The notes under the pieces were generated by a model. It had not been told where the DNA came from and did not search any database. It saw only the letters and a program-made list of their open reading frames with translations. Shown here in pieces: positions 1-64,000 of a DNA stretch of 64,000 nt. Position numbers and translations under genes: made by a program. This DNA is from Bacillus sp. DTU_2020_1000418_1_SI_GHA_SEK_038 (lineage in GTDB: Bacteria; Bacillota; Bacilli; Bacillales; Cytobacillaceae). The stretch is from NCBI RefSeq assembly GCF_032341175.1, contig NZ_CP135435.1, positions 2,232,001-2,296,000 on the forward strand, written 5' to 3'. The stretch's first letter is position 1. Each line of letters begins with the position of its first letter.

Positions 1-64
1 ATTTCATTACTATATGTATAGCGTTGCAAAAATTTTACCACAATTAATGAAAAAGGTCTTGTTC

Positions 65-661
65 TCACTTATTACCCTTTTCTTCTACTGCCCAAATAAG
101 CTTAATTAAGAATAAGTACACTAGCTTGCATGCCTCACTAATAGTCATTTCTTCATGAAATCCATTAACACCATTAAGAGCAAAATTGAACTCCCATAAT
201 CCGTCTGCTTGTGAAAACAATAAACTAAATTTTGCCTCTCCTGCTAATTCATTCGTTAAAAAACTCTTAATTGTCTTTTCATGCTTTTTTTGCAGTTTTA
301 AACCTAACATTGCTTCATATGTACCAAATACATCATCCACTTCTAAACATAAAGAATCTGTGCTAACAATATCAAATCGGCTAGCTTCAATGTAAATAAA
401 TTCATTCTTATGTGTATTTAAATAGTTTATTGGCTGATTCAAAAATTCTGCAGATTCTTCAGCAAGTAGTTCCTCTGTTTCCTTGTTACTGCGTTCAATA
501 TATGCATCGTTGAATAGTGAAGCATCATTTTTTTCTGTAACAATCATTTCTTCAGTAATCAGTTGCTGTTTCTTGGCATAGTTTATTTCTTCCTTAGATA
601 AGACTATATTTGGCTGTTCGTTTAACATAAATTCTTTGAATTTTGACTTTAGCATGTTCAC
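65..661 (-). CDS. Hypothetical protein, coupled to the DEAD-box helicase gene
   Basis: A 198-residue soluble protein I do not recognise. The first ~60 residues are charged and probably helical (Lys/Glu-rich); the C-terminal half has alternating hydrophobic residues and a Trp-containing segment near residue 158. There is no signal peptide or convincing membrane span. Its ATG overlaps the stop of the upstream helicase gene by 4 bases, so the two are almost certainly translated from one mRNA by coupling. The context suggests a role linked to RNA metabolism, but that is inference only. No clear terminator is visible in the 64 bases after the stop. Confidence 0.75.
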
Positions 662-1980
662 GGTCTCCTTTGTTTCATAGTTGGACGTTTCTTTTTGGAA
701 GGCTTCCCTTTGAATGGTTTTGGCTCCATTATTGCTTTGAAATTGTGTTTTTTTGATTTTGTGGATTGTTTTGATTCACGATCATTTTGTTTTTTTCTTG
801 GCTTTCCCGAGTTATTTCTATCCTGAATTGTTTTCGAACGATTTTTATCCTCATCCTTTTTATCCGTATTTCCTATATTTTGTTTTTTAATTGTAATGTT
901 AAGCTCTTTTTCAATGAGATCAAGAGTTCCTCTGTCTGCAGATGAGTATAGCGTAATCGCCAAGCCATTCATACCTGCTCTGCCAGTCCGGCCAATACGG
1001 TGAACATAACTTTCGGAATCCTGAGGAATATCATAATTAAATACATGGGTTACACCATCAACATCTAGTCCACGTGCTGCGACATCCGTTGCGATGAGGA
1101 ACTGAGTTTTAGCATCCCTAAAGCGTTTCATAGCTTGCTCCCGCTTTGCTTGTGATATATCGCCATGCAGTTCGTCACAGTTATACCCTTTTGATTTGAG
1201 CACTTCGAATAGCTTGCTGACCCTTCTTTTCGTTCGGCAAAAAATAACGGCTAAGTATGGCCGATGAGTTTCGATTAGTTGAATAAGCGTTCCTTGTTTC
1301 GCGCGGTCAGTTGTGTGAATGGCCACTTGATTAATATTTTTCGCTGGTCCTTGTCTTTTCTCTACTTGTATGTACTTTGGATCCCTCATATACTTTTTAG
1401 CAAGCTTCCTAATTTCTGCTGGTACGGTCGCAGAGAATAACATTGTTTGACGTTTAGCAGAGGTTTCCTTAATAATGTCTTCCACTTCTTTTAGAAACCC
1501 GATATGAAGCATTTGATCAGCTTCATCGAGAACGAGATAAGAAACATTAGATAATTGCACGGTATCCCTACTAATATGGTCTAATAAGCGCCCTGGTGTA
1601 CCAACAACAATTTGAACATTTTTCTTAAGTTTTTTCAGCTGTTTGTCCACATCTTGCCCGCCGTAAACCGCTAATACCTCTACTCCATCTATTTTTGAAA
1701 TTAATTTTTCAATTTCATCTGTAATTTGCAGTGCCAATTCCCTTGTGGGTGTAACAATTAATGCTTGAATAGTTGAGGAGTATGGTTCAATCTTTTCAAT
1801 GATTGGCAATATAAAGGCAAGCGTTTTCCCCGATCCCGTTTCGGACTGAGCAATGATATCGTTTCCTTCTAATGCAAAAGGAATCGCTTGTTCTTGTATA
1901 AGTGTTGGATTAGTGATGCCGTAATGTTGTAATGATTCGATTAAATCATTCGAAATACCTAATGACATAAATTTAGGCAA
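658..1980 (-). CDS. DEAD-box ATP-dependent RNA helicase
   Basis: An ATP-dependent RNA-unwinding enzyme of superfamily 2. The 440-residue protein shows the full motif series: Q motif (about residues 24-31), Walker A SETGSGKT (46-53), PTREL, TPGR, DEAD, SAT, ARGLD and HRIGRTGR. The last ~80 residues form a strongly basic, low-complexity Lys/Arg/Asn tail, typical of CshA/CshB-like helicases acting in ribosome assembly or mRNA decay. The start is TTG, chosen because AGGGA lies 5-6 bases upstream; an internal ATG four codons later has no suitably placed site. It is followed by an overlapping unknown gene. The exact CshA/CshB/YfmL assignment is open. Confidence 0.93.
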
Positions 1981-2064
1981 AGTATTCCCTACTTTCTAAA
2001 ACTCTTGTGGAATTATTATCTTATTCATTTTGCTTGTTTTTCACTGGAATAGCAAACAAAAAAA

Positions 2065-2087
2065 CAGACATCTAAATCTATAGTCTG
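2065..2087 (-). terminator. Possible weak terminator of the first ger operon
   Basis: Five-base-pair stem CAGAC/GTCTG with a 13-base loop, followed on the minus strand by seven T residues. It lies ~140 bases after the gerC stop. The stem is short, so this is tentative; nothing better is visible between the two genes. Confidence 0.4.
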
Positions 2088-2228
2088 CTTTTCTTCTGCA
2101 ATTTGTTATTTTACGCTTGAAAGTATTATTTTCAATAATGAATGTACCACCAATTTTTTTGTATTCTCTATTAGTTTTTGTATATTTATTATTTCCGAGT
2201 ATTATACGAATCATTCATTCAGCCTGTC

Positions 2229-3344
2229 CTAACTAATGATCCCCTTTTGTATAATTTTTACTTTCACGTCCGGGTTAAAAGTAATCGTTGGATACATGGA
2301 TTGCCAATCAAGCTCCTTCCATATTTTGTGGTGCAAAGCGATCATTCTTCTCCCGATACCCAGACCATCACAATTTGCTTCTTGGAGCTGTTGTATTACT
2401 TTTTCTGCTTGGTCAGTCAGCTTTTTTGAGAGAATGCTATTAAGTTTATGAATTTCCTTTTGTGAATCCAAAACATCATGTGGATATTCAACTACTTTTG
2501 CTTTTAATTCAAGACTTAAATGAACATGAATAGCAGAGGGGTTCTTCGCTTCAATCGATAAATTTCTTTTGACATCTGAAATATCAAAGGTTATATAATC
2601 TTTGATACTTTCCGTATCATTGACTTTCTCAGTAAATCTCGCCAATTTTGAAAGATGGCCCTTTAACAGGTAAAATAGTACAGTATCATCCTTATTTAAA
2701 TCCATTCCTGAGTATTTTTTGCCATCAAACATTGCAGTACCCATTACTTTGGCAGTCTTATGGTCAATACGATGAATAATCGGAATGGTAATATCTTGGC
2801 CTGGATCTAAGATGATTGTGCCGATGGATTGAATATCATTATTTTTCAACATAGTTGCCTCTTCGGCACTTGATAATAAATCAGAGAGATATTCACCGAT
2901 AAATAAATCAGTTTCGCTTCCTAATTTTAACACTTCTTTTGCTTTACCTTTTACCAATGCTACTTTGGCATTTAGAGCGTTTTTTGGATCTCGATAAAAA
3001 ACATCTAAAGTCGAGTAGAATTCTTTTCTAGCAAGCTCCTCACCAACTAGGAGAACCTGTAATTTGGATGATTCTATTTTTTTGGAAACCTCCAAATCAA
3101 TTTTGTCTCGGGCCCCGCGAGGTGTATGATCATTTTCCGTAAATGTTTCTGTTCTAGCCTTCTGTTCACCTGCCCCTTCAGAGCCTTGTAAAGTTCGAAT
3201 GGAGACAGTCGTAGAAATTTTTTTCGTATCCTCTAAATCAAAAGCTGCACTATTAATCAAGCTTACTTCCTTTAATAAATTCTGATCCCAGCATCCTGTT
3301 AACACAAGAATTGAAAGGAATAAAAGACTATTTATCTTTCGCAT
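2229..3344 (-). CDS. Ger(x)C-family germinant receptor lipoprotein (C subunit)
   Basis: The C subunit of a nutrient germinant receptor, a lipoprotein on the outer face of the spore inner membrane. The N-terminus is a lipoprotein signal with lipobox LTGC followed by Trp-Asp, the usual Ger(x)C signature, then ~340 residues of the extracellular Ger(x)C fold. I start at the ATG giving MRKINSLL, which has AAAGGGG upstream; an in-frame TTG 33 bases earlier would put extra residues before the signal peptide. It overlaps the gerB stop by 17 bases, so it is coupled to it, and it is the last gene of the gerA-gerB-gerC operon. The nutrient sensed cannot be read from sequence. Confidence 0.92.
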   Translation of the reverse strand: MRKINSLLFLSILVLTGCWDQNLLKEVSLINSAAFDLEDTKKISTTVSIRTLQGSEGAGEQKARTETFTENDHTPRGARDKIDLEVSKKIESSKLQVLLVGEELARKEFYSTLDVFYRDPKNALNAKVALVKGKAKEVLKLGSETDLFIGEYLSDLLSSAEEATMLKNNDIQSIGTIILDPGQDITIPIIHRIDHKTAKVMGTAMFDGKKYSGMDLNKDDTVLFYLLKGHLSKLARFTEKVNDTESIKDYITFDISDVKRNLSIEAKNPSAIHVHLSLELKAKVVEYPHDVLDSQKEIHKLNSILSKKLTDQAEKVIQQLQEANCDGLGIGRRMIALHHKIWKELDWQSMYPTITFNPDVKVKIIQKGIIS

Positions 3345-4431
3345 GCAGCTGTTGCCCCTTTCTGCTATAAAGAACAAATGGCAATAGAATGAATGGAATG
3401 GAGACTATCATATATCCTGCATAGGACGCATACTTAGCAAATTGATTCATTGACTGTTCAGTATCTAATGGAATAAGTCCAGCAAAATAAATGATCGCTA
3501 ACATAATTAATGTATTTACAGATGACTTTTCGCTTCTGAAAATTCCTTTTATACAATCTGCTCCCCAGAACACATATGAAACAAATGATGTAAATACAGA
3601 AACAATCCAAATAATTAAAAAAAGAAGATCTGGTCGTTCAATTATTTTGAATGAAAATGCTTTAATTAAATATAGTAAAGTTTCTGGTATTAAAAGGATG
3701 TCAACAGGACTGAAAAATAAAAAGCAAGCGATAGTTGCTAACAAATAGAAAATTGTCACGACTATATTTGCAGCTGTAATAAATTTGATTTTTAGTTTTA
3801 AGGTACCTGATGTCATCGCCGTTAAAAACATGATTATTTCAAATCCCAGCAGAGCAATAATCGCATCCTTTGTGCCAAATAATATGTCCTTCCAGCCAGA
3901 GCTTCCAACAGGCATAATATAAAAAATATTAGCATCCTTAAAAGAATATATGATCAACCCTAGAAAGATAAATAGTAGCAGAGATACGATAACATAAAAT
4001 CTTGCAATCACACGTATTTCTTCTTTGGCTAAAAAATAACAACACACGACCAATAATAAGGAAATAATCCAGTTAGGCGTTTCGGGCAAAACCCAAATAT
4101 CAAGAATTCTTTTGTATAAATTAATAATAAGAACGCCTACTATTAATGAATAAAATAATAGACCAATTTCGAATAATTTCCTTATAATTTTTCCGAATAA
4201 TATCTCTACAATCTCTTTCACTTTTTTATTTGGGAATTTTTTCATAATAATATAATATAGGATAATAAAAATTTGTACACCGATTCCACCTAAGATAAGT
4301 GAGATCCAGCCATCAATTTTTGATGCTTGAGCCATTGAATATGGTAATGATAAAATACCAACGCCTATTTGTGTTTGAATAATGAAGAAGAATAGCTGGG
4401 CAGGCGATATTTTCTTTGTTTTATTTTTCAT
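3328..4431 (-). CDS. GerB-family spore germination permease (B subunit)
   Basis: The integral membrane B subunit of a germinant receptor, from the APC-type amino acid permease superfamily. The 367 residues contain about ten hydrophobic helices, starting with the family-typical segment QIGVGILSLPY near residue 22, where APC carriers unwind helix 1 to bind ligand. It probably forms the nutrient-binding site. Its start overlaps the end of gerA by 11 bases and its end overlaps gerC, so all three subunits are translationally coupled. Expression is expected in the forespore under sigma-G. Confidence 0.93.
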   Translation of the reverse strand: MKNKTKKISPAQLFFFIIQTQIGVGILSLPYSMAQASKIDGWISLILGGIGVQIFIILYYIIMKKFPNKKVKEIVEILFGKIIRKLFEIGLLFYSLIVGVLIINLYKRILDIWVLPETPNWIISLLLVVCCYFLAKEEIRVIARFYVIVSLLLFIFLGLIIYSFKDANIFYIMPVGSSGWKDILFGTKDAIIALLGFEIIMFLTAMTSGTLKLKIKFITAANIVVTIFYLLATIACFLFFSPVDILLIPETLLYLIKAFSFKIIERPDLLFLIIWIVSVFTSFVSYVFWGADCIKGIFRSEKSSVNTLIMLAIIYFAGLIPLDTEQSMNQFAKYASYAGYMIVSIPFILLPFVLYSRKGQQLHAKDK

Positions 4432-5875
4432 CTTTATCCCAGCCTCTGACCCAATTAATTTTTTTCTGTCTTTTTGTCATTGTGTCTTGAGGTCGATTAT
4501 TCATAAGCCATAAAGGCAATCGAACGATGGAATCCTTTAATCCATTAACTCTAAACGGGGCAACAGGATAAAAATATGGTACACCGAAGGATTCCTGCTT
4601 ACATAGTTTTATCAGTATTAACATGAAACCGAACACTAAGCCAATGAATCCAAATGTTGCGGAAATAAGCATTAGGGGAAACCTTAATAATCTCACAGCA
4701 GCACTTAGTTCATTCGAGGGGACAACAAAGGATGAAATGGCAGTTATCGCTACAACAACGATCATTATGTTAGATACAATGCCTGCTTTTACTACAGCGT
4801 CACCGATGACTAATCCACCAACAATGCCAATGGTTTGGCTAATTGGAGTAGGTAGCCTAATTCCTGCCTCCCGAATTAATTCAATTGTTAATTCCATAAT
4901 AAAAGCTTCAATGATGGGAGGATAAGGTATATCTTCAACTGCATTTTGCATAGGAATAATTAACTCATTTGGCAATACTTCCAAATGAAAGGAAACTACT
5001 CCAATATAAATAGATGGAAAAGTGATGGCAATTACAAAACTGACCATTCTTAATAAACGAATAAAGGTTGCCGTAGTCCACCTGCTATTATAATCATCGG
5101 GTGATTGATAAAAAGAGAAAAATGTTACTGGAACAATTAATGCAGCAGGACTTCCTTCAGTCATAATGGCAATTCGGCCATCCATAATGTTGTCCCCAAC
5201 ACGATCGGGTCTTTCTGTGTACAATATTTGGGGAAATACAGTGAATGGATCGTCCTCAATAAATTCCTCAATAAAGCCTGGACTAATGATTACATCTGTC
5301 TCGATATTCATATAAGAAAGTCTTCTTTTTACTTCCGTTAATATCTCCTGATTAACAATGTCATTTCGATAAATAATAGCTGATCTCGTCTTTGTTTTCG
5401 TTCCAAGCTCTATTAAATGTACAACTAAATCTCTATTATTAATAAGTGTTCTAATCATATGAAGATTAGTATTTAATCTTTCTACAAATCCTTCATGGGA
5501 ACCTCGAACAATTAATTCGGACTTTGGCTCCTCAATCGATCTTTGTACAGGCTCAGTCATATTTACAAGGAATATTTCATCCTTCGTTGCTGTTAGAATC
5601 CCGATATGGCCGCTTAGAAGCATATCTACAGCTATTTGAAAGTCTTTTGTTTGAATGCTTTTAATATTATGCAGATATTCATGAAAAAGATATCCCTCAA
5701 GTCTTGTCATTAAAGGGATGAATGTTTCTGTTAATTTCTCGCTTGAGACTAAACTTGAAAAAAACAAAATATCAATTGCCGAATCCTTGATATACAGAGT
5801 TTTAAATGAAAAATCACTTGATTCTATAAATGTTTCTTTTATCTGATCCATTAGATTGTTTCTGTGTCCATGCAA
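4421..5875 (-). CDS. GerA-family spore germination protein (A subunit)
   Basis: The A subunit of a Ger germinant receptor. The N-terminal ~240 residues are cytosolic, and the C-terminal half carries about five membrane helices (from ~residue 270). Family landmarks include the GSHEGF stretch near residue 125, YTERPDRVGDN near 225 and EGSPAALIVP near 245. I choose the TTG start (MHGHRNN) because AGGGGAT lies 6 bases upstream; an ATG eight codons later is possible but badly spaced. It is the first gene of the operon A-B-C. A candidate sigma-G promoter lies just upstream. Confidence 0.92.
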   Translation of the reverse strand: MHGHRNNLMDQIKETFIESSDFSFKTLYIKDSAIDILFFSSLVSSEKLTETFIPLMTRLEGYLFHEYLHNIKSIQTKDFQIAVDMLLSGHIGILTATKDEIFLVNMTEPVQRSIEEPKSELIVRGSHEGFVERLNTNLHMIRTLINNRDLVVHLIELGTKTKTRSAIIYRNDIVNQEILTEVKRRLSYMNIETDVIISPGFIEEFIEDDPFTVFPQILYTERPDRVGDNIMDGRIAIMTEGSPAALIVPVTFFSFYQSPDDYNSRWTTATFIRLLRMVSFVIAITFPSIYIGVVSFHLEVLPNELIIPMQNAVEDIPYPPIIEAFIMELTIELIREAGIRLPTPISQTIGIVGGLVIGDAVVKAGIVSNIMIVVVAITAISSFVVPSNELSAAVRLLRFPLMLISATFGFIGLVFGFMLILIKLCKQESFGVPYFYPVAPFRVNGLKDSIVRLPLWLMNNRPQDTMTKRQKKINWVRGWDKDEK

Positions 5876-5900
5876 TTATATCCCCTACCAAACCAAGAAT

Positions 5901-5932
5901 TAGTACAAATTGTTGGAAAATCCATTGATTCA
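5901..5932 (-). promoter_or_regulatory. Candidate sigma-G promoter of the first ger operon
   Basis: On the minus strand TGAATC is followed after 19 bases by TGTACTA, similar to the sigma-G pattern TGAATA and CATACTA. The spacing is a base or two longer than usual, so this is only suggestive; the position directly upstream of gerA fits. Confidence 0.35.
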
Positions 5933-6017
5933 ATCAACTTATCAATAAGTTCTCCTTTTATTTCCTATTTATGCAAAAGATAAAAAGATGGCAGGGTTAT
6001 GAAACAACAAAGAAAAA

Positions 6018-6035
6018 CCCCGATGAAAATCGGGG
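6018..6035 (-). terminator. Terminator of the liv operon
   Basis: Seven-base-pair GC-rich stem CCCCGAT/ATCGGGG with a four-base loop, followed on the minus strand by a T-rich tract. It lies 15 bases after the livF stop. Confidence 0.85.
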
Positions 6036-6050
6036 CTCTTCTAGAAAGTA

Positions 6051-6761
6051 TTAACTTGATTTCTTTCCAAGGTATGCTTCAACTACACGAGGGTCCTCTA
6101 AAAGATCAGAGGCCTTGCCGCTGATGATGATTTTCCCGGTTTCCATGACATACCCATAGTCAGCAATTTTCAATGCTTGCTTGGCATTTTGTTCAACAAG
6201 CAGAACAGTAGTTCCCTCGTCTTTAATTTCTTTAATAATTTTAAATATATCCGCTACAATTAATGGAGCAAGGCCCATCGAAGGCTCATCAAGGAGAAGC
6301 AGCTTAGGCCGTGAAAGTAAGGCGCGTGCGATCGCAAGCATTTGCTGCTGCCCGCCGGAAAGTGTTCCGCCTAGCTGGTCCTTTCTTTCTCGTAAAATCG
6401 GAAAATGATCCATCACATTTTCGATATCCTTGGTGATTTCATTATCCTTTCGCTGATAAGCGCCCATTTCTAGGTTTTCCATTACAGACATGCTGCCAAG
6501 AATGGCTCTGCCTTCAGGAACAAGGGATATTCCTTTTTGTAGGAGCTGGTCAGGTCTTAACCCAGTCACATCCTCACTCAAAAACTCAATTTTTCCAGAT
6601 TGAGGCTTTAATAACCCGGCAATAGTTTTCATTGTCGTTGTTTTCCCTGCTCCGTTTGCTCCGAGCAATGTAACAATTTTCCCCTGCTCTACTTCTAAAT
6701 TAATGCCCTTTAAAGCTTGGATTTTTCCATAAAACGTCTCAATATTAGTCACTTTAAGCAC
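6051..6761 (-). CDS. livF: Branched-chain amino acid ABC transporter ATP-binding protein LivF
   Basis: One of two ATPases energising the Liv importer on the cytoplasmic side. It has Walker A GANGAGKTT, the signature LSGGQQQ, Walker B LLLLDEPS and a switch His region (LLVEQNAKQAL). It is short (~236 residues), as LivF proteins are. I prefer the GTG start because AGGAGG lies 9 bases before it; the ATG three codons earlier directly abuts AGGAGG and is too close. The gene overlaps livG by 8 bases, giving coupled synthesis of the two ATPases in equal amounts. It is last in livJ-H-M-G-F. Confidence 0.93.
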   Translation of the reverse strand: MLKVTNIETFYGKIQALKGINLEVEQGKIVTLLGANGAGKTTTMKTIAGLLKPQSGKIEFLSEDVTGLRPDQLLQKGISLVPEGRAILGSMSVMENLEMGAYQRKDNEITKDIENVMDHFPILRERKDQLGGTLSGGQQQMLAIARALLSRPKLLLLDEPSMGLAPLIVADIFKIIKEIKDEGTTVLLVEQNAKQALKIADYGYVMETGKIIISGKASDLLEDPRVVEAYLGKKSS

Positions 6762-7527
6762 TTTCTTCATCCTCCTCTGATCCGAGGTAGGCTTCGATAA
6801 CTGCTTCATTATTTTGTATTTCTAGCGGTGTCCCCTCAGCTAGTTTTTTTCCAAAATTCAAAACCATGATTCGATCGCAAAGCTTCATAACAAGCGGCAT
6901 ATCATGTTCGATAATTAGAACAGTTATTCCCATTGCTTGAACCTTTTTAATTAAATCGAAAAGGCTGGCTGTTTCAGTTTCATTCATTCCAGCAGCTGGT
7001 TCATCGAGCAGCAATAGCTTTGGATTACTGGCTAAGGCTCGGGCAATTTCAAGTCTTCTTTGTTGACCATAAGCTAGATTTTCTGCCTCAGACTCCATTT
7101 CATCTGTTAATCCAACTAAATCGAGCAATTCTTTAGCTTTTTCCCGCAGTTGCCTTTCCTCACTTTTCTGGGACTTTGTTCGCAATACACTGCTAAAAAC
7201 TCCAGATTTGATCCGGCAATGTCCGCCGACCATTACATTTTCTAAAGCAGTCATTTGTGGAAAAAGACGGATATTTTGAAACGTTCGACAAATTCCTTTT
7301 TCTGTTATTAAATGAGGCTTTATACCAGTGATCGTGTAGCCAGAAAAGGTAATTTCCCCAGAAGTTGGAGGAAAAAGGTTCGTAATCATATTAAACATGG
7401 TTGTCTTTCCTGCTCCGTTTGGACCTATTAAGCCAAATATTTCGCCTTCCTTTACAGAGAAGGTGACATCCGTTAATGCTGAAATCCCGCCAAAATTCTT
7501 AGAGATGTTTTTGATTTCCAGAACCAT
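6754..7527 (-). CDS. livG: Branched-chain amino acid ABC transporter ATP-binding protein LivG
   Basis: The second ATPase of the Liv importer. Walker A is GPNGAGKTTMFN; the LivG-specific insert between Walker A and signature is present (the segment around CRTFQNIRLF), the signature motif appears as LAYGQQRRLEIARAL, and Walker B is LLLLDEPAAGMN. Start: ATG with AAGGGGGG six bases upstream (an in-frame TTG two codons earlier overlaps that spacer). The gene overlaps the end of livM by 29 bases. Confidence 0.94.
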   Translation of the reverse strand: MVLEIKNISKNFGGISALTDVTFSVKEGEIFGLIGPNGAGKTTMFNMITNLFPPTSGEITFSGYTITGIKPHLITEKGICRTFQNIRLFPQMTALENVMVGGHCRIKSGVFSSVLRTKSQKSEERQLREKAKELLDLVGLTDEMESEAENLAYGQQRRLEIARALASNPKLLLLDEPAAGMNETETASLFDLIKKVQAMGITVLIIEHDMPLVMKLCDRIMVLNFGKKLAEGTPLEIQNNEAVIEAYLGSEEDEESA

Positions 7528-8479
7528 GTTCAACCCCCCTTTTTGGCCGTTTTAGCTTTTGGAACCAATGTAAAACATTATTATCAATAATTCCTTGAGG
7601 ACGGAATGCCATCATCAAAATTAATATTAGCCCATAAATCATGTAGCGATATTCACTAATAAATCTCAAAACCTCTGGCATTAGGGTCATAAAGGTAGCT
7701 CCAAAAATGGCTCCTACAATTACTTCGCTTCCGCCAAACACAGCAAAAATTAGAATTTCAACGGCACGGTGGTATGAAAAATCCGCCGGGCTAATATAGG
7801 CCATAACGTGTGCAAATAATGCCCCGGCAAATCCTGATATAACTGCACCTTGAACAAAAGCCAAAACCTTATAATAAGTAATATTAATACCCATAGACTC
7901 TGCAGCTTTTTCATCCATTTTTATAGAAGCAAATGCACGTCCAACTCTAGAATGATTTTGTCTAATAATAAACCAGACTACGAGAATATTAATAATTAAT
8001 AGAATGACAAATACAACTAAGAACACAAATTGATTATTCTTTAAGCCTATAACTGCGGGGTCAAATCCAGCATCTTTTAATACTCTGAAAACTTCCCGTC
8101 CAATTTGTGGGATTCCTGAGATCCCTACTGCTCCTTTTGTTACGGATTCCCAGTTAACAAAGAATACGCGAATAACTTCCCCAAATCCCAGGGTTGCAAT
8201 TGCTAGATATACTCCTTGAAGACGCAGTGATGGAATTCCTACTATTAGTCCTAATAAACCGGCAACTATTGCCCCTGCAATGACTCCGATGAAAATCGGA
8301 ACATCAAAATTTAATGTCAGCAATGCAGAAGTATAAGCGCCAATCCCCATAAAGCCAGCATTCCCAAGAGATAACTGTCCTGATGAAAGAGTGACATAGA
8401 TGCTTAGGCCGAGAATAATATTAATTAGGATAAAGGAACCTACTTGTAAATAATATGGATTTAATAATTCTCCTAGCAT
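7499..8479 (-). CDS. livM: Branched-chain amino acid ABC transporter permease LivM
   Basis: Membrane permease of the Liv importer, with about eight to nine hydrophobic helices and the family EAA-like loop around residues 180-200 (AFASIKMDEKAAESMGIN), where LivG/LivF dock. The start is the ATG preceded by GGGAGGTGA; the longer reading would begin inside the livH gene. The distance to livH is 4 bases. The last ~20 residues are hydrophilic and basic. Confidence 0.94.
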   Translation of the reverse strand: MLGELLNPYYLQVGSFILINIILGLSIYVTLSSGQLSLGNAGFMGIGAYTSALLTLNFDVPIFIGVIAGAIVAGLLGLIVGIPSLRLQGVYLAIATLGFGEVIRVFFVNWESVTKGAVGISGIPQIGREVFRVLKDAGFDPAVIGLKNNQFVFLVVFVILLIINILVVWFIIRQNHSRVGRAFASIKMDEKAAESMGINITYYKVLAFVQGAVISGFAGALFAHVMAYISPADFSYHRAVEILIFAVFGGSEVIVGAIFGATFMTLMPEVLRFISEYRYMIYGLILILMMAFRPQGIIDNNVLHWFQKLKRPKRGVEHGSGNQKHL

Positions 8480-8483
8480 TACG

Positions 8484-9368
8484 TCACCTCCCTGCTGCTG
8501 TAGTCTTTTGGCCAAACAAGCCTTGAGGCCTTAGTAATAAGATAAAGATGATCGTAATAAATGCGATTGCATCACGATAGCCAGAATCTCCATACGCAAC
8601 AACTAAAGTTTCAGATAGTCCGAGCAATAGCCCACCAGCCATTGCACCTTTTACATTTCCCATTCCGCCTAAAATGATGATCGCAAGACCCTTTAAGCCC
8701 ATTGATAATCCCATTTGGGGATTGACAGAGTTAAAGGCCATTCCAACAAGGATTCCTGCAATTCCACCCATAGCAGAAGCAATAACGACCGTCATAATGA
8801 TAATTCTTTTCGTATTAACGCCAAGTATACTGGCAGTCTCAATATTTTCTGCTGTTGCCCGAAGAGCTTTTCCAGCTTTAGTTTTTAATAGCCAGTAAGA
8901 TAACACCATCATCAATATAACAGAAATAACAAAAATCAAAATTTGGACTAAATAAATGGTAATTGAGCCGATTTGAAAGTTAATTTCGGAAAAGGCATTT
9001 TTGAAAGGATGATTTCCCGCACCAAAAAGGTGATGGGATAAATTCTCTAGTAAAATAGATGCTCCGATCGTACTAATTAAAGGGGCAAGGTGAGAAACAC
9101 CTTGCTTACCCCTTAATGGACGCAGAGCAAATCGTTCAAGCATATATCCGAGAATAGTTGTTACAATAATCGCAGCTAAAAATGCTACCCATATAGGCAA
9201 TCCTAATGTACTTGTAACAATTACTCCGATAAAGGCTCCAAACATAAAAATTTCGCCATGTGCCATATTTATGATGCCTAAAACACCAAAAACAAGTGTA
9301 AAACCTAGGGCGACGATGGCATAGATGCTTCCCAATGTAATTCCGTTAATAAGCTGCTCTAGTAGCAA
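8484..9368 (-). CDS. livH: Branched-chain amino acid ABC transporter permease LivH
   Basis: The partner permease of LivM. It has the LivH hallmark N-terminus (LLEQLINGITLGSIYAIVALG), eight or so membrane spans, the conserved stretch NMAHGEIFMFGA near residue 34 and a docking loop near residue 170 (LRATAENIETASILGVN). The start is TTG, since AAAGGGTGAG precedes it and no in-frame ATG is available; the ATG three bases upstream is out of frame. It follows livJ by 25 bases. Confidence 0.94.
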   Translation of the reverse strand: MLLEQLINGITLGSIYAIVALGFTLVFGVLGIINMAHGEIFMFGAFIGVIVTSTLGLPIWVAFLAAIIVTTILGYMLERFALRPLRGKQGVSHLAPLISTIGASILLENLSHHLFGAGNHPFKNAFSEINFQIGSITIYLVQILIFVISVILMMVLSYWLLKTKAGKALRATAENIETASILGVNTKRIIIMTVVIASAMGGIAGILVGMAFNSVNPQMGLSMGLKGLAIIILGGMGNVKGAMAGGLLLGLSETLVVAYGDSGYRDAIAFITIIFILLLRPQGLFGQKTTAAGR

Positions 9369-9393
9369 AACATCTCACCCTTTGCTTCGGTAA

Positions 9394-10554
9394 TTATTCA
9401 AAGATTTTGAATTTTTTATCGTCAATGATTAATACAGTCGGTTCCATGACAACGTCACCGTCTTGGTCAAATGAGAACTTTCCTAAAATACCTTCCAAGT
9501 CTTTAATCTCAAGAAGGGCGTCTTTTAGCTTATCGCGATCAGCTTCTCCAGCATTTTTAAGTGCCTCTGCCATAATGTAAAGAGCGTCATACGCTTGTGC
9601 AGCAAATTGGTCAGGCTTCTTTTTGTATTCTGCTTCGAACTTTTCGTTAAAACCTTTTACTTTCGGATCGTCTTTTTCCCCGAACCATGGAGTTGCTACG
9701 ATAAGTCCATTAGAAGCATCGCCAGCAATCTCAATAACCTGTGGAGAGTTAAAGCCATTACCGCCTACAAAAGGAACATCAATTCCCATTTTTCTCGCTT
9801 GGTCCATGATAACAGCACCTTCATTATAAAGCGCTGAAGCTAAGATTAAGTCAGGATTTTGTCCTTTTATTTTAGTTAATTGTGCGTTGTAGTCAGCTTG
9901 TCCTTTTTGGAACGTTTCAATTGTTGTAATTTCAAGTCCCATGTCTTTGGCTACTTTTTCCATTGTGTCAAAGCCTGATTTTGTGAACACATCGTCGTTT
10001 CCGTAAAGAATGGCAACTTTTTTCGCATCATATTTATCTACAGCCTTTTGAATAGAAGCTGGAATTGCTAGTGCTTCTGGAATCGAGTTTCTGAAAACAT
10101 ATTCACCAATTTGCGGAATTCCTTCTGCTGTAGTTGAAGTACCCATAATCGGTATACCATTTAGATCGGCTTCAGGACCTACAACATTCATTTCTGTACT
10201 TAAAGTTGGTCCTAATAGTGCAACAATGTTATCATCACTCATTAGCTTTTGTGCAGCCGATAATGCTTGTTCTTGTTTACCTGCAGAATCTTCAATAACT
10301 AAATCAATTTTAACTTCGCCTTTTTCGTTAATTTCTTTTTGAGCCAATTTGAATCCGCTTGTAATCGCTTCTCCATAAGCAGCACCAGGTCCTGTCATAT
10401 AGGAAATAACGCCAATTTTTGCTTCGATAGGACCTCCATCTTTAGAAGGATTACTATCTCCTGCTGTGTCTGTGCTTTTGCCGCTGCATGCTGATAATAA
10501 AACTAGCATGAGTACGGCCATTGCTAGAAAAGGTTTTCTAATTGCTTTTCTCAT
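9394..10554 (-). CDS. livJ: Branched-chain amino acid-binding lipoprotein LivJ
   Basis: The extracellular substrate receptor of the importer. An N-terminal lipoprotein signal ends in LLSACSG (lipid-modified Cys about residue 23), followed by a periplasmic-binding-protein type I fold of ~345 residues (ligand-binding ABC-type, Leu/Ile/Val or related amides). It is first in livJ-H-M-G-F, ahead of the membrane and ATPase genes. The leader contains a sigma-A promoter, a CodY-like box and an upstream cre-like site, so expression probably responds to branched-chain amino acid and carbon status. Other substrates (urea, amides) cannot be excluded for this family. Confidence 0.93.
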   Translation of the reverse strand: MRKAIRKPFLAMAVLMLVLLSACSGKSTDTAGDSNPSKDGGPIEAKIGVISYMTGPGAAYGEAITSGFKLAQKEINEKGEVKIDLVIEDSAGKQEQALSAAQKLMSDDNIVALLGPTLSTEMNVVGPEADLNGIPIMGTSTTAEGIPQIGEYVFRNSIPEALAIPASIQKAVDKYDAKKVAILYGNDDVFTKSGFDTMEKVAKDMGLEITTIETFQKGQADYNAQLTKIKGQNPDLILASALYNEGAVIMDQARKMGIDVPFVGGNGFNSPQVIEIAGDASNGLIVATPWFGEKDDPKVKGFNEKFEAEYKKKPDQFAAQAYDALYIMAEALKNAGEADRDKLKDALLEIKDLEGILGKFSFDQDGDVVMEPTVLIIDDKKFKIFE

Positions 10555-10569
10555 TTTTTCATTGCCCCC

Positions 10570-10584
10570 TATTATCTGAAAATA
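10570..10584 (-). promoter_or_regulatory. CodY-like operator in the livJ leader
   Basis: The 15 bases match the CodY consensus AATTTTCWGAAAATT at 12 of 15 positions. The site lies between the -10 element and the livJ start, where CodY binding would block transcription when isoleucine, leucine, valine and GTP are plentiful. The motif match is seen; the regulation is inferred. Confidence 0.5.
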
Positions 10585-10600
10585 TTAAAAACATATCTCT

Positions 10601-10629
10601 ATTAAATACCACTTCACTGACATTGTAAA
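10601..10629 (-). promoter_or_regulatory. Sigma-A promoter of the liv operon
   Basis: On the minus strand TTTACA (-35) is followed after 17 bases by TTTAAT (-10), 47 bases upstream of livJ. Five and four of the six positions match consensus. Confidence 0.55.
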
Positions 10630-10653
10630 TGTTTTTTTTGAATTATTAGAAAA

Positions 10654-10667
10654 TGAAAGCGTTTTTA
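10654..10667. promoter_or_regulatory. cre-like CcpA site upstream of the liv promoter
   Basis: TGAAAGCGTTTTTA matches the cre consensus TGWAANCGNTNWCA at 13 of 14 positions. It lies about 25 bases upstream of the -35, a position usual for CcpA activation rather than repression, as known for the ilv-leu operon of B. subtilis. Confidence 0.5.
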
Positions 10668-10694
10668 TTTTAAAATAATATTTTTACATAAAAG

Positions 10695-10725
10695 AAAGGT
10701 GATTCTATCATATAGAATCACCTTT
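10695..10725 (-). terminator. Terminator of the coat protein gene
   Basis: Perfect 13-base-pair stem (10695-10707 with 10713-10725) and a five-base loop, 19 bases after the coat gene stop, followed by a T-rich stretch on the minus strand. Confidence 0.85.
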
Positions 10726-10743
10726 TGATCGAACAATTTATTA

Positions 10744-11397
10744 TTAATGTGTAGTATTATTAGGCATTCCATTCGTTTGTGCCGGTGCATAAGCATTTAT
10801 CATTTGCTGCATATCCTGTGCAGCTAGCTGCGGTACTTGATAATAATGATGTTTATTCTGATAAATTGAAAGTTCATATGCCATTTCTATGCAATTTGGT
10901 ACCGAATCTGCTAAAACACGGCGGACAACTGGATTTGTCACCTCGAGGGCAGCCATAGTTTTTGAACCAGCCATAGCTTTAATGGAACCGAGCATTAAAC
11001 CCGAAATACATGCATCTGTTAATTCGGATGCCGCATTTATTGGTTTTTTCGGCTGAGTTGGCTTCAATCCATAAATAAAATCGTTATCTTGTGTCATCTT
11101 GTAGCTCTTTGTTGGCACTGCTGGATCTTGTCCAGTTTTAAAGCAATCAACGGTTGTATTGTATTCCTGTGTAATAAACTGATATTGTCTATCAAGAATA
11201 CTTGCTAGTTCTTGATCTTTTACTAGGGGACGTAATAGAGTGAATTGGTCTAAAACACCAATCGTCCCAGATAATACCTCATGGACATCAAATACCTCAT
11301 GTCCCCCATGATTCATTTGTTGATTAACCATGCCCGTATGCATATTTTGATGCATTTGACCTTGTTGCTGATTTTGATTTTGGTTTTGCATTTGCAT
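10744..11397 (-). CDS. CotF-family spore coat protein
   Basis: A 217-residue structural protein of the spore coat. The first ~32 residues are extremely rich in Gln, Asn, Met and His (a sticky low-complexity head), followed by a ferritin-like helical CotF domain in two halves (residues ~40-90 and ~125-195), then a Gln/Pro/Asn tail. The start ATG has GAGGGAGG 7 bases upstream. The gene is monocistronic with its own terminator and is expected to be made in the mother cell. The Met/His-rich head might bind metal; that is speculation. Confidence 0.85.
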   Translation of the reverse strand: MQMQNQNQNQQQGQMHQNMHTGMVNQQMNHGGHEVFDVHEVLSGTIGVLDQFTLLRPLVKDQELASILDRQYQFITQEYNTTVDCFKTGQDPAVPTKSYKMTQDNDFIYGLKPTQPKKPINAASELTDACISGLMLGSIKAMAGSKTMAALEVTNPVVRRVLADSVPNCIEMAYELSIYQNKHHYYQVPQLAAQDMQQMINAYAPAQTNGMPNNTTH

Positions 11398-11600
11398 TCA
11401 AATTCCTCCCTCATATTAATCAAAATTATTTTGCGACCGAAATTTTTTTTTATTCCTTTTTTGCGAGTTAATTTTGTTTTGCTGGAAATAAATGTACTGT
11501 TAATTGGTACTGCCTTATAGAATGTAATTCATTTTCGGATCAATAAATTGATAAAATAAAGCTTAGCTCCCGGATTTTTCATTTGCCGAAAGCTAAGCTT

Positions 11601-14156
11601 TTAATAATGTGAATAGTTTCGCCGATATTTTCTTTCATGACATTGATCGCAAATTTGGTATTTATGATCCCATGGAAGCTTCCTTCCGCAGCTACGACAT
11701 TTTTTTGCCATGTTTTTCACATCGGTTCGTAATCTGTCATGTACTTTGTCACTAATTTGCTCCCGGATCCGCTCCCAATAAATGGCTTCGGTTCTTCGAT
11801 CTAACCGATATAAAAACAATAGATGGAGGCCAATCGCTTTGTATGAAAGCTCTAATTCCTCTAAGTTGCGATTCTTTAAAAGCAGTTCTGGCAGCTCAGC
11901 CCCATCAATAATGGCTAACATCGTTTGTTCCCACTGCCAGATTAATTGAGGCTCCTTTTTGGAGAAAGGCAAATGAAGAAAACCATATAGATCCATAATG
12001 GACAGTTTTGCTTCTATTTCTGAGCCACGGATCTTTTCATACAACTCTCTTTCTTCTGATAAAGAAGCCTTCTTCGTCCCCTTTGGACTTTCAAATTTAT
12101 CCCATAATTCAAAAAAAGTTCCGAGATCGCGATAGTAGGTTTGAAACCGGTCAAAAACAGTACTTGTTGGTGCTACAGAAAATGTTTGAATGGGCTTATC
12201 CTCGCCAACGAGCAGATCCCACATCTTTTTAATATTAGTAACAAAAGCTACTTTACCTACATCGTAAATCCCTTTTCTTCCTGCTCTCCCGGCAATCTGT
12301 TTAACTTCCTGGGATGTAAGGAGCCGTCTTTTCTGTCCATCAAATTTCTCATTTTCCAAGAAAATGACTCTTTTGATTGGGAGATTTAATCCCATTCCGA
12401 TCGCGTCTGTTGAAACGATAATAGAGGATTCTCCGCTATTAAAACGATGAACTTGTTTTTTCCTAGTTTCAGGTGGCATACTTCCATATATCATGCTTAC
12501 TGAATGTCCAGAATTTTCTAATCTCGAGGCAGTTTCTAGCACTTTCTTCCTTGAAAAACAAATTAAAGCATCGCCTTTATCAACACGGCTAAATTTAAAC
12601 TCCCTCTTTTCTACTTCTAATGGGACATCTCGGGTGTATTCGAAAATTTCAATGCTTGAATCACCAAGAAGCTCAAGTAATATTTCTTTTACATTATTGC
12701 TGCCAATAATGTGCACTTCATTTGCGTTTGCCTTTGTTATTGCCTTGTACCACGAAAATCCTCGATCCTTATCAGTAATCATCTGTGCTTCGTCAATAAC
12801 AATACAGTCGAAAAATTCCTTTTCATGAAACATTTCGACTGTACAGGATATATGGCTGGCACCAGCTACAATCTTTTCTTCTTCTCCTGTTTTTAAAGAG
12901 CATAGTGTATCTTCCTGATTCAGTTTATCGAATACCTCTAGAGCAAGCAGACGCAGCGGTGCCAAATACAGTCCACTTGAAGCTGCTTTCATTTTTTCTA
13001 ATGCATGGTGTGTTTTTCCGGTATTCGTTTCTCCGATATGCAGAACAAAACGAATATTTCTTCTAATAGAAGGCTGATATTCTTGTCCGAATATTTCATT
13101 GATGATCCGCTTTTCCTCTTCTTTTTTTCTCTCAATTTCCGCTTTTTCTTCCTCTACTCTTCGCTGTAGGCTGGCTAGATCGTCTTGATATATTTCTTCA
13201 TGCTTAGTTAAATCAAATGGAATTTTTGCCAGCTTAATAAGATCATTAACATATTCCTGTTGCGCAAACTCGATAAAGTGTAAGGCTAATTCTTCACTAG
13301 TTTCAGCTAGTATTTCATCTGCAAAGGACTGAATAAATGATCTTGAGAGATTAACCTCTTTATACTGCATTTCACTTATTCCCATATCCATCATTAAATC
13401 TTTTAAATAGCTTGCTGTTTTCAGTAAAAATCGATCAAAATAAGTTTCGTATTCAAAATACTGGCGACCCCAATGAGAGGTTTTGTGAATATCCCCAGTT
13501 AATTCTTCAAAAAATTCGCTGACATAAGTATAATCAGCAGGATCGAAAACACCGATCATTTTAAGTTTTTCTTCGAGTGCAAAAGTGTCAATCTTTTTAT
13601 ACTTTACTGGGCCTTGAAGGTCTTTTATAAGGTTTAAGGAAATGAAGTGTCTTACATATAAATATAGATTTTCTTCATTTCTTTCAATGAAACGATCGAT
13701 ATCTTGATTGAATTTTTCCTGGAAATTCTGAATTGATTTTTGCAGAAGTCTCTCTTCTTCTTTTTGTAGAAAGTCCTCCCTAGCTTCTTTATATTTATCC
13801 TCCCAATTTATTTCTTCCGCTTCCCATTTCTTGTTTAACCATTCAAGCGCATGAAATGGCTTATATGTACGCATTTCAGTTCGGAAGAGATGGTTTATTA
13901 ATTTCTTGTCTACATTCTCAGTTTCGTAACCTTTCCCTTTTAAATAATCCTTTTTTGTCTGTCTAGACACGCTCCCGGTAGATTTATTTAACCAGACATT
14001 TAACCATAATTGATTAATATAGGTGCTTCTTTCTAAAACATAGTCTTCATAAGCTGGCATCTTATCTTTACTGCCCAAATATAATGTTAAATCATTTAAT
14101 ATTTTGGCTTTTGTATTCTCAACAGCATTCCGGTAGGTTAGTTCCAATTGGTTCAA
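11601..14156 (-). CDS. Suv3-type ATP-dependent RNA helicase with C-terminal zinc ribbon
   Basis: An 851-residue superfamily 2 helicase. After a ~360-residue charged, partly coiled-coil N-terminal region, the motor begins with Walker A GETNTGKTHHAL, then YLAPLRLLALE (motif Ia), SCTVEM, DEAQM (motif II), STDAIGMGLNLP (motif V) and QIAGRAGR (motif VI). These spellings are typical of Suv3, the mitochondrial RNA-degradosome helicase, more than of bacterial DEAD-box proteins. The C-terminus ends in a CxxC-x13-CxxC zinc ribbon (about residues 825-845). The start is TTG with GAGGG upstream. It probably unwinds structured RNA during decay; partners are not known from the context. Confidence 0.85.
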   Translation of the reverse strand: MNQLELTYRNAVENTKAKILNDLTLYLGSKDKMPAYEDYVLERSTYINQLWLNVWLNKSTGSVSRQTKKDYLKGKGYETENVDKKLINHLFRTEMRTYKPFHALEWLNKKWEAEEINWEDKYKEAREDFLQKEEERLLQKSIQNFQEKFNQDIDRFIERNEENLYLYVRHFISLNLIKDLQGPVKYKKIDTFALEEKLKMIGVFDPADYTYVSEFFEELTGDIHKTSHWGRQYFEYETYFDRFLLKTASYLKDLMMDMGISEMQYKEVNLSRSFIQSFADEILAETSEELALHFIEFAQQEYVNDLIKLAKIPFDLTKHEEIYQDDLASLQRRVEEEKAEIERKKEEEKRIINEIFGQEYQPSIRRNIRFVLHIGETNTGKTHHALEKMKAASSGLYLAPLRLLALEVFDKLNQEDTLCSLKTGEEEKIVAGASHISCTVEMFHEKEFFDCIVIDEAQMITDKDRGFSWYKAITKANANEVHIIGSNNVKEILLELLGDSSIEIFEYTRDVPLEVEKREFKFSRVDKGDALICFSRKKVLETASRLENSGHSVSMIYGSMPPETRKKQVHRFNSGESSIIVSTDAIGMGLNLPIKRVIFLENEKFDGQKRRLLTSQEVKQIAGRAGRKGIYDVGKVAFVTNIKKMWDLLVGEDKPIQTFSVAPTSTVFDRFQTYYRDLGTFFELWDKFESPKGTKKASLSEERELYEKIRGSEIEAKLSIMDLYGFLHLPFSKKEPQLIWQWEQTMLAIIDGAELPELLLKNRNLEELELSYKAIGLHLLFLYRLDRRTEAIYWERIREQISDKVHDRLRTDVKNMAKKCRSCGRKLPWDHKYQICDQCHERKYRRNYSHY

Positions 14157-14256
14157 TGTTATCCCTCATTTAGTTAGACTTTCCAATTCATTATTGTTAT
14201 TGTAACACTTCCCATAACAAATCATGAAAAAGGCCAAAATTTTATAAATTTTTTTA

Positions 14257-14285
14257 TTGACAAATAGAGGAAGTGTTCATATAAT
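14257..14285 (+). promoter_or_regulatory. Consensus sigma-A promoter of the yceI gene
   Basis: TTGACA (14257-14262), exactly 17 bases, then TATAAT (14280-14285): a perfect match. A promoter this strong normally needs a repressor, and an inverted repeat lies just downstream. Confidence 0.85.
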
Positions 14286-14301
14286 TTATTTAGAATTAAA
14301 T

Positions 14302-14330
14302 TATCTCGAATTCAAGTAAAGTGAATTCGA
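14302..14330 (+). promoter_or_regulatory. MarR/MhqR-like operator downstream of the yceI promoter
   Basis: Inverted repeat TCGAATTC (14306-14313) and GAATTCGA (14323-14330), 9 bases apart, starting within TATCTCGAATTC. The left arm resembles the operator half-site I recall for the quinone sensor MhqR of B. subtilis (ATCTCGAATTCGAGAT). It covers roughly +10 to +40, a repressing position. Confidence 0.5.
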
Positions 14331-14353
14331 ACGAAAATTAGGAGGAAACTAAA

Positions 14354-14884
14354 ATGACAAATTCAAAATGGGCCCTTGATCCAGCACACAGCAGCGTTGA
14401 TTTTTCTATCAAGCATATGATGATTGCAAATGTAAAAGGAACTTTTAATCAATTCGATGCAGTGATTGAAGCAGATCCTACGGACTTAACGTCAGCAAAC
14501 ATTCAATTTACAGTTGATCTTGCAAGCATTGATACACGTAATGCTGATCGTGATAACCATCTTCGTTCAGGTGACTTCTTTGATGTGGAAAATCATCCAT
14601 CTATGACCTTCCAATCTACTAAGATTGTAAATAATGGCGATGGCGAATATGATGTAACTGGCGATTTAACAATTCGAGGAGTAACGAAAACGGAAACGTT
14701 TGAGGTTACTTATGAAGGTACAGGTAAAGATCCATGGGGCAACGATAAGGTTGGCTTCACTGTTGAAGGAGCTATTAAGCGCAGTGATTATGGTTTAACT
14801 TGGAACTCTGCTCTGGAAACAGGCGGTGTCCTTGTAGGGGATAAGGTGAAAATTTCTTTAGACGTTCAAGCTGCTAAAGCTTAA
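14354..14884 (+). CDS. YceI-family lipid/isoprenoid-binding protein
   Basis: A 176-residue single-domain YceI protein: an extended lipocalin-like beta barrel that in homologues binds polyisoprenoid chains. Family marks are WALDPAHSSVDFSIKHMM at the N-terminus, the DxRNADRDxHLRSxDFFDV segment near residues 60-75, GDLTIRGVTK near 110 and a WG(N)D-GF motif near 137. There is no signal peptide, so it acts in the cytoplasm. AGGAGG precedes the ATG by 8 bases. It is monocistronic, driven by a perfect promoter with an adjacent operator, which points to induction by a stress such as electrophiles or quinones; this is inference. Confidence 0.92.
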   Translation: MTNSKWALDPAHSSVDFSIKHMMIANVKGTFNQFDAVIEADPTDLTSANIQFTVDLASIDTRNADRDNHLRSGDFFDVENHPSMTFQSTKIVNNGDGEYDVTGDLTIRGVTKTETFEVTYEGTGKDPWGNDKVGFTVEGAIKRSDYGLTWNSALETGGVLVGDKVKISLDVQAAKA

Positions 14885-14887
14885 TAT

Positions 14888-14920
14888 AAAAAAGCGGGTC
14901 CAAAATGGATCCGCTTTTTT
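14888..14920. terminator. Bidirectional terminator between yceI and the carboxypeptidase gene
   Basis: Stem GCGGGTCC/GGATCCGC (one G-T pair) flanked by A6 and T6, so it works in both directions for the convergent genes. Confidence 0.88.
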
Positions 14921-14924
14921 AAAT

Positions 14925-16409
14925 CTATTGTTCCGCTAAAATAACTGCAATCTTATCCTCGATTACTTTCCCCTTTGAACCGTTAACTAAATTATTTAAT
15001 ACGATTGAAAAAATAAGTCTTTCGCCGCTCTTCGTATCCACATAACCAGATAATGAACTGACTGTAGAAATGGAGCCAGTCTTCGCCATTACTTTGTTTT
15101 GTGCAACAGAATTAATCATTCGATTTCGAAGTGTTCCTCCAACCATTCGATCAGTCGCCCCTGCAATAGGCAATGATGTCAAATAGCTTTCAAACCATTC
15201 CTTGTCTTGAACAGCAAACAAGAGCTTGGAAATTTCATTTGCAGGTATTAAATTCACATGGGAAATACCAGAGCCATCTCTAAGAACGAGTGTGTTTGTG
15301 TTAATCCCTAATTTGATTAGCTCCTCTTTCAGCACTTCAAGGCCTTTATCCCAGCTGCCTTCTCCTTTAACAACCTTGCCCATTTCTTTCATTATTGCTT
15401 CTGCATGTCCATTATTGCTTAACTTCATAAAAGGAATAAGCAATTCAGATAATGGCATTGATTGGTGACTAACTAATACATTTGATCCCTCAGGTGCGGC
15501 TGCTGTTCGCACTTTCCCATTTAATTTTATTCCTTGCTCTAATAATGATTGTTTAAATAAATCAAGTGCATAACCAGAAGGCTCCCATACAGCCATCCAT
15601 TCTCTCGCTCTGCTTGCTTCTAATGGAATGGTGCCTTCAATAATAATATTATTTGTCCCATGCTGACGTTCTATTGAAATACTTTTCTTCCCGTCTTTTG
15701 CAACTGTTTTGGCGTTATTAATAATGTTTACATAATCCGTTTTTGGTTCTAATGTAACAATAGGTTCTACACCTGTATTTTTACCTGGATTTACATCAAC
15801 GATAACGGTGCCAGCGTCATAATCTTCATTTGGTGAAGCCGTTAGAGCTGAAACTTGAGCTCCATAATAATAGGTTTCATCATTCCAGGTTAAGTCCATA
15901 GAATAGCGGATATTATCATACCACGTATCATCAGCAACTAAATCACCATGAATAATACCGATTCCCAAATCTTTAATCTTCCTTGCAAATTGATCGAAAT
16001 CCGATTTTAATAATGTCGGATCTCCCTTTCCTTTTAGATAGAGATTTCCTTGCAATGTTACCCCTTTTACAGAACCGTCAGTAAGCAGTTCAGTTGCGAA
16101 TTTGTAGTTTTCCCCTAATGTTGATAGAGCAGCTGCAGCGGTTAGCAGTTTCATATTAGAGGCAGGCTTTAAGCGAATATCTCCAATATGATCATACAGC
16201 AACTCCCCTGTCTCGGCTGATCGAACACTTACACCAGCAAGTGCTCCTTTTAAGTCAGGATCATTATTGAGGAGCTGATTAAGTTCCTGAACCAGTGCTC
16301 CTCCTTCTTCAGTTGCCTGAACGAAAGGCTTCTCCGGGTTTATTTGAGGAACGAATGCAAGCATAAAAATCAATAAAAGACTAAGACTAAATTTCATTGG
16401 TTTTTTCAA
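14925..16409 (-). CDS. dacC: D-alanyl-D-alanine carboxypeptidase/endopeptidase, PBP4 type (peptidase S13)
   Basis: A low-molecular-mass class C penicillin-binding protein that trims or cleaves peptidoglycan peptides outside the membrane. A signal peptide occupies the first ~35 residues. The catalytic SxxK is SNMK within KPASNMKLL, the second motif is SNN (LSNNGHAE) and the third is KTG (MAKTGSIST). Its ~494 residues match B. subtilis DacC (PBP4a). Several starts are in frame; I chose TTG (reading MKKPMKFSL), since AAAGGTG lies 9 bases before it, while a GTG four codons earlier abuts that site. Transcription ends at the shared terminator with yceI. Confidence 0.9.
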
Positions 16410-16920
16410 TGATTTCAACACCTTTCTTCTATCTTATGTATAATAAAATTCTTCTTTGAAAGGTGAATCCCTCTATTTCCAGTATGAGGAAAAAGTAGTG
16501 TTTTTCATTCAATATTTTATTGTATTATGCTAAATTGATCAGTATGAAACCCAATCGAATTTCAATAAGTTTTAATAAATGAATATGAAGGAAGAACGAT
16601 ATAGTCTTTTAGATGCAAGGAAAAAGGAATATTTAATATAATTAGAACCTTTATCATATATTATATCAACGGAATAGGAGTCCGCTCAAAATTTTAGCGG
16701 ACTCCCATTCCGTTATTTACTAAAAATCCCTCTACTTCCAAATGCTTGCGGACACCAGTTCTGTTAATCGATTAAAACCATACAAAATGCACCCTCATGG
16801 ACCCTATTAACGGCACTAAGTCCGATAAGACTATGAAATGAAGGTTATTTTGTGAAATAGAGGAACCACAGTCCACAAATATCCTCAATCTGACGATTCG
16901 ATAACTTTAGCCCATCCTTT
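16410..16920. other. 511-base intergenic region holding a degenerate repeat cluster
   Basis: No coding sequence is convincing here. The first ~240 bases are AT-rich and unremarkable; the rest is a cluster of related ~24-base units in both orientations (separate entry). Confidence 0.7.
16664..16876. repeat. Cluster of five degenerate ~24-base repeats in mixed orientation
   Basis: Units share the pattern GCGGAC, 5-7 variable bases, TTCCGTTAnT. Copies: 16664-16687 (inverted), 16696-16720 (direct), 16747-16770 (direct), 16804-16826 (inverted) and a weaker one near 16852-16876 (inverted). The first two face each other and make a long imperfect hairpin of ~15 pairs. It looks like a small dispersed intergenic element of the kind seen in bacilli; no terminal open reading frame or target duplication is apparent. 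Confidence 0.6.
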
Positions 16921-17247
16921 TTATATTAAATGGTCATAAATTTCTGGTTCATACAAATAACGATTTAGATCAATCGTTCCATTCAGTTTAAATTCTACCC
17001 CTTCACTTTTTAAAGAAAGTCTTTGAACTGAATAATGCTCATCATCTTTTAAACCAATTTCCCCTTTTGAATTGATCACCCGATGCCATGGCAGTTGATG
17101 TTTTTTACTCATGGAATGCAGTATTCTTACTACTTGCCTTGCCCCTCTCGGACTGCCTGCAAGTTTAGCGATTTGCCCATATGTCATCACTTTTCCAGAT
17201 GGGATATTTTTAATAATAAGGATAGCTCTTTCCGTAAACGATTCCAC
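16921..17247 (-). CDS. Alkyltransferase-like (ATL) DNA-lesion-binding protein
   Basis: A 108-residue protein consisting only of the DNA-binding domain of O6-alkylguanine methyltransferases. The active-site PCHRV is replaced by PWHRV (Trp at residue 54), so it cannot accept an alkyl group. ATL proteins bind O6-alkylguanine, flip it out and hand the lesion to nucleotide excision repair. MTYGQIAKLAGSP and the recognition helix GARQVVR are intact. It starts at GTG with AAGGGAG upstream, 24 bases after a Mug glycosylase gene, so the two form a small DNA-repair operon. Confidence 0.88.
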   Translation of the reverse strand: MESFTERAILIIKNIPSGKVMTYGQIAKLAGSPRGARQVVRILHSMSKKHQLPWHRVINSKGEIGLKDDEHYSVQRLSLKSEGVEFKLNGTIDLNRYLYEPEIYDHLI

Positions 17248-17271
17248 TTGTTAATCTCCCTTTGTTAATAT

Positions 17272-17781
17272 TTACAATTTAGATAGGAGCTTAGGCAACT
17301 CCGAATAAATTTGGATAATCTCCTCAATTTTCATTCGAACTAATCCGCTGGAAGACGGTGCAACAAAATCAATTATCCCGGGAACAACCGATTCCTCTTG
17401 CTTCCCCCAAGGAATGGACTTTTTATTACTAAATTCCTGATAAACTCCTTTGCCGACAAAACAGACAATTTTCGGTTTATAATCATTTATTTTTCTTAAA
17501 AGCTCGATTCTTCCAGCTTCATATTCTTCTTTCGTAATTTCATCTGCAGCCTTCGTTGGTCTAGGCACAATATTCGTCATTCCATAACCTAGATCTACTA
17601 GTTTATAATCCTCAGTTGCAGCGAATTTTCTTGGGGTCAAACCTGACTCATGAAGTATTTTCCAAAAACGATTATTCGGATTGGCAAAATGATGGCCGGT
17701 TTCTGATGAACGGATACTAGGATTAAAGCCAACAAACAATAGATTCAGATCTTCTTGTAAATGATCATTTATTGGGTTCAT
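17272..17781 (-). CDS. mug: G/U mismatch-specific uracil-DNA glycosylase (Mug/TDG type)
   Basis: Removes uracil (and some alkylated or ethenocytosine bases) mispaired with guanine. Motif A is LLFVGFNPSIRSSETGHHFANP (Asn of GFNPS about residue 23), followed by RFWKIL and the second motif PSSSG near residue 143, close to the NPSG of E. coli Mug. The length (~169) suits the family. The ATG is chosen because GGAAGG lies 8 bases upstream; a GTG three codons earlier abuts it. The gene precedes the ATL gene, linking two alkylation/deamination repair activities. Confidence 0.85.
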   Translation of the reverse strand: MNPINDHLQEDLNLLFVGFNPSIRSSETGHHFANPNNRFWKILHESGLTPRKFAATEDYKLVDLGYGMTNIVPRPTKAADEITKEEYEAGRIELLRKINDYKPKIVCFVGKGVYQEFSNKKSIPWGKQEESVVPGIIDFVAPSSSGLVRMKIEEIIQIYSELPKLLSKL

Positions 17782-17884
17782 TTCATACACCTTCCATCAT
17801 TATTTTTGATTTGATTTATTTCATAAATAATAGCATAGTTCACTCTTGTTATGTAAATAAGGGGATTTGATTTTTAAATAAAGA

Positions 17885-17910
17885 AAAAGCTTGGAATTAA
17901 CCAAGCTTTT
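17885..17910 (-). terminator. Terminator of the intracellular subtilisin gene
   Basis: Ten-base-pair stem AAAAGCTTGG/CCAAGCTTTT with a six-base loop and a following T-rich run on the minus strand, 11 bases after the stop. Confidence 0.82.
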
Positions 17911-17920
17911 CAATTCGGTA

Positions 17921-18883
17921 TTAGATTGTACTTAGTAAGTATTTAAATTCTTGTTCAATAATAGATGCCAAATGCTCTGGCACCGTTAAATATATTAAAC
18001 CATTTCCTTCTAGCTTGGGTGAATAACCTAAAGGAATGGTCCTCCGAATTAATTGTGCAAATAGCTCTGGTTCAGAAAGCTGCCGTTCAAAATGCCGAAT
18101 CGATATATCTTTAATTAAAGCAAGTGCACCCGAGACATGTGGTGTGGCCATAGACGTACCGCTTAATGTGGCATATTTCCCATTCAAATATGTTGAGAGA
18201 ATTTCTTCACCCGGTGCTACTAAATCGATTTCATTGTGGGAATTACTAAATTCAGATGATCGGCGCTTTAGATCTATCGCTCCTACGCTAATAACTTCAT
18301 TATATGATCCAGGGAAAGCAAATTCGTCAGTAGCGTCATCCCCATCTCCCTCATTCCCAGCGGCACAAACAACGAGAATATTATTGTTTACCGCTTTTTT
18401 GATGGCCTCATGAAGCTCTGGCACATCATTTGGGCCCCCGAGTGACATTGAAATAATATCAGCTTTTTGCTCAATAGCGTAATGAATGCCCTTAATAATC
18501 CAGTCATATTGACCAGATCCATTTTTATTTAAAACTTTTACGATCAACAAGCTTGCTTCTGGTGCTACTCCGATTACTCCATTATTATTCTCCGACGCAG
18601 CAATGGTTCCAGCTACATGTGTTCCATGTCCATTGTAATCCATGAAAGAGTCTGGATTCCCTCTATCATCATTTGTAAAATTTCTTCCGCCAATAATACG
18701 GTCTTTTAGATCAGGATGGGTTATATCACAGCCCGTATCTAAAACAGCGACAGTAACACCTTTTCCCTTCGAATCTTTCCAAATCTTTGGTGCTTGAATC
18801 AATTCAACCCCTTTCGGAATTTCATTTGCCCCATCTGCTAGATTCATCAGTTTAAAAGGAATAACATGAACTAAATGCTCCAT
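17921..18883 (-). CDS. ispA: Intracellular subtilisin-like serine protease
   Basis: A cytoplasmic S8 protease of stationary phase and sporulation. The catalytic triad is visible: Asp in VAVLDTG (residue 49), His in NGHGTHVAGT (residue 86) and Ser in SGTSMATPH (about residue 247). There is no signal peptide, and the N-terminus carries the short IPxG-type extension (EIPKGVELI) that in IspA folds back to inhibit the zymogen. Length 320 equals the family norm (B. subtilis IspA 319). AAGGAGGG precedes the ATG. Monocistronic. Confidence 0.94.
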   Translation of the reverse strand: MEHLVHVIPFKLMNLADGANEIPKGVELIQAPKIWKDSKGKGVTVAVLDTGCDITHPDLKDRIIGGRNFTNDDRGNPDSFMDYNGHGTHVAGTIAASENNNGVIGVAPEASLLIVKVLNKNGSGQYDWIIKGIHYAIEQKADIISMSLGGPNDVPELHEAIKKAVNNNILVVCAAGNEGDGDDATDEFAFPGSYNEVISVGAIDLKRRSSEFSNSHNEIDLVAPGEEILSTYLNGKYATLSGTSMATPHVSGALALIKDISIRHFERQLSEPELFAQLIRRTIPLGYSPKLEGNGLIYLTVPEHLASIIEQEFKYLLSTI

Positions 18884-19113
18884 TTTCTTTCCCTCCTTAA
18901 GGCGCTTCCGCTTTTCATAGAGATTAATTTGAAGCAGGTTCTAGGTGTTAATAACATTTTAATAATTCTGAATTCAATTTGCTAGTTTCATTTGGACTGT
19001 TTTTTCATAGATTTTTAGTCATTAATAGGAGCTTCTATCTAGTTAAGAGTGAATTATGTACCCTCTTCATTCCACATGTTTAAAATTAATTTTCTTCGAA
19101 GAGCAATAAGTAA

Positions 19114-19148
19114 AAACCCAATTTCTCATTGTTAGAAGAATTGGGTTT
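19114..19148 (-). terminator. Terminator after the second gerC
   Basis: Ten-base-pair stem AAACCCAATT/AATTGGGTTT, 22 bases after the gerC stop, with T-rich sequence following on the minus strand. Confidence 0.75.
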
Positions 19149-19169
19149 GTTTTTAGATTATAGGTTTAA

Positions 19170-20372
19170 TTACTCTGCTATTTCGTTTAGAGGAGAGTTG
19201 CCAATCGTTCCAGTCTGACGGATCTTTACGTCAACCTCTATTGTCACCGGCATCTCCGAAAATTTTTGATTCCATTCTTTCTTAACTTTTTTCCAATAGG
19301 CAGGATCAGAGCGGTGGAGTGCTTCTCCAAACCCAAAAACATCTGATTGAAACTCTTTTTGGGTAACTTCTATGGAAGATTGAATGACTTCCTTAAGGGC
19401 TTTTTCACCTATTTTTTCTAGATTATAAATAGTTTCGGTTTTTTTTAAGTCGAGGCCACGACATTTAACATCGCCTACATTCCCTTCAACTTGAACCTTT
19501 ATAGTGCCTTTTGGTTCACCGTTCTTAACCATTGCTTTTAAATCAGCTTTTGTCCGTACCACTTCAATCCCTATTTTTCCTCCTTTTGGACAAGAAATCA
19601 CGCCAACGCTACTTTTTACTGTTCCTGTAGAGTAATGAAGCCCTCTGCTATCGTCATCATTTAACCAGCCAATTAGTTTATCATTATTAAAAAGCGCCAT
19701 ACCTTGATATTGAAGCTTCGTATTTAAACCCGTTTTCTCTAAATTCTTCATCGTTTCTCCCATTTCCAGATCACCTTTAATGGTAATTCCAGTTAATGCA
19801 GGATTAATCCCATCACTCACCATGTCTGCAATTAGTTTGTCTAATGTAACCGTTACACTAGGTGCCCATGCCTTCTCCGATGTCTCAAGAGAAGTGAACA
19901 TTTTATTTGCTGGGATAGCTTCTAAGTGAGTTAAAATTTTTAAAACATCTCCTGCTTTAGCATCTTTTGCTACAACGATATAAAAATCAGTCCGCAATTC
20001 CGGATCCCTTGATAAAAAGTCTAGTGCTTCACCTATCCCCTCTTTTGCTAGTTCTTCCCCAAACACTAACATTCGCTGGTGGGCAAAATATAATTTTCTT
20101 GGTGCAACGGTTGTGATTTTCCTAATTGCCTGAAATATTGTTTCTCCTTTTTCTTGATAAACAATCACTGGTGTTTTCCCTCCACCGCCTCCCTTTTTAG
20201 CGATTTCCCCTGGATTCACGACTTGTGCTGTTACCAGATATTGGTCATCTGATTTATCAATTCCCAACCCTACCACGATTGCGAGCTCATTTAATTCTCG
20301 CCGGTTCCAGCAGCCAGAAACAATGATAACGAGACTAATCAATAGGGTCATAATAAGAATTTTTCTTTTCAT
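19170..20372 (-). CDS. Ger(x)C-family germinant receptor lipoprotein (second locus)
   Basis: The C subunit of the second receptor: a signal peptide with lipobox VSGCWNRREL and a ~380-residue Ger(x)C domain. The ATG reading MKRKILIM is chosen because AAGGAG lies 7 bases upstream; longer readings place a basic, non-secretory stretch before the signal. Unlike the usual A-B-C order, this gene stands alone and points away from gerA-gerD-gerB, with a 140-base shared upstream region, so C may be made in a different amount from A and B. Confidence 0.92.
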   Translation of the reverse strand: MKRKILIMTLLISLVIIVSGCWNRRELNELAIVVGLGIDKSDDQYLVTAQVVNPGEIAKKGGGGGKTPVIVYQEKGETIFQAIRKITTVAPRKLYFAHQRMLVFGEELAKEGIGEALDFLSRDPELRTDFYIVVAKDAKAGDVLKILTHLEAIPANKMFTSLETSEKAWAPSVTVTLDKLIADMVSDGINPALTGITIKGDLEMGETMKNLEKTGLNTKLQYQGMALFNNDKLIGWLNDDDSRGLHYSTGTVKSSVGVISCPKGGKIGIEVVRTKADLKAMVKNGEPKGTIKVQVEGNVGDVKCRGLDLKKTETIYNLEKIGEKALKEVIQSSIEVTQKEFQSDVFGFGEALHRSDPAYWKKVKKEWNQKFSEMPVTIEVDVKIRQTGTIGNSPLNEIAE

Positions 20373-20512
20373 CCGTAAGCTCCTTAAGCTTTCATAATAG
20401 TTATATAATCTGCGGAACATGGATTTTTTAAGCAAAATTAGCACAAAATATTTTTAAAAGAGTTTCTTGCCATTTTGATTAGAATATTAGTTAAAAAGAT
20501 TGGAGTCTCATT

Positions 20513-22108
20513 ATGGGGTTTTTCAAACAATTAGCCAAGAAGCAAAAATTCCGCAATTCAACTACTCAAAAAAAGATGCAACAAAACCAGCTCAAAACTA
20601 ATCAATTAAAGTTGAGCGTAGCTGAAAATATTCAAAAAATAAAAGCAACCCTGGGCAACAGTGATGATATTATCACTCGTGAAATCAGCCTCGGCAAAGA
20701 ACTGAAAATAAAAGCAGGAATCATTTATACGGATGGATTGATCGATAGTACTGCAAATCAAAATTTCATAATGGAATCTTTAATGTTGGATTTACCGCAA
20801 GTCAATATAGACTCACTAGAATTTGAGGATCTTTTTGTTTTTTTTAAAGAAACAGTGCTGGCAGTTGGCGAAATTTCTGATGTATCAGATTATAATAGCC
20901 TGTTTGATTTTCTATTATCTGGTCACGTTATTCTCTTATTCGAGGGTTTTTCAAAAGGTTTAGCTGTTGGGATGAAGGGAGGAAAGGAACGCAGTATTAC
21001 CGAGCCAGTAAATGAAAACTCAATTCGCGGTCCAAGGGAAGCACTGACGGAAAATATTCGAACGAATACCGCATTAATTCGCCGGAAGATAAATAATCAG
21101 AACCTTTGGCTTGAGACAAAAAAAATTGGAAAACAGACAAAAACGGCTGTTTCGATCATGTATATAAATGGAATTGCTAATGAAAAAGTTGTGGAAGAAG
21201 TAAGGGAACGACTAGATAAAATTAATATTGACAGCATGCTGGAAAGTGCATACATCGAAGAATTAATTCAAGATGAAACGTATACGCCCTTTCCGACTAT
21301 TTATCATACAGAACGTCCTGATGTCGTGGCAGCCAGCCTATTAGAAGGGCGTGTAGCAATTTTAGTAGATGGAACACCTTATGTGCTGATAGTCCCTGCC
21401 TTGTTCGTTCAATTTCTGCATGCTCCTGATGATTATTATAACCGGGCTGATATTGTGACTCTTATACGGATGCTTCGTTTTATTGGGTTTTTTATCGCTC
21501 TGTTAGGACCTTCCCTTTATATTGCGATTACAACTTTTCATCAAGAGATGCTGCCAACACCATTATTAATTGGCTTAGCAGCCCAGCGAGAAGGTGTTCC
21601 TTTTCCAGCTTTCGTTGAAGCGCTAATGATGGAAGTCACCTTTGAAATATTACGGGAATCAGGCCTGCGATTGCCAAAAGCGATTGGGCAAGCCGTATCA
21701 ATTGTTGGAACTTTAGTAATTGGTACCGCAGCTGTAGAAGCTGGGATTGTTTCTGCCGCAATGGTCATTGTCGTTTCGATTACAGCGATTTCCAGCTTTA
21801 TTGTTAGCTCTTATAATTTATCAATTTCAATAAGAATGCTGCGATTTCCTTTCATGGCTTTAGCAGCTTCATTCGGTTTATTCGGATTGATCATTGGATT
21901 GATTGCACTTACCCTTCATTTATGCAGCTTAAGATCTTTCGGGATTCCTTACATGTCCCCATTTGGTCCATATATTAAAGAGGATCAAAAGGATGCCATT
22001 TTACGCTTTCCGAGATGGGGGTTATTTTCGCGCCCTCGTTTAATCAGTCAGAAAAATATTGAAAGAGATGATACTTCAGCTCCGAAACCTCCGGAAAAAA
22101 GTGAATAA
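20513..22108 (+). CDS. GerA-family spore germination protein (second locus)
   Basis: The A subunit of the second germinant receptor: 531 residues with a basic, Gln/Lys-rich head (~40 residues), a cytosolic N-terminal domain (GPREAL near residue 173, TERPDVV near 264) and C-terminal membrane helices from about residue 315, ending in a Pro-rich hydrophilic tail. The start ATG has TTGGAG seven bases upstream. It is the first gene of a plus-strand unit with the small D subunit (34 bases downstream) and gerB. Confidence 0.92.
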   Translation: MGFFKQLAKKQKFRNSTTQKKMQQNQLKTNQLKLSVAENIQKIKATLGNSDDIITREISLGKELKIKAGIIYTDGLIDSTANQNFIMESLMLDLPQVNIDSLEFEDLFVFFKETVLAVGEISDVSDYNSLFDFLLSGHVILLFEGFSKGLAVGMKGGKERSITEPVNENSIRGPREALTENIRTNTALIRRKINNQNLWLETKKIGKQTKTAVSIMYINGIANEKVVEEVRERLDKINIDSMLESAYIEELIQDETYTPFPTIYHTERPDVVAASLLEGRVAILVDGTPYVLIVPALFVQFLHAPDDYYNRADIVTLIRMLRFIGFFIALLGPSLYIAITTFHQEMLPTPLLIGLAAQREGVPFPAFVEALMMEVTFEILRESGLRLPKAIGQAVSIVGTLVIGTAAVEAGIVSAAMVIVVSITAISSFIVSSYNLSISIRMLRFPFMALAASFGLFGLIIGLIALTLHLCSLRSFGIPYMSPFGPYIKEDQKDAILRFPRWGLFSRPRLISQKNIERDDTSAPKPPEKSE

Positions 22109-22142
22109 ATGGGTATTTTATATTATTGAAGGGAGCCTGCCT

Positions 22143-22376
22143 ATGTTAATGGTTATAGGGATTATAGTAATAGCCATTATAATCATTGCTATAGAAGTAC
22201 CTTATCTTAAAAAAAATAAGTTAAAGAAAGAAGCTTTAGTATTTTCGATTTTGCTGCTAATTGGTATTGGATTAAGCATTGCATATAATTTACATATCCA
22301 CATTCCAAACCCTTTGCAAGGGCTTGCTGTTATTTTTAAGCCATTTAGCGATTTTGTTAATAGACTGCTGAAATGA
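22143..22376 (+). CDS. Small germinant receptor D subunit (two-helix membrane protein)
   Basis: A 77-residue membrane protein with two hydrophobic helices (about residues 2-20 and 32-50) joined by a basic turn (LKKNKLKKE), and an amphipathic end. Small proteins of this size and shape are known in several Bacillus ger operons as D subunits that modulate receptor function. The start ATG has GAAGGGAG 7 bases upstream; the longer open reading overlaps the end of gerA and is not needed. Its place between gerA and gerB supports the assignment, which rests on size, topology and context. Confidence 0.82.
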   Translation: MLMVIGIIVIAIIIIAIEVPYLKKNKLKKEALVFSILLLIGIGLSIAYNLHIHIPNPLQGLAVIFKPFSDFVNRLLK

Positions 22377-22392
22377 AATCTAGGTGATAATG

Positions 22393-23508
22393 ATGCTTGA
22401 AAAGGGAAAAATATCGGTTAGGCAATTTAGGGTGCTAGTGATCTTTTTTACGATTGGGACAAGTATTCTTGTAACCCCAGCAATCTTAGCTTCTTATGCA
22501 AGACAAGACGCTTGGATTGCAGTCATAATTGGTTTAGGAGCAGGCCAATTAGTCATTTGGTTATTTACTTCGATCGCTAATCTTTTTCCTAATTTGAACT
22601 TTGTCCAAGTCAATGAAAAAGTTTTCGGTAAATGGCTTGGAAAAATTATTTCGCTTTTGTTCCTAACAATGCCATTCGTTTATACGGTTGAACTTTTGTT
22701 TTATTCAGGAACTTTCATTACTGTAAACCTCATGCCAGAAACACCGATAGAAATGCTGTATATCATGACAGTGTTCATTTTGGTGATGGCTGTACGTCTC
22801 GGACTGGAAACATTTTCACGCACAGCGGAAATTAATATAGTTGTTTTTATTTTGCTTTTTTTGATATTACTATTTATTACGCCGCAATTAAAGATTGAAA
22901 ACATTCAGCCTATATTAGAAAACGGGATAAAGCCTTTGCTGCTGCCAGTTTTACATTTAGTTGATGTTAGCTATTTTAATGCGGTTGTGTTATTAATGAT
23001 CTACCCTGCCTATGTAAATCAGCCGAAAGATGCACAAAAATCATTTTTCATTGGTTCATTAATAGGAGGACTAGTCGTTCTTGTAATTACTTTGTTATCT
23101 ACTATGGTTCTTGGTGTTGACACGACCATTAGAAATTTATATCCGGGGTATGCATTAGCCAAAAAAATTAACGTCGGTGGTTTTTTGCAGCGGATCGAAG
23201 CCGTTATAGCGTTTATGTGGATTATGGCGACTTATTTTAAAATGCTCCTCTATTTTTATGCGACTTGTCTAGGGTTAGCTCAAGTATTAAATTTAAAGGA
23301 TTACCGGCCACTCACTCTCCCTTTAGCTATGATCGCTGTTGCTTTTGCTTCATTTATGATTCCAAATGTTGTAGAACAGCAAAATTGGGATAACGGAATT
23401 AATCTGGTTTTCTCTCTGAGTGTTGGAGGAATTTTACCTTTAATGATATTAATAGTAGCAATTATTAGAAAAAAATTAGCGATCGAAAGTTCAAAAAATG
23501 ATATGTAA
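22393..23508 (+). CDS. GerB-family spore germination permease (second locus)
   Basis: The B subunit of the second receptor, ~371 residues with ten membrane helices. The ligand-site segment in helix 1 reads FFTIGTSILVTPA, the usual GerB form. The family-conserved PETPIEMLY loop is near residue 115. Of three in-frame starts I prefer the second ATG, 5 bases after AGGTGA. It ends the operon, followed by a strong terminator shared with ppiB. Confidence 0.9.
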   Translation: MLEKGKISVRQFRVLVIFFTIGTSILVTPAILASYARQDAWIAVIIGLGAGQLVIWLFTSIANLFPNLNFVQVNEKVFGKWLGKIISLLFLTMPFVYTVELLFYSGTFITVNLMPETPIEMLYIMTVFILVMAVRLGLETFSRTAEINIVVFILLFLILLFITPQLKIENIQPILENGIKPLLLPVLHLVDVSYFNAVVLLMIYPAYVNQPKDAQKSFFIGSLIGGLVVLVITLLSTMVLGVDTTIRNLYPGYALAKKINVGGFLQRIEAVIAFMWIMATYFKMLLYFYATCLGLAQVLNLKDYRPLTLPLAMIAVAFASFMIPNVVEQQNWDNGINLVFSLSVGGILPLMILIVAIIRKKLAIESSKNDM

Positions 23509-23536
23509 TTTTCGTACCGTATGAATTTCTAAAGAC

Positions 23537-23563
23537 AAAAAGAGCCCAAAAGCGGCTCTTTTT
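23537..23563. terminator. Bidirectional terminator between gerB and ppiB
   Basis: Ten-base-pair stem AAAAAGAGCC/GGCTCTTTTT with a seven-base loop, T8 on the plus strand; convergent genes on either side. Confidence 0.87.
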
Positions 23564-23575
23564 TTTAGTCTATCA

Positions 23576-24013
23576 TTATGCTTCTGTAATTTCGACTTTC
23601 TCCATTATATCGCCATTCTTCATTTTTAGTACAGTATCCATTCCCGAAGTCACTTTACCAAAAACAGTATGTACTCCATTTAAATGCGGCTGTGGTTCAT
23701 GAACAATAAAGAATTGGCTTCCCCCTGTATTGCGTCCAGCATGCGCCATTGAAAGCGACCCCGCTTCATGCTTATAAGGGTTGCCTTCTGTTTCACAATT
23801 AATTGTGTAGCCAGGACCACCTGTTCCTGTGCCATGCGGACAGCCGCCTTGGCTTACAAATCCAGGAATTACTCGGTGGAAAGTAAGACCGTTGTAATAG
23901 CCTTCGTTTGTAAGCTTTTCAAAGTTTGCAACTGTTCCTGGTGCTGCATCTGGATACAGTTCAAACTCCACTTTCTCACCATTTTGCATTAATATGTATC
24001 CTTTTTTCGACAT
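23576..24013 (-). CDS. ppiB: Cyclophilin-type peptidyl-prolyl cis-trans isomerase
   Basis: A 145-residue cytosolic foldase that speeds isomerisation of Xaa-Pro bonds. Cyclophilin marks are [13 protein letters not shown] (catalytic Arg), the [16 protein letters not shown] segment and [11 protein letters not shown]. The ATG reading MSKKGYIL has AGAAGGAGATG upstream; the nine extra residues of a longer reading are not conserved in the family. Monocistronic. Confidence 0.95.
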
Positions 24014-24094
24014 AAAATCATCTCCTTCTGTAAAAATCAATTATTATCATACCATTATTGATTACCTAAATAAAAGTAATTGCTATTTTTTGTT

Positions 24095-24229
24095 TTAACT
24101 GAAAAGTTCAATAAACAACAATAAAATAAAAATGATTAATCCATAAAATGATACATGCAGAAAAATGGTTGTTAGACCAAATTTAAAATCTTCAAGATTT
24201 ATTCCTCTTCTACGGATTCTAGGCCGCAT
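24095..24229 (-). CDS. Small membrane protein (44 residues)
   Basis: A short gene reading MRPRIRRRGINLEDFK at the start, then one hydrophobic helix (FYGLIIFILLLFIEL). It has a strong ribosome binding site (AAGGATGGTGAT just before the ATG), which is the main reason to call it. The basic head and single helix suggest an inner-leaflet-anchored membrane peptide. I do not recognise the family. Confidence 0.6.
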   Translation of the reverse strand: MRPRIRRRGINLEDFKFGLTTIFLHVSFYGLIIFILLLFIELFS

Positions 24230-24331
24230 AATATCACCATCCTTAATTAAATACTATCCATTTCTAACTATTTTGACAATATTCTACCAGAGTTTTTTAA
24301 GAATAGTGAAGAAAAATTCTACTAGACGACC

Positions 24332-24529
24332 TTAAAACTTTTTATTCAGCTGTTTTTGCTTGTTCATGATCTCAAAGGATTTTTCAATTATATCTGTTAG
24401 AACATCTCCTTTATAGATCCTGCCAACCTTCATGTTTTCTTGATAATATTGGACAATTTCATCCAATTTTTGAGAAGTTTCTTTCTCAATACGAACATTG
24501 AGTTGAATTCTTTTATCCCCAGCAGTCAT
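24332..24529 (-). CDS. Small protein with a ribbon-helix-helix-like N-terminus
   Basis: A 65-residue protein whose start (KRIQLNVRIEKETSQKLDEIVQYY) resembles the beta strand plus first helix of ribbon-helix-helix DNA-binding proteins; the second half (DVLTDIIEKSFEIMN) fits the second helix. TGGAGG lies 10 bases before the ATG. It stands alone between two terminators or gaps. A transcription factor or plasmid-type regulator role is inference. Confidence 0.65.
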   Translation of the reverse strand: MTAGDKRIQLNVRIEKETSQKLDEIVQYYQENMKVGRIYKGDVLTDIIEKSFEIMNKQKQLNKKF

Positions 24530-24663
24530 GTGAAATATGCCTCCAGTTCCAGTAAGTTATAGCATCCGCTATTAAAGTGCTAGCATTATGATATCGGTTT
24601 GTATCTTTGAGCTATCTTCCGATTTTATTATACCATTAAATTTATGAAGCACTGCCGCCAACA

Positions 24664-24690
24664 AAAAAACTGGGTATTCCCCAGTTTTTT
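24664..24690 (-). terminator. Terminator of the class A PBP gene
   Basis: Eleven-base-pair stem AAAAAACTGGG/CCCAGTTTTTT with a five-base loop, six bases after the PBP stop. Confidence 0.87.
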
Positions 24691-24695
24691 AATAA

Positions 24696-26765
24696 CTATT
24701 TATTCATCATGTTTTGTATTTTTTCTTTTAGAAACTCCCCAAACTGTTCTAGCTCTTGTACACCATCTATAAACTTCTCTTTCCAAATTGGAAGCTCAGC
24801 TTTGATTTTTTCAGCGGAATCCTTTATTGTTTGTTCGACTTCCTCCTGAAACTCCTTTTCGGTCATCTTTTCATTTACAGATTTCGTAGAGAACTCCTCT
24901 TGTTCAATATGGGGGATTGAATTCTCCATAATAGACTTAAATAATGGGACAACAGTTTTAGAACTGCTGCTGGATAGATAATGCTCTCTATCTGTTTGAT
25001 CATAACCAAGCCATACTGCCCCAACTAAATTGGGAGTATATCCTACAAACCATTGATCCTTCGTACCGTTAATATCTTTATAAGGCAGCTGCGTAGAGCC
25101 TGTTTTTCCAGCCAGCTGGACTCCATTTATTTTTGTTCCTTTTCCAGTTCCGGATTCAACAACATTTAGGAGCATCGATGTCATTTGATTGGCTACCGTT
25201 TTTGATGTCACTTTTACTGTTTTCTTCTTTCTTTCAGCAATCACGTTACCTGTCGGGCCAACTATTTTTGTAATTAAATGTGCATCTTTTCGTTTTCCCC
25301 CGTTTGGAAAGGTAGAATAAGCCTCAGCGAGCTTCAATGGGGAAATCCCTTTATGCATCCCCCCCAAGGCAATACCTAAATACTCATCTTCCTTTTCTAG
25401 AGGAATACCAAAACGATGAAGCGAATCAATTCCTTTTTCTAGTCCAATTTGATCGAGCAGCCAAACGGCAGGAACATTTAAAGAATCTTCTAGTGCTTTA
25501 TACATTGTAACCTCACCTGAATATTTCTTAGAGGCATTTTCAGGTTTATATTTTTCAAAGGACATCGGTTCATCCTTAAGTATAGATGTGGTCTGGTAGC
25601 CTTCCTCAAGCGCGGGAGTATATACAGCGAGCGGCTTTAATGTAGATCCAGGCTGTGCTTTTATATGTGTGGCTCGGTTAAAGCCCCGGAATACATAGCT
25701 GCCTCTTCCACCTACAAGTCCTCTTACCCCGCCAGAAGCGGGATCTAGAAGAACTGCTCCACTTTGAACAAGCACTCCGCTTCGCCCGCGTGGAAATAAA
25801 TAATCACTTTCATATACTTTTTCTAGTCCTGATTGTAAATTTTGGTCCATTTCAGTATATATCCGGTATCCTCTAGTGAAGATTTCTTCCTGTGTTAATC
25901 CGTATTTCTGAATGGCTTCATCTAGAACTGCATCAACGTAGTATGGATATTTTCTCTCGATAAAGCTGCCTTTACCTTCATTTAACCGGATTTCTTCTGA
26001 GACGGCCTTTTCATATTCGGCTCCACTGATCATGTTATGTTCTTTCATTTTTCCAAGGACTACATTTCTCCGCTCCATTGCGCGATCATAATTTCTGAAC
26101 GGGTCTAGTGCAGATGGCGCCTGCAGTAATCCAGCTAAAAGTGCTGACTCACTGATAGTTAAGCCCTTAGCACCTTTATTGAAATATTTATTGGCTGCCT
26201 GATCAATTCCCCAAGCCCCGCTGCCAAAATAAACTTGATTTAAGTACATTTGCAGAATTTCGTCTTTTTTATATTTCTTTTCAATTTCAACTGCTAGGAA
26301 TAATTCATCAATTTTTCGCTTATACGTTTTTTCAGATGAAAGTAAAGCATTTTTCGTAAGCTGCTGGGTAATGGTACTGCCTCCACCAGTTATTCTTCCG
26401 GCAAATAAATTTTTAAAGAACGCACGGGTTATCCCCTTCACATCAAACCCATTATGCTTATAGAAACGTTCATCCTCGATCGCAACAACGGCATCTTTAA
26501 CATAGTCAGGCAATTTCTCAATGGCAATCCCTTCCGAACGATTAGTTGCTAAGCTGCTTGCAATTTCCTCATTCTTATCGTAAATGACTGTGGATTGCTT
26601 TAAGCCTTCCTTTAAAGACTCAACATTTGCAGTTGCTGCCATAAAGGCAAAGAACAGGATTGTTCCTAGAATAAATGTCAATAAAACTAACATGGCTAGT
26701 TTGGTTATATGCTTATTACGCCAAAATCGTCTAATTGATTCCCATAATGGTTGTAATTTTTCCAT
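24696..26765 (-). CDS. Class A penicillin-binding protein (transglycosylase/transpeptidase)
   Basis: A bifunctional peptidoglycan polymerase of 689 residues. A cytosolic tail and single membrane anchor (about residues 20-45) are followed by a GT51 glycosyltransferase domain (catalytic EDERFYKHNGFD, GGSTITQQLTKN) and a transpeptidase domain with SxxK = STLK in AQPGSTLKP, SxN = SLN in EDSLNVP and KTG in LAGKTGSTQ. Size and arrangement suit the sporulation-associated PbpF/PbpG group, but which orthologue is uncertain. The C-terminal ~60 residues are Glu/Lys-rich and probably helical. Monocistronic. Confidence 0.92.
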   Translation of the reverse strand: MEKLQPLWESIRRFWRNKHITKLAMLVLLTFILGTILFFAFMAATANVESLKEGLKQSTVIYDKNEEIASSLATNRSEGIAIEKLPDYVKDAVVAIEDERFYKHNGFDVKGITRAFFKNLFAGRITGGGSTITQQLTKNALLSSEKTYKRKIDELFLAVEIEKKYKKDEILQMYLNQVYFGSGAWGIDQAANKYFNKGAKGLTISESALLAGLLQAPSALDPFRNYDRAMERRNVVLGKMKEHNMISGAEYEKAVSEEIRLNEGKGSFIERKYPYYVDAVLDEAIQKYGLTQEEIFTRGYRIYTEMDQNLQSGLEKVYESDYLFPRGRSGVLVQSGAVLLDPASGGVRGLVGGRGSYVFRGFNRATHIKAQPGSTLKPLAVYTPALEEGYQTTSILKDEPMSFEKYKPENASKKYSGEVTMYKALEDSLNVPAVWLLDQIGLEKGIDSLHRFGIPLEKEDEYLGIALGGMHKGISPLKLAEAYSTFPNGGKRKDAHLITKIVGPTGNVIAERKKKTVKVTSKTVANQMTSMLLNVVESGTGKGTKINGVQLAGKTGSTQLPYKDINGTKDQWFVGYTPNLVGAVWLGYDQTDREHYLSSSSSKTVVPLFKSIMENSIPHIEQEEFSTKSVNEKMTEKEFQEEVEQTIKDSAEKIKAELPIWKEKFIDGVQELEQFGEFLKEKIQNMMNK

Positions 26766-26978
26766 TATATCTCCCTACTTAATGCATTGCTATTTTACAA
26801 GCTTCAAATATTATACAAATTTAATGCCAAATTCGCAAAGATTCTTCCTTTTCAATGGAATTGCCAATATCGATGAAACATGATATAGTATATCTTGCGA
26901 TGAGCTAATTGCATAAGACGATAGACAATCCATTTCTGGAATGCACGATGTGGCGTGCAGTCAATCGCCGCAATACGT

Positions 26979-27006
26979 AAAAGGATGCCTCTTTTGGCAT
27001 CCTTTT
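26979..27006 (-). terminator. Terminator of the GH18 hydrolase gene
   Basis: Perfect 11-base-pair stem AAAAGGATGCC/GGCATCCTTTT immediately after the stop codon. Confidence 0.8.
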
Positions 27007-28269
27007 TTATTGTATAGTAAAATTCCTCATCATATATGGCCAGTTTTGCGGAAATGGAAGACTTAATTGCCAAAAGGTTATACCTAATAAATCATATTGA
27101 TCTGCCAATTTATACTTTTCAGCAAAGCTGCGAATATCATCAAACCATACGATATGCCGGTCAGATCCTTCCCAATAAATAAAGTTTGGTGTAGATGAGA
27201 TACGGTCATAATTAATTTGAGCACCCGTTGAGATTGCTAAGTTTTGCGCATATAAAAGAGAGTATGCCTTAGTCAAGTTGTCTCTTACCCTCCAATCATA
27301 ACCATACAAAGGCAAAGCCATCTGCAGCTTTTTGGGCTCGATTAAGCTGATCGAATACTGGATGACATCTTCAATCCACCATATCGGTGATACGGGATTT
27401 GGCGGTCCTGTAGGATATCCGTAATCTATCGTCATAACCGCAACAATATCAGCAGCTTTCCCAATGGCTGAATAATCATATGCACCAACGATCCGGTTTT
27501 GCGGGAGATCTGCTGTTTTCGCATGAACATTTACATGGAGAATTAACGGGCCAAGTGCTGTTTTCAATTCATTTAGAAATGTATTAAAATCCTGTCGTCT
27601 AGGCGGTGGAATAAACTCAAAATCAATGCTTACCCCTCCGTATCCCTTGCTCCTAATAAAATTCATCAAACTATTAATTAAATTCTTCCGATAGACAGGA
27701 TTTTCCAGTACACGACCAATTAACTCTGGACTAAATTGCTGATTTTCAAAGTTTCTTATCATTAGTAATGGGATCACATTTAATCTTTTACTTTCTTCGA
27801 TCACTTGTGAATCATCTACGGCTAAATAGGCGTATCCCTCATTTGTAAGTGAATAAGAGACAATGGCTAAATAAGAGATCATATTGGCTATTTGATTTAA
27901 TACAGGAAGAAATGATTGAGGAGAAAATGGAATAATGAAACCGAGAGTTTGCATGGGTAATTTCAATGGAGAAGGTATATTTATTTTTTGGCCAATTTTT
28001 AGGTTATTTGACTGAATACCAGGATTAGCTGAGAGGATAGCATTAATATTAGTTCTGTATTTCTGTGCCAATTCCCATAACGTATCACCACTAGCGACAA
28101 TTTTTGATCTGATTGGTAATGCTTGGTCAGGGATATAAAGGGCTAAATCAGGTATAATAATTCCACTTGCTGGTAACCCGTTCACATTTATTATCGATTG
28201 AATTGGAACGTTATATCGCTTTGAAATTGCCCATAGGGAGTCACCGCTTTGGACGATGTGAATAGACAT
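27007..28269 (-). CDS. LysM-GH18 spore cortex-lytic hydrolase (YaaH/SleL type)
   Basis: A 420-residue protein with two N-terminal LysM repeats (residues ~3-48 and ~54-98; VQSGDSLWAISKRY and VASGDTLWELAQKY) that bind glycan, and a C-terminal family 18 glycosidase domain. The catalytic Glu lies in GVSIDFEF (DxE end of the GH18 motif). YaaH/SleL enzymes are N-acetylglucosaminidases in the spore coat that degrade cortex fragments during germination. There is no secretion signal, as expected for a protein packed into the coat by its LysM domains. AGGAGGTG precedes the ATG. Confidence 0.92.
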   Translation of the reverse strand: MSIHIVQSGDSLWAISKRYNVPIQSIINVNGLPASGIIIPDLALYIPDQALPIRSKIVASGDTLWELAQKYRTNINAILSANPGIQSNNLKIGQKINIPSPLKLPMQTLGFIIPFSPQSFLPVLNQIANMISYLAIVSYSLTNEGYAYLAVDDSQVIEESKRLNVIPLLMIRNFENQQFSPELIGRVLENPVYRKNLINSLMNFIRSKGYGGVSIDFEFIPPPRRQDFNTFLNELKTALGPLILHVNVHAKTADLPQNRIVGAYDYSAIGKAADIVAVMTIDYGYPTGPPNPVSPIWWIEDVIQYSISLIEPKKLQMALPLYGYDWRVRDNLTKAYSLLYAQNLAISTGAQINYDRISSTPNFIYWEGSDRHIVWFDDIRSFAEKYKLADQYDLLGITFWQLSLPFPQNWPYMMRNFTIQ

Positions 28270-28389
28270 TACTTACACACCTCCTAATTTATTACCTGTA
28301 TTATCATATGGTGTTTTTCCATTTAAATAGTACATATAATATAGATTAAAATAAGCCAATTCCTACTGAAATTGACTTAGACTTTACGG

Positions 28390-28929
28390 CTATTTTTCAA
28401 AAACGTATAGCATGCCGTTTTTAGGATGGCTTATTTTTGGTCCTTTAAATCCTCTTTTAAGTAATTCCTTCCGCATAAATATCATTAACGCTCCATGACT
28501 TACTATAAGAACATGTTCATTTCCAGCAGAAAAGACCTCATCTAAGAAATAATTAATCCTTTCCCTAACGGCTTTCACTGAATCCATTTGTGATGGGTGG
28601 TTGCATAGCCAAGCAAGCCGGACGAAAACTGCCCATAGCTGATAGGGAAGTTTAATATTGGCTTGAGTAATGGGATATGCTTTTACTTCTCTTAATTTGT
28701 CAGTTTTAATAATTTCACCTTTATAGATTGCATATGCTGTTTTTTCAGCTCTAGATAGATCACTGCTATAACATGTATCCCATTCCACGTTATTTAAATC
28801 AGTTTCACCCTCTTCAATGTCGGATAAATCATATTCCTCAAACCATTTTGATAGTTCTGCGGGAGTGACCCAAGTTTTTTCCGGTACAGCATTTTTTACT
28901 TTGAAATGCCTAACAAGACCTATTTTCAA
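28390..28929 (-). CDS. Histidine phosphatase superfamily protein
   Basis: A 179-residue phosphoglycerate-mutase-like protein. The phospho-acceptor motif reads LVRHFKV (the usual RHG is RHF), and the second catalytic His is in VSHGALM near residue 145. Arg and Glu of the core are visible (SSDLSRAEKTA, LREV). Such proteins are phosphatases for small metabolites; the substrate is unknown. TTG start with AGGGGAG seven bases upstream; no in-frame ATG lies nearby. Confidence 0.88.
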   Translation of the reverse strand: MKIGLVRHFKVKNAVPEKTWVTPAELSKWFEEYDLSDIEEGETDLNNVEWDTCYSSDLSRAEKTAYAIYKGEIIKTDKLREVKAYPITQANIKLPYQLWAVFVRLAWLCNHPSQMDSVKAVRERINYFLDEVFSAGNEHVLIVSHGALMIFMRKELLKRGFKGPKISHPKNGMLYVFEK

Positions 28930-29013
28930 TCTTCGTCTCCCCTAATTATCTCATTCTATTTTCTAATAATGCTTAACCCGACTTTTCCTAAAGCTACTTT
29001 TATTATACATAAG

Positions 29014-29040
29014 AAAAACACTCCATATCGGAGTGTTTTT
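29014..29040. terminator. Terminator of the terD pair
   Basis: Eleven-base-pair perfect stem AAAAACACTCC/GGAGTGTTTTT with a five-base loop, 22 bases after the second terD stop. Confidence 0.85.
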
Positions 29041-29061
29041 ACAAATGCGTCATATGCAGTC

Positions 29062-29640
29062 TTATACTTGAAGGCCATAATTCCGGCATAAGGATGCAAG
29101 TCCTCCAGAAAATCCGCTGCCGATGGCACTAAATTTCCAGTCGTTTCCGTGACGATATAATTCACAAATAACTACAGCCGTTTCAATCGAGAAATCTTCT
29201 CCTAAATCGAATCGCAATAATTCTTGATTATTAGAATCATCAACTAATCTTACAAAAGCGTTTGAAACTTGACCAAAGTTTTGCTGCCTGATCTCAGCAT
29301 CATGAATCGTTACCGTAATGCCAATTCGATGAATGTGAGCAGGGATTTTAGTGAAATCAACGACTAGCTGCTCATCATCCCCGTCCCCTTCTCCTGTACG
29401 GTTATCGCCCGTATGAACGACAGACCCGCTTGGATGTTGAAGATTATTATAAAAAACAAAATCAAGGTCATTCTGGCAGCGATTATTTGCATCTACTAAA
29501 AAGGCAGAAGCATCTAAATCAAAATCATGGCCACCCTGATATTTATTTGTATCCCAGCCAAGTCCAATGATCGCTTTTGTTAAACCAGGATTTGTTTTTG
29601 TTAGGTCAATTCTTTGTCCCTTTGCCAATTGAATTCCCAT
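29062..29640 (-). CDS. TerD-family stress protein (second copy)
   Basis: A ~192-residue TerD-domain protein, a calcium-binding beta sandwich linked to tellurite and general stress resistance. The two acidic Ca sites are visible: DFDLDASAF near residue 40 and the [13 protein letters not shown] loop near residue 80. It is ~65% like the upstream copy by eye. I prefer the second of two adjacent ATG codons, 7 bases after GGGAGG. Together with its neighbour it resembles yceD/yceE of B. subtilis, without the rest of that operon. Confidence 0.92.
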
Positions 29641-29761
29641 CATAAAACCTCCCTGAAAAAATGATTATTCAATTGGGATTTAGAAAAATTACTTCTATTC
29701 CCCTTTTTTATCAGATAACGGGGCTTTAGGTCCCCTGCTGATTGGAATTTCACCTAATTTA

Positions 29762-30343
29762 TTAGCCAACCTGTAAACCGAAGTCAGTCGCAATCCGTGC
29801 TAAACCGCCTTGGTAACCTGAACCAACAGCAGAGAATTTCCATTCGCCATTATGACGGTATAATTCCCCTACGATAATCGCTGTTTCAATTGAAAAATCT
29901 TCTCCAAGATCATAGCGAATGACTTCTTCATTTGTCGCTTCATTGACAATTCTTGCAAACGCATTGGAAACTTGTCCAAAATTCTGCCCACGACTTTCAG
30001 CATCATGAATCGTAATAACGAAAGAAATTTTTTCAATGTTTGCTGGAACAGCGCTTAAGTCCACTTTTACTTGCTCATCATCGCCGTCCCCTTCACCTGT
30101 ACGATTATCCCCAGTATGTACAACAGACCCATTGCCGCCTTCTAGTTGATTATAAAAAATAAAGTCTTTATCAGAGGCACATTTACCCGATGCATCAAGT
30201 AAAAATACACTTGCATCTAGATCAAAAGCTTGTCCCCCGTCATATTTATTTGTGTCCCAGCCAAGTCCAACAATTACCTTTGACAGACCAGGGTTTGTTT
30301 TCGTTAAATCTACTTTTTGTCCTTTTGATAAAGAAATAGCCAT
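29762..30343 (-). CDS. TerD-family stress protein (first copy)
   Basis: A 193-residue TerD protein with the same acidic Ca-binding loops (DLDASVF near residue 43; [13 protein letters not shown] near 80) and C-terminal [14 protein letters not shown]. It precedes the second copy by ~120 bases in the same direction, so both probably share the promoter region at 30.44-30.52 kb. A small hairpin sits in the gap between them. In bacilli these genes respond to envelope and metal stress via ECF sigma factors; the promoter here looks more like sigma-A. Confidence 0.93.
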
Positions 30344-30738
30344 TTAACAATCATCCCTTCAAATAAAAAATTATTAGAACTTCCCGCTAGAGGAAGGTTC
30401 ATCCAGAAAACAAATATAATAAACCATTTTTTACTATCAGCTATAAAAGAAATTTTCCCCTTCTTTTATAGTGTATCTTTTAGGCACAAAAACGTAAACA
30501 ATTTAAACTTATTATTATTCATTTTTATTGTACTAGATATAAAAGCTACTTACTACTTTTAATATAAGTAAATTTTCCAATAATGTAAATTCAGAGGGGT
30601 GTTAACCCGGGAATCGTAGTGGCGATCTTTCCATTTCCTAAGACTATCGCCTAATCTTGCCACCCTTTTCCTGAATAGTACATAGCATATAAATAATGCT
30701 ATTTGTATGAATAGCAGGAAATTAAAGGAGTGTTTCAC
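30344..30738. other. 395-base region between the terD pair and the coiled-coil gene
   Basis: Contains the terD upstream region (inverted repeat and promoter) on the minus side. The plus side (30.59-30.73 kb) has a locally GC-richer stretch with a 6-base inverted repeat GGCGAT/ATCGCC and a short hairpin near 30.69 kb ahead of the coiled-coil gene. No coding sequence is seen. Confidence 0.6.
30441..30516 (-). promoter_or_regulatory. terD promoter with overlapping inverted repeat
   Basis: On the minus strand TTTACG, 17 bases, TACACT makes a plausible sigma-A promoter. Directly at and after the -10 is a perfect 11-base inverted repeat, CTATAAAAGAA (30441-30451) and TTCTTTTATAG (30461-30471), 9 bases apart. 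It could be an operator or a 5' leader hairpin. Confidence 0.5.
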
Positions 30739-31512
30739 TTGGGTTTATACACAAATAGTCAGATTGTTCCCAATCTGTATAATAAGAAGCCTCAAATAGA
30801 TAATCAGTCTAACCAAGATTCCTATCGCCTGAATTATCTTCAAGAAATTCTTAATGAGCAGAAATTAGTGAATAACCAGTTGACTGATACGTATGAAAAG
30901 ATGGATGTGCAAATTTCAGAATCTTTAAAGGGCGTCCATCATAATATCGAGCGCACATCATCCAAGCATAATAAGGATCTTGTGAGACTGATGGATAGAT
31001 TAGAAAAGCAGGAAAAAGTGATTATTCAGTTCTTGGAAGCGATAAAAGCCCAGGAAGCCGCGAACCAGATTATTATAGAACGTTTGGATGAGCTCGAAGG
31101 AAGGAATGCAATCATATTGGAAAACATGGAGAAAGAAAGCCTAATTAATCAGGCCGTTCTTGATCAGGTATCATTTCAGCACGCTTCAACGGAAGCTTTG
31201 ATAGGGAAAATAGACCAATTCCAATCATTTTCATATGATTTAACAAATCAATTAAACAAACAGGAAGCCATATATGATGAATTATCTCGTAAGCTTGAGG
31301 TGCATGAAGTATTTCATAAGACCGTTATGGAACGGCTAGACGGACAAGAAGCAGTCGTACAAAAAATCTCGAGACAGATTGAAAATCTGCGTTCCACCCT
31401 ATATGAAAGAGCATCGTTCTTAAGCGAAAAAATAGAAACTAGCTTCAAACAATTGCTAAAACCGGTCCAAAGCTATTTCATCCAAACAGAAAAAGAAAAA
31501 AATAAAAATTAG
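30739..31512 (+). CDS. Long coiled-coil protein of unknown function
   Basis: About 257 residues, nearly all predicted helix with heptad-like hydrophobic spacing. A recurring element of the type RLDxxE/QEAxxxxI appears at about residues 90, 115, 190 and 205 (for example RLEKQEKVI, RLDELEGRN, RLDGQEAVV). There is no membrane segment and no Cys. The TTG start is chosen because AAAGGAG lies 8 bases before it; an earlier GTG abuts the site. I do not recognise the family; a structural or scaffold role is suggested by composition only. Confidence 0.75.
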   Translation: MGLYTNSQIVPNLYNKKPQIDNQSNQDSYRLNYLQEILNEQKLVNNQLTDTYEKMDVQISESLKGVHHNIERTSSKHNKDLVRLMDRLEKQEKVIIQFLEAIKAQEAANQIIIERLDELEGRNAIILENMEKESLINQAVLDQVSFQHASTEALIGKIDQFQSFSYDLTNQLNKQEAIYDELSRKLEVHEVFHKTVMERLDGQEAVVQKISRQIENLRSTLYERASFLSEKIETSFKQLLKPVQSYFIQTEKEKNKN

Positions 31513-31556
31513 CTTATTTGTAGAAAGGAAGGTGCTAAACCTTCCTTTCCACCCAT

Positions 31557-33332
31557 TTACTCACTAATCACAGGTAATTCAATTGTAAATGTTGTACCTT
31601 TATTTTGTTCACTTTCAATATTGACTCTTCCACCATGGTTTTCAATGATTTGAAAGCTCACCATCAGTCCTAGTCCATTCCCTTTTTCCTTTGTCGTGAA
31701 AAATGGCTCACCTATTTTTTTTAGCTGCTCTGGTGTAATACCGGTTCCTGAATCAGTGATGGAGATATTTACATATTCATTATTTATAAACGTATTCAAA
31801 ATTAGTCTCCCGCCATTTGGCATAGCCTCAATTGCATTTTTTACAAAATTAATAAAAACTTGTTTTAAACGGTATTCATCGCATTCAATAAGGATTGAAT
31901 CGTCACTGCACTCAAATTGTAAATGAATTTGTTTATCTCTTATTTCAAACTCAAATAAAGATAAGACATTCCTCAAAATTGGAATAAGGTTTTTTTCTTT
32001 AAGTTCAACTGATTTTGGTCTTGCAAGGAGCATAAAGTCCTCTACTATATGATTCACTCGTTCTATTTCATCAAGGATAATATCAAAATACTCCAGCCGC
32101 TCTTTATTCGTTTCTTCCATTTGAAGAAATTCAGTATACCCTTTCATTGATGTGAGAGGATTACGAATTTCATGTGCCACACCGGCCGCTAGCTGTCCAA
32201 CGGCTGCTAGTTTATCCTGCCGATGAAGTATTTCTTTCGTTCTCTTCGTTTCGGTAATGTCATTCCGGATTGCCAAATATTGATACGGCTTTCCTTCCTC
32301 ATCTAAGAATGGAATGATTGTTGTATCCACCCAATATAAGGTCCCGTCCTTTGCTGCATTTCTAATTTCGCCTTTCCAGACTTTTCCTTGCCGTATAGTA
32401 GTCCAAAGTTGTCTAAAAAACTCCTTTGAATGATGTCCAGAATTTAATAATGAGTGGCTGCGTCCGATCAGTTCATTTCTATCGTATTTGGATATTTCAC
32501 AAAACTTATCGTTAACATTCGTAATAATACCTTTTTCGTCTGTGAAAGCAACAATGGAAGATTGATCAAGGGCAAATTTGATATCACGCAAATAATGATC
32601 ACTATCAGCCAGCCTTTTTCCAATAACAGTTCTTGAACCGATCAGGCCGCTTAATATTAGTAAAGTAATAAATAGAACAAAATAAATAATATAAGATTTA
32701 GGATGAGATTCCGCCTGGGAAACATATTCTCCCATAACGCTTGAGAATGTCCGTAAAAGTAATAAATATCCTTCAATAATGGCAGCTGTAATAATGACAG
32801 CACTAACTGGTTTAATCCAGATTTCATTAAAGGGCGACAGACTCTTTGAGAAAAATAACATCCATAAAGAAAGGACAAATGAGCCAAAAATAAGGATTAT
32901 CGAAATAATAAATAAAACAGGATTAAACTGAATGCTCATGTTCATTGCATATAATCCAGTGCTATGAATGGATAAAACCGCTGCAGTCAAAAAGAAACTG
33001 CTGATCCATAATTGCTTCGTTTTATATTCCTTATTAATAATTCCAAAAAAAGCGATTCCTGTAAAAATGATTCCCGAAAGAAGGGATAAAATGGTTATAA
33101 GAACATGATAATTACTTGATCCATTTATATTTACAGCAAGCATTCCGATAAAATTCATTATCCATAATCCTACACCAAGTGAAAACGTTCCTCCTAAAAA
33201 TAAAAACTTCCGATTACGATCTGAAGTGCGAACAAGAGAAAATAAATCTAAACCTGTATAGGAGCAAACAAATGTAAGGATAATGGCCACAAAAATTAAC
33301 ATTGGATTAATTATATTTAAAATCTGCAGCAT
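31557..33332 (-). CDS. Membrane histidine kinase with degenerate MHYT-like sensor and PAS domain
   Basis: A ~591-residue sensor kinase. Seven hydrophobic helices (residues ~5-235) resemble an MHYT sensor, but the expected Met-His positions read WIMNFIGMLA and LYAMN, i.e. His replaced by Asn. Then comes a PAS domain (~255-370, with the PAC-like DITETKRTKE end), a HisKA domain with phospho-acceptor HEIRNPLTSMKGY and an HATPase domain (NFVKNAIEAM, DSGTGI, GNGLGLM). It resembles the Kin family that feeds the sporulation phosphorelay, and there is no adjacent response regulator, as is usual for those kinases. Start: ATG six bases after GAGGGAG. Confidence 0.88.
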   Translation of the reverse strand: MLQILNIINPMLIFVAIILTFVCSYTGLDLFSLVRTSDRNRKFLFLGGTFSLGVGLWIMNFIGMLAVNINGSSNYHVLITILSLLSGIIFTGIAFFGIINKEYKTKQLWISSFFLTAAVLSIHSTGLYAMNMSIQFNPVLFIISIILIFGSFVLSLWMLFFSKSLSPFNEIWIKPVSAVIITAAIIEGYLLLLRTFSSVMGEYVSQAESHPKSYIIYFVLFITLLILSGLIGSRTVIGKRLADSDHYLRDIKFALDQSSIVAFTDEKGIITNVNDKFCEISKYDRNELIGRSHSLLNSGHHSKEFFRQLWTTIRQGKVWKGEIRNAAKDGTLYWVDTTIIPFLDEEGKPYQYLAIRNDITETKRTKEILHRQDKLAAVGQLAAGVAHEIRNPLTSMKGYTEFLQMEETNKERLEYFDIILDEIERVNHIVEDFMLLARPKSVELKEKNLIPILRNVLSLFEFEIRDKQIHLQFECSDDSILIECDEYRLKQVFINFVKNAIEAMPNGGRLILNTFINNEYVNISITDSGTGITPEQLKKIGEPFFTTKEKGNGLGLMVSFQIIENHGGRVNIESEQNKGTTFTIELPVISE

Positions 33333-33567
33333 AGGCATCTCCCTCTTGTTTTTAAGGGTTTATAATTTTTTTGACAACACTTTAGAAAATCATACCTTAT
33401 GATTGTAGTCTAATTAATTATCGGTTGAAAGTGAAATATGCATTAAGCTGAAAAAAGAAAAACTTTTTAAATTTTCAAAAAAGGCTACACATTTACGATT
33501 ATTTTGTGTATACTGTTATATAACAAGGAAGTTAAATAAATTCTGTATTATAAAAAGGAGTGGGATC

Positions 33568-33702
33568 ATGTTAAATTGTAAAGTGGAGTCAATTAAGGTT
33601 GCATCAAGAAAGATTTGTCAAGAATGCGGTCAAAATATTAAAGAATATACAGAATCATATTTAATGGAATGTGACCGCTGTTTATCTAAAAAAGCTGAAT
33701 AA
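33568..33702 (+). CDS. YhfH-like small zinc-ribbon protein
   Basis: A 44-residue protein with two CxxC pairs (Cys17/Cys20 and Cys35/Cys38), which make a compact zinc ribbon. AAAAAGGAG precedes the ATG by 7 bases, and a strong terminator follows. The arrangement (ICQECG...MECDRCL) resembles the YhfH family of bacilli, of unknown function. Confidence 0.7.
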   Translation: MLNCKVESIKVASRKICQECGQNIKEYTESYLMECDRCLSKKAE

Positions 33703-33715
33703 CCGGCAAAAGAAT

Positions 33716-33745
33716 AAGCTATGGAAAATCGGAGCTCCATAGCTT
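33716..33745 (+). terminator. Terminator of the small zinc-ribbon gene
   Basis: Ten-base-pair stem AAGCTATGGA/TCCATAGCTT with a ten-base loop and a T-rich tail. Confidence 0.85.
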
Positions 33746-33868
33746 TTTCTTTTTTCATTCCAATAGTAAATATATCCGTTTCAGTTAATGGTGAATAAGA
33801 ACCCGCTAACTATCAAAACTTATGATTAAATACAGTTTGCAGCAAAACATATACGAGAGGTGTTTAAT

Positions 33869-34042
33869 ATGGAGAAGCATTACGCAGCAGGAAGACAAGC
33901 TCTAGATAACGCTCTTAAAGCGGAAGGTTCCCTTAAACATAATAATTATCCTAGTGATTCAATTGATGAACATCGAGCAGTTGAAACAGGCAATATTATA
34001 TTAGCTGAGAAAGAATTAGGTCAACAAAATGAGAATTCGTAA
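33869..34042 (+). CDS. Small acidic protein of unknown function
   Basis: A 57-residue hydrophilic protein (MEKHYAAGRQALDNAL at the start, ELGQQN near the end). GAGAGG lies 8 bases before the ATG, and a hairpin terminator follows. Size and the GQ near the C-terminus recall a small uncharacterised Bacillus family (YozQ-like), but I cannot confirm it. Confidence 0.6.
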   Translation: MEKHYAAGRQALDNALKAEGSLKHNNYPSDSIDEHRAVETGNIILAEKELGQQNENS

Positions 34043-34067
34043 AGCGTATTAGGCTGTCTCAGCAAAA

Positions 34068-34100
34068 ATAAGACTGCCCGATTTTTTGCAACAGTCTTAT
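34068..34100. terminator. Terminator between convergent small genes
   Basis: Nine-base-pair stem ATAAGACTG/CAGTCTTAT, 15-base loop, followed on the plus strand by GCTCG and T6. Confidence 0.7.
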
Positions 34101-34109
34101 GCTCGTTTT

Positions 34110-34247
34110 TTATTCAATTTGTGGCAATTCCCTCATTTCGGGGGATGTATCATTTCCACATAACGGACATTTTAGATCAGTTGATGCGAATTCCTTTCTC
34201 ATCCAGCCATTGCAGCTTGTACAAGCATAAACTTCTGTGTCCATCAT
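34110..34247 (-). CDS. YdjO-like cold-inducible zinc-finger protein, start uncertain
   Basis: A short protein with CTSC and CPLC pairs (zinc ribbon) and a WMRKEFA segment between them, closely recalling the cold-induced YdjO of B. subtilis. The listed start is the ATG after AGAGG. However, the reading frame continues upstream with FFNRKGQDDKPE, which looks like the YdjO N-terminus, and an excellent AAAGGGGG site lies 5-8 bases before ATT (34295) or ATA (34292) codons. Either a rare non-ATG start is used, giving ~60 residues, or the original start was lost by mutation. Confidence 0.65.
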   Translation of the reverse strand: MMDTEVYACTSCNGWMRKEFASTDLKCPLCGNDTSPEMRELPQIE

Positions 34248-34387
34248 GACAACCTCTGGTTTATCATCTTGACCTTTTCTATTGAAAAATATAATAAACG
34301 CCCCCTTTTTTTCTAGTATGGACAAAAAAAGGGAAAATATCCTGTGAAAATTCGGTCCAATTTTTTTATGACAGGAGGATCTCAAAC

Positions 34388-34534
34388 GTGGATAACCAAA
34401 AGTCAATGACAAAATATACAATTGCTGGAACAGATATTGAAGAAGTCAAACGGCTGAACAGTCAATCAGGTTTATCCTATAACGAAGTGAAAAGAATGCT
34501 CGCCAGAAAGTTTCTGAATAAGTATAGTGAATAA
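34388..34534 (+). CDS. Small spore-protein-like peptide (48 residues)
   Basis: Reads KYTIAGTDIEEVKRLNSQSG near the start, resembling the AGTxxxEVKxxNxQS unit of gamma-type small acid-soluble spore proteins, then a basic helix (EVKRMLARKFLNKY) those proteins do not have. AGGAGG lies 9 bases before the GTG start, and a clear terminator follows. A gamma-SASP relative is possible, but the single unit and hydrophobic helix argue for caution. Confidence 0.65.
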   Translation: MDNQKSMTKYTIAGTDIEEVKRLNSQSGLSYNEVKRMLARKFLNKYSE

Positions 34535-34545
34535 ATATGATAAAA

Positions 34546-34575
34546 AAAGAAGTTGCAGTTTACTGCAGCTTCTTT
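34546..34575. terminator. Terminator between the small spore-like gene and the MFS gene
   Basis: Thirteen-base-pair stem (one G-T pair) with a four-base loop; serves the convergent genes on both sides. Confidence 0.82.
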
Positions 34576-34588
34576 GTCATTAATAACT

Positions 34589-35767
34589 CTAATTTTTGGC
34601 AGCGGAAAAAGTTGCATGGCCTTTTTCTTCTTTCAATAGCCAAAGATTAAGGATAATCCCCAGAATGCTTAATACACTGAAAAATAAATATAAGCTGTTA
34701 ATATTAAATTCCTCATAGATGATTCCACCGACAAATGTACTAAACCAGTTACCTAGGCCGTTTCCAATTGCTGAATATAAAGTAATAGCAGTAGCGGTAA
34801 TATGTACGGGCGTAATATCTCTTATATACTGAAGACCAGCAGGAATGAATAAACCGATTGAAAAACCTTGTATGACAGCTGTTGCGTAAATGAACCAAAG
34901 ACTTGGCTCCATAAAATATAACAGCCATCTTATTAAGGAAACAGCACCAGCAAGTGTGGCAATTTGTAATAAACCAAACCGGTGGATCCAGCTTCCTGCT
35001 GCCTTCATAAAGGGAATCTCAGACAGTACAGCAATCAAAAAAGCAATTCCTATTCCTGTATAGGTCCCTCCGCGATTTTCAATAAAAAGGCCAAAATAAT
35101 TATTATTTGCGAGATTTGGACCAAAAATCAGAAAAGTAATTCCGAGGAAGATGAGAAACCTTTTATGAACAAGAATTTCCTTAACACCTGATAGCAGGTT
35201 CTGATTTTTAGAAGCACTTTCTGAGGGCATTTTCAAAGCTAGAACACTAGCGATTAATAATGAAGCGAAAAAGGAAATAAAAATGATTTTTGGATTCCAT
35301 TCAGACAGCCTCCCCATGATAAAAACCGCTAACCCAAATCCAAGAGATCCAAACAACCGTACATTCCCATAATTAACTTTAACTTTGCTCGTATATTTGA
35401 TTGATAAACTATCCGATATTGGAATTATCGCACTTTGGAAAATGGCTACACAAGTAGCTATAATAAAGATCCAGTAATAACCGTTGAAAGTAATATACCC
35501 TAGTGCGAAGAACCCAGCAATGAAAGTTGTTGCTGTAAGAATTTTAATGGGTGCGTTAAGCTTATCCGAAACCATTCCCCATAAAGGTTGAAAGAATATC
35601 ATAATGATTGGGCTAATAGACATAATAGTCCCGATTTGATAGCCATTTAAATGCTCTACTTCACTTAAATATACACTGAGCAAAGGATATAAGCTGCCCA
35701 CGCCAAAAAAAGTTAACAAGTAAAACCCTTGCATAGATAAAATATTTCTTTTTATTTCTTTATTCAT
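34589..35767 (-). CDS. MFS transporter (LacY/MFS_1-like group)
   Basis: A 392-residue carrier with twelve membrane helices. Helix 1 (GFYLLTFFGVGSLYPLLSVYL), the inter-domain pattern PLWGMVSDK (loop 2-3 MFS motif A variant) and the second-half helices resemble the MFS_1-like/nucleoside-proton symporter group, which includes YwbF of B. subtilis. The substrate is unknown; sugars or aromatic acids are typical in relatives. Single gene, transcribed divergently from dhaS. Confidence 0.85.
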   Translation of the reverse strand: MNKEIKRNILSMQGFYLLTFFGVGSLYPLLSVYLSEVEHLNGYQIGTIMSISPIIMIFFQPLWGMVSDKLNAPIKILTATTFIAGFFALGYITFNGYYWIFIIATCVAIFQSAIIPISDSLSIKYTSKVKVNYGNVRLFGSLGFGLAVFIMGRLSEWNPKIIFISFFASLLIASVLALKMPSESASKNQNLLSGVKEILVHKRFLIFLGITFLIFGPNLANNNYFGLFIENRGGTYTGIGIAFLIAVLSEIPFMKAAGSWIHRFGLLQIATLAGAVSLIRWLLYFMEPSLWFIYATAVIQGFSIGLFIPAGLQYIRDITPVHITATAITLYSAIGNGLGNWFSTFVGGIIYEEFNINSLYLFFSVLSILGIILNLWLLKEEKGHATFSAAKN

Positions 35768-35996
35768 TTTGGAAACCTCTTCATTTATTAGATTAGCAAG
35801 ATATATTGTATCACTTATTTTATCAATCCAGTAAAGATTTGGGTAATCGTCGAATAATGTCAGAATATTTGTAATGTTTATAGTTGATTATTAAACTATT
35901 ATATTGTTACCATAGATTTGTGGGTGTTCGCAAAGAGTTTCTACCCTACCCATGGCATCATGAAATACATAGATTACAATTCTAAGGAGGAGTTTT

Positions 35997-37481
35997 ATGA
36001 GCCAATTAACTGTAAATTTATTAGAGAAGGTAGAAAAATTCTTAAGCGGTAAAAAACATTTGTACATTAATGGAGAATTTGTAGAAAGCAAATCTCAAAA
36101 AACATTTGAAACATATAATCCTGCTACTGGGGAGGTTCTTGCAAACGTATTCGAAGCTGGTCCAGAGGATATTGATCTTGCTGTTAAGGCTGCTAGAAAG
36201 GCATTTGATGAAGGCAAATGGTCTAAGATGAGTGCTTCCAAAAGAAGCAGACTTATGTATAAGCTAGCAGATTTAATGGAGGAAAATGCTGCTGAGTTAG
36301 CACAATTAGAAACATTAGATAACGGAAAGCCAATTCGTGAAACAACGAATGCTGACATTCCGCTAGCGGTTGAGCATATGCGTTATTATGCGGGCTGGTC
36401 AACGAAAATCGTTGGTCAAACAATTCCAGTAAATGGTCCATTCTTCAACTATACTCGTCATGAGGCAGTTGGGGTTGTCGGACAAATTATTCCTTGGAAC
36501 TTCCCACTTCTAATGGCAATGTGGAAGATGGGTGCGGCACTTGCTACTGGCTGTACAATTGTACTAAAGCCTGCAGAGCAAACGCCTCTTTCAGCATTAT
36601 ATTTAGCAGAATTAATTCAAGAAGCCGGCTTCCCTCCTGGTGTCGTTAATATTGTAGCAGGTTTCGGTGAGACAGCTGGCCAGCCGCTTGTGGATCATCC
36701 GCAAGTTGACAAAATTGCATTCACTGGCTCTACAGAAGTTGGGAAACTGATTATGGAAAGAGCTTCAAAAACGTTAAAAAGAGTCACTCTTGAACTGGGT
36801 GGAAAATCGCCTAACATCATCCTTCCAGATGCGGATTTATCAAAGGCTATCCCTGGTGCATTAAATGGGGTTATGTTTAACCAAGGTCAAGTTTGCTGTG
36901 CTGGTTCCCGAGTATTTATTCAAAAGAAGCATTTTGATAATGTTGTGGCAGACATGGCAAGCCATGCTAAGAACATTAAACAAGGTGCAGGTATTCATGC
37001 GGATACAGAGATTGGCCCGCTCGTCTCCATCGAACAGCAAAATCGTGTCCTAGGCTATATCGAAAAGGGCTTAAATGAAGGAGCCCAGCTTGTTGTTGGC
37101 GGTGACAAGCCACAAGAACAAGGCTACTTTGTCTCTCCTACTATTTTTGCTGATGTAAGTGATGAAATGACGATCGCGAAAGAAGAAATTTTCGGACCTG
37201 TTATTTCTGCCCTGCCGTATGATGATATTGACGAGTTAATTAATCGTGCGAATAGCAGTGAATACGGACTGGCAGCGGGTGTTTGGACTCGTGATGTTGC
37301 AAACGCACATTATATTGCCAATAAACTTCGTGCTGGAACAGTTTGGGTTAACTGCTACAATGCTTTTGATGCAGCTTCTCCGTTTGGCGGATACAAGCAA
37401 TCTGGTATTGGCCGTGAAATGGGATCGTATGCTTTGAATAATTACACAGAAGTGAAGAGTGTTTGGATTTCAATGAAATAA
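35997..37481 (+). CDS. dhaS: NAD(P)-dependent aldehyde dehydrogenase
   Basis: A 494-residue oxidoreductase that converts aldehydes to acids. Key elements: the catalytic Glu in LELGGKSPNI (about residue 268), nucleophilic Cys in GQVCCAGSR (about 302), NAD-binding FTGSTEVGK (near 245) and the C-terminal SPFGGYKQSGIGRE. Length and the N-terminal ~25-residue extension match B. subtilis DhaS. AAGGAGGAG lies just before the ATG. Own terminator follows. Confidence 0.92.
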   Translation: MSQLTVNLLEKVEKFLSGKKHLYINGEFVESKSQKTFETYNPATGEVLANVFEAGPEDIDLAVKAARKAFDEGKWSKMSASKRSRLMYKLADLMEENAAELAQLETLDNGKPIRETTNADIPLAVEHMRYYAGWSTKIVGQTIPVNGPFFNYTRHEAVGVVGQIIPWNFPLLMAMWKMGAALATGCTIVLKPAEQTPLSALYLAELIQEAGFPPGVVNIVAGFGETAGQPLVDHPQVDKIAFTGSTEVGKLIMERASKTLKRVTLELGGKSPNIILPDADLSKAIPGALNGVMFNQGQVCCAGSRVFIQKKHFDNVVADMASHAKNIKQGAGIHADTEIGPLVSIEQQNRVLGYIEKGLNEGAQLVVGGDKPQEQGYFVSPTIFADVSDEMTIAKEEIFGPVISALPYDDIDELINRANSSEYGLAAGVWTRDVANAHYIANKLRAGTVWVNCYNAFDAASPFGGYKQSGIGREMGSYALNNYTEVKSVWISMK

Positions 37482-37497
37482 AGAACTCGCTTAGAAG

Positions 37498-37522
37498 GCC
37501 AAAGGAATCGATATCCTTTGGC
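37498..37522 (+). terminator. Terminator of dhaS
   Basis: Nine-base-pair stem GCCAAAGGA/TCCTTTGGC, seven-base loop, T5 tail. Confidence 0.87.
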
Positions 37523-37629
37523 TTTTTCATTTGTTTAAAATAAACCCTCCCACCCCATATCATATGTTCACATATTATCCATAGGATTTTTCTCACATTT
37601 TCATTATTCTTATATAGGGAGGGGAAATA

Positions 37630-38229
37630 ATGAAAAAACTATATATTATTTGTGGAATTGTTGTCATTTTAGGGATCTCAGCTGGAATTTCCTTTTTTAT
37701 TATTCGAGATGTGACATCTAAGATTCCAGATGACATTACACTTGTAACGATGCATGAAGAGAAATATGCGTTCTCGGAATCAAATAAAAAGTTGAAGCTG
37801 GTCGAATTTATGTATACCCACTGCCCAGATATTTGTCCAACGACTACGCAAAAAATGAAATTTTTGAAAAACGATTTAGAAAAGGCTGGGGTTTTTGGCA
37901 AAAATGTTGAATTTTTAACGGTTTCCATTGACCCTTATCGAGATACGCCTGAGAAAATGCTCAAGTATATGGAAACCTTTGAGATTGAAGATGATGGAAA
38001 TTGGCTTCTCCTTACAGGAGACCAGAATAATATGAAAGAAGATCAGCAGGAAATAAAAGAGCTAGCTGACACTTTTCAATTTCAATACAGAGATCCTGGG
38101 AATGGTTTCTATGTTCATAGTACCTTTGTCTATTTAATTGATGAAAATAATAAATTTATTAAGAGATTTCCAATGGGAGAAGAGTTTAATGAAAAGGACA
38201 TCTTCAAAAAAATTATGAATGAAATTTAA
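37630..38229 (+). CDS. SCO1/SenC-family copper chaperone (thioredoxin fold)
   Basis: A 199-residue membrane-anchored protein (N-terminal helix, residues ~4-24) with a thioredoxin-like outer domain. The copper ligands are seen: CPDIC (Cys ~65 and 69) in THCPDICPT and a distal His in FYVHSTFVYLID near residue 160. Sco proteins deliver copper to cytochrome oxidase CuA sites. AGGGAGGGG precedes the ATG by 5 bases. It is close to YpmQ/ScoA types. Single gene. Confidence 0.92.
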   Translation: MKKLYIICGIVVILGISAGISFFIIRDVTSKIPDDITLVTMHEEKYAFSESNKKLKLVEFMYTHCPDICPTTTQKMKFLKNDLEKAGVFGKNVEFLTVSIDPYRDTPEKMLKYMETFEIEDDGNWLLLTGDQNNMKEDQQEIKELADTFQFQYRDPGNGFYVHSTFVYLIDENNKFIKRFPMGEEFNEKDIFKKIMNEI

Positions 38230-38236
38230 AATAAAG

Positions 38237-38272
38237 AAAAAACGTTAAACGACCTCATGTTTAACGTTTTTT
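38237..38272 (+). terminator. Terminator of the sco gene
   Basis: Fourteen-base-pair stem AAAAAACGTTAAAC/GTTTAACGTTTTTT with an eight-base loop. Confidence 0.85.
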
Positions 38273-38296
38273 CTTAATTTGGAATATAAGTATTGG

Positions 38297-38431
38297 TTAG
38301 TTCGGACTTGATGATAGTCTTTTGTTTTGTGGGAAAGCTATGAGCATTTTTGATCTTGGTTTTGTAAAGCTTACATTAATCCCTGCTTTTTTTAGACGAT
38401 TGACTAAATCAACGAGCTGTTTTTTGGCCAC
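38297..38431 (-). CDS. Small basic protein (44 residues)
   Basis: Reads MAKKQLVDLVNRLKKAG at the start from a GTG codon with AAAGGAG 8 bases upstream; a basic helix followed by a strand-like segment (INVSFTKPRSKMLIAF). I do not recognise the family. The good ribosome binding site and basic composition support a real gene. Confidence 0.6.
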   Translation of the reverse strand: MAKKQLVDLVNRLKKAGINVSFTKPRSKMLIAFPQNKRLSSSPN

Positions 38432-38668
38432 AATAAAAACTCCTTTATCCTGCCTGTATAGATTTATTGTACATGAAAAATATGAAAAAACTATGAACAA
38501 CTATGAAAAGTCTTAAATTTTTTCATGGAATTTTGCTGAAATGATCTCCTATATTTATTCTATATTTTATGATCTTTTCCTGTATTTTTTCGTAAATTTA
38601 ATTTATTATTTTTTTAGTTAGCACTTCTCTATTTATAGAAGAAATTAGCGATTGTTCAAAAAAAGTGG

Positions 38669-38674
38669 TATAAT
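38669..38674 (+). promoter_or_regulatory. Extended -10 promoter element of the ABC-F gene
   Basis: TGGTATAAT, i.e. TGn plus a consensus -10, 36 bases upstream of the gene start; no good -35 is visible, as is common for extended -10 promoters. Confidence 0.55.
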
Positions 38675-38709
38675 TTTATAGATTATGTTTTCTGGAGGAA
38701 TTTAGATAA

Positions 38710-40329
<1,620 letters not shown>

Positions 40330-40332
40330 TAT

Positions 40333-40372
40333 AAAAAACAGGATGGAACCTTAGGGCTCCATCCTGTTTTTT
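40333..40372 (+). terminator. Terminator of ykpA
   Basis: Fifteen-base-pair stem ending in T6; also near the end of the convergent small gene. Confidence 0.87.
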
Positions 40373-40383
40373 ATATGTACCAT

Positions 40384-40521
40384 TTAATAATCCTGTTTTT
40401 TCTTTTTGTGAATACTTGAATCTGATGTTCTTTCACCTGTTTCCATATTGGTTGTTCCCTGCCCTTTTACTTCTGGAGAGCTTAATCCAGCTTTAGATGG
40501 GTCCTTTTTTCTTTTCGACAT
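40384..40521 (-). CDS. YuzL-like small hydrophilic protein
   Basis: A 45-residue Lys/Ser-rich protein (MSKRKKDPSKAGLSSPEVKG at the start, Thr/Glu-rich middle). GGGAGGTGA lies 6 bases before the ATG. The GLSSPEVKGQGTT core recalls the YuzL family of bacilli, of unknown function; possibly a spore or stationary-phase protein. Confidence 0.7.
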   Translation of the reverse strand: MSKRKKDPSKAGLSSPEVKGQGTTNMETGERTSDSSIHKKKKQDY

Positions 40522-40636
40522 TTGATCTCACCTCCCTTCTTACTGTTTCTTGTCTCCTGCGTAATTATTCCTTAAAACGACAGAATAAAAATCAGGTAAA
40601 ATAGCCAATCTATCAACGGAGGAGGTGTAATTGATA

Positions 40637-40879
40637 ATGAAAAAGATTGCTGTAGAACAATCATTAACAAATGTGTCTGATGCACTTCGTGAAAAGGGAT
40701 ATGATGTAGTTGACTTAAGGTCTGCTGCTGATGCAGAAAACTGTTCTGCATGTGTAGTGACAGGAATGGATAATAACTTTATGGGCATGCATGATATTGT
40801 AACAAAAGCTCCTGTAATTGAGGCTAGCGGGTTATCTGCTGATGAGGTTTGTCAGCAGGTTGAGCAGAGATTACAATAA
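40637..40879 (+). CDS. ykuS: UPF0180 family protein YkuS
   Basis: An 80-residue protein with a Rossmann-like half fold: KKIAVEQSLTNVSDALREKG, then NCSACVVTGMDNNFMG and APVIEASGLSADEVC. This is the UPF0180 (YkuS) pattern, function unknown. The ATG is chosen because GGAGGAGGTG lies 9 bases before it; the in-frame TTG is too near. Followed by a strong terminator. Confidence 0.9.
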   Translation: MKKIAVEQSLTNVSDALREKGYDVVDLRSAADAENCSACVVTGMDNNFMGMHDIVTKAPVIEASGLSADEVCQQVEQRLQ

Positions 40880-40890
40880 TCGATTGATAC

Positions 40891-40927
40891 AAACAAAACG
40901 CGGAAAATAGAATTCCGCGTTTTGTTT
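40891..40927 (+). terminator. Terminator of ykuS
   Basis: Fifteen-base-pair perfect stem around CGCGGAA/TTCCGCG with a seven-base loop and T-rich tail. Confidence 0.87.
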
Positions 40928-41048
40928 TTCCATTTATTTATAAGGTCAGTTTCCACTCTTCTCCATTTCCTGCTTTTTTGTATAGTTATTAATGGTAAGA
41001 TTTAATATAATGTATTTATACATTTAATAGAGTGAGGGATTGAAAAAC

Positions 41049-41849
41049 ATGGAAGGTAAATTTTTTAAGATTTTTATTCTATGTTTTCTAATAGTGTTAG
41101 GAGGCTGTACCTCTGATAAGCAGGATGATCAGTCTAACCGTAAAATCCAAGCGAATATCGAGCTCACAATTTCTGCAGCTGCTAGTTTAGAAGATGCTTT
41201 TATTGAAATAAAGCCGTTCTTTGAAGAAGAACATAAAAATATTAAGTTATACTTCAACTTTGGCGGATCTGGAGCTTTGCAGAAGCAAATCATCCAAGGC
41301 GCACCTGTAGATCTTTTCTTTTCAGCAGCGGAGGATAAATTTGATGAACTTGTTGCACAAGGAATAATAGCCGAGGATCATAGTATGGACAGGCTGGAAA
41401 ATACACTTGTATTAATCATACCAAAAGAATCTAATAATCCGATAGAAGGATTTAATGAGCTTGCTAATCTTGGCGATAGAAAAATGGCTCTCGGGACACC
41501 TGAAGTAGTTCCAGCTGGAAATTATGGTAGACAAGCTCTTGAATATTTAAATTTATGGGATCAAGCCCAAGGAAACATCGTATTTGCAAAGGATGTAAGA
41601 CAAGTATTAACCTATGTAGAAACAGGGAATGTTGATGCAGGTATAGTTTATAAAACAGACGCGAAGTCATCTAATAAAGTAAGGGTAGTTGCAGAGGCAA
41701 ATTCGAGTAGCCATGACCCGATTATTTATCCAGTTGGAATCATAAAAACTACTAAACATTTGAAGGAAGCTGAGCTATTTTATCAATTTCTTCAAGAAAA
41801 GAAAGCAGCTGAGGTATTTGTCAAATATGGATTTAATGTATTGGATTGA
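41049..41849 (+). CDS. modA: Molybdate-binding lipoprotein ModA
   Basis: The extracellular receptor for molybdate (or tungstate). A lipoprotein signal ends in VLGGCTS, followed by a class II binding fold with the ModA hallmarks ISAAASLEDAF, FNFGGSGALQKQI, GAPVDLFFSA and GTPEVVPAGNYG near residue 150, and YVETGNVDAGIVY near 195. ATG chosen ten bases after GAGGG; an in-frame TTG three codons earlier is too near. It precedes modB directly. Confidence 0.92.
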   Translation: MEGKFFKIFILCFLIVLGGCTSDKQDDQSNRKIQANIELTISAAASLEDAFIEIKPFFEEEHKNIKLYFNFGGSGALQKQIIQGAPVDLFFSAAEDKFDELVAQGIIAEDHSMDRLENTLVLIIPKESNNPIEGFNELANLGDRKMALGTPEVVPAGNYGRQALEYLNLWDQAQGNIVFAKDVRQVLTYVETGNVDAGIVYKTDAKSSNKVRVVAEANSSSHDPIIYPVGIIKTTKHLKEAELFYQFLQEKKAAEVFVKYGFNVLD

Positions 41850-41854
41850 TTATT

Positions 41855-42508
41855 ATGAATGATTTATTTCTATCACCTGTTCAACTTTCTATAAAAGTAT
41901 CAGTCATATCACTCATTTTCGTCTTTATTATTGGTACATTGTTGGCAAAATTCATGTTGGAAAAAAACTTTAAGGGGAAAGTAATAGCAGAAACTATTTT
42001 TATGCTTCCACTTGTCCTCCCTCCAACAGTAATTGGCTTTTTATTAATTATTATTTTTGGAAATTCAAGCCCTGTTGGGAGATGGCTTCAATCAATTTTT
42101 AACCATCCTATTATGTTTACTTGGTGGGCTGCAGTTATTGCTTCATCTATTGTAGCCCTGCCGCTTATGTATCAATCAGCGAAAACAGGATTTTCTGAAG
42201 TTGACCGGGGAATTAAAGAGGCTGCTAGAGTGGATGGAGCTGGAGAATGGACAATCTTTTTCTTAATTATGATGCCCCTTGCCTATAAATCTTTAATAAC
42301 CGGAGCCATATTAAGCTTCGCGAGGGCACTTGGGGAATTTGGCGCCACACTTATGTTTGCTGGAAATATTCCAGGCAAAACGCAAACGATGTCAACAGCC
42401 ATTTATATGTCAATTGAATCTGGAAACATGCATCTTGCTTGGGCACTTGTAGGAACAATGATTGTAATTTCATTCCTAATGCTTCTTCTTGTTTCAATTT
42501 TTAAATAA
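41855..42508 (+). CDS. modB: Molybdate ABC transporter permease ModB
   Basis: A ~217-residue permease with five membrane helices and the EAA docking loop (EAARVDGAGEWTIFFLIMMPLA near residue 125). Typical ModB ending GEFGATLMFAGNIPGKTQTM is present. The start ATG has only a weak ribosome site; an in-frame TTG overlapping the modA stop codon would allow coupling. No modC ATPase gene follows: a terminator comes immediately, then a gene on the other strand. Confidence 0.92.
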   Translation: MNDLFLSPVQLSIKVSVISLIFVFIIGTLLAKFMLEKNFKGKVIAETIFMLPLVLPPTVIGFLLIIIFGNSSPVGRWLQSIFNHPIMFTWWAAVIASSIVALPLMYQSAKTGFSEVDRGIKEAARVDGAGEWTIFFLIMMPLAYKSLITGAILSFARALGEFGATLMFAGNIPGKTQTMSTAIYMSIESGNMHLAWALVGTMIVISFLMLLLVSIFK

Positions 42509-42547
42509 AAAACGATAAACGGTTATGATTCACGTTTATCGTTTTTT
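42507..42547. terminator. Bidirectional terminator between modB and the DacF-type PBP gene
   Basis: Fifteen-base-pair stem AAAAAACGATAAACG/CGTTTATCGTTTTTT; it overlaps the last codons of both convergent genes. Confidence 0.87.
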
Positions 42548-43681
42548 TAATTTTTGTAACCCTATAAACAGGACTCCAATAATGAGGAGAACCATTGCGT
42601 ACTTTCCATAATAACCCATCGTTTCATTATTTGCTTGATCAATTATCCGATCTGCAGTCTCTTTTTTGTTTTCTTTTTTCTCAACTAAGGAAACAGATTG
42701 GATTAAATCCCCATTTTGACTTGTTAATCGCAACTGTCCATTCGAGGTTAGATGTTTTTGATAGGAAGAAGTTGGGATGGTAATCATAACATCGCGTTCA
42801 TCAGTTGTGTATGTTCTTCCTTCTGTTTGAAAAATATCAGATTTACTAATGTAGGAATGTTTAAACTGCTCAAACCCATAGTCAAGCAACCGCTTTGTAT
42901 CTTCATAAACTTCTTTATCATTTGCTCCTTTCAAAACAATGACAGTTAGCTGCATCTTGTCTCGAATAGCCGTTGTAGCCAATGTGAATTGCGACTCCTG
43001 TACATAGCCTGTCTTTCCGCCGTTTACAGCTTCATATGGAATCTCCCCTTTAAGCATCCGATGATGAGTTAAAAGAGTTGTGTCCCAAGACTTTCCAATC
43101 CATTTTAATTCCTTTGTTCCATAAATTTCCCTGAAGATTTCATTCTTAAGAGCATAATTTGTAATTTGGGCCAAATCCTTCGCTGTTGTATAATGATTTT
43201 CGTCAAAAAGCCCATGCGGATTTGTGAAGTGTGTGTCTTTCACATGTACCTTAGTTGTTAAATACTGATTTATTTGTTCTTCAAATTGATTTCCGTCAAG
43301 ATGCTCAGCAATCGCAGCTGCTGCATCATTTCCGGAGTTAATGAGCATGCCTTGAATTAATTTTTTTAACGGAACTTGCTCCTCTTCTTCCAGAAATACA
43401 CTTGTCCCATCTGCGTTTGCTGCCGCTTCACTAACGGTTACAGTATCCTCCAGCTCACCATTTTCAATTGAATAAATGGCAGTAGCTATTTTCGTTAAGC
43501 TTGCAGGAAACATTTTTTGTTCAGCGTTTTTTTCAAAAAGTACAGCACCCGTCTCAGAGTCTACAAGGATCGCCGATTCGCTTTGTAAATCGGGTGTCGT
43601 TAGCGCTTCTGCTTTCACAAAATTGTTTGCTGGCATACAAAGATAAAAAATGATTAATATTAAAAGAAATATCTTCTTCAT
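42536..43681 (-). CDS. D-alanyl-D-alanine carboxypeptidase (peptidase S11, DacF-like)
   Basis: A ~381-residue low-molecular-mass PBP acting outside the membrane. N-terminal signal peptide, SxxK = SLTK in FPASLTKIAT, SGN in INSGNDAAAA and KTG in NGGKTGYVQ; a single C-terminal membrane helix (MVLLIIGVLFIGL) followed by LKKR anchors it. Between them lies a short DUF/PBP5-C-like region. It removes the terminal D-Ala of peptidoglycan stem peptides; size recalls the sporulation protein DacF. I start at MKKIFLL; an ATG five codons earlier is weaker. Confidence 0.9.
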   Translation of the reverse strand: MKKIFLLILIIFYLCMPANNFVKAEALTTPDLQSESAILVDSETGAVLFEKNAEQKMFPASLTKIATAIYSIENGELEDTVTVSEAAANADGTSVFLEEEEQVPLKKLIQGMLINSGNDAAAAIAEHLDGNQFEEQINQYLTTKVHVKDTHFTNPHGLFDENHYTTAKDLAQITNYALKNEIFREIYGTKELKWIGKSWDTTLLTHHRMLKGEIPYEAVNGGKTGYVQESQFTLATTAIRDKMQLTVIVLKGANDKEVYEDTKRLLDYGFEQFKHSYISKSDIFQTEGRTYTTDERDVMITIPTSSYQKHLTSNGQLRLTSQNGDLIQSVSLVEKKENKKETADRIIDQANNETMGYYGKYAMVLLIIGVLFIGLQKLKKR

Positions 43682-43816
43682 ACAATTCCCATCCATATTA
43701 TCTTATTCTTGTCCATTTTTTGATTGTATCAAAACTTTTTCTTTTTAGGAGAAAAGTCATAAAATTGTTATATAAATGTTAATTTCAATATATTTTTTGA
43801 AAAAATAGGCAAAAAA

Positions 43817-43842
43817 ATAAGCAATCCATTAGGATTACTTAT
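43817..43842 (-). terminator. Terminator of the Cys-rich-tail gene
   Basis: Eleven-position stem ATAAGCAATCC/GGATTACTTAT with one mismatch, followed by T7 on the minus strand. Confidence 0.75.
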
Positions 43843-44789
43843 CAGGAGCTGCACCCTCCTCCACAACTTGAACAGCTAGAACCTCCGCCCGAGTCACTGC
43901 CTGAATCTTTTGATGAGCAGCTGCTGCATCCATATCCATAACATGAGGACCCCCCTCCACTCGCCTTTGCCTGCTTAATTGGAATGAGTGGATTCATATC
44001 ATGTGGGAATTCTTTTGGTGAATACATCGAGAAAAAAACAGCAGCAGGAAGAAGTTTATAATATTCTTTATCTGCACTTATACGTGAAAAAGAGTATTCA
44101 TTATTGTTATTCATCATTAATTCTGCTTGAGATATCTCCAGCTTCATTTTACTGATTAAGTATTTTTTAATATCCAGCCAATCTTCTGTTGCCCTGAAAT
44201 AACGATTTAAAAGCTCATCTTCTGATAGATTTAAAAAATCTTGAAGAATTTCAGGCTTTATCGGGTGTCTTAAAAATCCGCCCCAAAGCATACGGCTATT
44301 CGTAGTGGACTGGAATAAGCTTAAATATACCCAATCAAAAAAAGCTCTTTCTCCTGGAATCGGTTTTGACTCTATATTTGGTGTATGATGTAAAAATTCT
44401 TTGTAAAACTTATGAGAAAACCTTTCATAATCTTTTGTAAACATAAGCATTTCATGCCAAATTTCATCTACTCTTTCACTAAACATCGGGACTGTCTTTA
44501 ATAAACTGTTTAAAATAAAATACCTTTTCAGCTCAAAATATGTCCAGTCAAAATCGTGATCTGTCCAATTAGCATTGTTTTGTAAAACTCGATTCTTTAA
44601 TTGACTAACATAGGACGAGGGTAATGATGAGTGAAGGAGCTTCACGATTTCCTTATCTCTAGGCTTTAAGATTCCAAGATTTGCAGGAATCGTCTCATAC
44701 TTTAGTCTAAACTTCCTTCTCCATTTCCTTCGTTTTAATAGGAAAAAAACTATTAGAAACCCTACCGCTATTAAGATAATGCCTTCCAT
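43842..44789 (-). CDS. Membrane-anchored protein with Cys/Gly/Ser-rich C-terminal tail
   Basis: A 315-residue protein: one N-terminal membrane helix (residues ~4-18) followed by an Arg/Lys-rich stop (KRRKWRRKFRLK), a helical domain of ~240 residues containing the motif VDEIWHEMLMF...Y (similar to the DxxWHxH motif of glycine-rich-domain proteins), and a ~40-residue low-complexity tail with six Cys (GGGSSCYGYGCSSC, CSSCGGGC). Such Cys-Gly tails occur in a loosely defined family of bacterial membrane proteins (TIGR04222-like). The function is unknown; the tail could bind metal or be processed. Single gene. Confidence 0.8.
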   Translation of the reverse strand: MEGIILIAVGFLIVFFLLKRRKWRRKFRLKYETIPANLGILKPRDKEIVKLLHSSLPSSYVSQLKNRVLQNNANWTDHDFDWTYFELKRYFILNSLLKTVPMFSERVDEIWHEMLMFTKDYERFSHKFYKEFLHHTPNIESKPIPGERAFFDWVYLSLFQSTTNSRMLWGGFLRHPIKPEILQDFLNLSEDELLNRYFRATEDWLDIKKYLISKMKLEISQAELMMNNNNEYSFSRISADKEYYKLLPAAVFFSMYSPKEFPHDMNPLIPIKQAKASGGGSSCYGYGCSSCSSKDSGSDSGGGSSCSSCGGGCSS

Positions 44790-44996
44790 TTTCCATCCCC
44801 TTTCCTACTGCTATTTTAATTATATCTGCAGTATGTATAATTTTTACAGCCATTTTGGCTAAATTAGGAGGAATGTACTAGTCATTTTAATACAAATAGG
44901 TATTTTATGAAAGAAAATAAATAAATTAGACAAGTTCTGCCTCCCTGTCAGCATATCTATAGTAATGGACAAACATTAAATGGGGGGAGAAAGTCA

Positions 44997-45449
44997 ATGC
45001 CATTTTTGATTTTGAAAAAAAGAGCCATCATCATGTTTTTAGTTATCTTTGTAGCTATTGCCTCTGCTTCAATTTGGTTAATTGTTAACAAAGATGCTAT
45101 TTCTGTATTTAGCCAAGAAGCAAATGAGGAAGTTCGGGAAATTCACATTGTGACAGGAGAATTTAAATCCAAGCTTCCAAATGGAAAAGAAATTGAATCA
45201 TACCGCTGGGATCCGGGAACGATTTTTGTGAAAGAAGGAGAAAAAGTAAATCTCATTATTTCAGGCGTGAATGGGGCTGAGCATCCATTTTCTATTGAAG
45301 GAACCGATATTAAAGGAATAGTGAAAAAAGGCGAGGATACGGTTGTCCCTCTCCATTTCAAAAAAGAAGGAATCTACAGATTAATTTGTCATACCCATCA
45401 CGGAAAAGAACAAAATGGACCGATGATTGCTTATATTGTGGTGGATTAA
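44997..45449 (+). CDS. Membrane-anchored cupredoxin-domain protein
   Basis: A 150-residue protein with an N-terminal helix (residues ~10-30) and an outer cupredoxin fold. Copper ligands can be proposed: His in EHPFSIEG near residue 98, then CHTHHGKEQNGPM, which supplies Cys, His and Met in the type-1/CuA-like order. It probably carries electrons or copper at the membrane surface. GGGGGAGA precedes the ATG. It is not in an oxidase operon here. Confidence 0.85.
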   Translation: MPFLILKKRAIIMFLVIFVAIASASIWLIVNKDAISVFSQEANEEVREIHIVTGEFKSKLPNGKEIESYRWDPGTIFVKEGEKVNLIISGVNGAEHPFSIEGTDIKGIVKKGEDTVVPLHFKKEGIYRLICHTHHGKEQNGPMIAYIVVD

Positions 45450-45451
45450 AA

Positions 45452-45483
45452 AAACAGCGTTAGGAATTTTCCTAGCGCTGTTT
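45452..45483. terminator. Bidirectional terminator between the cupredoxin gene and nadE
   Basis: Fifteen-position stem with one G-T pair and a two-to-four-base loop, A-rich and T-rich flanks. Confidence 0.85.
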
Positions 45484-45488
45484 ATACT

Positions 45489-46310
45489 TTATTTCCACCA
45501 ATTGTCATGCATGGTTGCTGGCATTCTTCTTTTATGCTCAGAAAGGAGATAGCGTCTTTCAATTTTATCAACTGCATCTTGGCTTACTTGTTTGCCCTCG
45601 AGATAGTCATCTAGTTCATCATATGTGATCCCAAGTTCGGTTTCATCTGCCTGTCCCGGTTTATGATCAAGAAGGTCCGCTGTTGGAACTTTTAAATATA
45701 GTCTTTCATCGGCACCTAATTCCTTTAGAAGTGCCTTCCCTTGCCTTTTTGTTAACCCCGTCAGTGGAGTGACATCTGCGCCCCCATCACCAAATTTCGT
45801 ATAAAAGCCTGTGATAGCCTCTGCAGCATGGTCAGTGCCAATGACTAGCAGCCCACTCTCACCGCCAAATGCATACTGGGCAATCATTCTCATTCTTGCC
45901 TTAACATTTCCCTTTTGATAATCACTTAATGGTTTATTAGTTACAAGCGAGTTATATTCATTTTGAATCTCATCAACGGCTGATTTAATGTTAAAAACAT
46001 ATTCCTGATCAGCTTTAATAAATGAAAGTGCCAGCTTCGCATCCTTTTCGTCCCCCTGAACGCCATAAGGAAGGCGAACAGCGATAAACAAGGCTTCATG
46101 GCCCTCTTTCCGTAACTCTTCTACTGCCAGCTGTGCCAGTTTCCCTGCTAGAGTTGAATCCTGCCCGCCGCTAATGCCAAGAACATATCCTTTCGCTCTT
46201 GTTTTTATTATATAATCTTTTAAAAAAGTAATTCGATTTCTGACTTCTTCCTTTGGATCTATATGTGGATTGACATGCAATTTCTCCATTATTTCCTTTT
46301 GTATGGTCAT
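45489..46310 (-). CDS. nadE: NH3-dependent NAD synthetase
   Basis: Final step of NAD synthesis: amidates nicotinate adenine dinucleotide with ammonia and ATP. The 273 residues carry the PP-loop SGGQDST (near residue 45), the [17 protein letters not shown] segment and the [12 protein letters not shown] motif. It lacks a glutaminase domain, so uses free ammonia. Close match in length to B. subtilis NadE. It lies 45 bases after pncB on the same strand, so the two make a pyridine salvage operon. Confidence 0.96.
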
Positions 46311-46355
46311 TATTCTTCCTCCCGCTTAACGATGCTGTCTCATCCCTGATCTTTT

Positions 46356-47816
46356 TTAAAGCTTGTTCACTTTATCTTTTACTCTTCTAATATGCTCCAT
46401 TTTATTATCCCAGCATTTCTGACTTAAGTCGACCGGATATTCTGCTGGATTTAGTGAACGCCTATTTTCCTCCCAGAGTAAAGTTAAATTTTCTTTAACA
46501 ACTTGTTGAATGTCCGTCAGTTTAGGAATAGTGTAAACAAGCTGTCCGTTTATAAATATATCTTTGTGAAGCTCTCTCGCTTCGAAATTAGATACATATT
46601 TTTTAATATAGGTGTGAATAGGATGAAACATTTTTAACCGTTTTTCCTCTTGTGGGTTTTCATCCTCTAATGCAATATAGTCACCTTCAGATTTTTGGGT
46701 TTCTTTATTAATAATCCGATATACCTTTTTTAATCCTGGTGTTGTCACCTTTTCCGGGTTTCCGCTAATCTTGATCGTATCGACCATTTGACCCGACTCA
46801 TTCTCAATGGAGACGAGCTTATAGACAGCTCCAAGAGCAGCCTGGTCATAGGCAGTAATCAATTTCGTTCCTATACCCCAAGCGTCTATTTTGGCCCCCT
46901 GTCCCTTTAAATTCAAGATCGTATATTCATCAAGATCATTGGATGCAATTATTTTGGCGTCTGGAAAACCAGCTTCGTCTAGCATTTTTCTAGCTTCCTT
47001 TGATAAATAGGCTAGGTCTCCACTATCTAGCCTAATGCCGATAAAGTTTATCTGATCTCCAAGTTCCTTTGCGACTTTTATAGCATTTGGAACTCCTGAT
47101 TTCAATGTATCATATGTATCAACTAGAAAAACGCAATTTTTATGTCTTCTTGCATATTTATGAAAGGCAATGTATTCATCCTGGTAGGCTTGAACAAGTG
47201 CGTGGGCATGTGTGCCAGAAACAGGGATACTAAATTTCTTACCTGCCCTAACATTCGAGGTTGACTGAAATCCCCCTATGAAAGCAGCTCTTGCACCCCA
47301 GATGGCTGCATCCATTTCATGTGCTCTTCTAGATCCAAACTCCATCGCAGTTTCATCACCTAGTACTTCCTTAATTCGGGCAGCTTTTGTTGCAATTAAC
47401 GTTTGATAATTAATGATGTTCAGAAGAGCTGTTTCAATCAATTGTGCCTGTGCAAGCGGTGCCTCAATTCTCATAATCGGCTCATTTCCAAATACGAGTT
47501 CGCCTTCTGCCATTGAGCGAATAGTACCAGTGAATGTAAGTGTTTTTAAGTATTCGAGGAAATCTTCCCGATAACCTAATACGTCTCTTAAATAAGCAAT
47601 ATCACTTTCAGAGAAATGGAAATGATTAATATACTCGATTACTCTTTCCAGCCCAGCAAAGATTCCATATCCGTTTTTAAAAGGAAGTTTGCGAAAATAT
47701 AAATCAAAAACAGCCTTTTTATTATGAATTCCGTCTTCCCAATAGGTTTCTGCCATATTTATTTGGTATAGGTCGGTATGCAGAGTTAGACTGTCGTCCT
47801 GAAAATAATGATGCAT
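46356..47816 (-). CDS. pncB: Nicotinate phosphoribosyltransferase
   Basis: First step of the Preiss-Handler salvage path: nicotinate plus PRPP to nicotinate mononucleotide. A ~486-residue protein with TDLYQINMAETYW at the start, EFGSRRAHEMDAA near the phosphorylated-His region, VSGTHAHALVQAY, and GIRLDSGDLAYLS/NDLDEY of the type II phosphoribosyltransferase core. The ATG has AGGGGGA six bases upstream. It is first in the pncB-nadE unit. Confidence 0.95.
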   Translation of the reverse strand: MHHYFQDDSLTLHTDLYQINMAETYWEDGIHNKKAVFDLYFRKLPFKNGYGIFAGLERVIEYINHFHFSESDIAYLRDVLGYREDFLEYLKTLTFTGTIRSMAEGELVFGNEPIMRIEAPLAQAQLIETALLNIINYQTLIATKAARIKEVLGDETAMEFGSRRAHEMDAAIWGARAAFIGGFQSTSNVRAGKKFSIPVSGTHAHALVQAYQDEYIAFHKYARRHKNCVFLVDTYDTLKSGVPNAIKVAKELGDQINFIGIRLDSGDLAYLSKEARKMLDEAGFPDAKIIASNDLDEYTILNLKGQGAKIDAWGIGTKLITAYDQAALGAVYKLVSIENESGQMVDTIKISGNPEKVTTPGLKKVYRIINKETQKSEGDYIALEDENPQEEKRLKMFHPIHTYIKKYVSNFEARELHKDIFINGQLVYTIPKLTDIQQVVKENLTLLWEENRRSLNPAEYPVDLSQKCWDNKMEHIRRVKDKVNKL

Positions 47817-47910
47817 GAAAAATCCCCCTAGCAAATTATTAATACTACCATTTTACCCTCTAAATTGTTGGATTACACGAAAATGAACGGTTACAAATGA
47901 ATATAAAAAA

Positions 47911-47951
47911 CTAAACAAAGTGACTAGTCAGAAAATAGCCATTTTGTTTAG
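47911..47951 (-). terminator. Terminator of the UPF0104-like gene
   Basis: Twelve-position stem CTAAACAAAGTG/CATTTTGTTTAG with a 17-base loop; T6 on the minus strand. Confidence 0.7.
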
Positions 47952-48898
47952 CTTTGATTTCTTCTGCCAACCATTTGATAAATAACAAAAGGCGTGCTTA
48001 GCAAAACAGGAAATATATAATAGCTAAGCCGATAAAACATGATAATTAACAAGCTTAATTCTGCTGGAATCCCGTGTGTCTCCATTCCAATGAGAAAAAC
48101 TAAATCAAATGACCCAATCCCTCCTGGAATAAGGCTAATGATACCTGCACAAGCCGAGATAATCACGATCGGAAAAATAATTGAAAAAGGGACAGCTACG
48201 CTCAACAAGTGGGCAATCCCCCATATACATATCCCAACAAATAACCATTCAAAAATGGATATGGTTATTAATTCAGCAATAAAACCCTTTTGTAAGTTTT
48301 CTAAGCTCCAAAACCTTTTTCTAAATGAAAAAAGAATTAGTAAGACCGGTGTATAAGCAGCAATAGCCCAGACCGCAAATTTCATAAACTTGATTTCAGC
48401 ATACACATGCATATCTGAAAAGGCTACTTGCCAAGAAAGAATGGATAGACCAGTTAAATAAAATAGAGAAATCTTTGCAATAATTCTAATGACTGGAACA
48501 GTATCAGGCGCATATTTGCGATAAAAAATAGAACGTAATGTCGCACCTGCCACTCCGCCAAATCCAACTAAATTTGAAAAAGCATTTGCAGATAAGGAAT
48601 AAAAAATAAACTGTATCTTTCGAGCTCTACTTTTAAATAATTGAAAAAGAACAACATCATAAAAAAACATCGGAATTAAGGCAATTAAACCAATCATAAA
48701 TATCATAATAATTCTTTGAAGAGAAAGCCTGTCTAAATATATGTCAATTAAATTCCAGTTAAAATCCTTAAACAAACCTTTTGCTTCATAGCTGATTATT
48801 AGCAAGATTAATATAGGAAATACAATCTTTGCAATTGTTAATAACGTTTTTCGCTTAATAAAAGACAAAATACCCCACCGTTCAATCAAATAGTCCAT
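47948..48898 (-). CDS. UPF0104/MprF-N-like integral membrane protein
   Basis: A 316-residue membrane protein with about eight helices, resembling the lysylphosphatidylglycerol synthase transmembrane (flippase) domain: FSNLVGFGGVAGATLRSIFYRKY near residue 105 and LIPGGIGSFDLVFLIG near residue 255 are family signatures. There is no synthase domain, so it may move a lipid or aid lipid sorting rather than make lysyl-lipid. The start ATG has a poorly spaced AGGA. It is divergent from the mifM-like leader. Confidence 0.88.
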   Translation of the reverse strand: MDYLIERWGILSFIKRKTLLTIAKIVFPILILLIISYEAKGLFKDFNWNLIDIYLDRLSLQRIIMIFMIGLIALIPMFFYDVVLFQLFKSRARKIQFIFYSLSANAFSNLVGFGGVAGATLRSIFYRKYAPDTVPVIRIIAKISLFYLTGLSILSWQVAFSDMHVYAEIKFMKFAVWAIAAYTPVLLILFSFRKRFWSLENLQKGFIAELITISIFEWLFVGICIWGIAHLLSVAVPFSIIFPIVIISACAGIISLIPGGIGSFDLVFLIGMETHGIPAELSLLIIMFYRLSYYIFPVLLSTPFVIYQMVGRRNQS

Positions 48899-49040
48899 CC
48901 ATCCTATATTCTATTACTTACTTATATTTGGTACAACCATTATTATTTCGTAGTCATTAAATTGGATAGTGTTCTCAATTGCGCCGTAATAAAAAATCAA
49001 TTATAATTTACCCATTGCCCTAAAGTACCGAGGTGAGTAA

Positions 49041-49331
49041 ATGTTAGATTTTTTGATGGATGCTTTCAATATTACAGCTGATCATTCCATCTATGTTAGT
49101 TTTATATTAGGGCTCATAATTAAATTTTTATGGGTATGGAATATCCAATATTCATTTCATGATTCATTGTATGATTCAGAACGCTGTAATTCTAATACAA
49201 TAATTCCAATTAATTATTTGAGGGTAAATGTTCAGAGGAACCCATTTTTAAATTGGATTTCAAAATGTGCGAGAAGAATAGACGATCAAAGTGGTGATCC
49301 AGACAGTGATTGCTCCTGCCAACTTAGTTAA
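49041..49331 (+). CDS. mifM: MifM-like translation-arrest leader peptide of yidC2
   Basis: A 96-residue peptide: a short acidic/hydrophobic head, one membrane helix (residues ~18-34, SFILGLIIKFLWVW) and a polar C-terminal stretch with R66, W72-I73, a D-rich run (D81, D82, D86, D88, D90) and CxC at 91-93. B. subtilis MifM is 95 residues, also upstream of yidC2, with an arrest sequence built from Arg, Trp-Ile, Met-Asn and four acidic residues near its end. GAGGTGA lies 4 bases before the ATG. It senses membrane insertion: when YidC activity is low, the ribosome stalls and the downstream hairpin is opened. Identity rests on size, position and spacing of key residues. Confidence 0.83.
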   Translation: MLDFLMDAFNITADHSIYVSFILGLIIKFLWVWNIQYSFHDSLYDSERCNSNTIIPINYLRVNVQRNPFLNWISKCARRIDDQSGDPDSDCSCQLS

Positions 49332-49354
49332 AACGATACTAGGAGGAGTTAATC
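49308..49354 (+). promoter_or_regulatory. Hairpin sequestering the yidC2 ribosome binding site
   Basis: Three helical blocks: GATT (49308-49311) with AATC (49351-49354), CTCCT (49313-49317) with AGGAG (49344-49348) and TTAGT (49324-49328) with ACTAG (49338-49342, one T-G pair). The 3' arm contains the AGGAGGAG Shine-Dalgarno of yidC2. The 5' arm is codons 90-96 of the leader, exactly where a stalled ribosome would melt it. Confidence 0.75.
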
Positions 49355-49356
49355 GT

Positions 49357-50154
49357 ATGAAAAACAAGAAAAGTATTTTTCTTTTTATACTAATATCAGT
49401 CGTAACCTTATTTTTATCAGCATGTTCTACTCAAATTGGCCAAAATAATGATGGAATTTTTCATAAAATTTTTGTCGAACCTTTTGCCTCTCTTATTCAT
49501 GGAACAGCTGCAGTTTTTAATGATAATTATGGGATATCAATTATTATAATTACACTTGGCATTAGGCTTATTCTTATGCCACTTATGTTGAAGCAGTATA
49601 AAAACCAGCGCCTAATGAAAGAAAAAATGGACGCGCTTAAGCCAGAAATGGACGAGATCCAAAAGAAATTGAAAGCAGCAAACGATCCAAAAGAAAAGCA
49701 AATGCTGCAAAAAGAATTAATGGGCCTTTACCAGAAGCATGGTGTGAATCCGCTTAATATGGGATGTCTGCCAATCCTTATTCAAATGCCAATCTTAATG
49801 GGCTTTTATTATGCCATTAGCGGTTCAGAGGAAATTGCTGCCCACTCCTTCTTATGGTTTAATCTTGGGCACGCCGATATTTGGATTACAGCAGCTGCGG
49901 GGATTGTGTACTTCTTTCAATTCAAGGTTTCACAGGTGACAATGCCAATTCAACAGCAGCAGCAAATGAAATTTATGGGGCTCTTATCGCCGATTATGAT
50001 CGTAATGGTCTCTTTAAATGCACCAGCTGCTTTACCACTATATTGGACTGTCGGCGGTATATTCCTAACAATTCAAACAATGATTGGGAAAAAGCTTTAT
50101 CCATCGGAAAAAAAGGATGTCCTACAAACATCAAATCCGATTAGCGGTAAATAG
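49357..50154 (+). CDS. yidC2: Membrane protein insertase YidC2 (Oxa1 family)
   Basis: A 265-residue insertase that places proteins in the membrane, alone or with SecYEG. A lipoprotein signal ends in LFLSACST, followed by five membrane helices with the Oxa1 core: the basic residue in TLGIRLILMPL near residue 70, the charged coiled coil (KEKMDALKPEMDEIQKKLKAAND) and LQKELMGLYQKHGVNPLNMGCLPILIQMPIL. The short Lys-rich C-terminal tail is usual. AGGAGGAG sits 8 bases upstream, inside the leader hairpin. Its expression is expected to depend on the arrest leader. Confidence 0.93.
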   Translation: MKNKKSIFLFILISVVTLFLSACSTQIGQNNDGIFHKIFVEPFASLIHGTAAVFNDNYGISIIIITLGIRLILMPLMLKQYKNQRLMKEKMDALKPEMDEIQKKLKAANDPKEKQMLQKELMGLYQKHGVNPLNMGCLPILIQMPILMGFYYAISGSEEIAAHSFLWFNLGHADIWITAAAGIVYFFQFKVSQVTMPIQQQQQMKFMGLLSPIMIVMVSLNAPAALPLYWTVGGIFLTIQTMIGKKLYPSEKKDVLQTSNPISGK

Positions 50155-50183
50155 TAAAGCGGGTGACTTGGTCACCCGCTTTA
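50155..50183. terminator. Bidirectional terminator between yidC2 and the crcB pair
   Basis: Thirteen-base-pair perfect stem TAAAGCGGGTGAC/GTCACCCGCTTTA with a three-base loop. Confidence 0.87.
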
Positions 50184-50540
50184 TAAATTTCCAATAATAA
50201 AGCCAAAAAATGCAAGTGTAATTCCTAATACATAGGTTAACGATAAATAGGTAATGGCTTTGACTTTTTTATTTGCCTGCATGAGCTTAACAGCCTCCAA
50301 ATTAAATGTGGAAAAAGTTGTGAAGGCACCCATAAACCCAGTTCCAAGTAAAAAATGAATGTGATCACTTTCATTTATCCCAATGATAAATCCTAATAAA
50401 AAGGAGCCCAATAAATTAACAAAAAGTGTTCCGAGAGGGATTTTATCAGATAACTGACTATTCAACAATAAAGAAAGTTTATACCTGCAAATAGCTCCAA
50501 GGAATCCGCCTATACAGATCAGCAATACATTTATGATCAT
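50181..50540 (-). CDS. crcB: Fluoride channel subunit CrcB/FluC (second gene of pair)
   Basis: A 119-residue membrane protein of four helices, one half of the dual-topology fluoride exporter. The Fluc signatures are GGFLGAICRY at the N-terminus, VNLLGSFLLGF (the Asn in helix 2) and GAFTTFSTFNLE (Phe box and Na site). It overlaps the partner gene by 4 bases. Paired crcB genes usually make an obligate antiparallel heterodimer. Confidence 0.93.
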   Translation of the reverse strand: MIINVLLICIGGFLGAICRYKLSLLLNSQLSDKIPLGTLFVNLLGSFLLGFIIGINESDHIHFLLGTGFMGAFTTFSTFNLEAVKLMQANKKVKAITYLSLTYVLGITLAFFGFIIGNL

Positions 50541-50926
50541 TTTGCTTCCTCACGATCCCGCAGTTCCACCATTTTAAATCCTAAATAAATGGCAGCTAGC
50601 CCTCCAATTAAGCTAAAGAAAACATATAAAAAAGCAAAAAAATATGAGCCGCTATTCAATAATAGAACTGCATCTGAGCTTAAGGTTGATAAAGTTGTGA
50701 AGGAGCCAATTGCTCCAGTGCTAATAGCAATTTTTATTTGTGGATTCATTCTTCCTTTTTGGCTGAATTTCACTGTAAAAACACCTAAAAGGAGCGCTCC
50801 TATAAGATTTGTTAGAAGTGTTCCAATAGGAAAACCCTCTCCCCAAAGTGAGACTGAAATTGAAAACATCAAATATCTAAGGAGACTTCCTACTATGCCT
50901 CCTATTCCTATAAAAATATATGTCAA
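50537..50926 (-). CDS. crcB: Fluoride channel subunit CrcB/FluC (first gene of pair)
   Basis: A 129-residue Fluc subunit with the same signatures (GGIVGSLLRYL, TNLIGALLLG, GSFTTLSTLSSD), where the second Phe of the Phe box is Leu, as expected if each partner supplies a different set of pore residues. The C-terminus is charged (MVELRDREEAK). The start ATG overlaps nothing upstream; no fluoride riboswitch is seen in the leader. Confidence 0.92.
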   Translation of the reverse strand: MTYIFIGIGGIVGSLLRYLMFSISVSLWGEGFPIGTLLTNLIGALLLGVFTVKFSQKGRMNPQIKIAISTGAIGSFTTLSTLSSDAVLLLNSGSYFFAFLYVFFSLIGGLAAIYLGFKMVELRDREEAK

Positions 50927-51073
50927 CAGAATCTCCCGCTTTCAGAATTTAGTCATCATATTTTCAACAATGTCGTTAACGTTACTTATTTCCTTTTCCT
51001 CTAAATTCTATGGATAGAATTGAAACTTTGATGGAAACATATTGTTGTATCAATAATAAGAGGAGGAAACTGT

Positions 51074-51655
51074 ATGAAAATGAAAGCGATCATCGCCTCA
51101 TTATTTACAATGTCCATTCTTGCAGGCTGCGGTTTTAATAATAATAATAATAACATGGACGATACAGCTTTAAGAAACCGTGATACAAATGATCTGACAA
51201 GAGTTAACAATCCTGGCACGAGAGATTTTAATGTTTTTGACGATCGGAATACGAGGAATACAGATATAACTCCAGTTAGAAATAATAATAATAATAATAA
51301 CGGTCAAAATGATAACTCCAGAATGCGAGTAGCTGACCGCGCTGCTGATAAGATCGTTTCGTTACCTGAAGTAGATCACGCAAATGTAATTGTTACAGAT
51401 AATAACGCCTATGTCGCGGCACGGCTTGTAAATAACCAAAATGGCTTGACTCGTGACATTGAACGAAAAATTTCTGAGCAAGTAAAATCAGTTGACCGTG
51501 ATATTAATGATGTTTATGTCTCAGTGAATCCAGATTTCTATGATCGAATGAACAATTATTCAAATGATATACGGAATGGCCAGCCGATTGAAGGGTTCTT
51601 CAATGAATTTACAAATTCCGTTCGCCGTGTATTCCCAACCCAATTTAATCAATAA
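51074..51655 (+). CDS. YhcN/YlaJ-family spore germination lipoprotein
   Basis: A 193-residue lipoprotein. Lipobox LAGCG (Cys 20) is followed by a spacer with poly-Asn tracts coded by AAT runs, then the conserved YhcN/YlaJ core (RVADRAADKIVSLPEVDHA, IVTDNNAYVAARL). Such proteins lie on the spore inner membrane and help germination; they are made in the forespore. AGGAGGAAA precedes the ATG by 5-6 bases. Asn tracts probably vary in length between strains. Confidence 0.9.
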   Translation: MKMKAIIASLFTMSILAGCGFNNNNNNMDDTALRNRDTNDLTRVNNPGTRDFNVFDDRNTRNTDITPVRNNNNNNNGQNDNSRMRVADRAADKIVSLPEVDHANVIVTDNNAYVAARLVNNQNGLTRDIERKISEQVKSVDRDINDVYVSVNPDFYDRMNNYSNDIRNGQPIEGFFNEFTNSVRRVFPTQFNQ

Positions 51656-51664
51656 TTTTATCAT

Positions 51665-51706
51665 AAAAAAAGAGGAACTAACAAAAAAGTTAGATCCTCT
51701 TTTTTT
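51665..51706 (+). terminator. Terminator of the YhcN-like gene
   Basis: Stem of 12 plus an inner 5 base pairs (CTAAC/GTTAG) with a six-base loop; T7 at the end. Confidence 0.87.
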
Positions 51707-51715
51707 AATATTGAA

Positions 51716-51919
51716 TTAAGCATTTTGAAAATAGTCTTTGTAAAACCCACCGACTTTGCCTGAATTATCAACGATAAAATAAAATTCCTCTGTTTCATTT
51801 TTTACTTCATATACTTTTCCAGCAGTTAAAGCCTTATTTACAATATATTTTGCCGCATTCGTGTGGACGCACTTTACTTTTTTAAATGTTGCCTGCTCAT
51901 TCCAGTTAAGATGAATCAA
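51716..51919 (-). CDS. Small DUF6501-like protein
   Basis: A ~67-residue beta-rich protein (VKCVHTNAAKYIVNKALTAG, EVKNETEEFYFIVDNSGKVGGFYKDYF), resembling a small uncharacterised Bacillus family I recall as DUF6501. The TTG giving MIHLNW is preferred because homologues begin there and AAAGGA lies 10 bases before it. Function unknown. Confidence 0.72.
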   Translation of the reverse strand: MIHLNWNEQATFKKVKCVHTNAAKYIVNKALTAGKVYEVKNETEEFYFIVDNSGKVGGFYKDYFQNA

Positions 51920-51945
51920 TGTTGCCACTTCCTTTACTTTTAATC

Positions 51946-52200
51946 TTAGTATAAAGAATTTTTGTTGTTGGCTGCAACATGATTCTTGTTTTTTGTTGAA
52001 CTTTGCGGATAGTGGCAGAATTTTTTTCGAAAGCTTTTGATTTGATTCTGTTCAAAAGTAAATATCTCAGATGTTATGACATTTTTCAGCGTTATATAGC
52101 AAACCTCACAAATGTGATCTATTCGGATAAATTCAAGATCCTCATATAATGTATCATCGTAAATCAATTCAATTAAACGATAATCCCAGTAAAATTTCAT
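51946..52200 (-). CDS. Small hypothetical protein (84 residues)
   Basis: An acidic, aromatic-rich N-terminal half (MKFYWDYRLIELIYDDTLYE) and a basic, Asn-rich end. AAGGAAGG precedes the ATG at a normal distance. I do not recognise it; it lies between two other small genes on the same strand. Confidence 0.55.
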   Translation of the reverse strand: MKFYWDYRLIELIYDDTLYEDLEFIRIDHICEVCYITLKNVITSEIFTFEQNQIKSFRKKFCHYPQSSTKNKNHVAANNKNSLY

Positions 52201-52327
52201 ATAATGACCTTCCTTCTATGAAGATGGCATTATTTATTTACCACTTTCTTAGCCTGTTTCAAACATTACGGAAGGTCATAATTATTATAAAATATTCTAA
52301 TAAATGGTGAATTCGTTTCTTTTTGTA

Positions 52328-52489
52328 TTATGTGCATTGACACTTTGGCAGTTGATTGATAACAGGAAGTCTGCATAGCTTTATTTTCATTCTACTATTT
52401 CTTTTTTCATAAACAAAATACGGAATTTTTTTAAGATCCTCCGCTTTATATTGTTCCAGCTTTTCAATTAAATAAATTTGTTCATACAT
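52328..52489 (-). CDS. Small hypothetical protein (53 residues)
   Basis: Reads MYEQIYLIEKLEQYKAED from an ATG with AGAGGAG at good spacing, ending in a Cys pair (KCQCT). The longer reading from upstream lacks a ribosome site and runs into the VOC gene. Not recognised. Confidence 0.55.
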   Translation of the reverse strand: MYEQIYLIEKLEQYKAEDLKKIPYFVYEKRNSRMKIKLCRLPVINQLPKCQCT

Positions 52490-52637
52490 ATAAATTCTCC
52501 TCTCTGCTCTTCTTTCAACCTCATGATAACTAATTATTGGTAAATCCTCATTGACCATGAGAATGAAAACAAATACAGCTTTAGACTGAGAGAAAAATAT
52601 ATAAAAAAACGCATCGTCATATGACAACGCGCAAGTA

Positions 52638-53435
52638 TTATTGATAGCATGAACCAAATAAAAAAATCGGCTGAGTCAAAAGTTCAGGCTCAAGCTGAAC
52701 TAAAAATGGTCGCTCTCCGCGTAATTTTAAAGTATCATAGACGATTCCGTTTGCATCTAATGGTTCACAGAAGATAATTTTTGTAGTTCCGCAGTTAATC
52801 GTTGTTTTTATCAAGGAGGATTCTCGGTCCTTCTCCGTGTGAGAAATTGGAAAATCAAAAAGCTGTGACCATTCCTTTGCAGATTCTTCCCCATTGTTAC
52901 AGGCAAAATTAATGGATTGAATCTGATGTTTTGCTAATTTCTGATCGACCATCCCAAGTTTCTTAAGTTCATTATAACGATCTTCATCCTGCTGCTCCCA
53001 TTCAATGAAAAAGGGGGATGGCAAGGTTGACTCCTGTTTAATGAAGAGCATTTTCCACTTTATTGTCGATCCATCCTGTCTTTTCCTGCTCCCTGGAAAA
53101 ATGGGAAACGTTTTGCACCCTTTTTTTTCAAGCTCGTTCTTTACTGTTAAAATATCATTTGTACGGAAACAGATTTGACCAATCCCTTCCCCTTTGTGTA
53201 AATCTGATACTAATTGTGAAATAAGGGGATTGTCCGAATTTTGAGCGATTCCTTCGTCTTCAACAGCAAGGAATTCGATATATGATGTACTATTATATAG
53301 TAAGCTATTAAATGTTCCCCACTTTTCATGGCTTCCCCCTATTACTGCTTGATAGCCAATCTTTTCCCACTCATCTATTGCTTTCTTCGGGCTTCCCTTT
53401 ATAAAATGGACGATATGGTCAAGTTGTAGTTCCAT
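52638..53435 (-). CDS. VOC-superfamily (glyoxalase-like) protein
   Basis: A 265-residue two-domain protein of the vicinal-oxygen-chelate fold. It starts with LDHIVHFIKG (metal His candidate H8) and has YIEFLAVEDE near residue 52 as the matching Glu. The second half repeats the fold with weaker metal residues (IQSINFACNNGEE, IIFCEP). It resembles the glyoxalase-3-like family in bacilli; the substrate is unknown. Single gene. Confidence 0.8.
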   Translation of the reverse strand: MELQLDHIVHFIKGSPKKAIDEWEKIGYQAVIGGSHEKWGTFNSLLYNSTSYIEFLAVEDEGIAQNSDNPLISQLVSDLHKGEGIGQICFRTNDILTVKNELEKKGCKTFPIFPGSRKRQDGSTIKWKMLFIKQESTLPSPFFIEWEQQDEDRYNELKKLGMVDQKLAKHQIQSINFACNNGEESAKEWSQLFDFPISHTEKDRESSLIKTTINCGTTKIIFCEPLDANGIVYDTLKLRGERPFLVQLEPELLTQPIFLFGSCYQ

Positions 53436-53629
53436 ATTTAAGCTCCTTTTCTTTAATTAGTTAATTAATCATACAAGTTCTAATTGGTAAATTTCAATTA
53501 ATATCTCTTTAAGGTTCAAAAGTACTCTTTTCATTTTTTTCGAAAATAGGGTTTTCAAATTGGATGGAAACGTTTAAAATGGAGTGAATAGAAAGAATAT
53601 TCAATCCATCTACTTAGGAGGTAATGCAA

Positions 53630-53761
53630 ATGAAGATTATGAGCAATGAACAGTTGGTCGTCTCTTATCGTGATGCATTAAAGTCTGGTTCAGAGAAAGA
53701 ATGGGTTCGGATATTGAAAAAGGAAATTATTAAGCGTGGATTAAAGCCAATTAAGAAGTAG
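53630..53761 (+). CDS. Sda-like sporulation kinase inhibitor peptide
   Basis: A 43-residue peptide forming a helical hairpin pattern: MSNEQLVVSYRDALKSG then EKEWVRILKKEIIKRGL. This matches Sda (LSDELLIESY... and ...DFIELIENEIKRRSL in B. subtilis), which blocks the sporulation histidine kinases when replication is disturbed. AGGAGG lies 8 bases before this ATG (another ATG two codons earlier is too near). No DnaA boxes are visible upstream. A terminator follows. Confidence 0.7.
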   Translation: MKIMSNEQLVVSYRDALKSGSEKEWVRILKKEIIKRGLKPIKK

Positions 53762-53778
53762 ATTTTGATTTATTACTT

Positions 53779-53801
53779 GAGGCGGGAGGTTTTCTCGCCT
53801 C
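53779..53801 (+). terminator. Terminator of the sda-like gene
   Basis: Nine-position stem GAGGCGGGA/TCTCGCCTC (one G-T pair) with T5 following. Confidence 0.8.
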
Positions 53802-53818
53802 TTTTTATATGGCAAAAA

Positions 53819-53842
53819 AGCAGAGTGGGTTTCCACTCTGCT
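53819..53842 (-). terminator. Terminator of odhAB
   Basis: Ten-base-pair stem AGCAGAGTGG/CCACTCTGCT, four-base loop, T6 on the minus strand, nine bases after the odhB stop. Confidence 0.87.
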
Positions 53843-53851
53843 AAATATATT

Positions 53852-55111
53852 TTACGCTTCAAAAAGAAGAGATTCAGGGTCTTCGATTAATTCCTTCACG
53901 CGTTTTAAGAAAGTAACGGCTTCTTTACCATCAACGATACGATGATCATATGATAAAGCAATATACATCATTGGACGGTTTTCCATTCTTTCAGCATCAA
54001 TTGCAACTGGACGAAGATTGATCGCATGCATTCCTAAAATACCGACCTGAGGCCCGTTTAAGATCGGAGTTGAAAGCAGTGAACCGAACGTACCGCCATT
54101 TGTAATTGTAAAGGTGCCGCCTTGAAGGTCTTGTAAACCAAGCTTATTATTTCTTGCTTTTGTCGCAAGATCCATAATGTCTTTTTCAATTTCTGCGAAA
54201 TTCTTGCGGTCTGCATCACGGACAACAGGGACGACTAAACCTTCTTCTGTAGACACAGCTACTCCGATGTCATAAAACTTTTTCAAGACAATTTCATCGC
54301 CTTGTATTTCAGCATTTAAGAATGGGTTCTTCTTAAGTGCGGCAACGACAGCTTTTGTAAAAAAGGACATAAAGCCAAGTTTTACATCATTTTCTTCAAA
54401 GAATTTGTCCTTGCGTTTTTTTCGAAGGTTCATCACATTTGTCATATCTACTTCATTAAAGGTTGTCAGCATAGCCGCTGTTTGCTGAACTTCAACAAGT
54501 CGATTCGCAATCGTTTGGCGGCGGCGAGTCATTCGGATACGCTCAACTCTTTTTTCTCCATCTTGCTTTATTGGTGCAGGTGCAGCAGCTTTTGGTGCTG
54601 ATGCTGGAGCACTGCTTGCCTGCGCTTGAGGATTGAAGGATGAAACATCTTGAGCTCGAACTCTTCCTAATGGATCAACTGTAGGAACCTGAGTTAAATC
54701 AATGCCTTTTTCACGAGCCATTTTTCTGGCGGCTGGTGAAGCGATTGGACGCTGCTGGTTTTCGTTAGAAGGAGTTTGTTCAGGAGCACTTGGCTCTGCA
54801 GGTTTCACTGCAGGTTCAGGTGCTTGTTCTTCTTGAACTGGTGCAGCAGCCTGTGCTGGCTCTGTCCCTGCTTGACCGCTTTCGTCAATAATAGCAATTA
54901 CTTCACCTACATTTACATTATCGCCTTCCTGAGCTTTCAATTCTTTTAAAACTCCAGTAAAGTCAGAAATGATTTCAACATTTACTTTATCAGTTTCTAA
55001 CTCGACAACGAAATCCCCTTTATTAACGAAATCGCCTGGCTGTTTTAACCACTGCGCAATGGTTCCCTCTGTAATTGATTCAGCTAGTTCTGGTACTCTA
55101 ATTTCGGCCAC
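53852..55111 (-). CDS. odhB: 2-oxoglutarate dehydrogenase E2 (dihydrolipoyl succinyltransferase)
   Basis: The core acyltransferase of the 2-oxoglutarate dehydrogenase complex in the citric acid cycle. 419 residues: lipoyl domain (1-80, lipoylated Lys in ETDKVNVE near residue 43), an Ala/Pro/Glu linker, a peripheral-subunit-binding domain ([15 protein letters not shown] near 125-160), a second Ala/Pro linker and the catalytic domain (His and Asp in [13 protein letters not shown] near residue 390). It lies two bases after odhA and is translated with it. Confidence 0.96.
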
Positions 55112-55112
55112 C

Positions 55113-57956
55113 TTAATTTCCTCCTTCTTGCTTTTGCGTTAATGCCTCTTCAATGATGCGTGCCTGTTCATGCTTATGAATAATCGGATCTCCTTCGGAT
55201 GGGCTTGAACGGCGGCGTCTGCCGACATATGATACATCTTCCCCTTGATCAGCAAGCTTTTTCAATCGAGGCTCAACAAAAGTCCATGCACCCATATTTT
55301 TAGGCTCCTCTTGAACCCAGAGTATTTCTTTAAGGTTTGGATAACGGTTCATAATTTTCTTAATCGCATCCATTGGGAACGGATAAATCTCTTCTACACG
55401 TACAATATGGAACCAGTCTTGATCCTCAATTCTTTTAAGATTTTCAGCCAAATCGATGGCCATTTTTCCTGAGGCTAAAACTAAGCGAGTCACACTTTCC
55501 GTTTCTTTTCCAAGACCAGGCTGTTCAAGAACAGGTCTGAATTCACCCTCACTTAAATCTTTAGCACTTGATGCGACAAGCTGATGACGGAGAAGACTTT
55601 TTGGCGACATAATCACAAGCGGACGAACCTCTTCACGATTTAAAATAGCTGCCTGTCTCCGTAAAATATGAAAATATTGCGCTGATGATGATAAATTTGC
55701 TACAGTCCAGTTATTTTCAGCGGCTAAAGTTAAAAACCTTTCTAAACGGGCACTAGAATGCTCTGGTCCTTGGCCCTCATAGCCATGAGGAAGTAACATA
55801 ACCAGACCAGATTTCTGTCCCCATTTAGCCCGGCCCGCTGCAATAAATTGGTCAAACATAACTTGAGCAGAGTTGGCGAAATCTCCAAATTGCGCTTCCC
55901 ATAATACTAGTGTTTCTGGGGCAAACACGTTATACCCATATTCAAAGCCTAATACTGCCATTTCGGATAATGGGCTATTATGAACTGCAAAGGATGCTTT
56001 AGCCGTTGACATTAAATGAAGCGGAGAATATGATTTACCGGTTTCGTTATCATGTAAAACGATATTGCGGTGTGCAAACGTCCCCCGCTCAGAATCCTGA
56101 CCTGTAAGACGGATTGGAGTACCATCATTAACAATTGATGCAAATGCTAATGTTTCCGCATGCCCCCAATCAATTTTTGCTTCACCTTCTAGTGCATCCA
56201 ATCTTCTCTTTAATATCTTATCGAGTTTATTAAATACAAAAAAGTTTTCTGGGAAACCTAAAAGCTCCTGATTCATTTGCTTTAATGTTTCGATAGGTAC
56301 AGCCGTATTAACATTTGGCAAGCCCTTTTCAACAGTTTCAGGTGGGTCCATATCCACAATGTCAATTTTTTTATTTGGAACCTTTTCATAGGCGGATTTT
56401 AATTTATCGATGATGGCTTCTTCCATTTTCGAAGCTTCATCCTTCGTAATGGCTGCTTGGCTAATTAGCTTATCTGCATATAAATTCTTAACCGTTACTT
56501 CCTGATGGATGATTTTATACATTAATGGATTCGTTGTCATTGGTTCGTCCATTTCATTATGGCCAAATCGACGATAGCCAATTAAATCGATTAAGAAGTC
56601 TTTTTGGAATTTCTCTCTGTATTCACATGCTAATCTTGCTGCAGCTACACATGCTTCTGGGTCATTAGCGTTCACATGAAGAATAGGAATCTCATAGCCC
56701 TTTGCTAGATCACTTGAATATCTTGTAGAACGCGAGTCATAGGATTCTGTCGTAAATCCAATCGTATTATTCGCAATGATATGTATGGATCCCCCAGTGT
56801 CATAACCTTTTAGCTGGCCAAGGTTTAATGTTTCTGCGACAACTCCCTGACCTGGGAAGGCTGCATCCCCATGTATTATAATAGAGAGAGCTGATCTGAA
56901 ATCTACTTCAGGATATCCTTTGCTCGTTCGATCATCCTGTGCTGCCCGTGTATATCCTTCAACAACAGCACCGACAAATTCTAAATGGCTCGGATTATTT
57001 GCAAGAGTTAACCTCGCGATAGTTGTATTTTCATCTTTTATTTGCTTGTCCAATCCAAGGTGATACTTTACATCCCCTGTCCAGCCATAGCTTATGCCAA
57101 TGGAGCCTTCAGATGGAACAAGCTCTTTATTAGGAGCGTGCTGGAATTCTGCGAATATCATTTCATACGGCTTTCCCAGAACATGTGCAAGCACATTAAG
57201 GCGTCCACGGTGTGCCATCCCAATATTTATTGTTTTAGTACCATTTGAGACTGATTCGGAAACAATTTCATCCAATAAAGGAACCATCGAATCAAGTCCT
57301 TCAATGGAAAATCGTTTTTGACCTACAAATGTTCGGTGAAGGTACTTTTCAAATTCCTCTACTTCTGTAAGTCTTCTTAGGATTTTCGTCTTTTCTTCTG
57401 CTTTTAAGTTTAGATTTAATTCATTTGATTCTACTTTTTTCCTGAGCCATTCCTTCTCATTCTCATCATCTACATGATGAAATTCGAAAGCGATGGTGCC
57501 CATATACACACTTTTCAAATATTCAATCGCATCATGTCCGTTTCTTAGTGGAACCTTTGCTTCTGTACAAATAAGATTAGCTGGGATTGCCTTTAGGTCT
57601 TCTTCAGTTAAACCATATCGAGAAAGTTCAAAGAGCTTTCTTTCTGGTTCATGATTTTTTAATGGATAAATATCAGCTGCACGATGCCCGTAAAATCTAA
57701 TATTATCCGCAAGACGAATAGCAGCTAAAGTTTTCTCTAATACATTAGAGTTTGTAAATGTTACATTTGCTTCTGACTTAGGGAAATCTTTAATTTCAGT
57801 AACAGGTGATCCCGTCTCATCAAAATAGGCTCTCATTTCTGGATCAATGGAGTTAGGATCTTGCAAATAGTTTTCGTATAACTCAATGACATAGCCAAGG
57901 TTTGGACCATAAAATCCTTGATTAAAAGGTCTCTCACCATTCAATGGCTTTTTCAT
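55113..57956 (-). CDS. odhA: 2-oxoglutarate dehydrogenase E1 (thiamin-diphosphate dependent)
   Basis: The 947-residue decarboxylase subunit of the complex. The short N-terminal E2-binding segment ([24 protein letters not shown]) is present; the TPP site shows [17 protein letters not shown] and [11 protein letters not shown]...NNxIGFTT; the C-terminal transketolase-like part has GTFAHRN and [21 protein letters not shown]. Length agrees with B. subtilis OdhA (944). GTGGAGG precedes the ATG by nine bases. It is first in odhAB, behind a sigma-A promoter at 58.1 kb. Confidence 0.97.
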
Positions 57957-58108
57957 GTAAAAAAACCTCCACCACTATATTTGAAAAGTTCTATGTCCAT
58001 TATTCTTTCCCTAAAAAACGATTAAATGAGTAAATTGGTAATTGGCAATACTTAATTGAGAATTACAAGAATAATAATATTTTTAGGGTACAAATAATTT
58101 CCAAAGCC

Positions 58109-58137
58109 ATTTTAACACGTAAAAGTTTGTTATTCAA
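58109..58137 (-). promoter_or_regulatory. Sigma-A promoter of odhAB
   Basis: On the minus strand TTGAAT, 17 bases, TAAAAT, with a ~150-base leader before odhA. Five of six positions match in each element. Confidence 0.55.
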
Positions 58138-58306
58138 AGGTTTTAAACATGGATATAGTAGAAAATATTTGTTTTAAAAAAACCTATTTTAGTAAAGTAA
58201 TCCATAAACGATTCTTTAGCTTGATATAATAATAAAGACAACGCTTACACAAATGCTAACTATGTGTCATCTCAATATGGATAAACAAATTATTATTTAA
58301 AGAGGA

Positions 58307-58336
58307 TTGACTTTTCTGAATGTTAACGTGTAATAT
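58307..58336 (+). promoter_or_regulatory. Sigma-A promoter of the met operon
   Basis: TTGACT, 18 bases, TAATAT, ending ~20 bases upstream of the riboswitch P1 helix. Confidence 0.65.
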
Positions 58337-58356
58337 TAATAGAAAATTGAAAATGA

Positions 58357-58480
58357 TTTCTTATCAAGAGAGGTCGAGGGTAAGGCCCGAAGACGCCTCA
58401 GCAACCATCAATCGCTAAAAATAGATTGAAAAGGTGCTAATTCCTGCAAGTTTTTATTAAAACTTGAAAGATAAGAAGAG
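58357..58480 (+). ncRNA. SAM-I (S-box) riboswitch
   Basis: The 5' leader of the met operon. P1 is TTCTTATC (58358-58365) with GATAAGAA (58470-58477). The conserved core is present in order: AGAGAGGTCGAGGG, GGCCCGAAGACGCC, TCAGCAACC, then AAGGTGCTAATTCC and GAAAGATAAG. When S-adenosylmethionine is bound, P1 forms and the following terminator folds. With SAM low, the 3' P1 strand TAAGAAG can pair with CTTCTTCTTA in the terminator, forming the antiterminator. Confidence 0.96.
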
Positions 58481-58497
58481 TGACTATGTAAACAATG

Positions 58498-58524
58498 AAA
58501 AGTCTTCTTCTTAAGAAGGCTTTT
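58498..58524 (+). terminator. SAM-controlled attenuator of the met operon
   Basis: Stem AAAAGTCTTCTT/AAGAAGGCTTTT (one G-T pair), three-base loop and a long T run, 18 bases after the riboswitch. Confidence 0.92.
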
Positions 58525-58555
58525 TATTTTTTTTCAATAAAAAGGAGTGCTGACA

Positions 58556-59668
58556 ATGTATAAGACAGATACGATTCTTGCGCAAATTGGAAACCGAAGT
58601 GAAACAGTTACTGGGACTGTTAACCCGCCCATTTATCTCTCAACGGCCTATCGGCATGACGGAATTGGCCAGTCTACTGGATTTGATTATATTCGAACAG
58701 GAAATCCAACACGAACAATATTGGAAAAGGCAATTGCTGAGCTTGAGGAAGGAGATCAAGGCTATGCATGCAGTTCAGGTATGGGTGCAATCCTTACCGT
58801 CCTCTCCCTGTTCCAATCAGGCGATGAATTAATCGTTTCAAAGGATCTATATGGCGGTACATATCGTTTATTCGAGCAAGGTTATAAGAAATGGGGCTTG
58901 AATTGTAAATATACTAAGGACTTTTCAGCTGAAAGTCTGGAAAAGGAAATCACAGCAAATACAAAGGCTATTTTCATTGAAACCCCTACAAATCCATTAA
59001 TGGAGGAAACTGATATTAGAGTAGTGGCTGAGTTTGCGAAAAAGCATCAGCTTTTACTGCTTGTTGATAACACATTTTATACCCCTGTTTTACAGCAGCC
59101 AATAAAGCTTGGTGCTGATATCGTCATCCACAGTGCCACGAAGTATTTAGGCGGACATAATGATGTGTTAGCCGGATTAATTGTTGCGAAAGGAAAAGAG
59201 TTATGTGAATTATTAGCCATGCACCACAATGCAGCAGGTGCGGTACTAAGCCCATTTGATTCATGGCTTCTCATACGCGGAATGAAAACACTTGCGCTGC
59301 GGATGGAGCGTCACGAAAAGAATGCTCAGGAAATTGTCCGTTATTTATCTGAACATGATGTTGTAACCGATGTGCTCTATCCTGGCCGAGGAGGGATGGT
59401 TTCATTTCGAATTAAGGACGAATCTTATGTAAATCCGTTTTTACAAAGTCTTTCCTTAATATCCTTTGCGGAAAGCCTTGGGGGTGCGGAAAGCTTTATC
59501 ACCTACCCTGCAACCCAAACTCATGCAGATATCCCTGAACAAATTCGAATTGAAACCGGAGTCTGTAACCGTTTATTGCGTTTTTCCGTAGGCATCGAAA
59601 ATGCTGAAGATATTATCCAGGATTTAGAATTGGCATTCGCTAAAGTTATGGAGGGTGTTGCACTATGA
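58556..59668 (+). CDS. metI: Cystathionine gamma-synthase / O-acetylhomoserine thiolyase
   Basis: A ~370-residue PLP enzyme of the transsulfuration family. It joins cysteine (or sulfide) to an activated homoserine. PLP Lys is in HSATKYLGGHNDVLAGL near residue 195; YxRTGNPTR (phosphate-binding) and SSGMGAI are present. The ATG is chosen because AAAGGAG lies 8 bases before it; a GTG three codons earlier is inside that spacer. It is the first gene of the SAM-controlled operon; its last 4 bases overlap metC. Confidence 0.95.
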   Translation: MYKTDTILAQIGNRSETVTGTVNPPIYLSTAYRHDGIGQSTGFDYIRTGNPTRTILEKAIAELEEGDQGYACSSGMGAILTVLSLFQSGDELIVSKDLYGGTYRLFEQGYKKWGLNCKYTKDFSAESLEKEITANTKAIFIETPTNPLMEETDIRVVAEFAKKHQLLLLVDNTFYTPVLQQPIKLGADIVIHSATKYLGGHNDVLAGLIVAKGKELCELLAMHHNAAGAVLSPFDSWLLIRGMKTLALRMERHEKNAQEIVRYLSEHDVVTDVLYPGRGGMVSFRIKDESYVNPFLQSLSLISFAESLGGAESFITYPATQTHADIPEQIRIETGVCNRLLRFSVGIENAEDIIQDLELAFAKVMEGVAL

Positions 59669-60849
59669 GTAACGAGGTTAGCTATCATTTTGAAACAAAG
59701 CTTTTGCATAATAATCATAAATATGATCCAGTAACTGGTGCGGTGAGTGTACCTATTAACCATGCCTCTACCTTTCACCAATCTGACTTTGATACATTTG
59801 GAAAATATGATTATGGAAGAAGTCTGAATCCAACTCGTGAAGCACTTGAAACAGTTATTGCGGATCTTGAGGAAGGAACGCATGGCTTTGCGTTTTCTTC
59901 CGGAATGGCTGCAATCTCAACTGCATTTTTACTCCTCTCACAAGATGATCACGTTTTAATAACGGAGGATGTTTATGGTGGTACCTATCGTTTCGTTACA
60001 CAAGTACTTACCCGATTAGGCATTGAACATACATTTGTTGATATGACTGACTTAGGTGCAGTTCAAAAAGCTATTCAGCCTAATACGAAGGTGTTTTACG
60101 TGGAAACTCCTTCCAACCCACTATTAAAGGTGACTGATATAAAAGCGATAACTACACTCGCAAAAAAGCACGGAGCTTTAACATTTGTTGATAATACATT
60201 TTTAACGCCTGCCCTACAAAAGCCGCTCTCTTTAGGAGCAGATGTTGTTTTACATAGTGCCACGAAATTTTTATCGGGACATAGTGATGTTGTTGCTGGC
60301 CTTGCAGTTGTGAAGGACGCTGAACTGGCTAAAAAACTAGGATTCTTGCAAAATTCATTTGGTGCTATTCTAGGCGTTCAAGATGCTTGGCTTGTTTTAA
60401 GGGGAATTAAAACTTTACATGTCAGACTAGAACACTCTATGAATTCAGCGCGAAAAATTGCTTCATTTTTAAGGGATCATCCAGCAATTAAAAAAGTATT
60501 TTACCCTGGTTTTGAAGAGCATCCGCAATATCAAATTCAATTGGAGCAAGCAAATGGTCCAGGAGCTGTTCTGTCATTTGAACTTGAGGATGAGTCGGCA
60601 GTTAGGGAGTTTATTTCAAAGGTAAAAATCCCTGTTTTTGCAGTCAGCCTCGGAGCTGTTGAGTCCATCCTCTCCTACCCTGCAAAAATGTCCCATGCTG
60701 CGATGCCAGAAGCTGAACGTGAGCAAAGAGGGATTAAAAGCGGATTGCTAAGGCTTTCAGTAGGATTAGAAAATCCCGATGATATCATTAATGACATCAC
60801 TTCAGCTTTAGCTGATTCTGTTAAGGTTTTAGAACAGGAGTACCGTTAA
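59665..60849 (+). CDS. metC: Cystathionine beta-lyase
   Basis: A 394-residue PLP enzyme that splits cystathionine into homocysteine, pyruvate and ammonia. PLP Lys is in [19 protein letters not shown] (about residue 196); [13 protein letters not shown] and FSSGMAAIS are the cofactor-phosphate and re-face segments. It overlaps the end of metI by 4 bases (ATGA), so it is coupled to it, and is 11 bases before the yitJ start. Confidence 0.95.
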
Positions 60850-60860
60850 GGAGGATGACA

Positions 60861-62726
60861 ATGAGTTTCCTAGATAGATTGAAAAATGAAATATTAATAG
60901 CAGATGGCGCGATGGGAACTCTTCTTTATTCGTATGGGACGGATAGCTGCTTTGAGAATTTAAATCTCACCCATACGGAACAGATCCAGCAGATTCATGA
61001 GGCGTATATCCATGCTGGAGCAGATCTGATTCAGACAAATTCATATGCTGCCAATTATTTAAAGCTCCAAAGGTATGGGCTTGAAGATAGTGTAAAGGAA
61101 ATTAACACCGCTGCAGTCAGAAATGCAAGGAAAGCAGCAAAAAAGGATACATTTGTCGCTGGAACAATTGGCGGTATTAGAGGTATTAAACCAAATATGG
61201 TCGCTCTGGAGGAAATAAAAAGAAGCTTTAGAGAACAGCTCTATTGCCTCCTGCTTGAAGGTGTAGATAGTATATTACTAGAAACGTATTATGACCTCGA
61301 AGAGCTTGAAAATGTGCTGACCATTGCTCGTAAAGAAACAGATTTACCGATCATTGCTCAAGTTTCGCTTCATGAAGCTGGTATTTTGCAAGACCAAACT
61401 CCAGTTTCCGAGGCCCTAACGAGATTAGAAAATTTAGGTGCTGATGTTGTCGGGTTAAATTGCCGGCTCGGCCCCTATCATATGCTTCTGACATTGGAAA
61501 ATGTACCTCTGCCAAAGCAAGCATTTTTATCCTCCTATCCTAATGCAAGTATTCCGGCCTATACGGATGGGAAATTTCATTATGAAGGGGATTCAGAATA
61601 TTTTAAACAATCGGCAAGAGATTTTCGAAATCAAGGTATTCGCCTATTAGGCGGCTGCTGCGGAACGACTCCTGATCATATTCGGGCATTCTCTGCTGAG
61701 CTTAAAGGGATGCCGCCGATTGTAGAAAAAACGATCAAAAAACGCAGTGAAATAAAAATTACTAATCCTTCAGCTGCGATTCGAGAAAACCCTCCCTTAC
61801 ATGACATAGTTAAGGAGAGATCTTCTATTATTGTGGAGCTTGACCCGCCAAAGAAATTAAATACAGATAAATTTTTCGAGGGAGCAAAAGCTTTAAAGGA
61901 TGTCGGCATTGATGCGATTACGTTAGCGGATAATTCTCTTGCTTCTCCGAGAGTATGTAATTCTTCTCTCGGCTATCTTGTTAAAAAGGAAATTGGAGTA
62001 AGACCATTGGTGCATATTACATGCAGAGATCGCAATATCATTGGTCTGCAGTCCCATTTAATGGGACTGCATACACTCGGTTTACATGATGTATTAGCTG
62101 TAACAGGAGATCCAGCAAGAGTTGGAGACTTTCCTGGTGCGTCCTCCGTTTATGATTTATCATCATTTGAATTAATCCAGATGATTAAGCAGTTGAATGA
62201 AGGTCTTTCCATTTTAGGAAAAGATTTAGGTGAGAAAGCTGCCTTTTCAATTGGCGGAGCCTTTAACCCTAATGTCAGATCAGTCGATAAGGCGGTTCAG
62301 CGGCTAGAGAAGAAAATTGAATATGGGGCAGATTATTTTATTAGCCAGCCCGTATTCTCTGAGGAAAAATTAATCGAGGTCCATCAAGCCGTTAAGCATT
62401 TAAATAATCCGATTTATATTGGACTGATGCCATTAATCAGCTATAAAAATGCGGAATTCCTGCATAATGAAGTTCCAGGGATCAAAATATCCGACTCCAT
62501 AAGGAAAATTATGGCTGACTGTAAGGATGATCCAGTCCATGCAGCACGAGAAGGCATTGCCATAACTAAGTCTCTAATTGATGCTGCCGCAGAATTATTT
62601 AACGGTATCTATTTAATTACCCCGTTTATGCGCTATGAATTAACGGTTGAATTATCAGCATATGCCCAAAAAGCAAGTTCCAAAATTGCAAGGAGGAAAC
62701 AACATGCAGAAGTCATTATTAATTGA
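60861..62726 (+). CDS. yitJ: Bifunctional homocysteine S-methyltransferase / methylenetetrahydrofolate reductase
   Basis: A ~621-residue fusion. Residues ~1-290 are a homocysteine methyltransferase domain with the zinc Cys pair in [11 protein letters not shown] and an upstream third Cys in VGLNCRLGP. Residues ~320-615 are a methylenetetrahydrofolate reductase domain ([34 protein letters not shown]) that makes 5-methyl-THF with FAD. It supplies the methyl donor for MetH next door. The ATG has AAGGAGG six bases upstream; another ATG two codons earlier directly touches that site. Confidence 0.93.
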
Positions 62727-64000
62727 ACAGCTTAAGAAAAAAATACTCATTATGGATGGCGCAATGGGAACGATGCTTCAAAACGCCAATTTAACTGCTG
62801 AAGATTTCGGCGGTGAGGAATTTGATGGCTGTAATGAAAATTTAAATATTACCTCCCCTGCAGTGATTGAAAAAATCCATATTGAATATTTACAAGCAGG
62901 AGCAGATATAATTGAAACGAACACGTTCGGTGCAACAAGTATTGTACTTGATGAATATGATATAGGTCATAAAGCCTATGAGATTAATAAAAAAGCCGCA
63001 CTCATTGCCCGAAAAGCAGCCGATGAGCTTTCAACCTCTGAATGGCCGCGCTTTGTTGCAGGTGCTATGGGCCCTACAACAAAGACACTAAGTGTCACTG
63101 GCGGAACAACCTTTGAAGCACTGAAGCAATCGTATGAAGAACAAGCAATTGGGTTAATTGACGGGCAAGTGGACCTTCTCCTCCTTGAAACAAGTCAGGA
63201 TATGCTGAATGTAAAAGCGGGTTTTATTGGAATTCAGCATGCATTCGAAAAAACAGGCAAGAAGTTGCCCCTTATTGTTTCAGGAACGATTGAACCAATG
63301 GGGACTACACTAGCAGGTCAGTCGATTGAAGCTTTTTATATTTCTTTGGAACATATGAAGCCATTGGCTGTTGGACTTAACTGTGCAACCGGCCCAGAGT
63401 TCATGCAGGATCATATCCGTTCCCTTTCAGGTCTCGCCTCATCCGCTGTAAGCTGTTACCCAAATGCCGGGCTGCCTGATGAAGAAGGACAATACCATGA
63501 AACACCAGAATCACTTGCCCTTAAATTAGGCGGGTTCGCATCACAAGGCTGGCTGAATATTGTGGGGGGCTGCTGCGGAACAACCCCTCCTCATATTAAA
63601 GCGATTGCAGAGGAAATGGCGAAATATCAGCCTCGAAGCTATGAAAAAAGCACAACCCATAAAGTATCCGGAATCGAACCTTTTATCTATGATGATCCTA
63701 CCCTCCGCCCTATCATGGTTGGAGAAAGAACAAATGTCATTGGATCACGAAAGTTTAAGAGATTAATTAAGGAAGGAAAATTTGAAGAGGCTTCTGAAGT
63801 TGCGAGGGCACAAATTAAAGGCGGAGCCCATGTTATTGACGTTTGTCTTGCAGACCCAGACCGAGAAGAAATTGAAGATATGGAAAACTTCATGAAGGAG
63901 CTTGTGAAGAAAGTTAAAGCCCCTCTCGTTATTGATTCAACAGATGACTTGGTCATTGAAAAGGCACTGACTTATTCACAAGGGAAAGCGATTATTAATT
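62704..64000 (+). CDS. metH: Cobalamin-dependent methionine synthase, 5' part (cut by window end)
   Basis: The gene starts inside the end of yitJ (23-base overlap) with AGGAGG upstream of the ATG and is still open at the window end after 432 codons; a full MetH is ~1150 residues. Seen: the homocysteine domain ([30 protein letters not shown], zinc pair in [10 protein letters not shown]) and the start of the methyl-THF domain ([16 protein letters not shown]). The cobalamin and reactivation domains lie outside the window. It is the fourth gene of the SAM-controlled operon. Confidence 0.95.

Follow-up and report, generated by a model that had tools for sequence, protein, structure and literature searches.

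The gene at positions 49041-49331 of the window (i.e., the whole stretch of 64,000 nucleotides of Bacillus sp. DNA that was analysed) is, with a probability of roughly 0.84, a member of a family of leaders encoded upstream of yidC2, and likely a MifM-type stalling sensor that would open an mRNA hairpin. According to this reading, low YidC activity would make the ribosome stall at about codons 88-91 of the leader, and the stalled ribosome would open a hairpin predicted to hide the yidC2 Shine-Dalgarno, turning yidC2 on; insertion of the leader helix by YidC would, as we infer, pull on the nascent chain, which would end the stall and let the hairpin close. This would be in kind an ordinary mechanism, and the comparison of related loci supports it well. 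The arrest code appears to depart from that of B. subtilis, partly along the line of the whole family (a basic stretch) and partly in a manner that seems the genus's own (a Pro residue).

The source genome of the window consists of 4.47 Mb in a single contig, and the features of the locus are the following:

48979..49007, forward strand: probable sigma-A promoter of the operon, read from the sequence (TTGCGC, 17 nt, TATAAT)
49030..49036, forward strand: Shine-Dalgarno of the leader, GAGGTGA, from the sequence
49041..49331, forward strand: leader gene of 96 codons plus stop, with an ATG start; putative MifM-type sensor peptide
49089..49145, forward strand: membrane helix, residues 17-35, from hydropathy
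49254..49304, forward strand: predicted arrest block W72-D88 (W+0 to W+16), a nearly gap-free block of the family
49308..49354, forward strand: hairpin predicted by folding to mask the yidC2 Shine-Dalgarno, with the anti-Shine-Dalgarno GCTCCT at 49312-49317
49341..49346, forward strand: Shine-Dalgarno of yidC2, AGGAGG, from the sequence
49357..50154, forward strand: yidC2, the second YidC/Oxa1 insertase (PF02096, E 3.3e-43; TIGR03592, 178 bits, cut-off 84)

The initial annotation had described a 96-codon frame with one membrane helix upstream of yidC2, and this is borne out by the reading frame, by a single hydrophobic segment (Kyte-Doolittle 1.91 over 19 residues) and by the YidC domain matches of the downstream gene. 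Only 25 nt separate the leader from yidC2, and another yidC, presumably the SpoIIIJ counterpart, is encoded elsewhere in the genome (G000:C1:4466185-4466898). By layout, the leader and yidC2 make up a unit of two genes: one neighbouring gene, which encodes an LPG-synthase membrane domain (33.9 bits, with a cut-off of 33.4), is divergent, and a neighbouring crcB pair is convergent. The leader Shine-Dalgarno is also present at 9/9 other loci displayed of group A (the close relatives) and at 13/13 displayed of group B (a C. firmus-like sister clade), and a TATAAT box is similarly placed in the 10/10 group A leaders displayed, the one of the window counted in. The consensus promoter scan did not pick the promoter at 48979..49007, and both the promoter and the terminator scans performed at chance level. 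A CCATTGCCCT-like stretch (49012-49021), located directly 3' of the TATAAT box and close to where the transcript is expected to begin, recurs in several group A relatives. Searches with the leader in Pfam, NCBIfam and PDB gave no match; Rfam had none at the leader and a single one, below the family threshold, on the minus strand after yidC2.

A hairpin whose 5' arm is made of the last leader codons and whose 3' arm hides the yidC2 Shine-Dalgarno had been proposed for this locus, and it holds up in the folding analysis. Its predicted stability is -13.8 kcal/mol (z -2.41, with 5 of 200 shuffles equally stable), and the Shine-Dalgarno, paired with a probability of 0.96, drops to a mean of 0.39 when the leader codons are replaced synonymously, none of 100 replacements reaching the native value. 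When a ribosome is introduced into the folding (taken to shield 15 nt of mRNA, counted from the P codon's first base), the predicted pairing of the Shine-Dalgarno is still 0.96 with codon 86 in the P-site, and it is 0.63, 0.29, 0.03 and 0.02 with codons 88, 89, 90 and 91, respectively, these last four codons being the equivalents of the B. subtilis stall sites.

Any ribosome translating and terminating on the leader might open such a hairpin without arrest, as in plain translational coupling, an explanation that we consider quite unlikely. It would be in agreement with the end of the leader frame falling inside the hairpin and with the geometry of the genus alone (26 loci), where the distance from the leader stop to the yidC2 start is as steady (sd 3.3 nt) as that from the W+16 codon (sd 3.1 nt); the argument that the switch is anchored to the stall codon rests, therefore, on the other genera. 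In 35 genera (81 loci), the distance to the yidC2 start is 55.8 +/- 4.4 nt from the W+16 codon (45-70) and 19.1 +/- 23.1 nt from the leader stop (-67 to +52); outside the genus (55 loci), the standard deviation is 27.2 nt for the stop versus 4.4 nt for W+16, which speaks against coupling, as do eight stops located past the yidC2 start (L083, L090, L092, L097, L098, L100, L103 and L109). In those eight, sensor and target overlap, the leader frame running on for 7-67 nt beyond the yidC2 start as assigned. With W+16 steady and the leader stop wandering, it is the stall site, and not termination, that seems to set the geometry. These distances depend on yidC2 starts assigned by our own Shine-Dalgarno rule, and they leave out L012, due to a duplicated segment, as well as L019, L036, L049, L060, L065, L095 and L096, whose yidC2 start could not be safely placed; before 7 of 88 rows were left out, the standard deviations of both distances were 22.0 and 31.1 nt. 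By the same rule, yidC2 would start at TTG in 28 and at GTG in 6 of the 81 loci, many starts standing behind AGGAGG or AAGGAGG. In L012, the segment comprising the hairpin, the Shine-Dalgarno and the yidC2 start is present twice, 94 nt apart.

The masking predicted for the window extends to most of the family. A Shine-Dalgarno was recognised in 79 loci (two of the 81 being without), and it is masked with a probability >0.6 in 75 of them and of 0.6 or less in the remaining 4, the median pairing being 0.97 in the free state, 0.48 when a ribosome sits at W+16 and 0.66 once the leader codons are replaced synonymously. The native codons beat 95% of the synonymous replacements in 44 of these loci and do not in the other 35. 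The arms appeared misaligned when the hairpin region was aligned over the genus with MAFFT, so pairing was assessed by swapping the arms between genera: with their own partner they reach -16.2 kcal/mol, versus -10.7 when swapped, and 43/81 are in the best 5% (p 2e-7 to 4e-7 with one locus per genus).

The selection acting on the leader codons (Nei-Gojobori pN/pS) was measured in 6 sequences of group A and in 12 of the 15 of group B. In group A, the ratio is 0.29 in the N-terminus, 0.20 in the helix (codons 17-36), 0.63 in the linker, 0.22 in the arrest block (codons 68-88) and 0.65 in the tail; in group B, it is 0.05 in the helix, 0.53 in the linker, 0.14 in the arrest block and 0.06 in the tail. 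There is, hence, purifying selection on the helix and the arrest block, far weaker on the linker. This conservation of the arrest block at the protein level, with a linker much less conserved, is a further argument against coupling. Codons 2-16 of group B (pN/pS 1.01, with pS 0.06 and pN 0.06) give no protein-level signal, since silent sites hardly vary there. A conserved membrane helix encoded just ahead of yidC2, in the same orientation, would also suit a membrane microprotein acting in trans (e.g., on YidC2) and merely sharing the operon; that is highly improbable, given a conserved C-terminal block in register with the mRNA hairpin and arms that fit their own partners.

For the arrest block itself, 89 leaders were aligned with MAFFT, and hardly any gaps fall between the Trp and W+17, the exceptions being single-residue ones in L049, L055 and L060. 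B. subtilis MifM has R69-I70, W73-I74, M80-N81 and D86-E-E-D89, and stalls at codons 89-92, according to PMC4423224 and PMC7897499. Two leaders, L106 and L108, carry RITTWIRKVIRMNSPxNDDED, with exactly the published B. subtilis spacing, and this fixes the register: W73 corresponds to W72 of the window's leader, M80-N81 to R79-I80, and D86-D89 to G85-D86-P87-D88, the segment W72-D88 aligning without gaps to the leaders with that spacing. Compared with RIxxWIxxxxxMNxxxxDEED, the leader of the window has the Trp-Ile and 2 of the 4 acids in register, and it has no Arg-Ile at W-4/W-3, no Met-Asn and two of the four motif acids missing. The presence of W72-I73, of an Asp-rich run and of CSC at 91-93, and the absence of Met-Asn, had been described beforehand and are confirmed in the sequence. 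R66 had also been listed as a kept arrest residue, which fails on register: it is located at W-6, R69 of B. subtilis being at W-4, where the window's leader has P68, and position 66 is Arg in some close relatives and Trp or Phe in others, so that R66 is ruled out as the counterpart of R69. The CxC of the tail, which had been listed with the arrest-like part, does not look like an arrest feature either, since the anti-Shine-Dalgarno is encoded in its codons TGC TCC TGC; nor is it retained as a candidate metal or redox motif, as close relatives show DCS, EFS, RYS or NSS around a common TCC codon.

As RMN is found in only 2 of the 89 leaders, the missing Met-Asn is the norm, and the full B. subtilis motif, with 87 of the leaders lacking RMN, is not a hallmark of the family in this alignment. 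The residue counts that follow leave out L013 and L022. In the genus (29 leaders scored of 31), there is a basic residue at W+7 in 29 and at W+8 in 28, and an acid at W+13, W+14, W+15 and W+16 in 28, 26, 3 and 27, respectively, and W+15, which is the place of E88, is occupied by Pro in 22/29 versus 6/60 elsewhere. Among the 60 leaders outside the genus, the Trp is present in 38, a basic residue at W+6, W+7 and W+8 in 53, 42 and 43, and an acid at W+13 to W+16 in 48, 43, 38 and 42. When only the 62 leaders with the Trp in place are considered, acids appear at W+13, W+14, W+15 and W+16 in 56, 54, 21 and 50, and Pro at W+15 in 27, mostly of this genus. As read from this alignment, the family pattern is a basic stretch followed by acids, and the Pro at the place of E88 is the genus's own. 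The predicted arrest sequence of the window retains the Trp-Ile contact and two of the acids nearest the peptidyl transferase centre, with a basic stretch replacing Arg-Met-Asn at the constriction and Pro replacing Glu88. In the main text of PMC4423224, U2506 is said to be blocked by E87 (here D86, kept); Glu88 (here Pro) is named instead in the opening text of the same paper and in the later PMC6037786. The initial proposal of a changed arrest sequence with a kept geometry stands, then, by comparison, with the reservation that much of the apparent divergence reflects the choice of the textbook species, RMN being restricted to 2/89 leaders and basic residues at W+6 to W+8 being common.

Two departures are specific to the window, namely the Gly at W+13 (an acid in 28/29 of the genus, the window having the sole scored leader without it) and the Ile at W+8 (basic in 28/29). 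Departures at positions so widely kept, together with the frameshifted leader (L022) of the related genome G003, could be indicative of a degenerating leader that has lost its arrest, leaving yidC2 under the hairpin alone. This is very unlikely: the helix and the arrest block are still constrained among the closest relatives, the Ile at W+8 is shared with the relatives P0001 and P0002, and B. subtilis MifM is not much weakened by individual substitutions in its acidic run, as stated in PMC4423224. A functional, MifM-type sensor is also consistent with the general properties of the peptide, whose charge between residues 70 and 100 (-0.6) is within the limit of -0.3 given in a published survey (PMC10987492). 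The distance from the helix end (19-residue hydropathy window) to W+16 is 52 residues in the window's leader (median 53, IQR 52-56, n=89), the helix-to-stall median published for MifM being 54 (PMC10987492). At the profile level, where the MifM side was represented by a profile of L104, L106 and L108, this profile matches that of the genus weakly (28 columns, probability 52%), and the two are bridged by a 7-leader order profile, which matches the former with a probability of 92% and the latter over 94 columns with 99.5%.

On the ribosome side, the uL22 tunnel loop of the window's genome is identical to that of the chains of 3j3v/3j9w, which we take to be the B. subtilis ribosome, and uL4 is identical to those chains over its basic loop. 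The altered arrest contacts are, therefore, not matched by changes in these loops.

The leader is not a peculiarity of the window. Its profile matched eight named loci, from Cytobacillus species and Bacillus sp., and among 36 genomes of the genus, yidC2 is intact in 31 and not in the other 5 (one of these with a 43-aa fragment), a leader being present upstream in all 31 yidC2-bearing genomes (20 loci from the leader search and 11 retrieved via yidC2). The exceptions among these 31 leaders are L022, which is frameshifted, L013, whose end has moved into a longer frame, and L041-L043, strongly diverged. In L022, the frameshift falls after codon 54 and the yidC2 match is full-length, so that this one genome may have lost the sensor. 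The five genomes without intact yidC2 have no convincing leader by profile (best match E 0.004, stop-broken), in a search that might also overlook leaders as diverged as L041-L043. The order was covered by 150 genomes; outside the genus, a leader with a helix and an acidic run was found at 60 of the 69 best-scoring yidC2 loci listed among 149 genomes, which do not constitute a random sample; the loci without one are L052, L084, L087, L088, L091, L093, L101, L102 and L110. The frame upstream in L102 was excluded as a leader, since it encodes an unrelated type of membrane protein of 160 aa. Comparable genes precede yidC2 in dozens of genera, and the comparison of these leaders, proposed at the outset as a check, shows the C-terminal segment and the hairpin kept among relatives.

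The C. firmus-like sister clade comprises 15 of the 31 genus loci, 14 of which group together (support 96/86) when placed in a tree of 33 leader rows, a grouping to which a long-branch warning applies. Six bases after GAGGTGA, these leaders have ATC in 12 and ATT in 1 of the 15, and 13 of them appear to start at these codons (AUC/AUU), there being no canonical start near the N-terminus (L011, L012, L014-L018, L020, L021 and L037-L040); in L013 and L022, an ATG precedes the ATC by two codons. Across the 12 loci with ATC, codons 2-16 are nearly invariant even at silent sites (pS 0.06). Where these leaders have ATC TTT GAA/GAC or ATT TTT GAC, ATG TTT GAA/GAT begins L058, L059, L073, L081, L086 and L111, from other genera, and L035, from the genus. 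A protein search with one clade leader, limited to shared words and similar lengths, gave three predicted proteins: one begins MDIFELL, as the ATG variant does, and the starts of the other two fall within the helix, one of these proteins being perhaps truncated by its short contig.

Other possible starts were considered for the clade. A start further upstream was discarded, as at least one in-frame stop lies within 12 codons upstream in 13/13 loci (three stops in 10 loci, two in two and one in one). An internal canonical start was rejected as well: leaving out L011, the first is at codon 57-60 in 11/12 loci and at codon 17 in L021, so that in those 11 loci, with no ATG, GTG or TTG before codon 57-60, the strongly conserved helix precedes any canonical start. 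An out-of-frame TTG inside the conserved Phe-Glu/Asp codons may still play a role; by eye, its frame meets a stop at the third or fourth codon in 12/13 loci, and none in the printed stretch of L011.

AUU starts are known in infC of Bacillus. The infC of five genomes (that of the window and four of the clade; L125-L129) reads GGAGGTGTCTA[GA]CT ATT AGC AAA GAT ATG, and it appears to start at the ATT, which is better spaced from GGAGG than the ATG; this suggests a possible link to the screening of start codons by IF3. When an AUC start mutation was introduced in a rny-lacZ fusion of B. subtilis, the expression reported was much lower (PMC10303841), so AUC initiation would be weak. The 2024 survey of uORFs took them from GFF annotation (PMC10987492), and it would probably miss leaders with AUC/AUU starts for that reason. 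We lean towards a genus sensor with an arrest code of basic-basic-Lys followed by [DE][DE]P[DE], unlike that of B. subtilis MifM despite the same tunnel loops, in which the AUC/AUU start of the clade, of a class subject to IF3 screening and apparently also used by infC in these genomes, would tie the sensor dosage and the insertase response to IF3.

Among the known systems, the nearest is MifM of B. subtilis (mifM-yidC2/yqjG), with which the leader shares the position upstream of the second yidC on the same strand, the single N-terminal helix, a helix-to-stall distance of about 53 residues, the Trp-Ile and the acids at W+14 and W+16 in register, the (here predicted) hairpin over the yidC2 Shine-Dalgarno and the uL22 loop. 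Unlike MifM, it has no counterparts of R69-I70 and M80-N81, with a basic stretch instead, and it carries Pro at the place of E88 and Gly at that of D86. CliM, from Clostridia, is also encoded upstream of yidC2 and has the same YidC-monitoring role (putative here), an N-terminal helix and an mRNA structure (PMC13183943); it is described there as having no sequence similarity to MifM and not needing acidic residues, and its KYxIW motif is absent, by eye, from the 96-aa leader of the window. The ApcA/RAPP-type arrest peptides, which coincide in being encoded in the uORF of a yidC and in having an N-terminal helix and a C-terminal arrest sequence (predicted here), differ in belonging to an actinobacterial lineage (PMC7897499), and no RAPP/RAGP-like C-terminal motif is seen, by eye, in the 96-aa leader. 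Regarding the start codons, the IF3-repressed GTC start of Streptomyces sigR is a precedent for a near-cognate start as a control point, although it differs in codon and organism and in the lack of a leader peptide (PMC5472188). The matches listed from the open-licence literature contained nothing on this leader, on the control of YidC in Cytobacillus or on non-AUG starts of MifM; the broader motif may nevertheless be visible in a MifM logo that is already in print.

What emerges is that an arrest peptide may alter several of its ribosome contacts while the tunnel loops, the spacing and the mRNA switch stay the same, and the natural series of about 90 leaders could serve for finding which contacts cause stalling. 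That the switch keeps to the stall codon, also in loci whose leader stop is located beyond the yidC2 start, provides a comparative argument for arrest over termination. Furthermore, if the AUC/AUU starts are real, leaders devoid of a canonical start would escape gene callers, a group of sensor genes would probably be missing from annotation-based surveys and arrest peptides would seem patchier than they really are, and the fidelity of initiation may constitute a second input to the control of the insertase.
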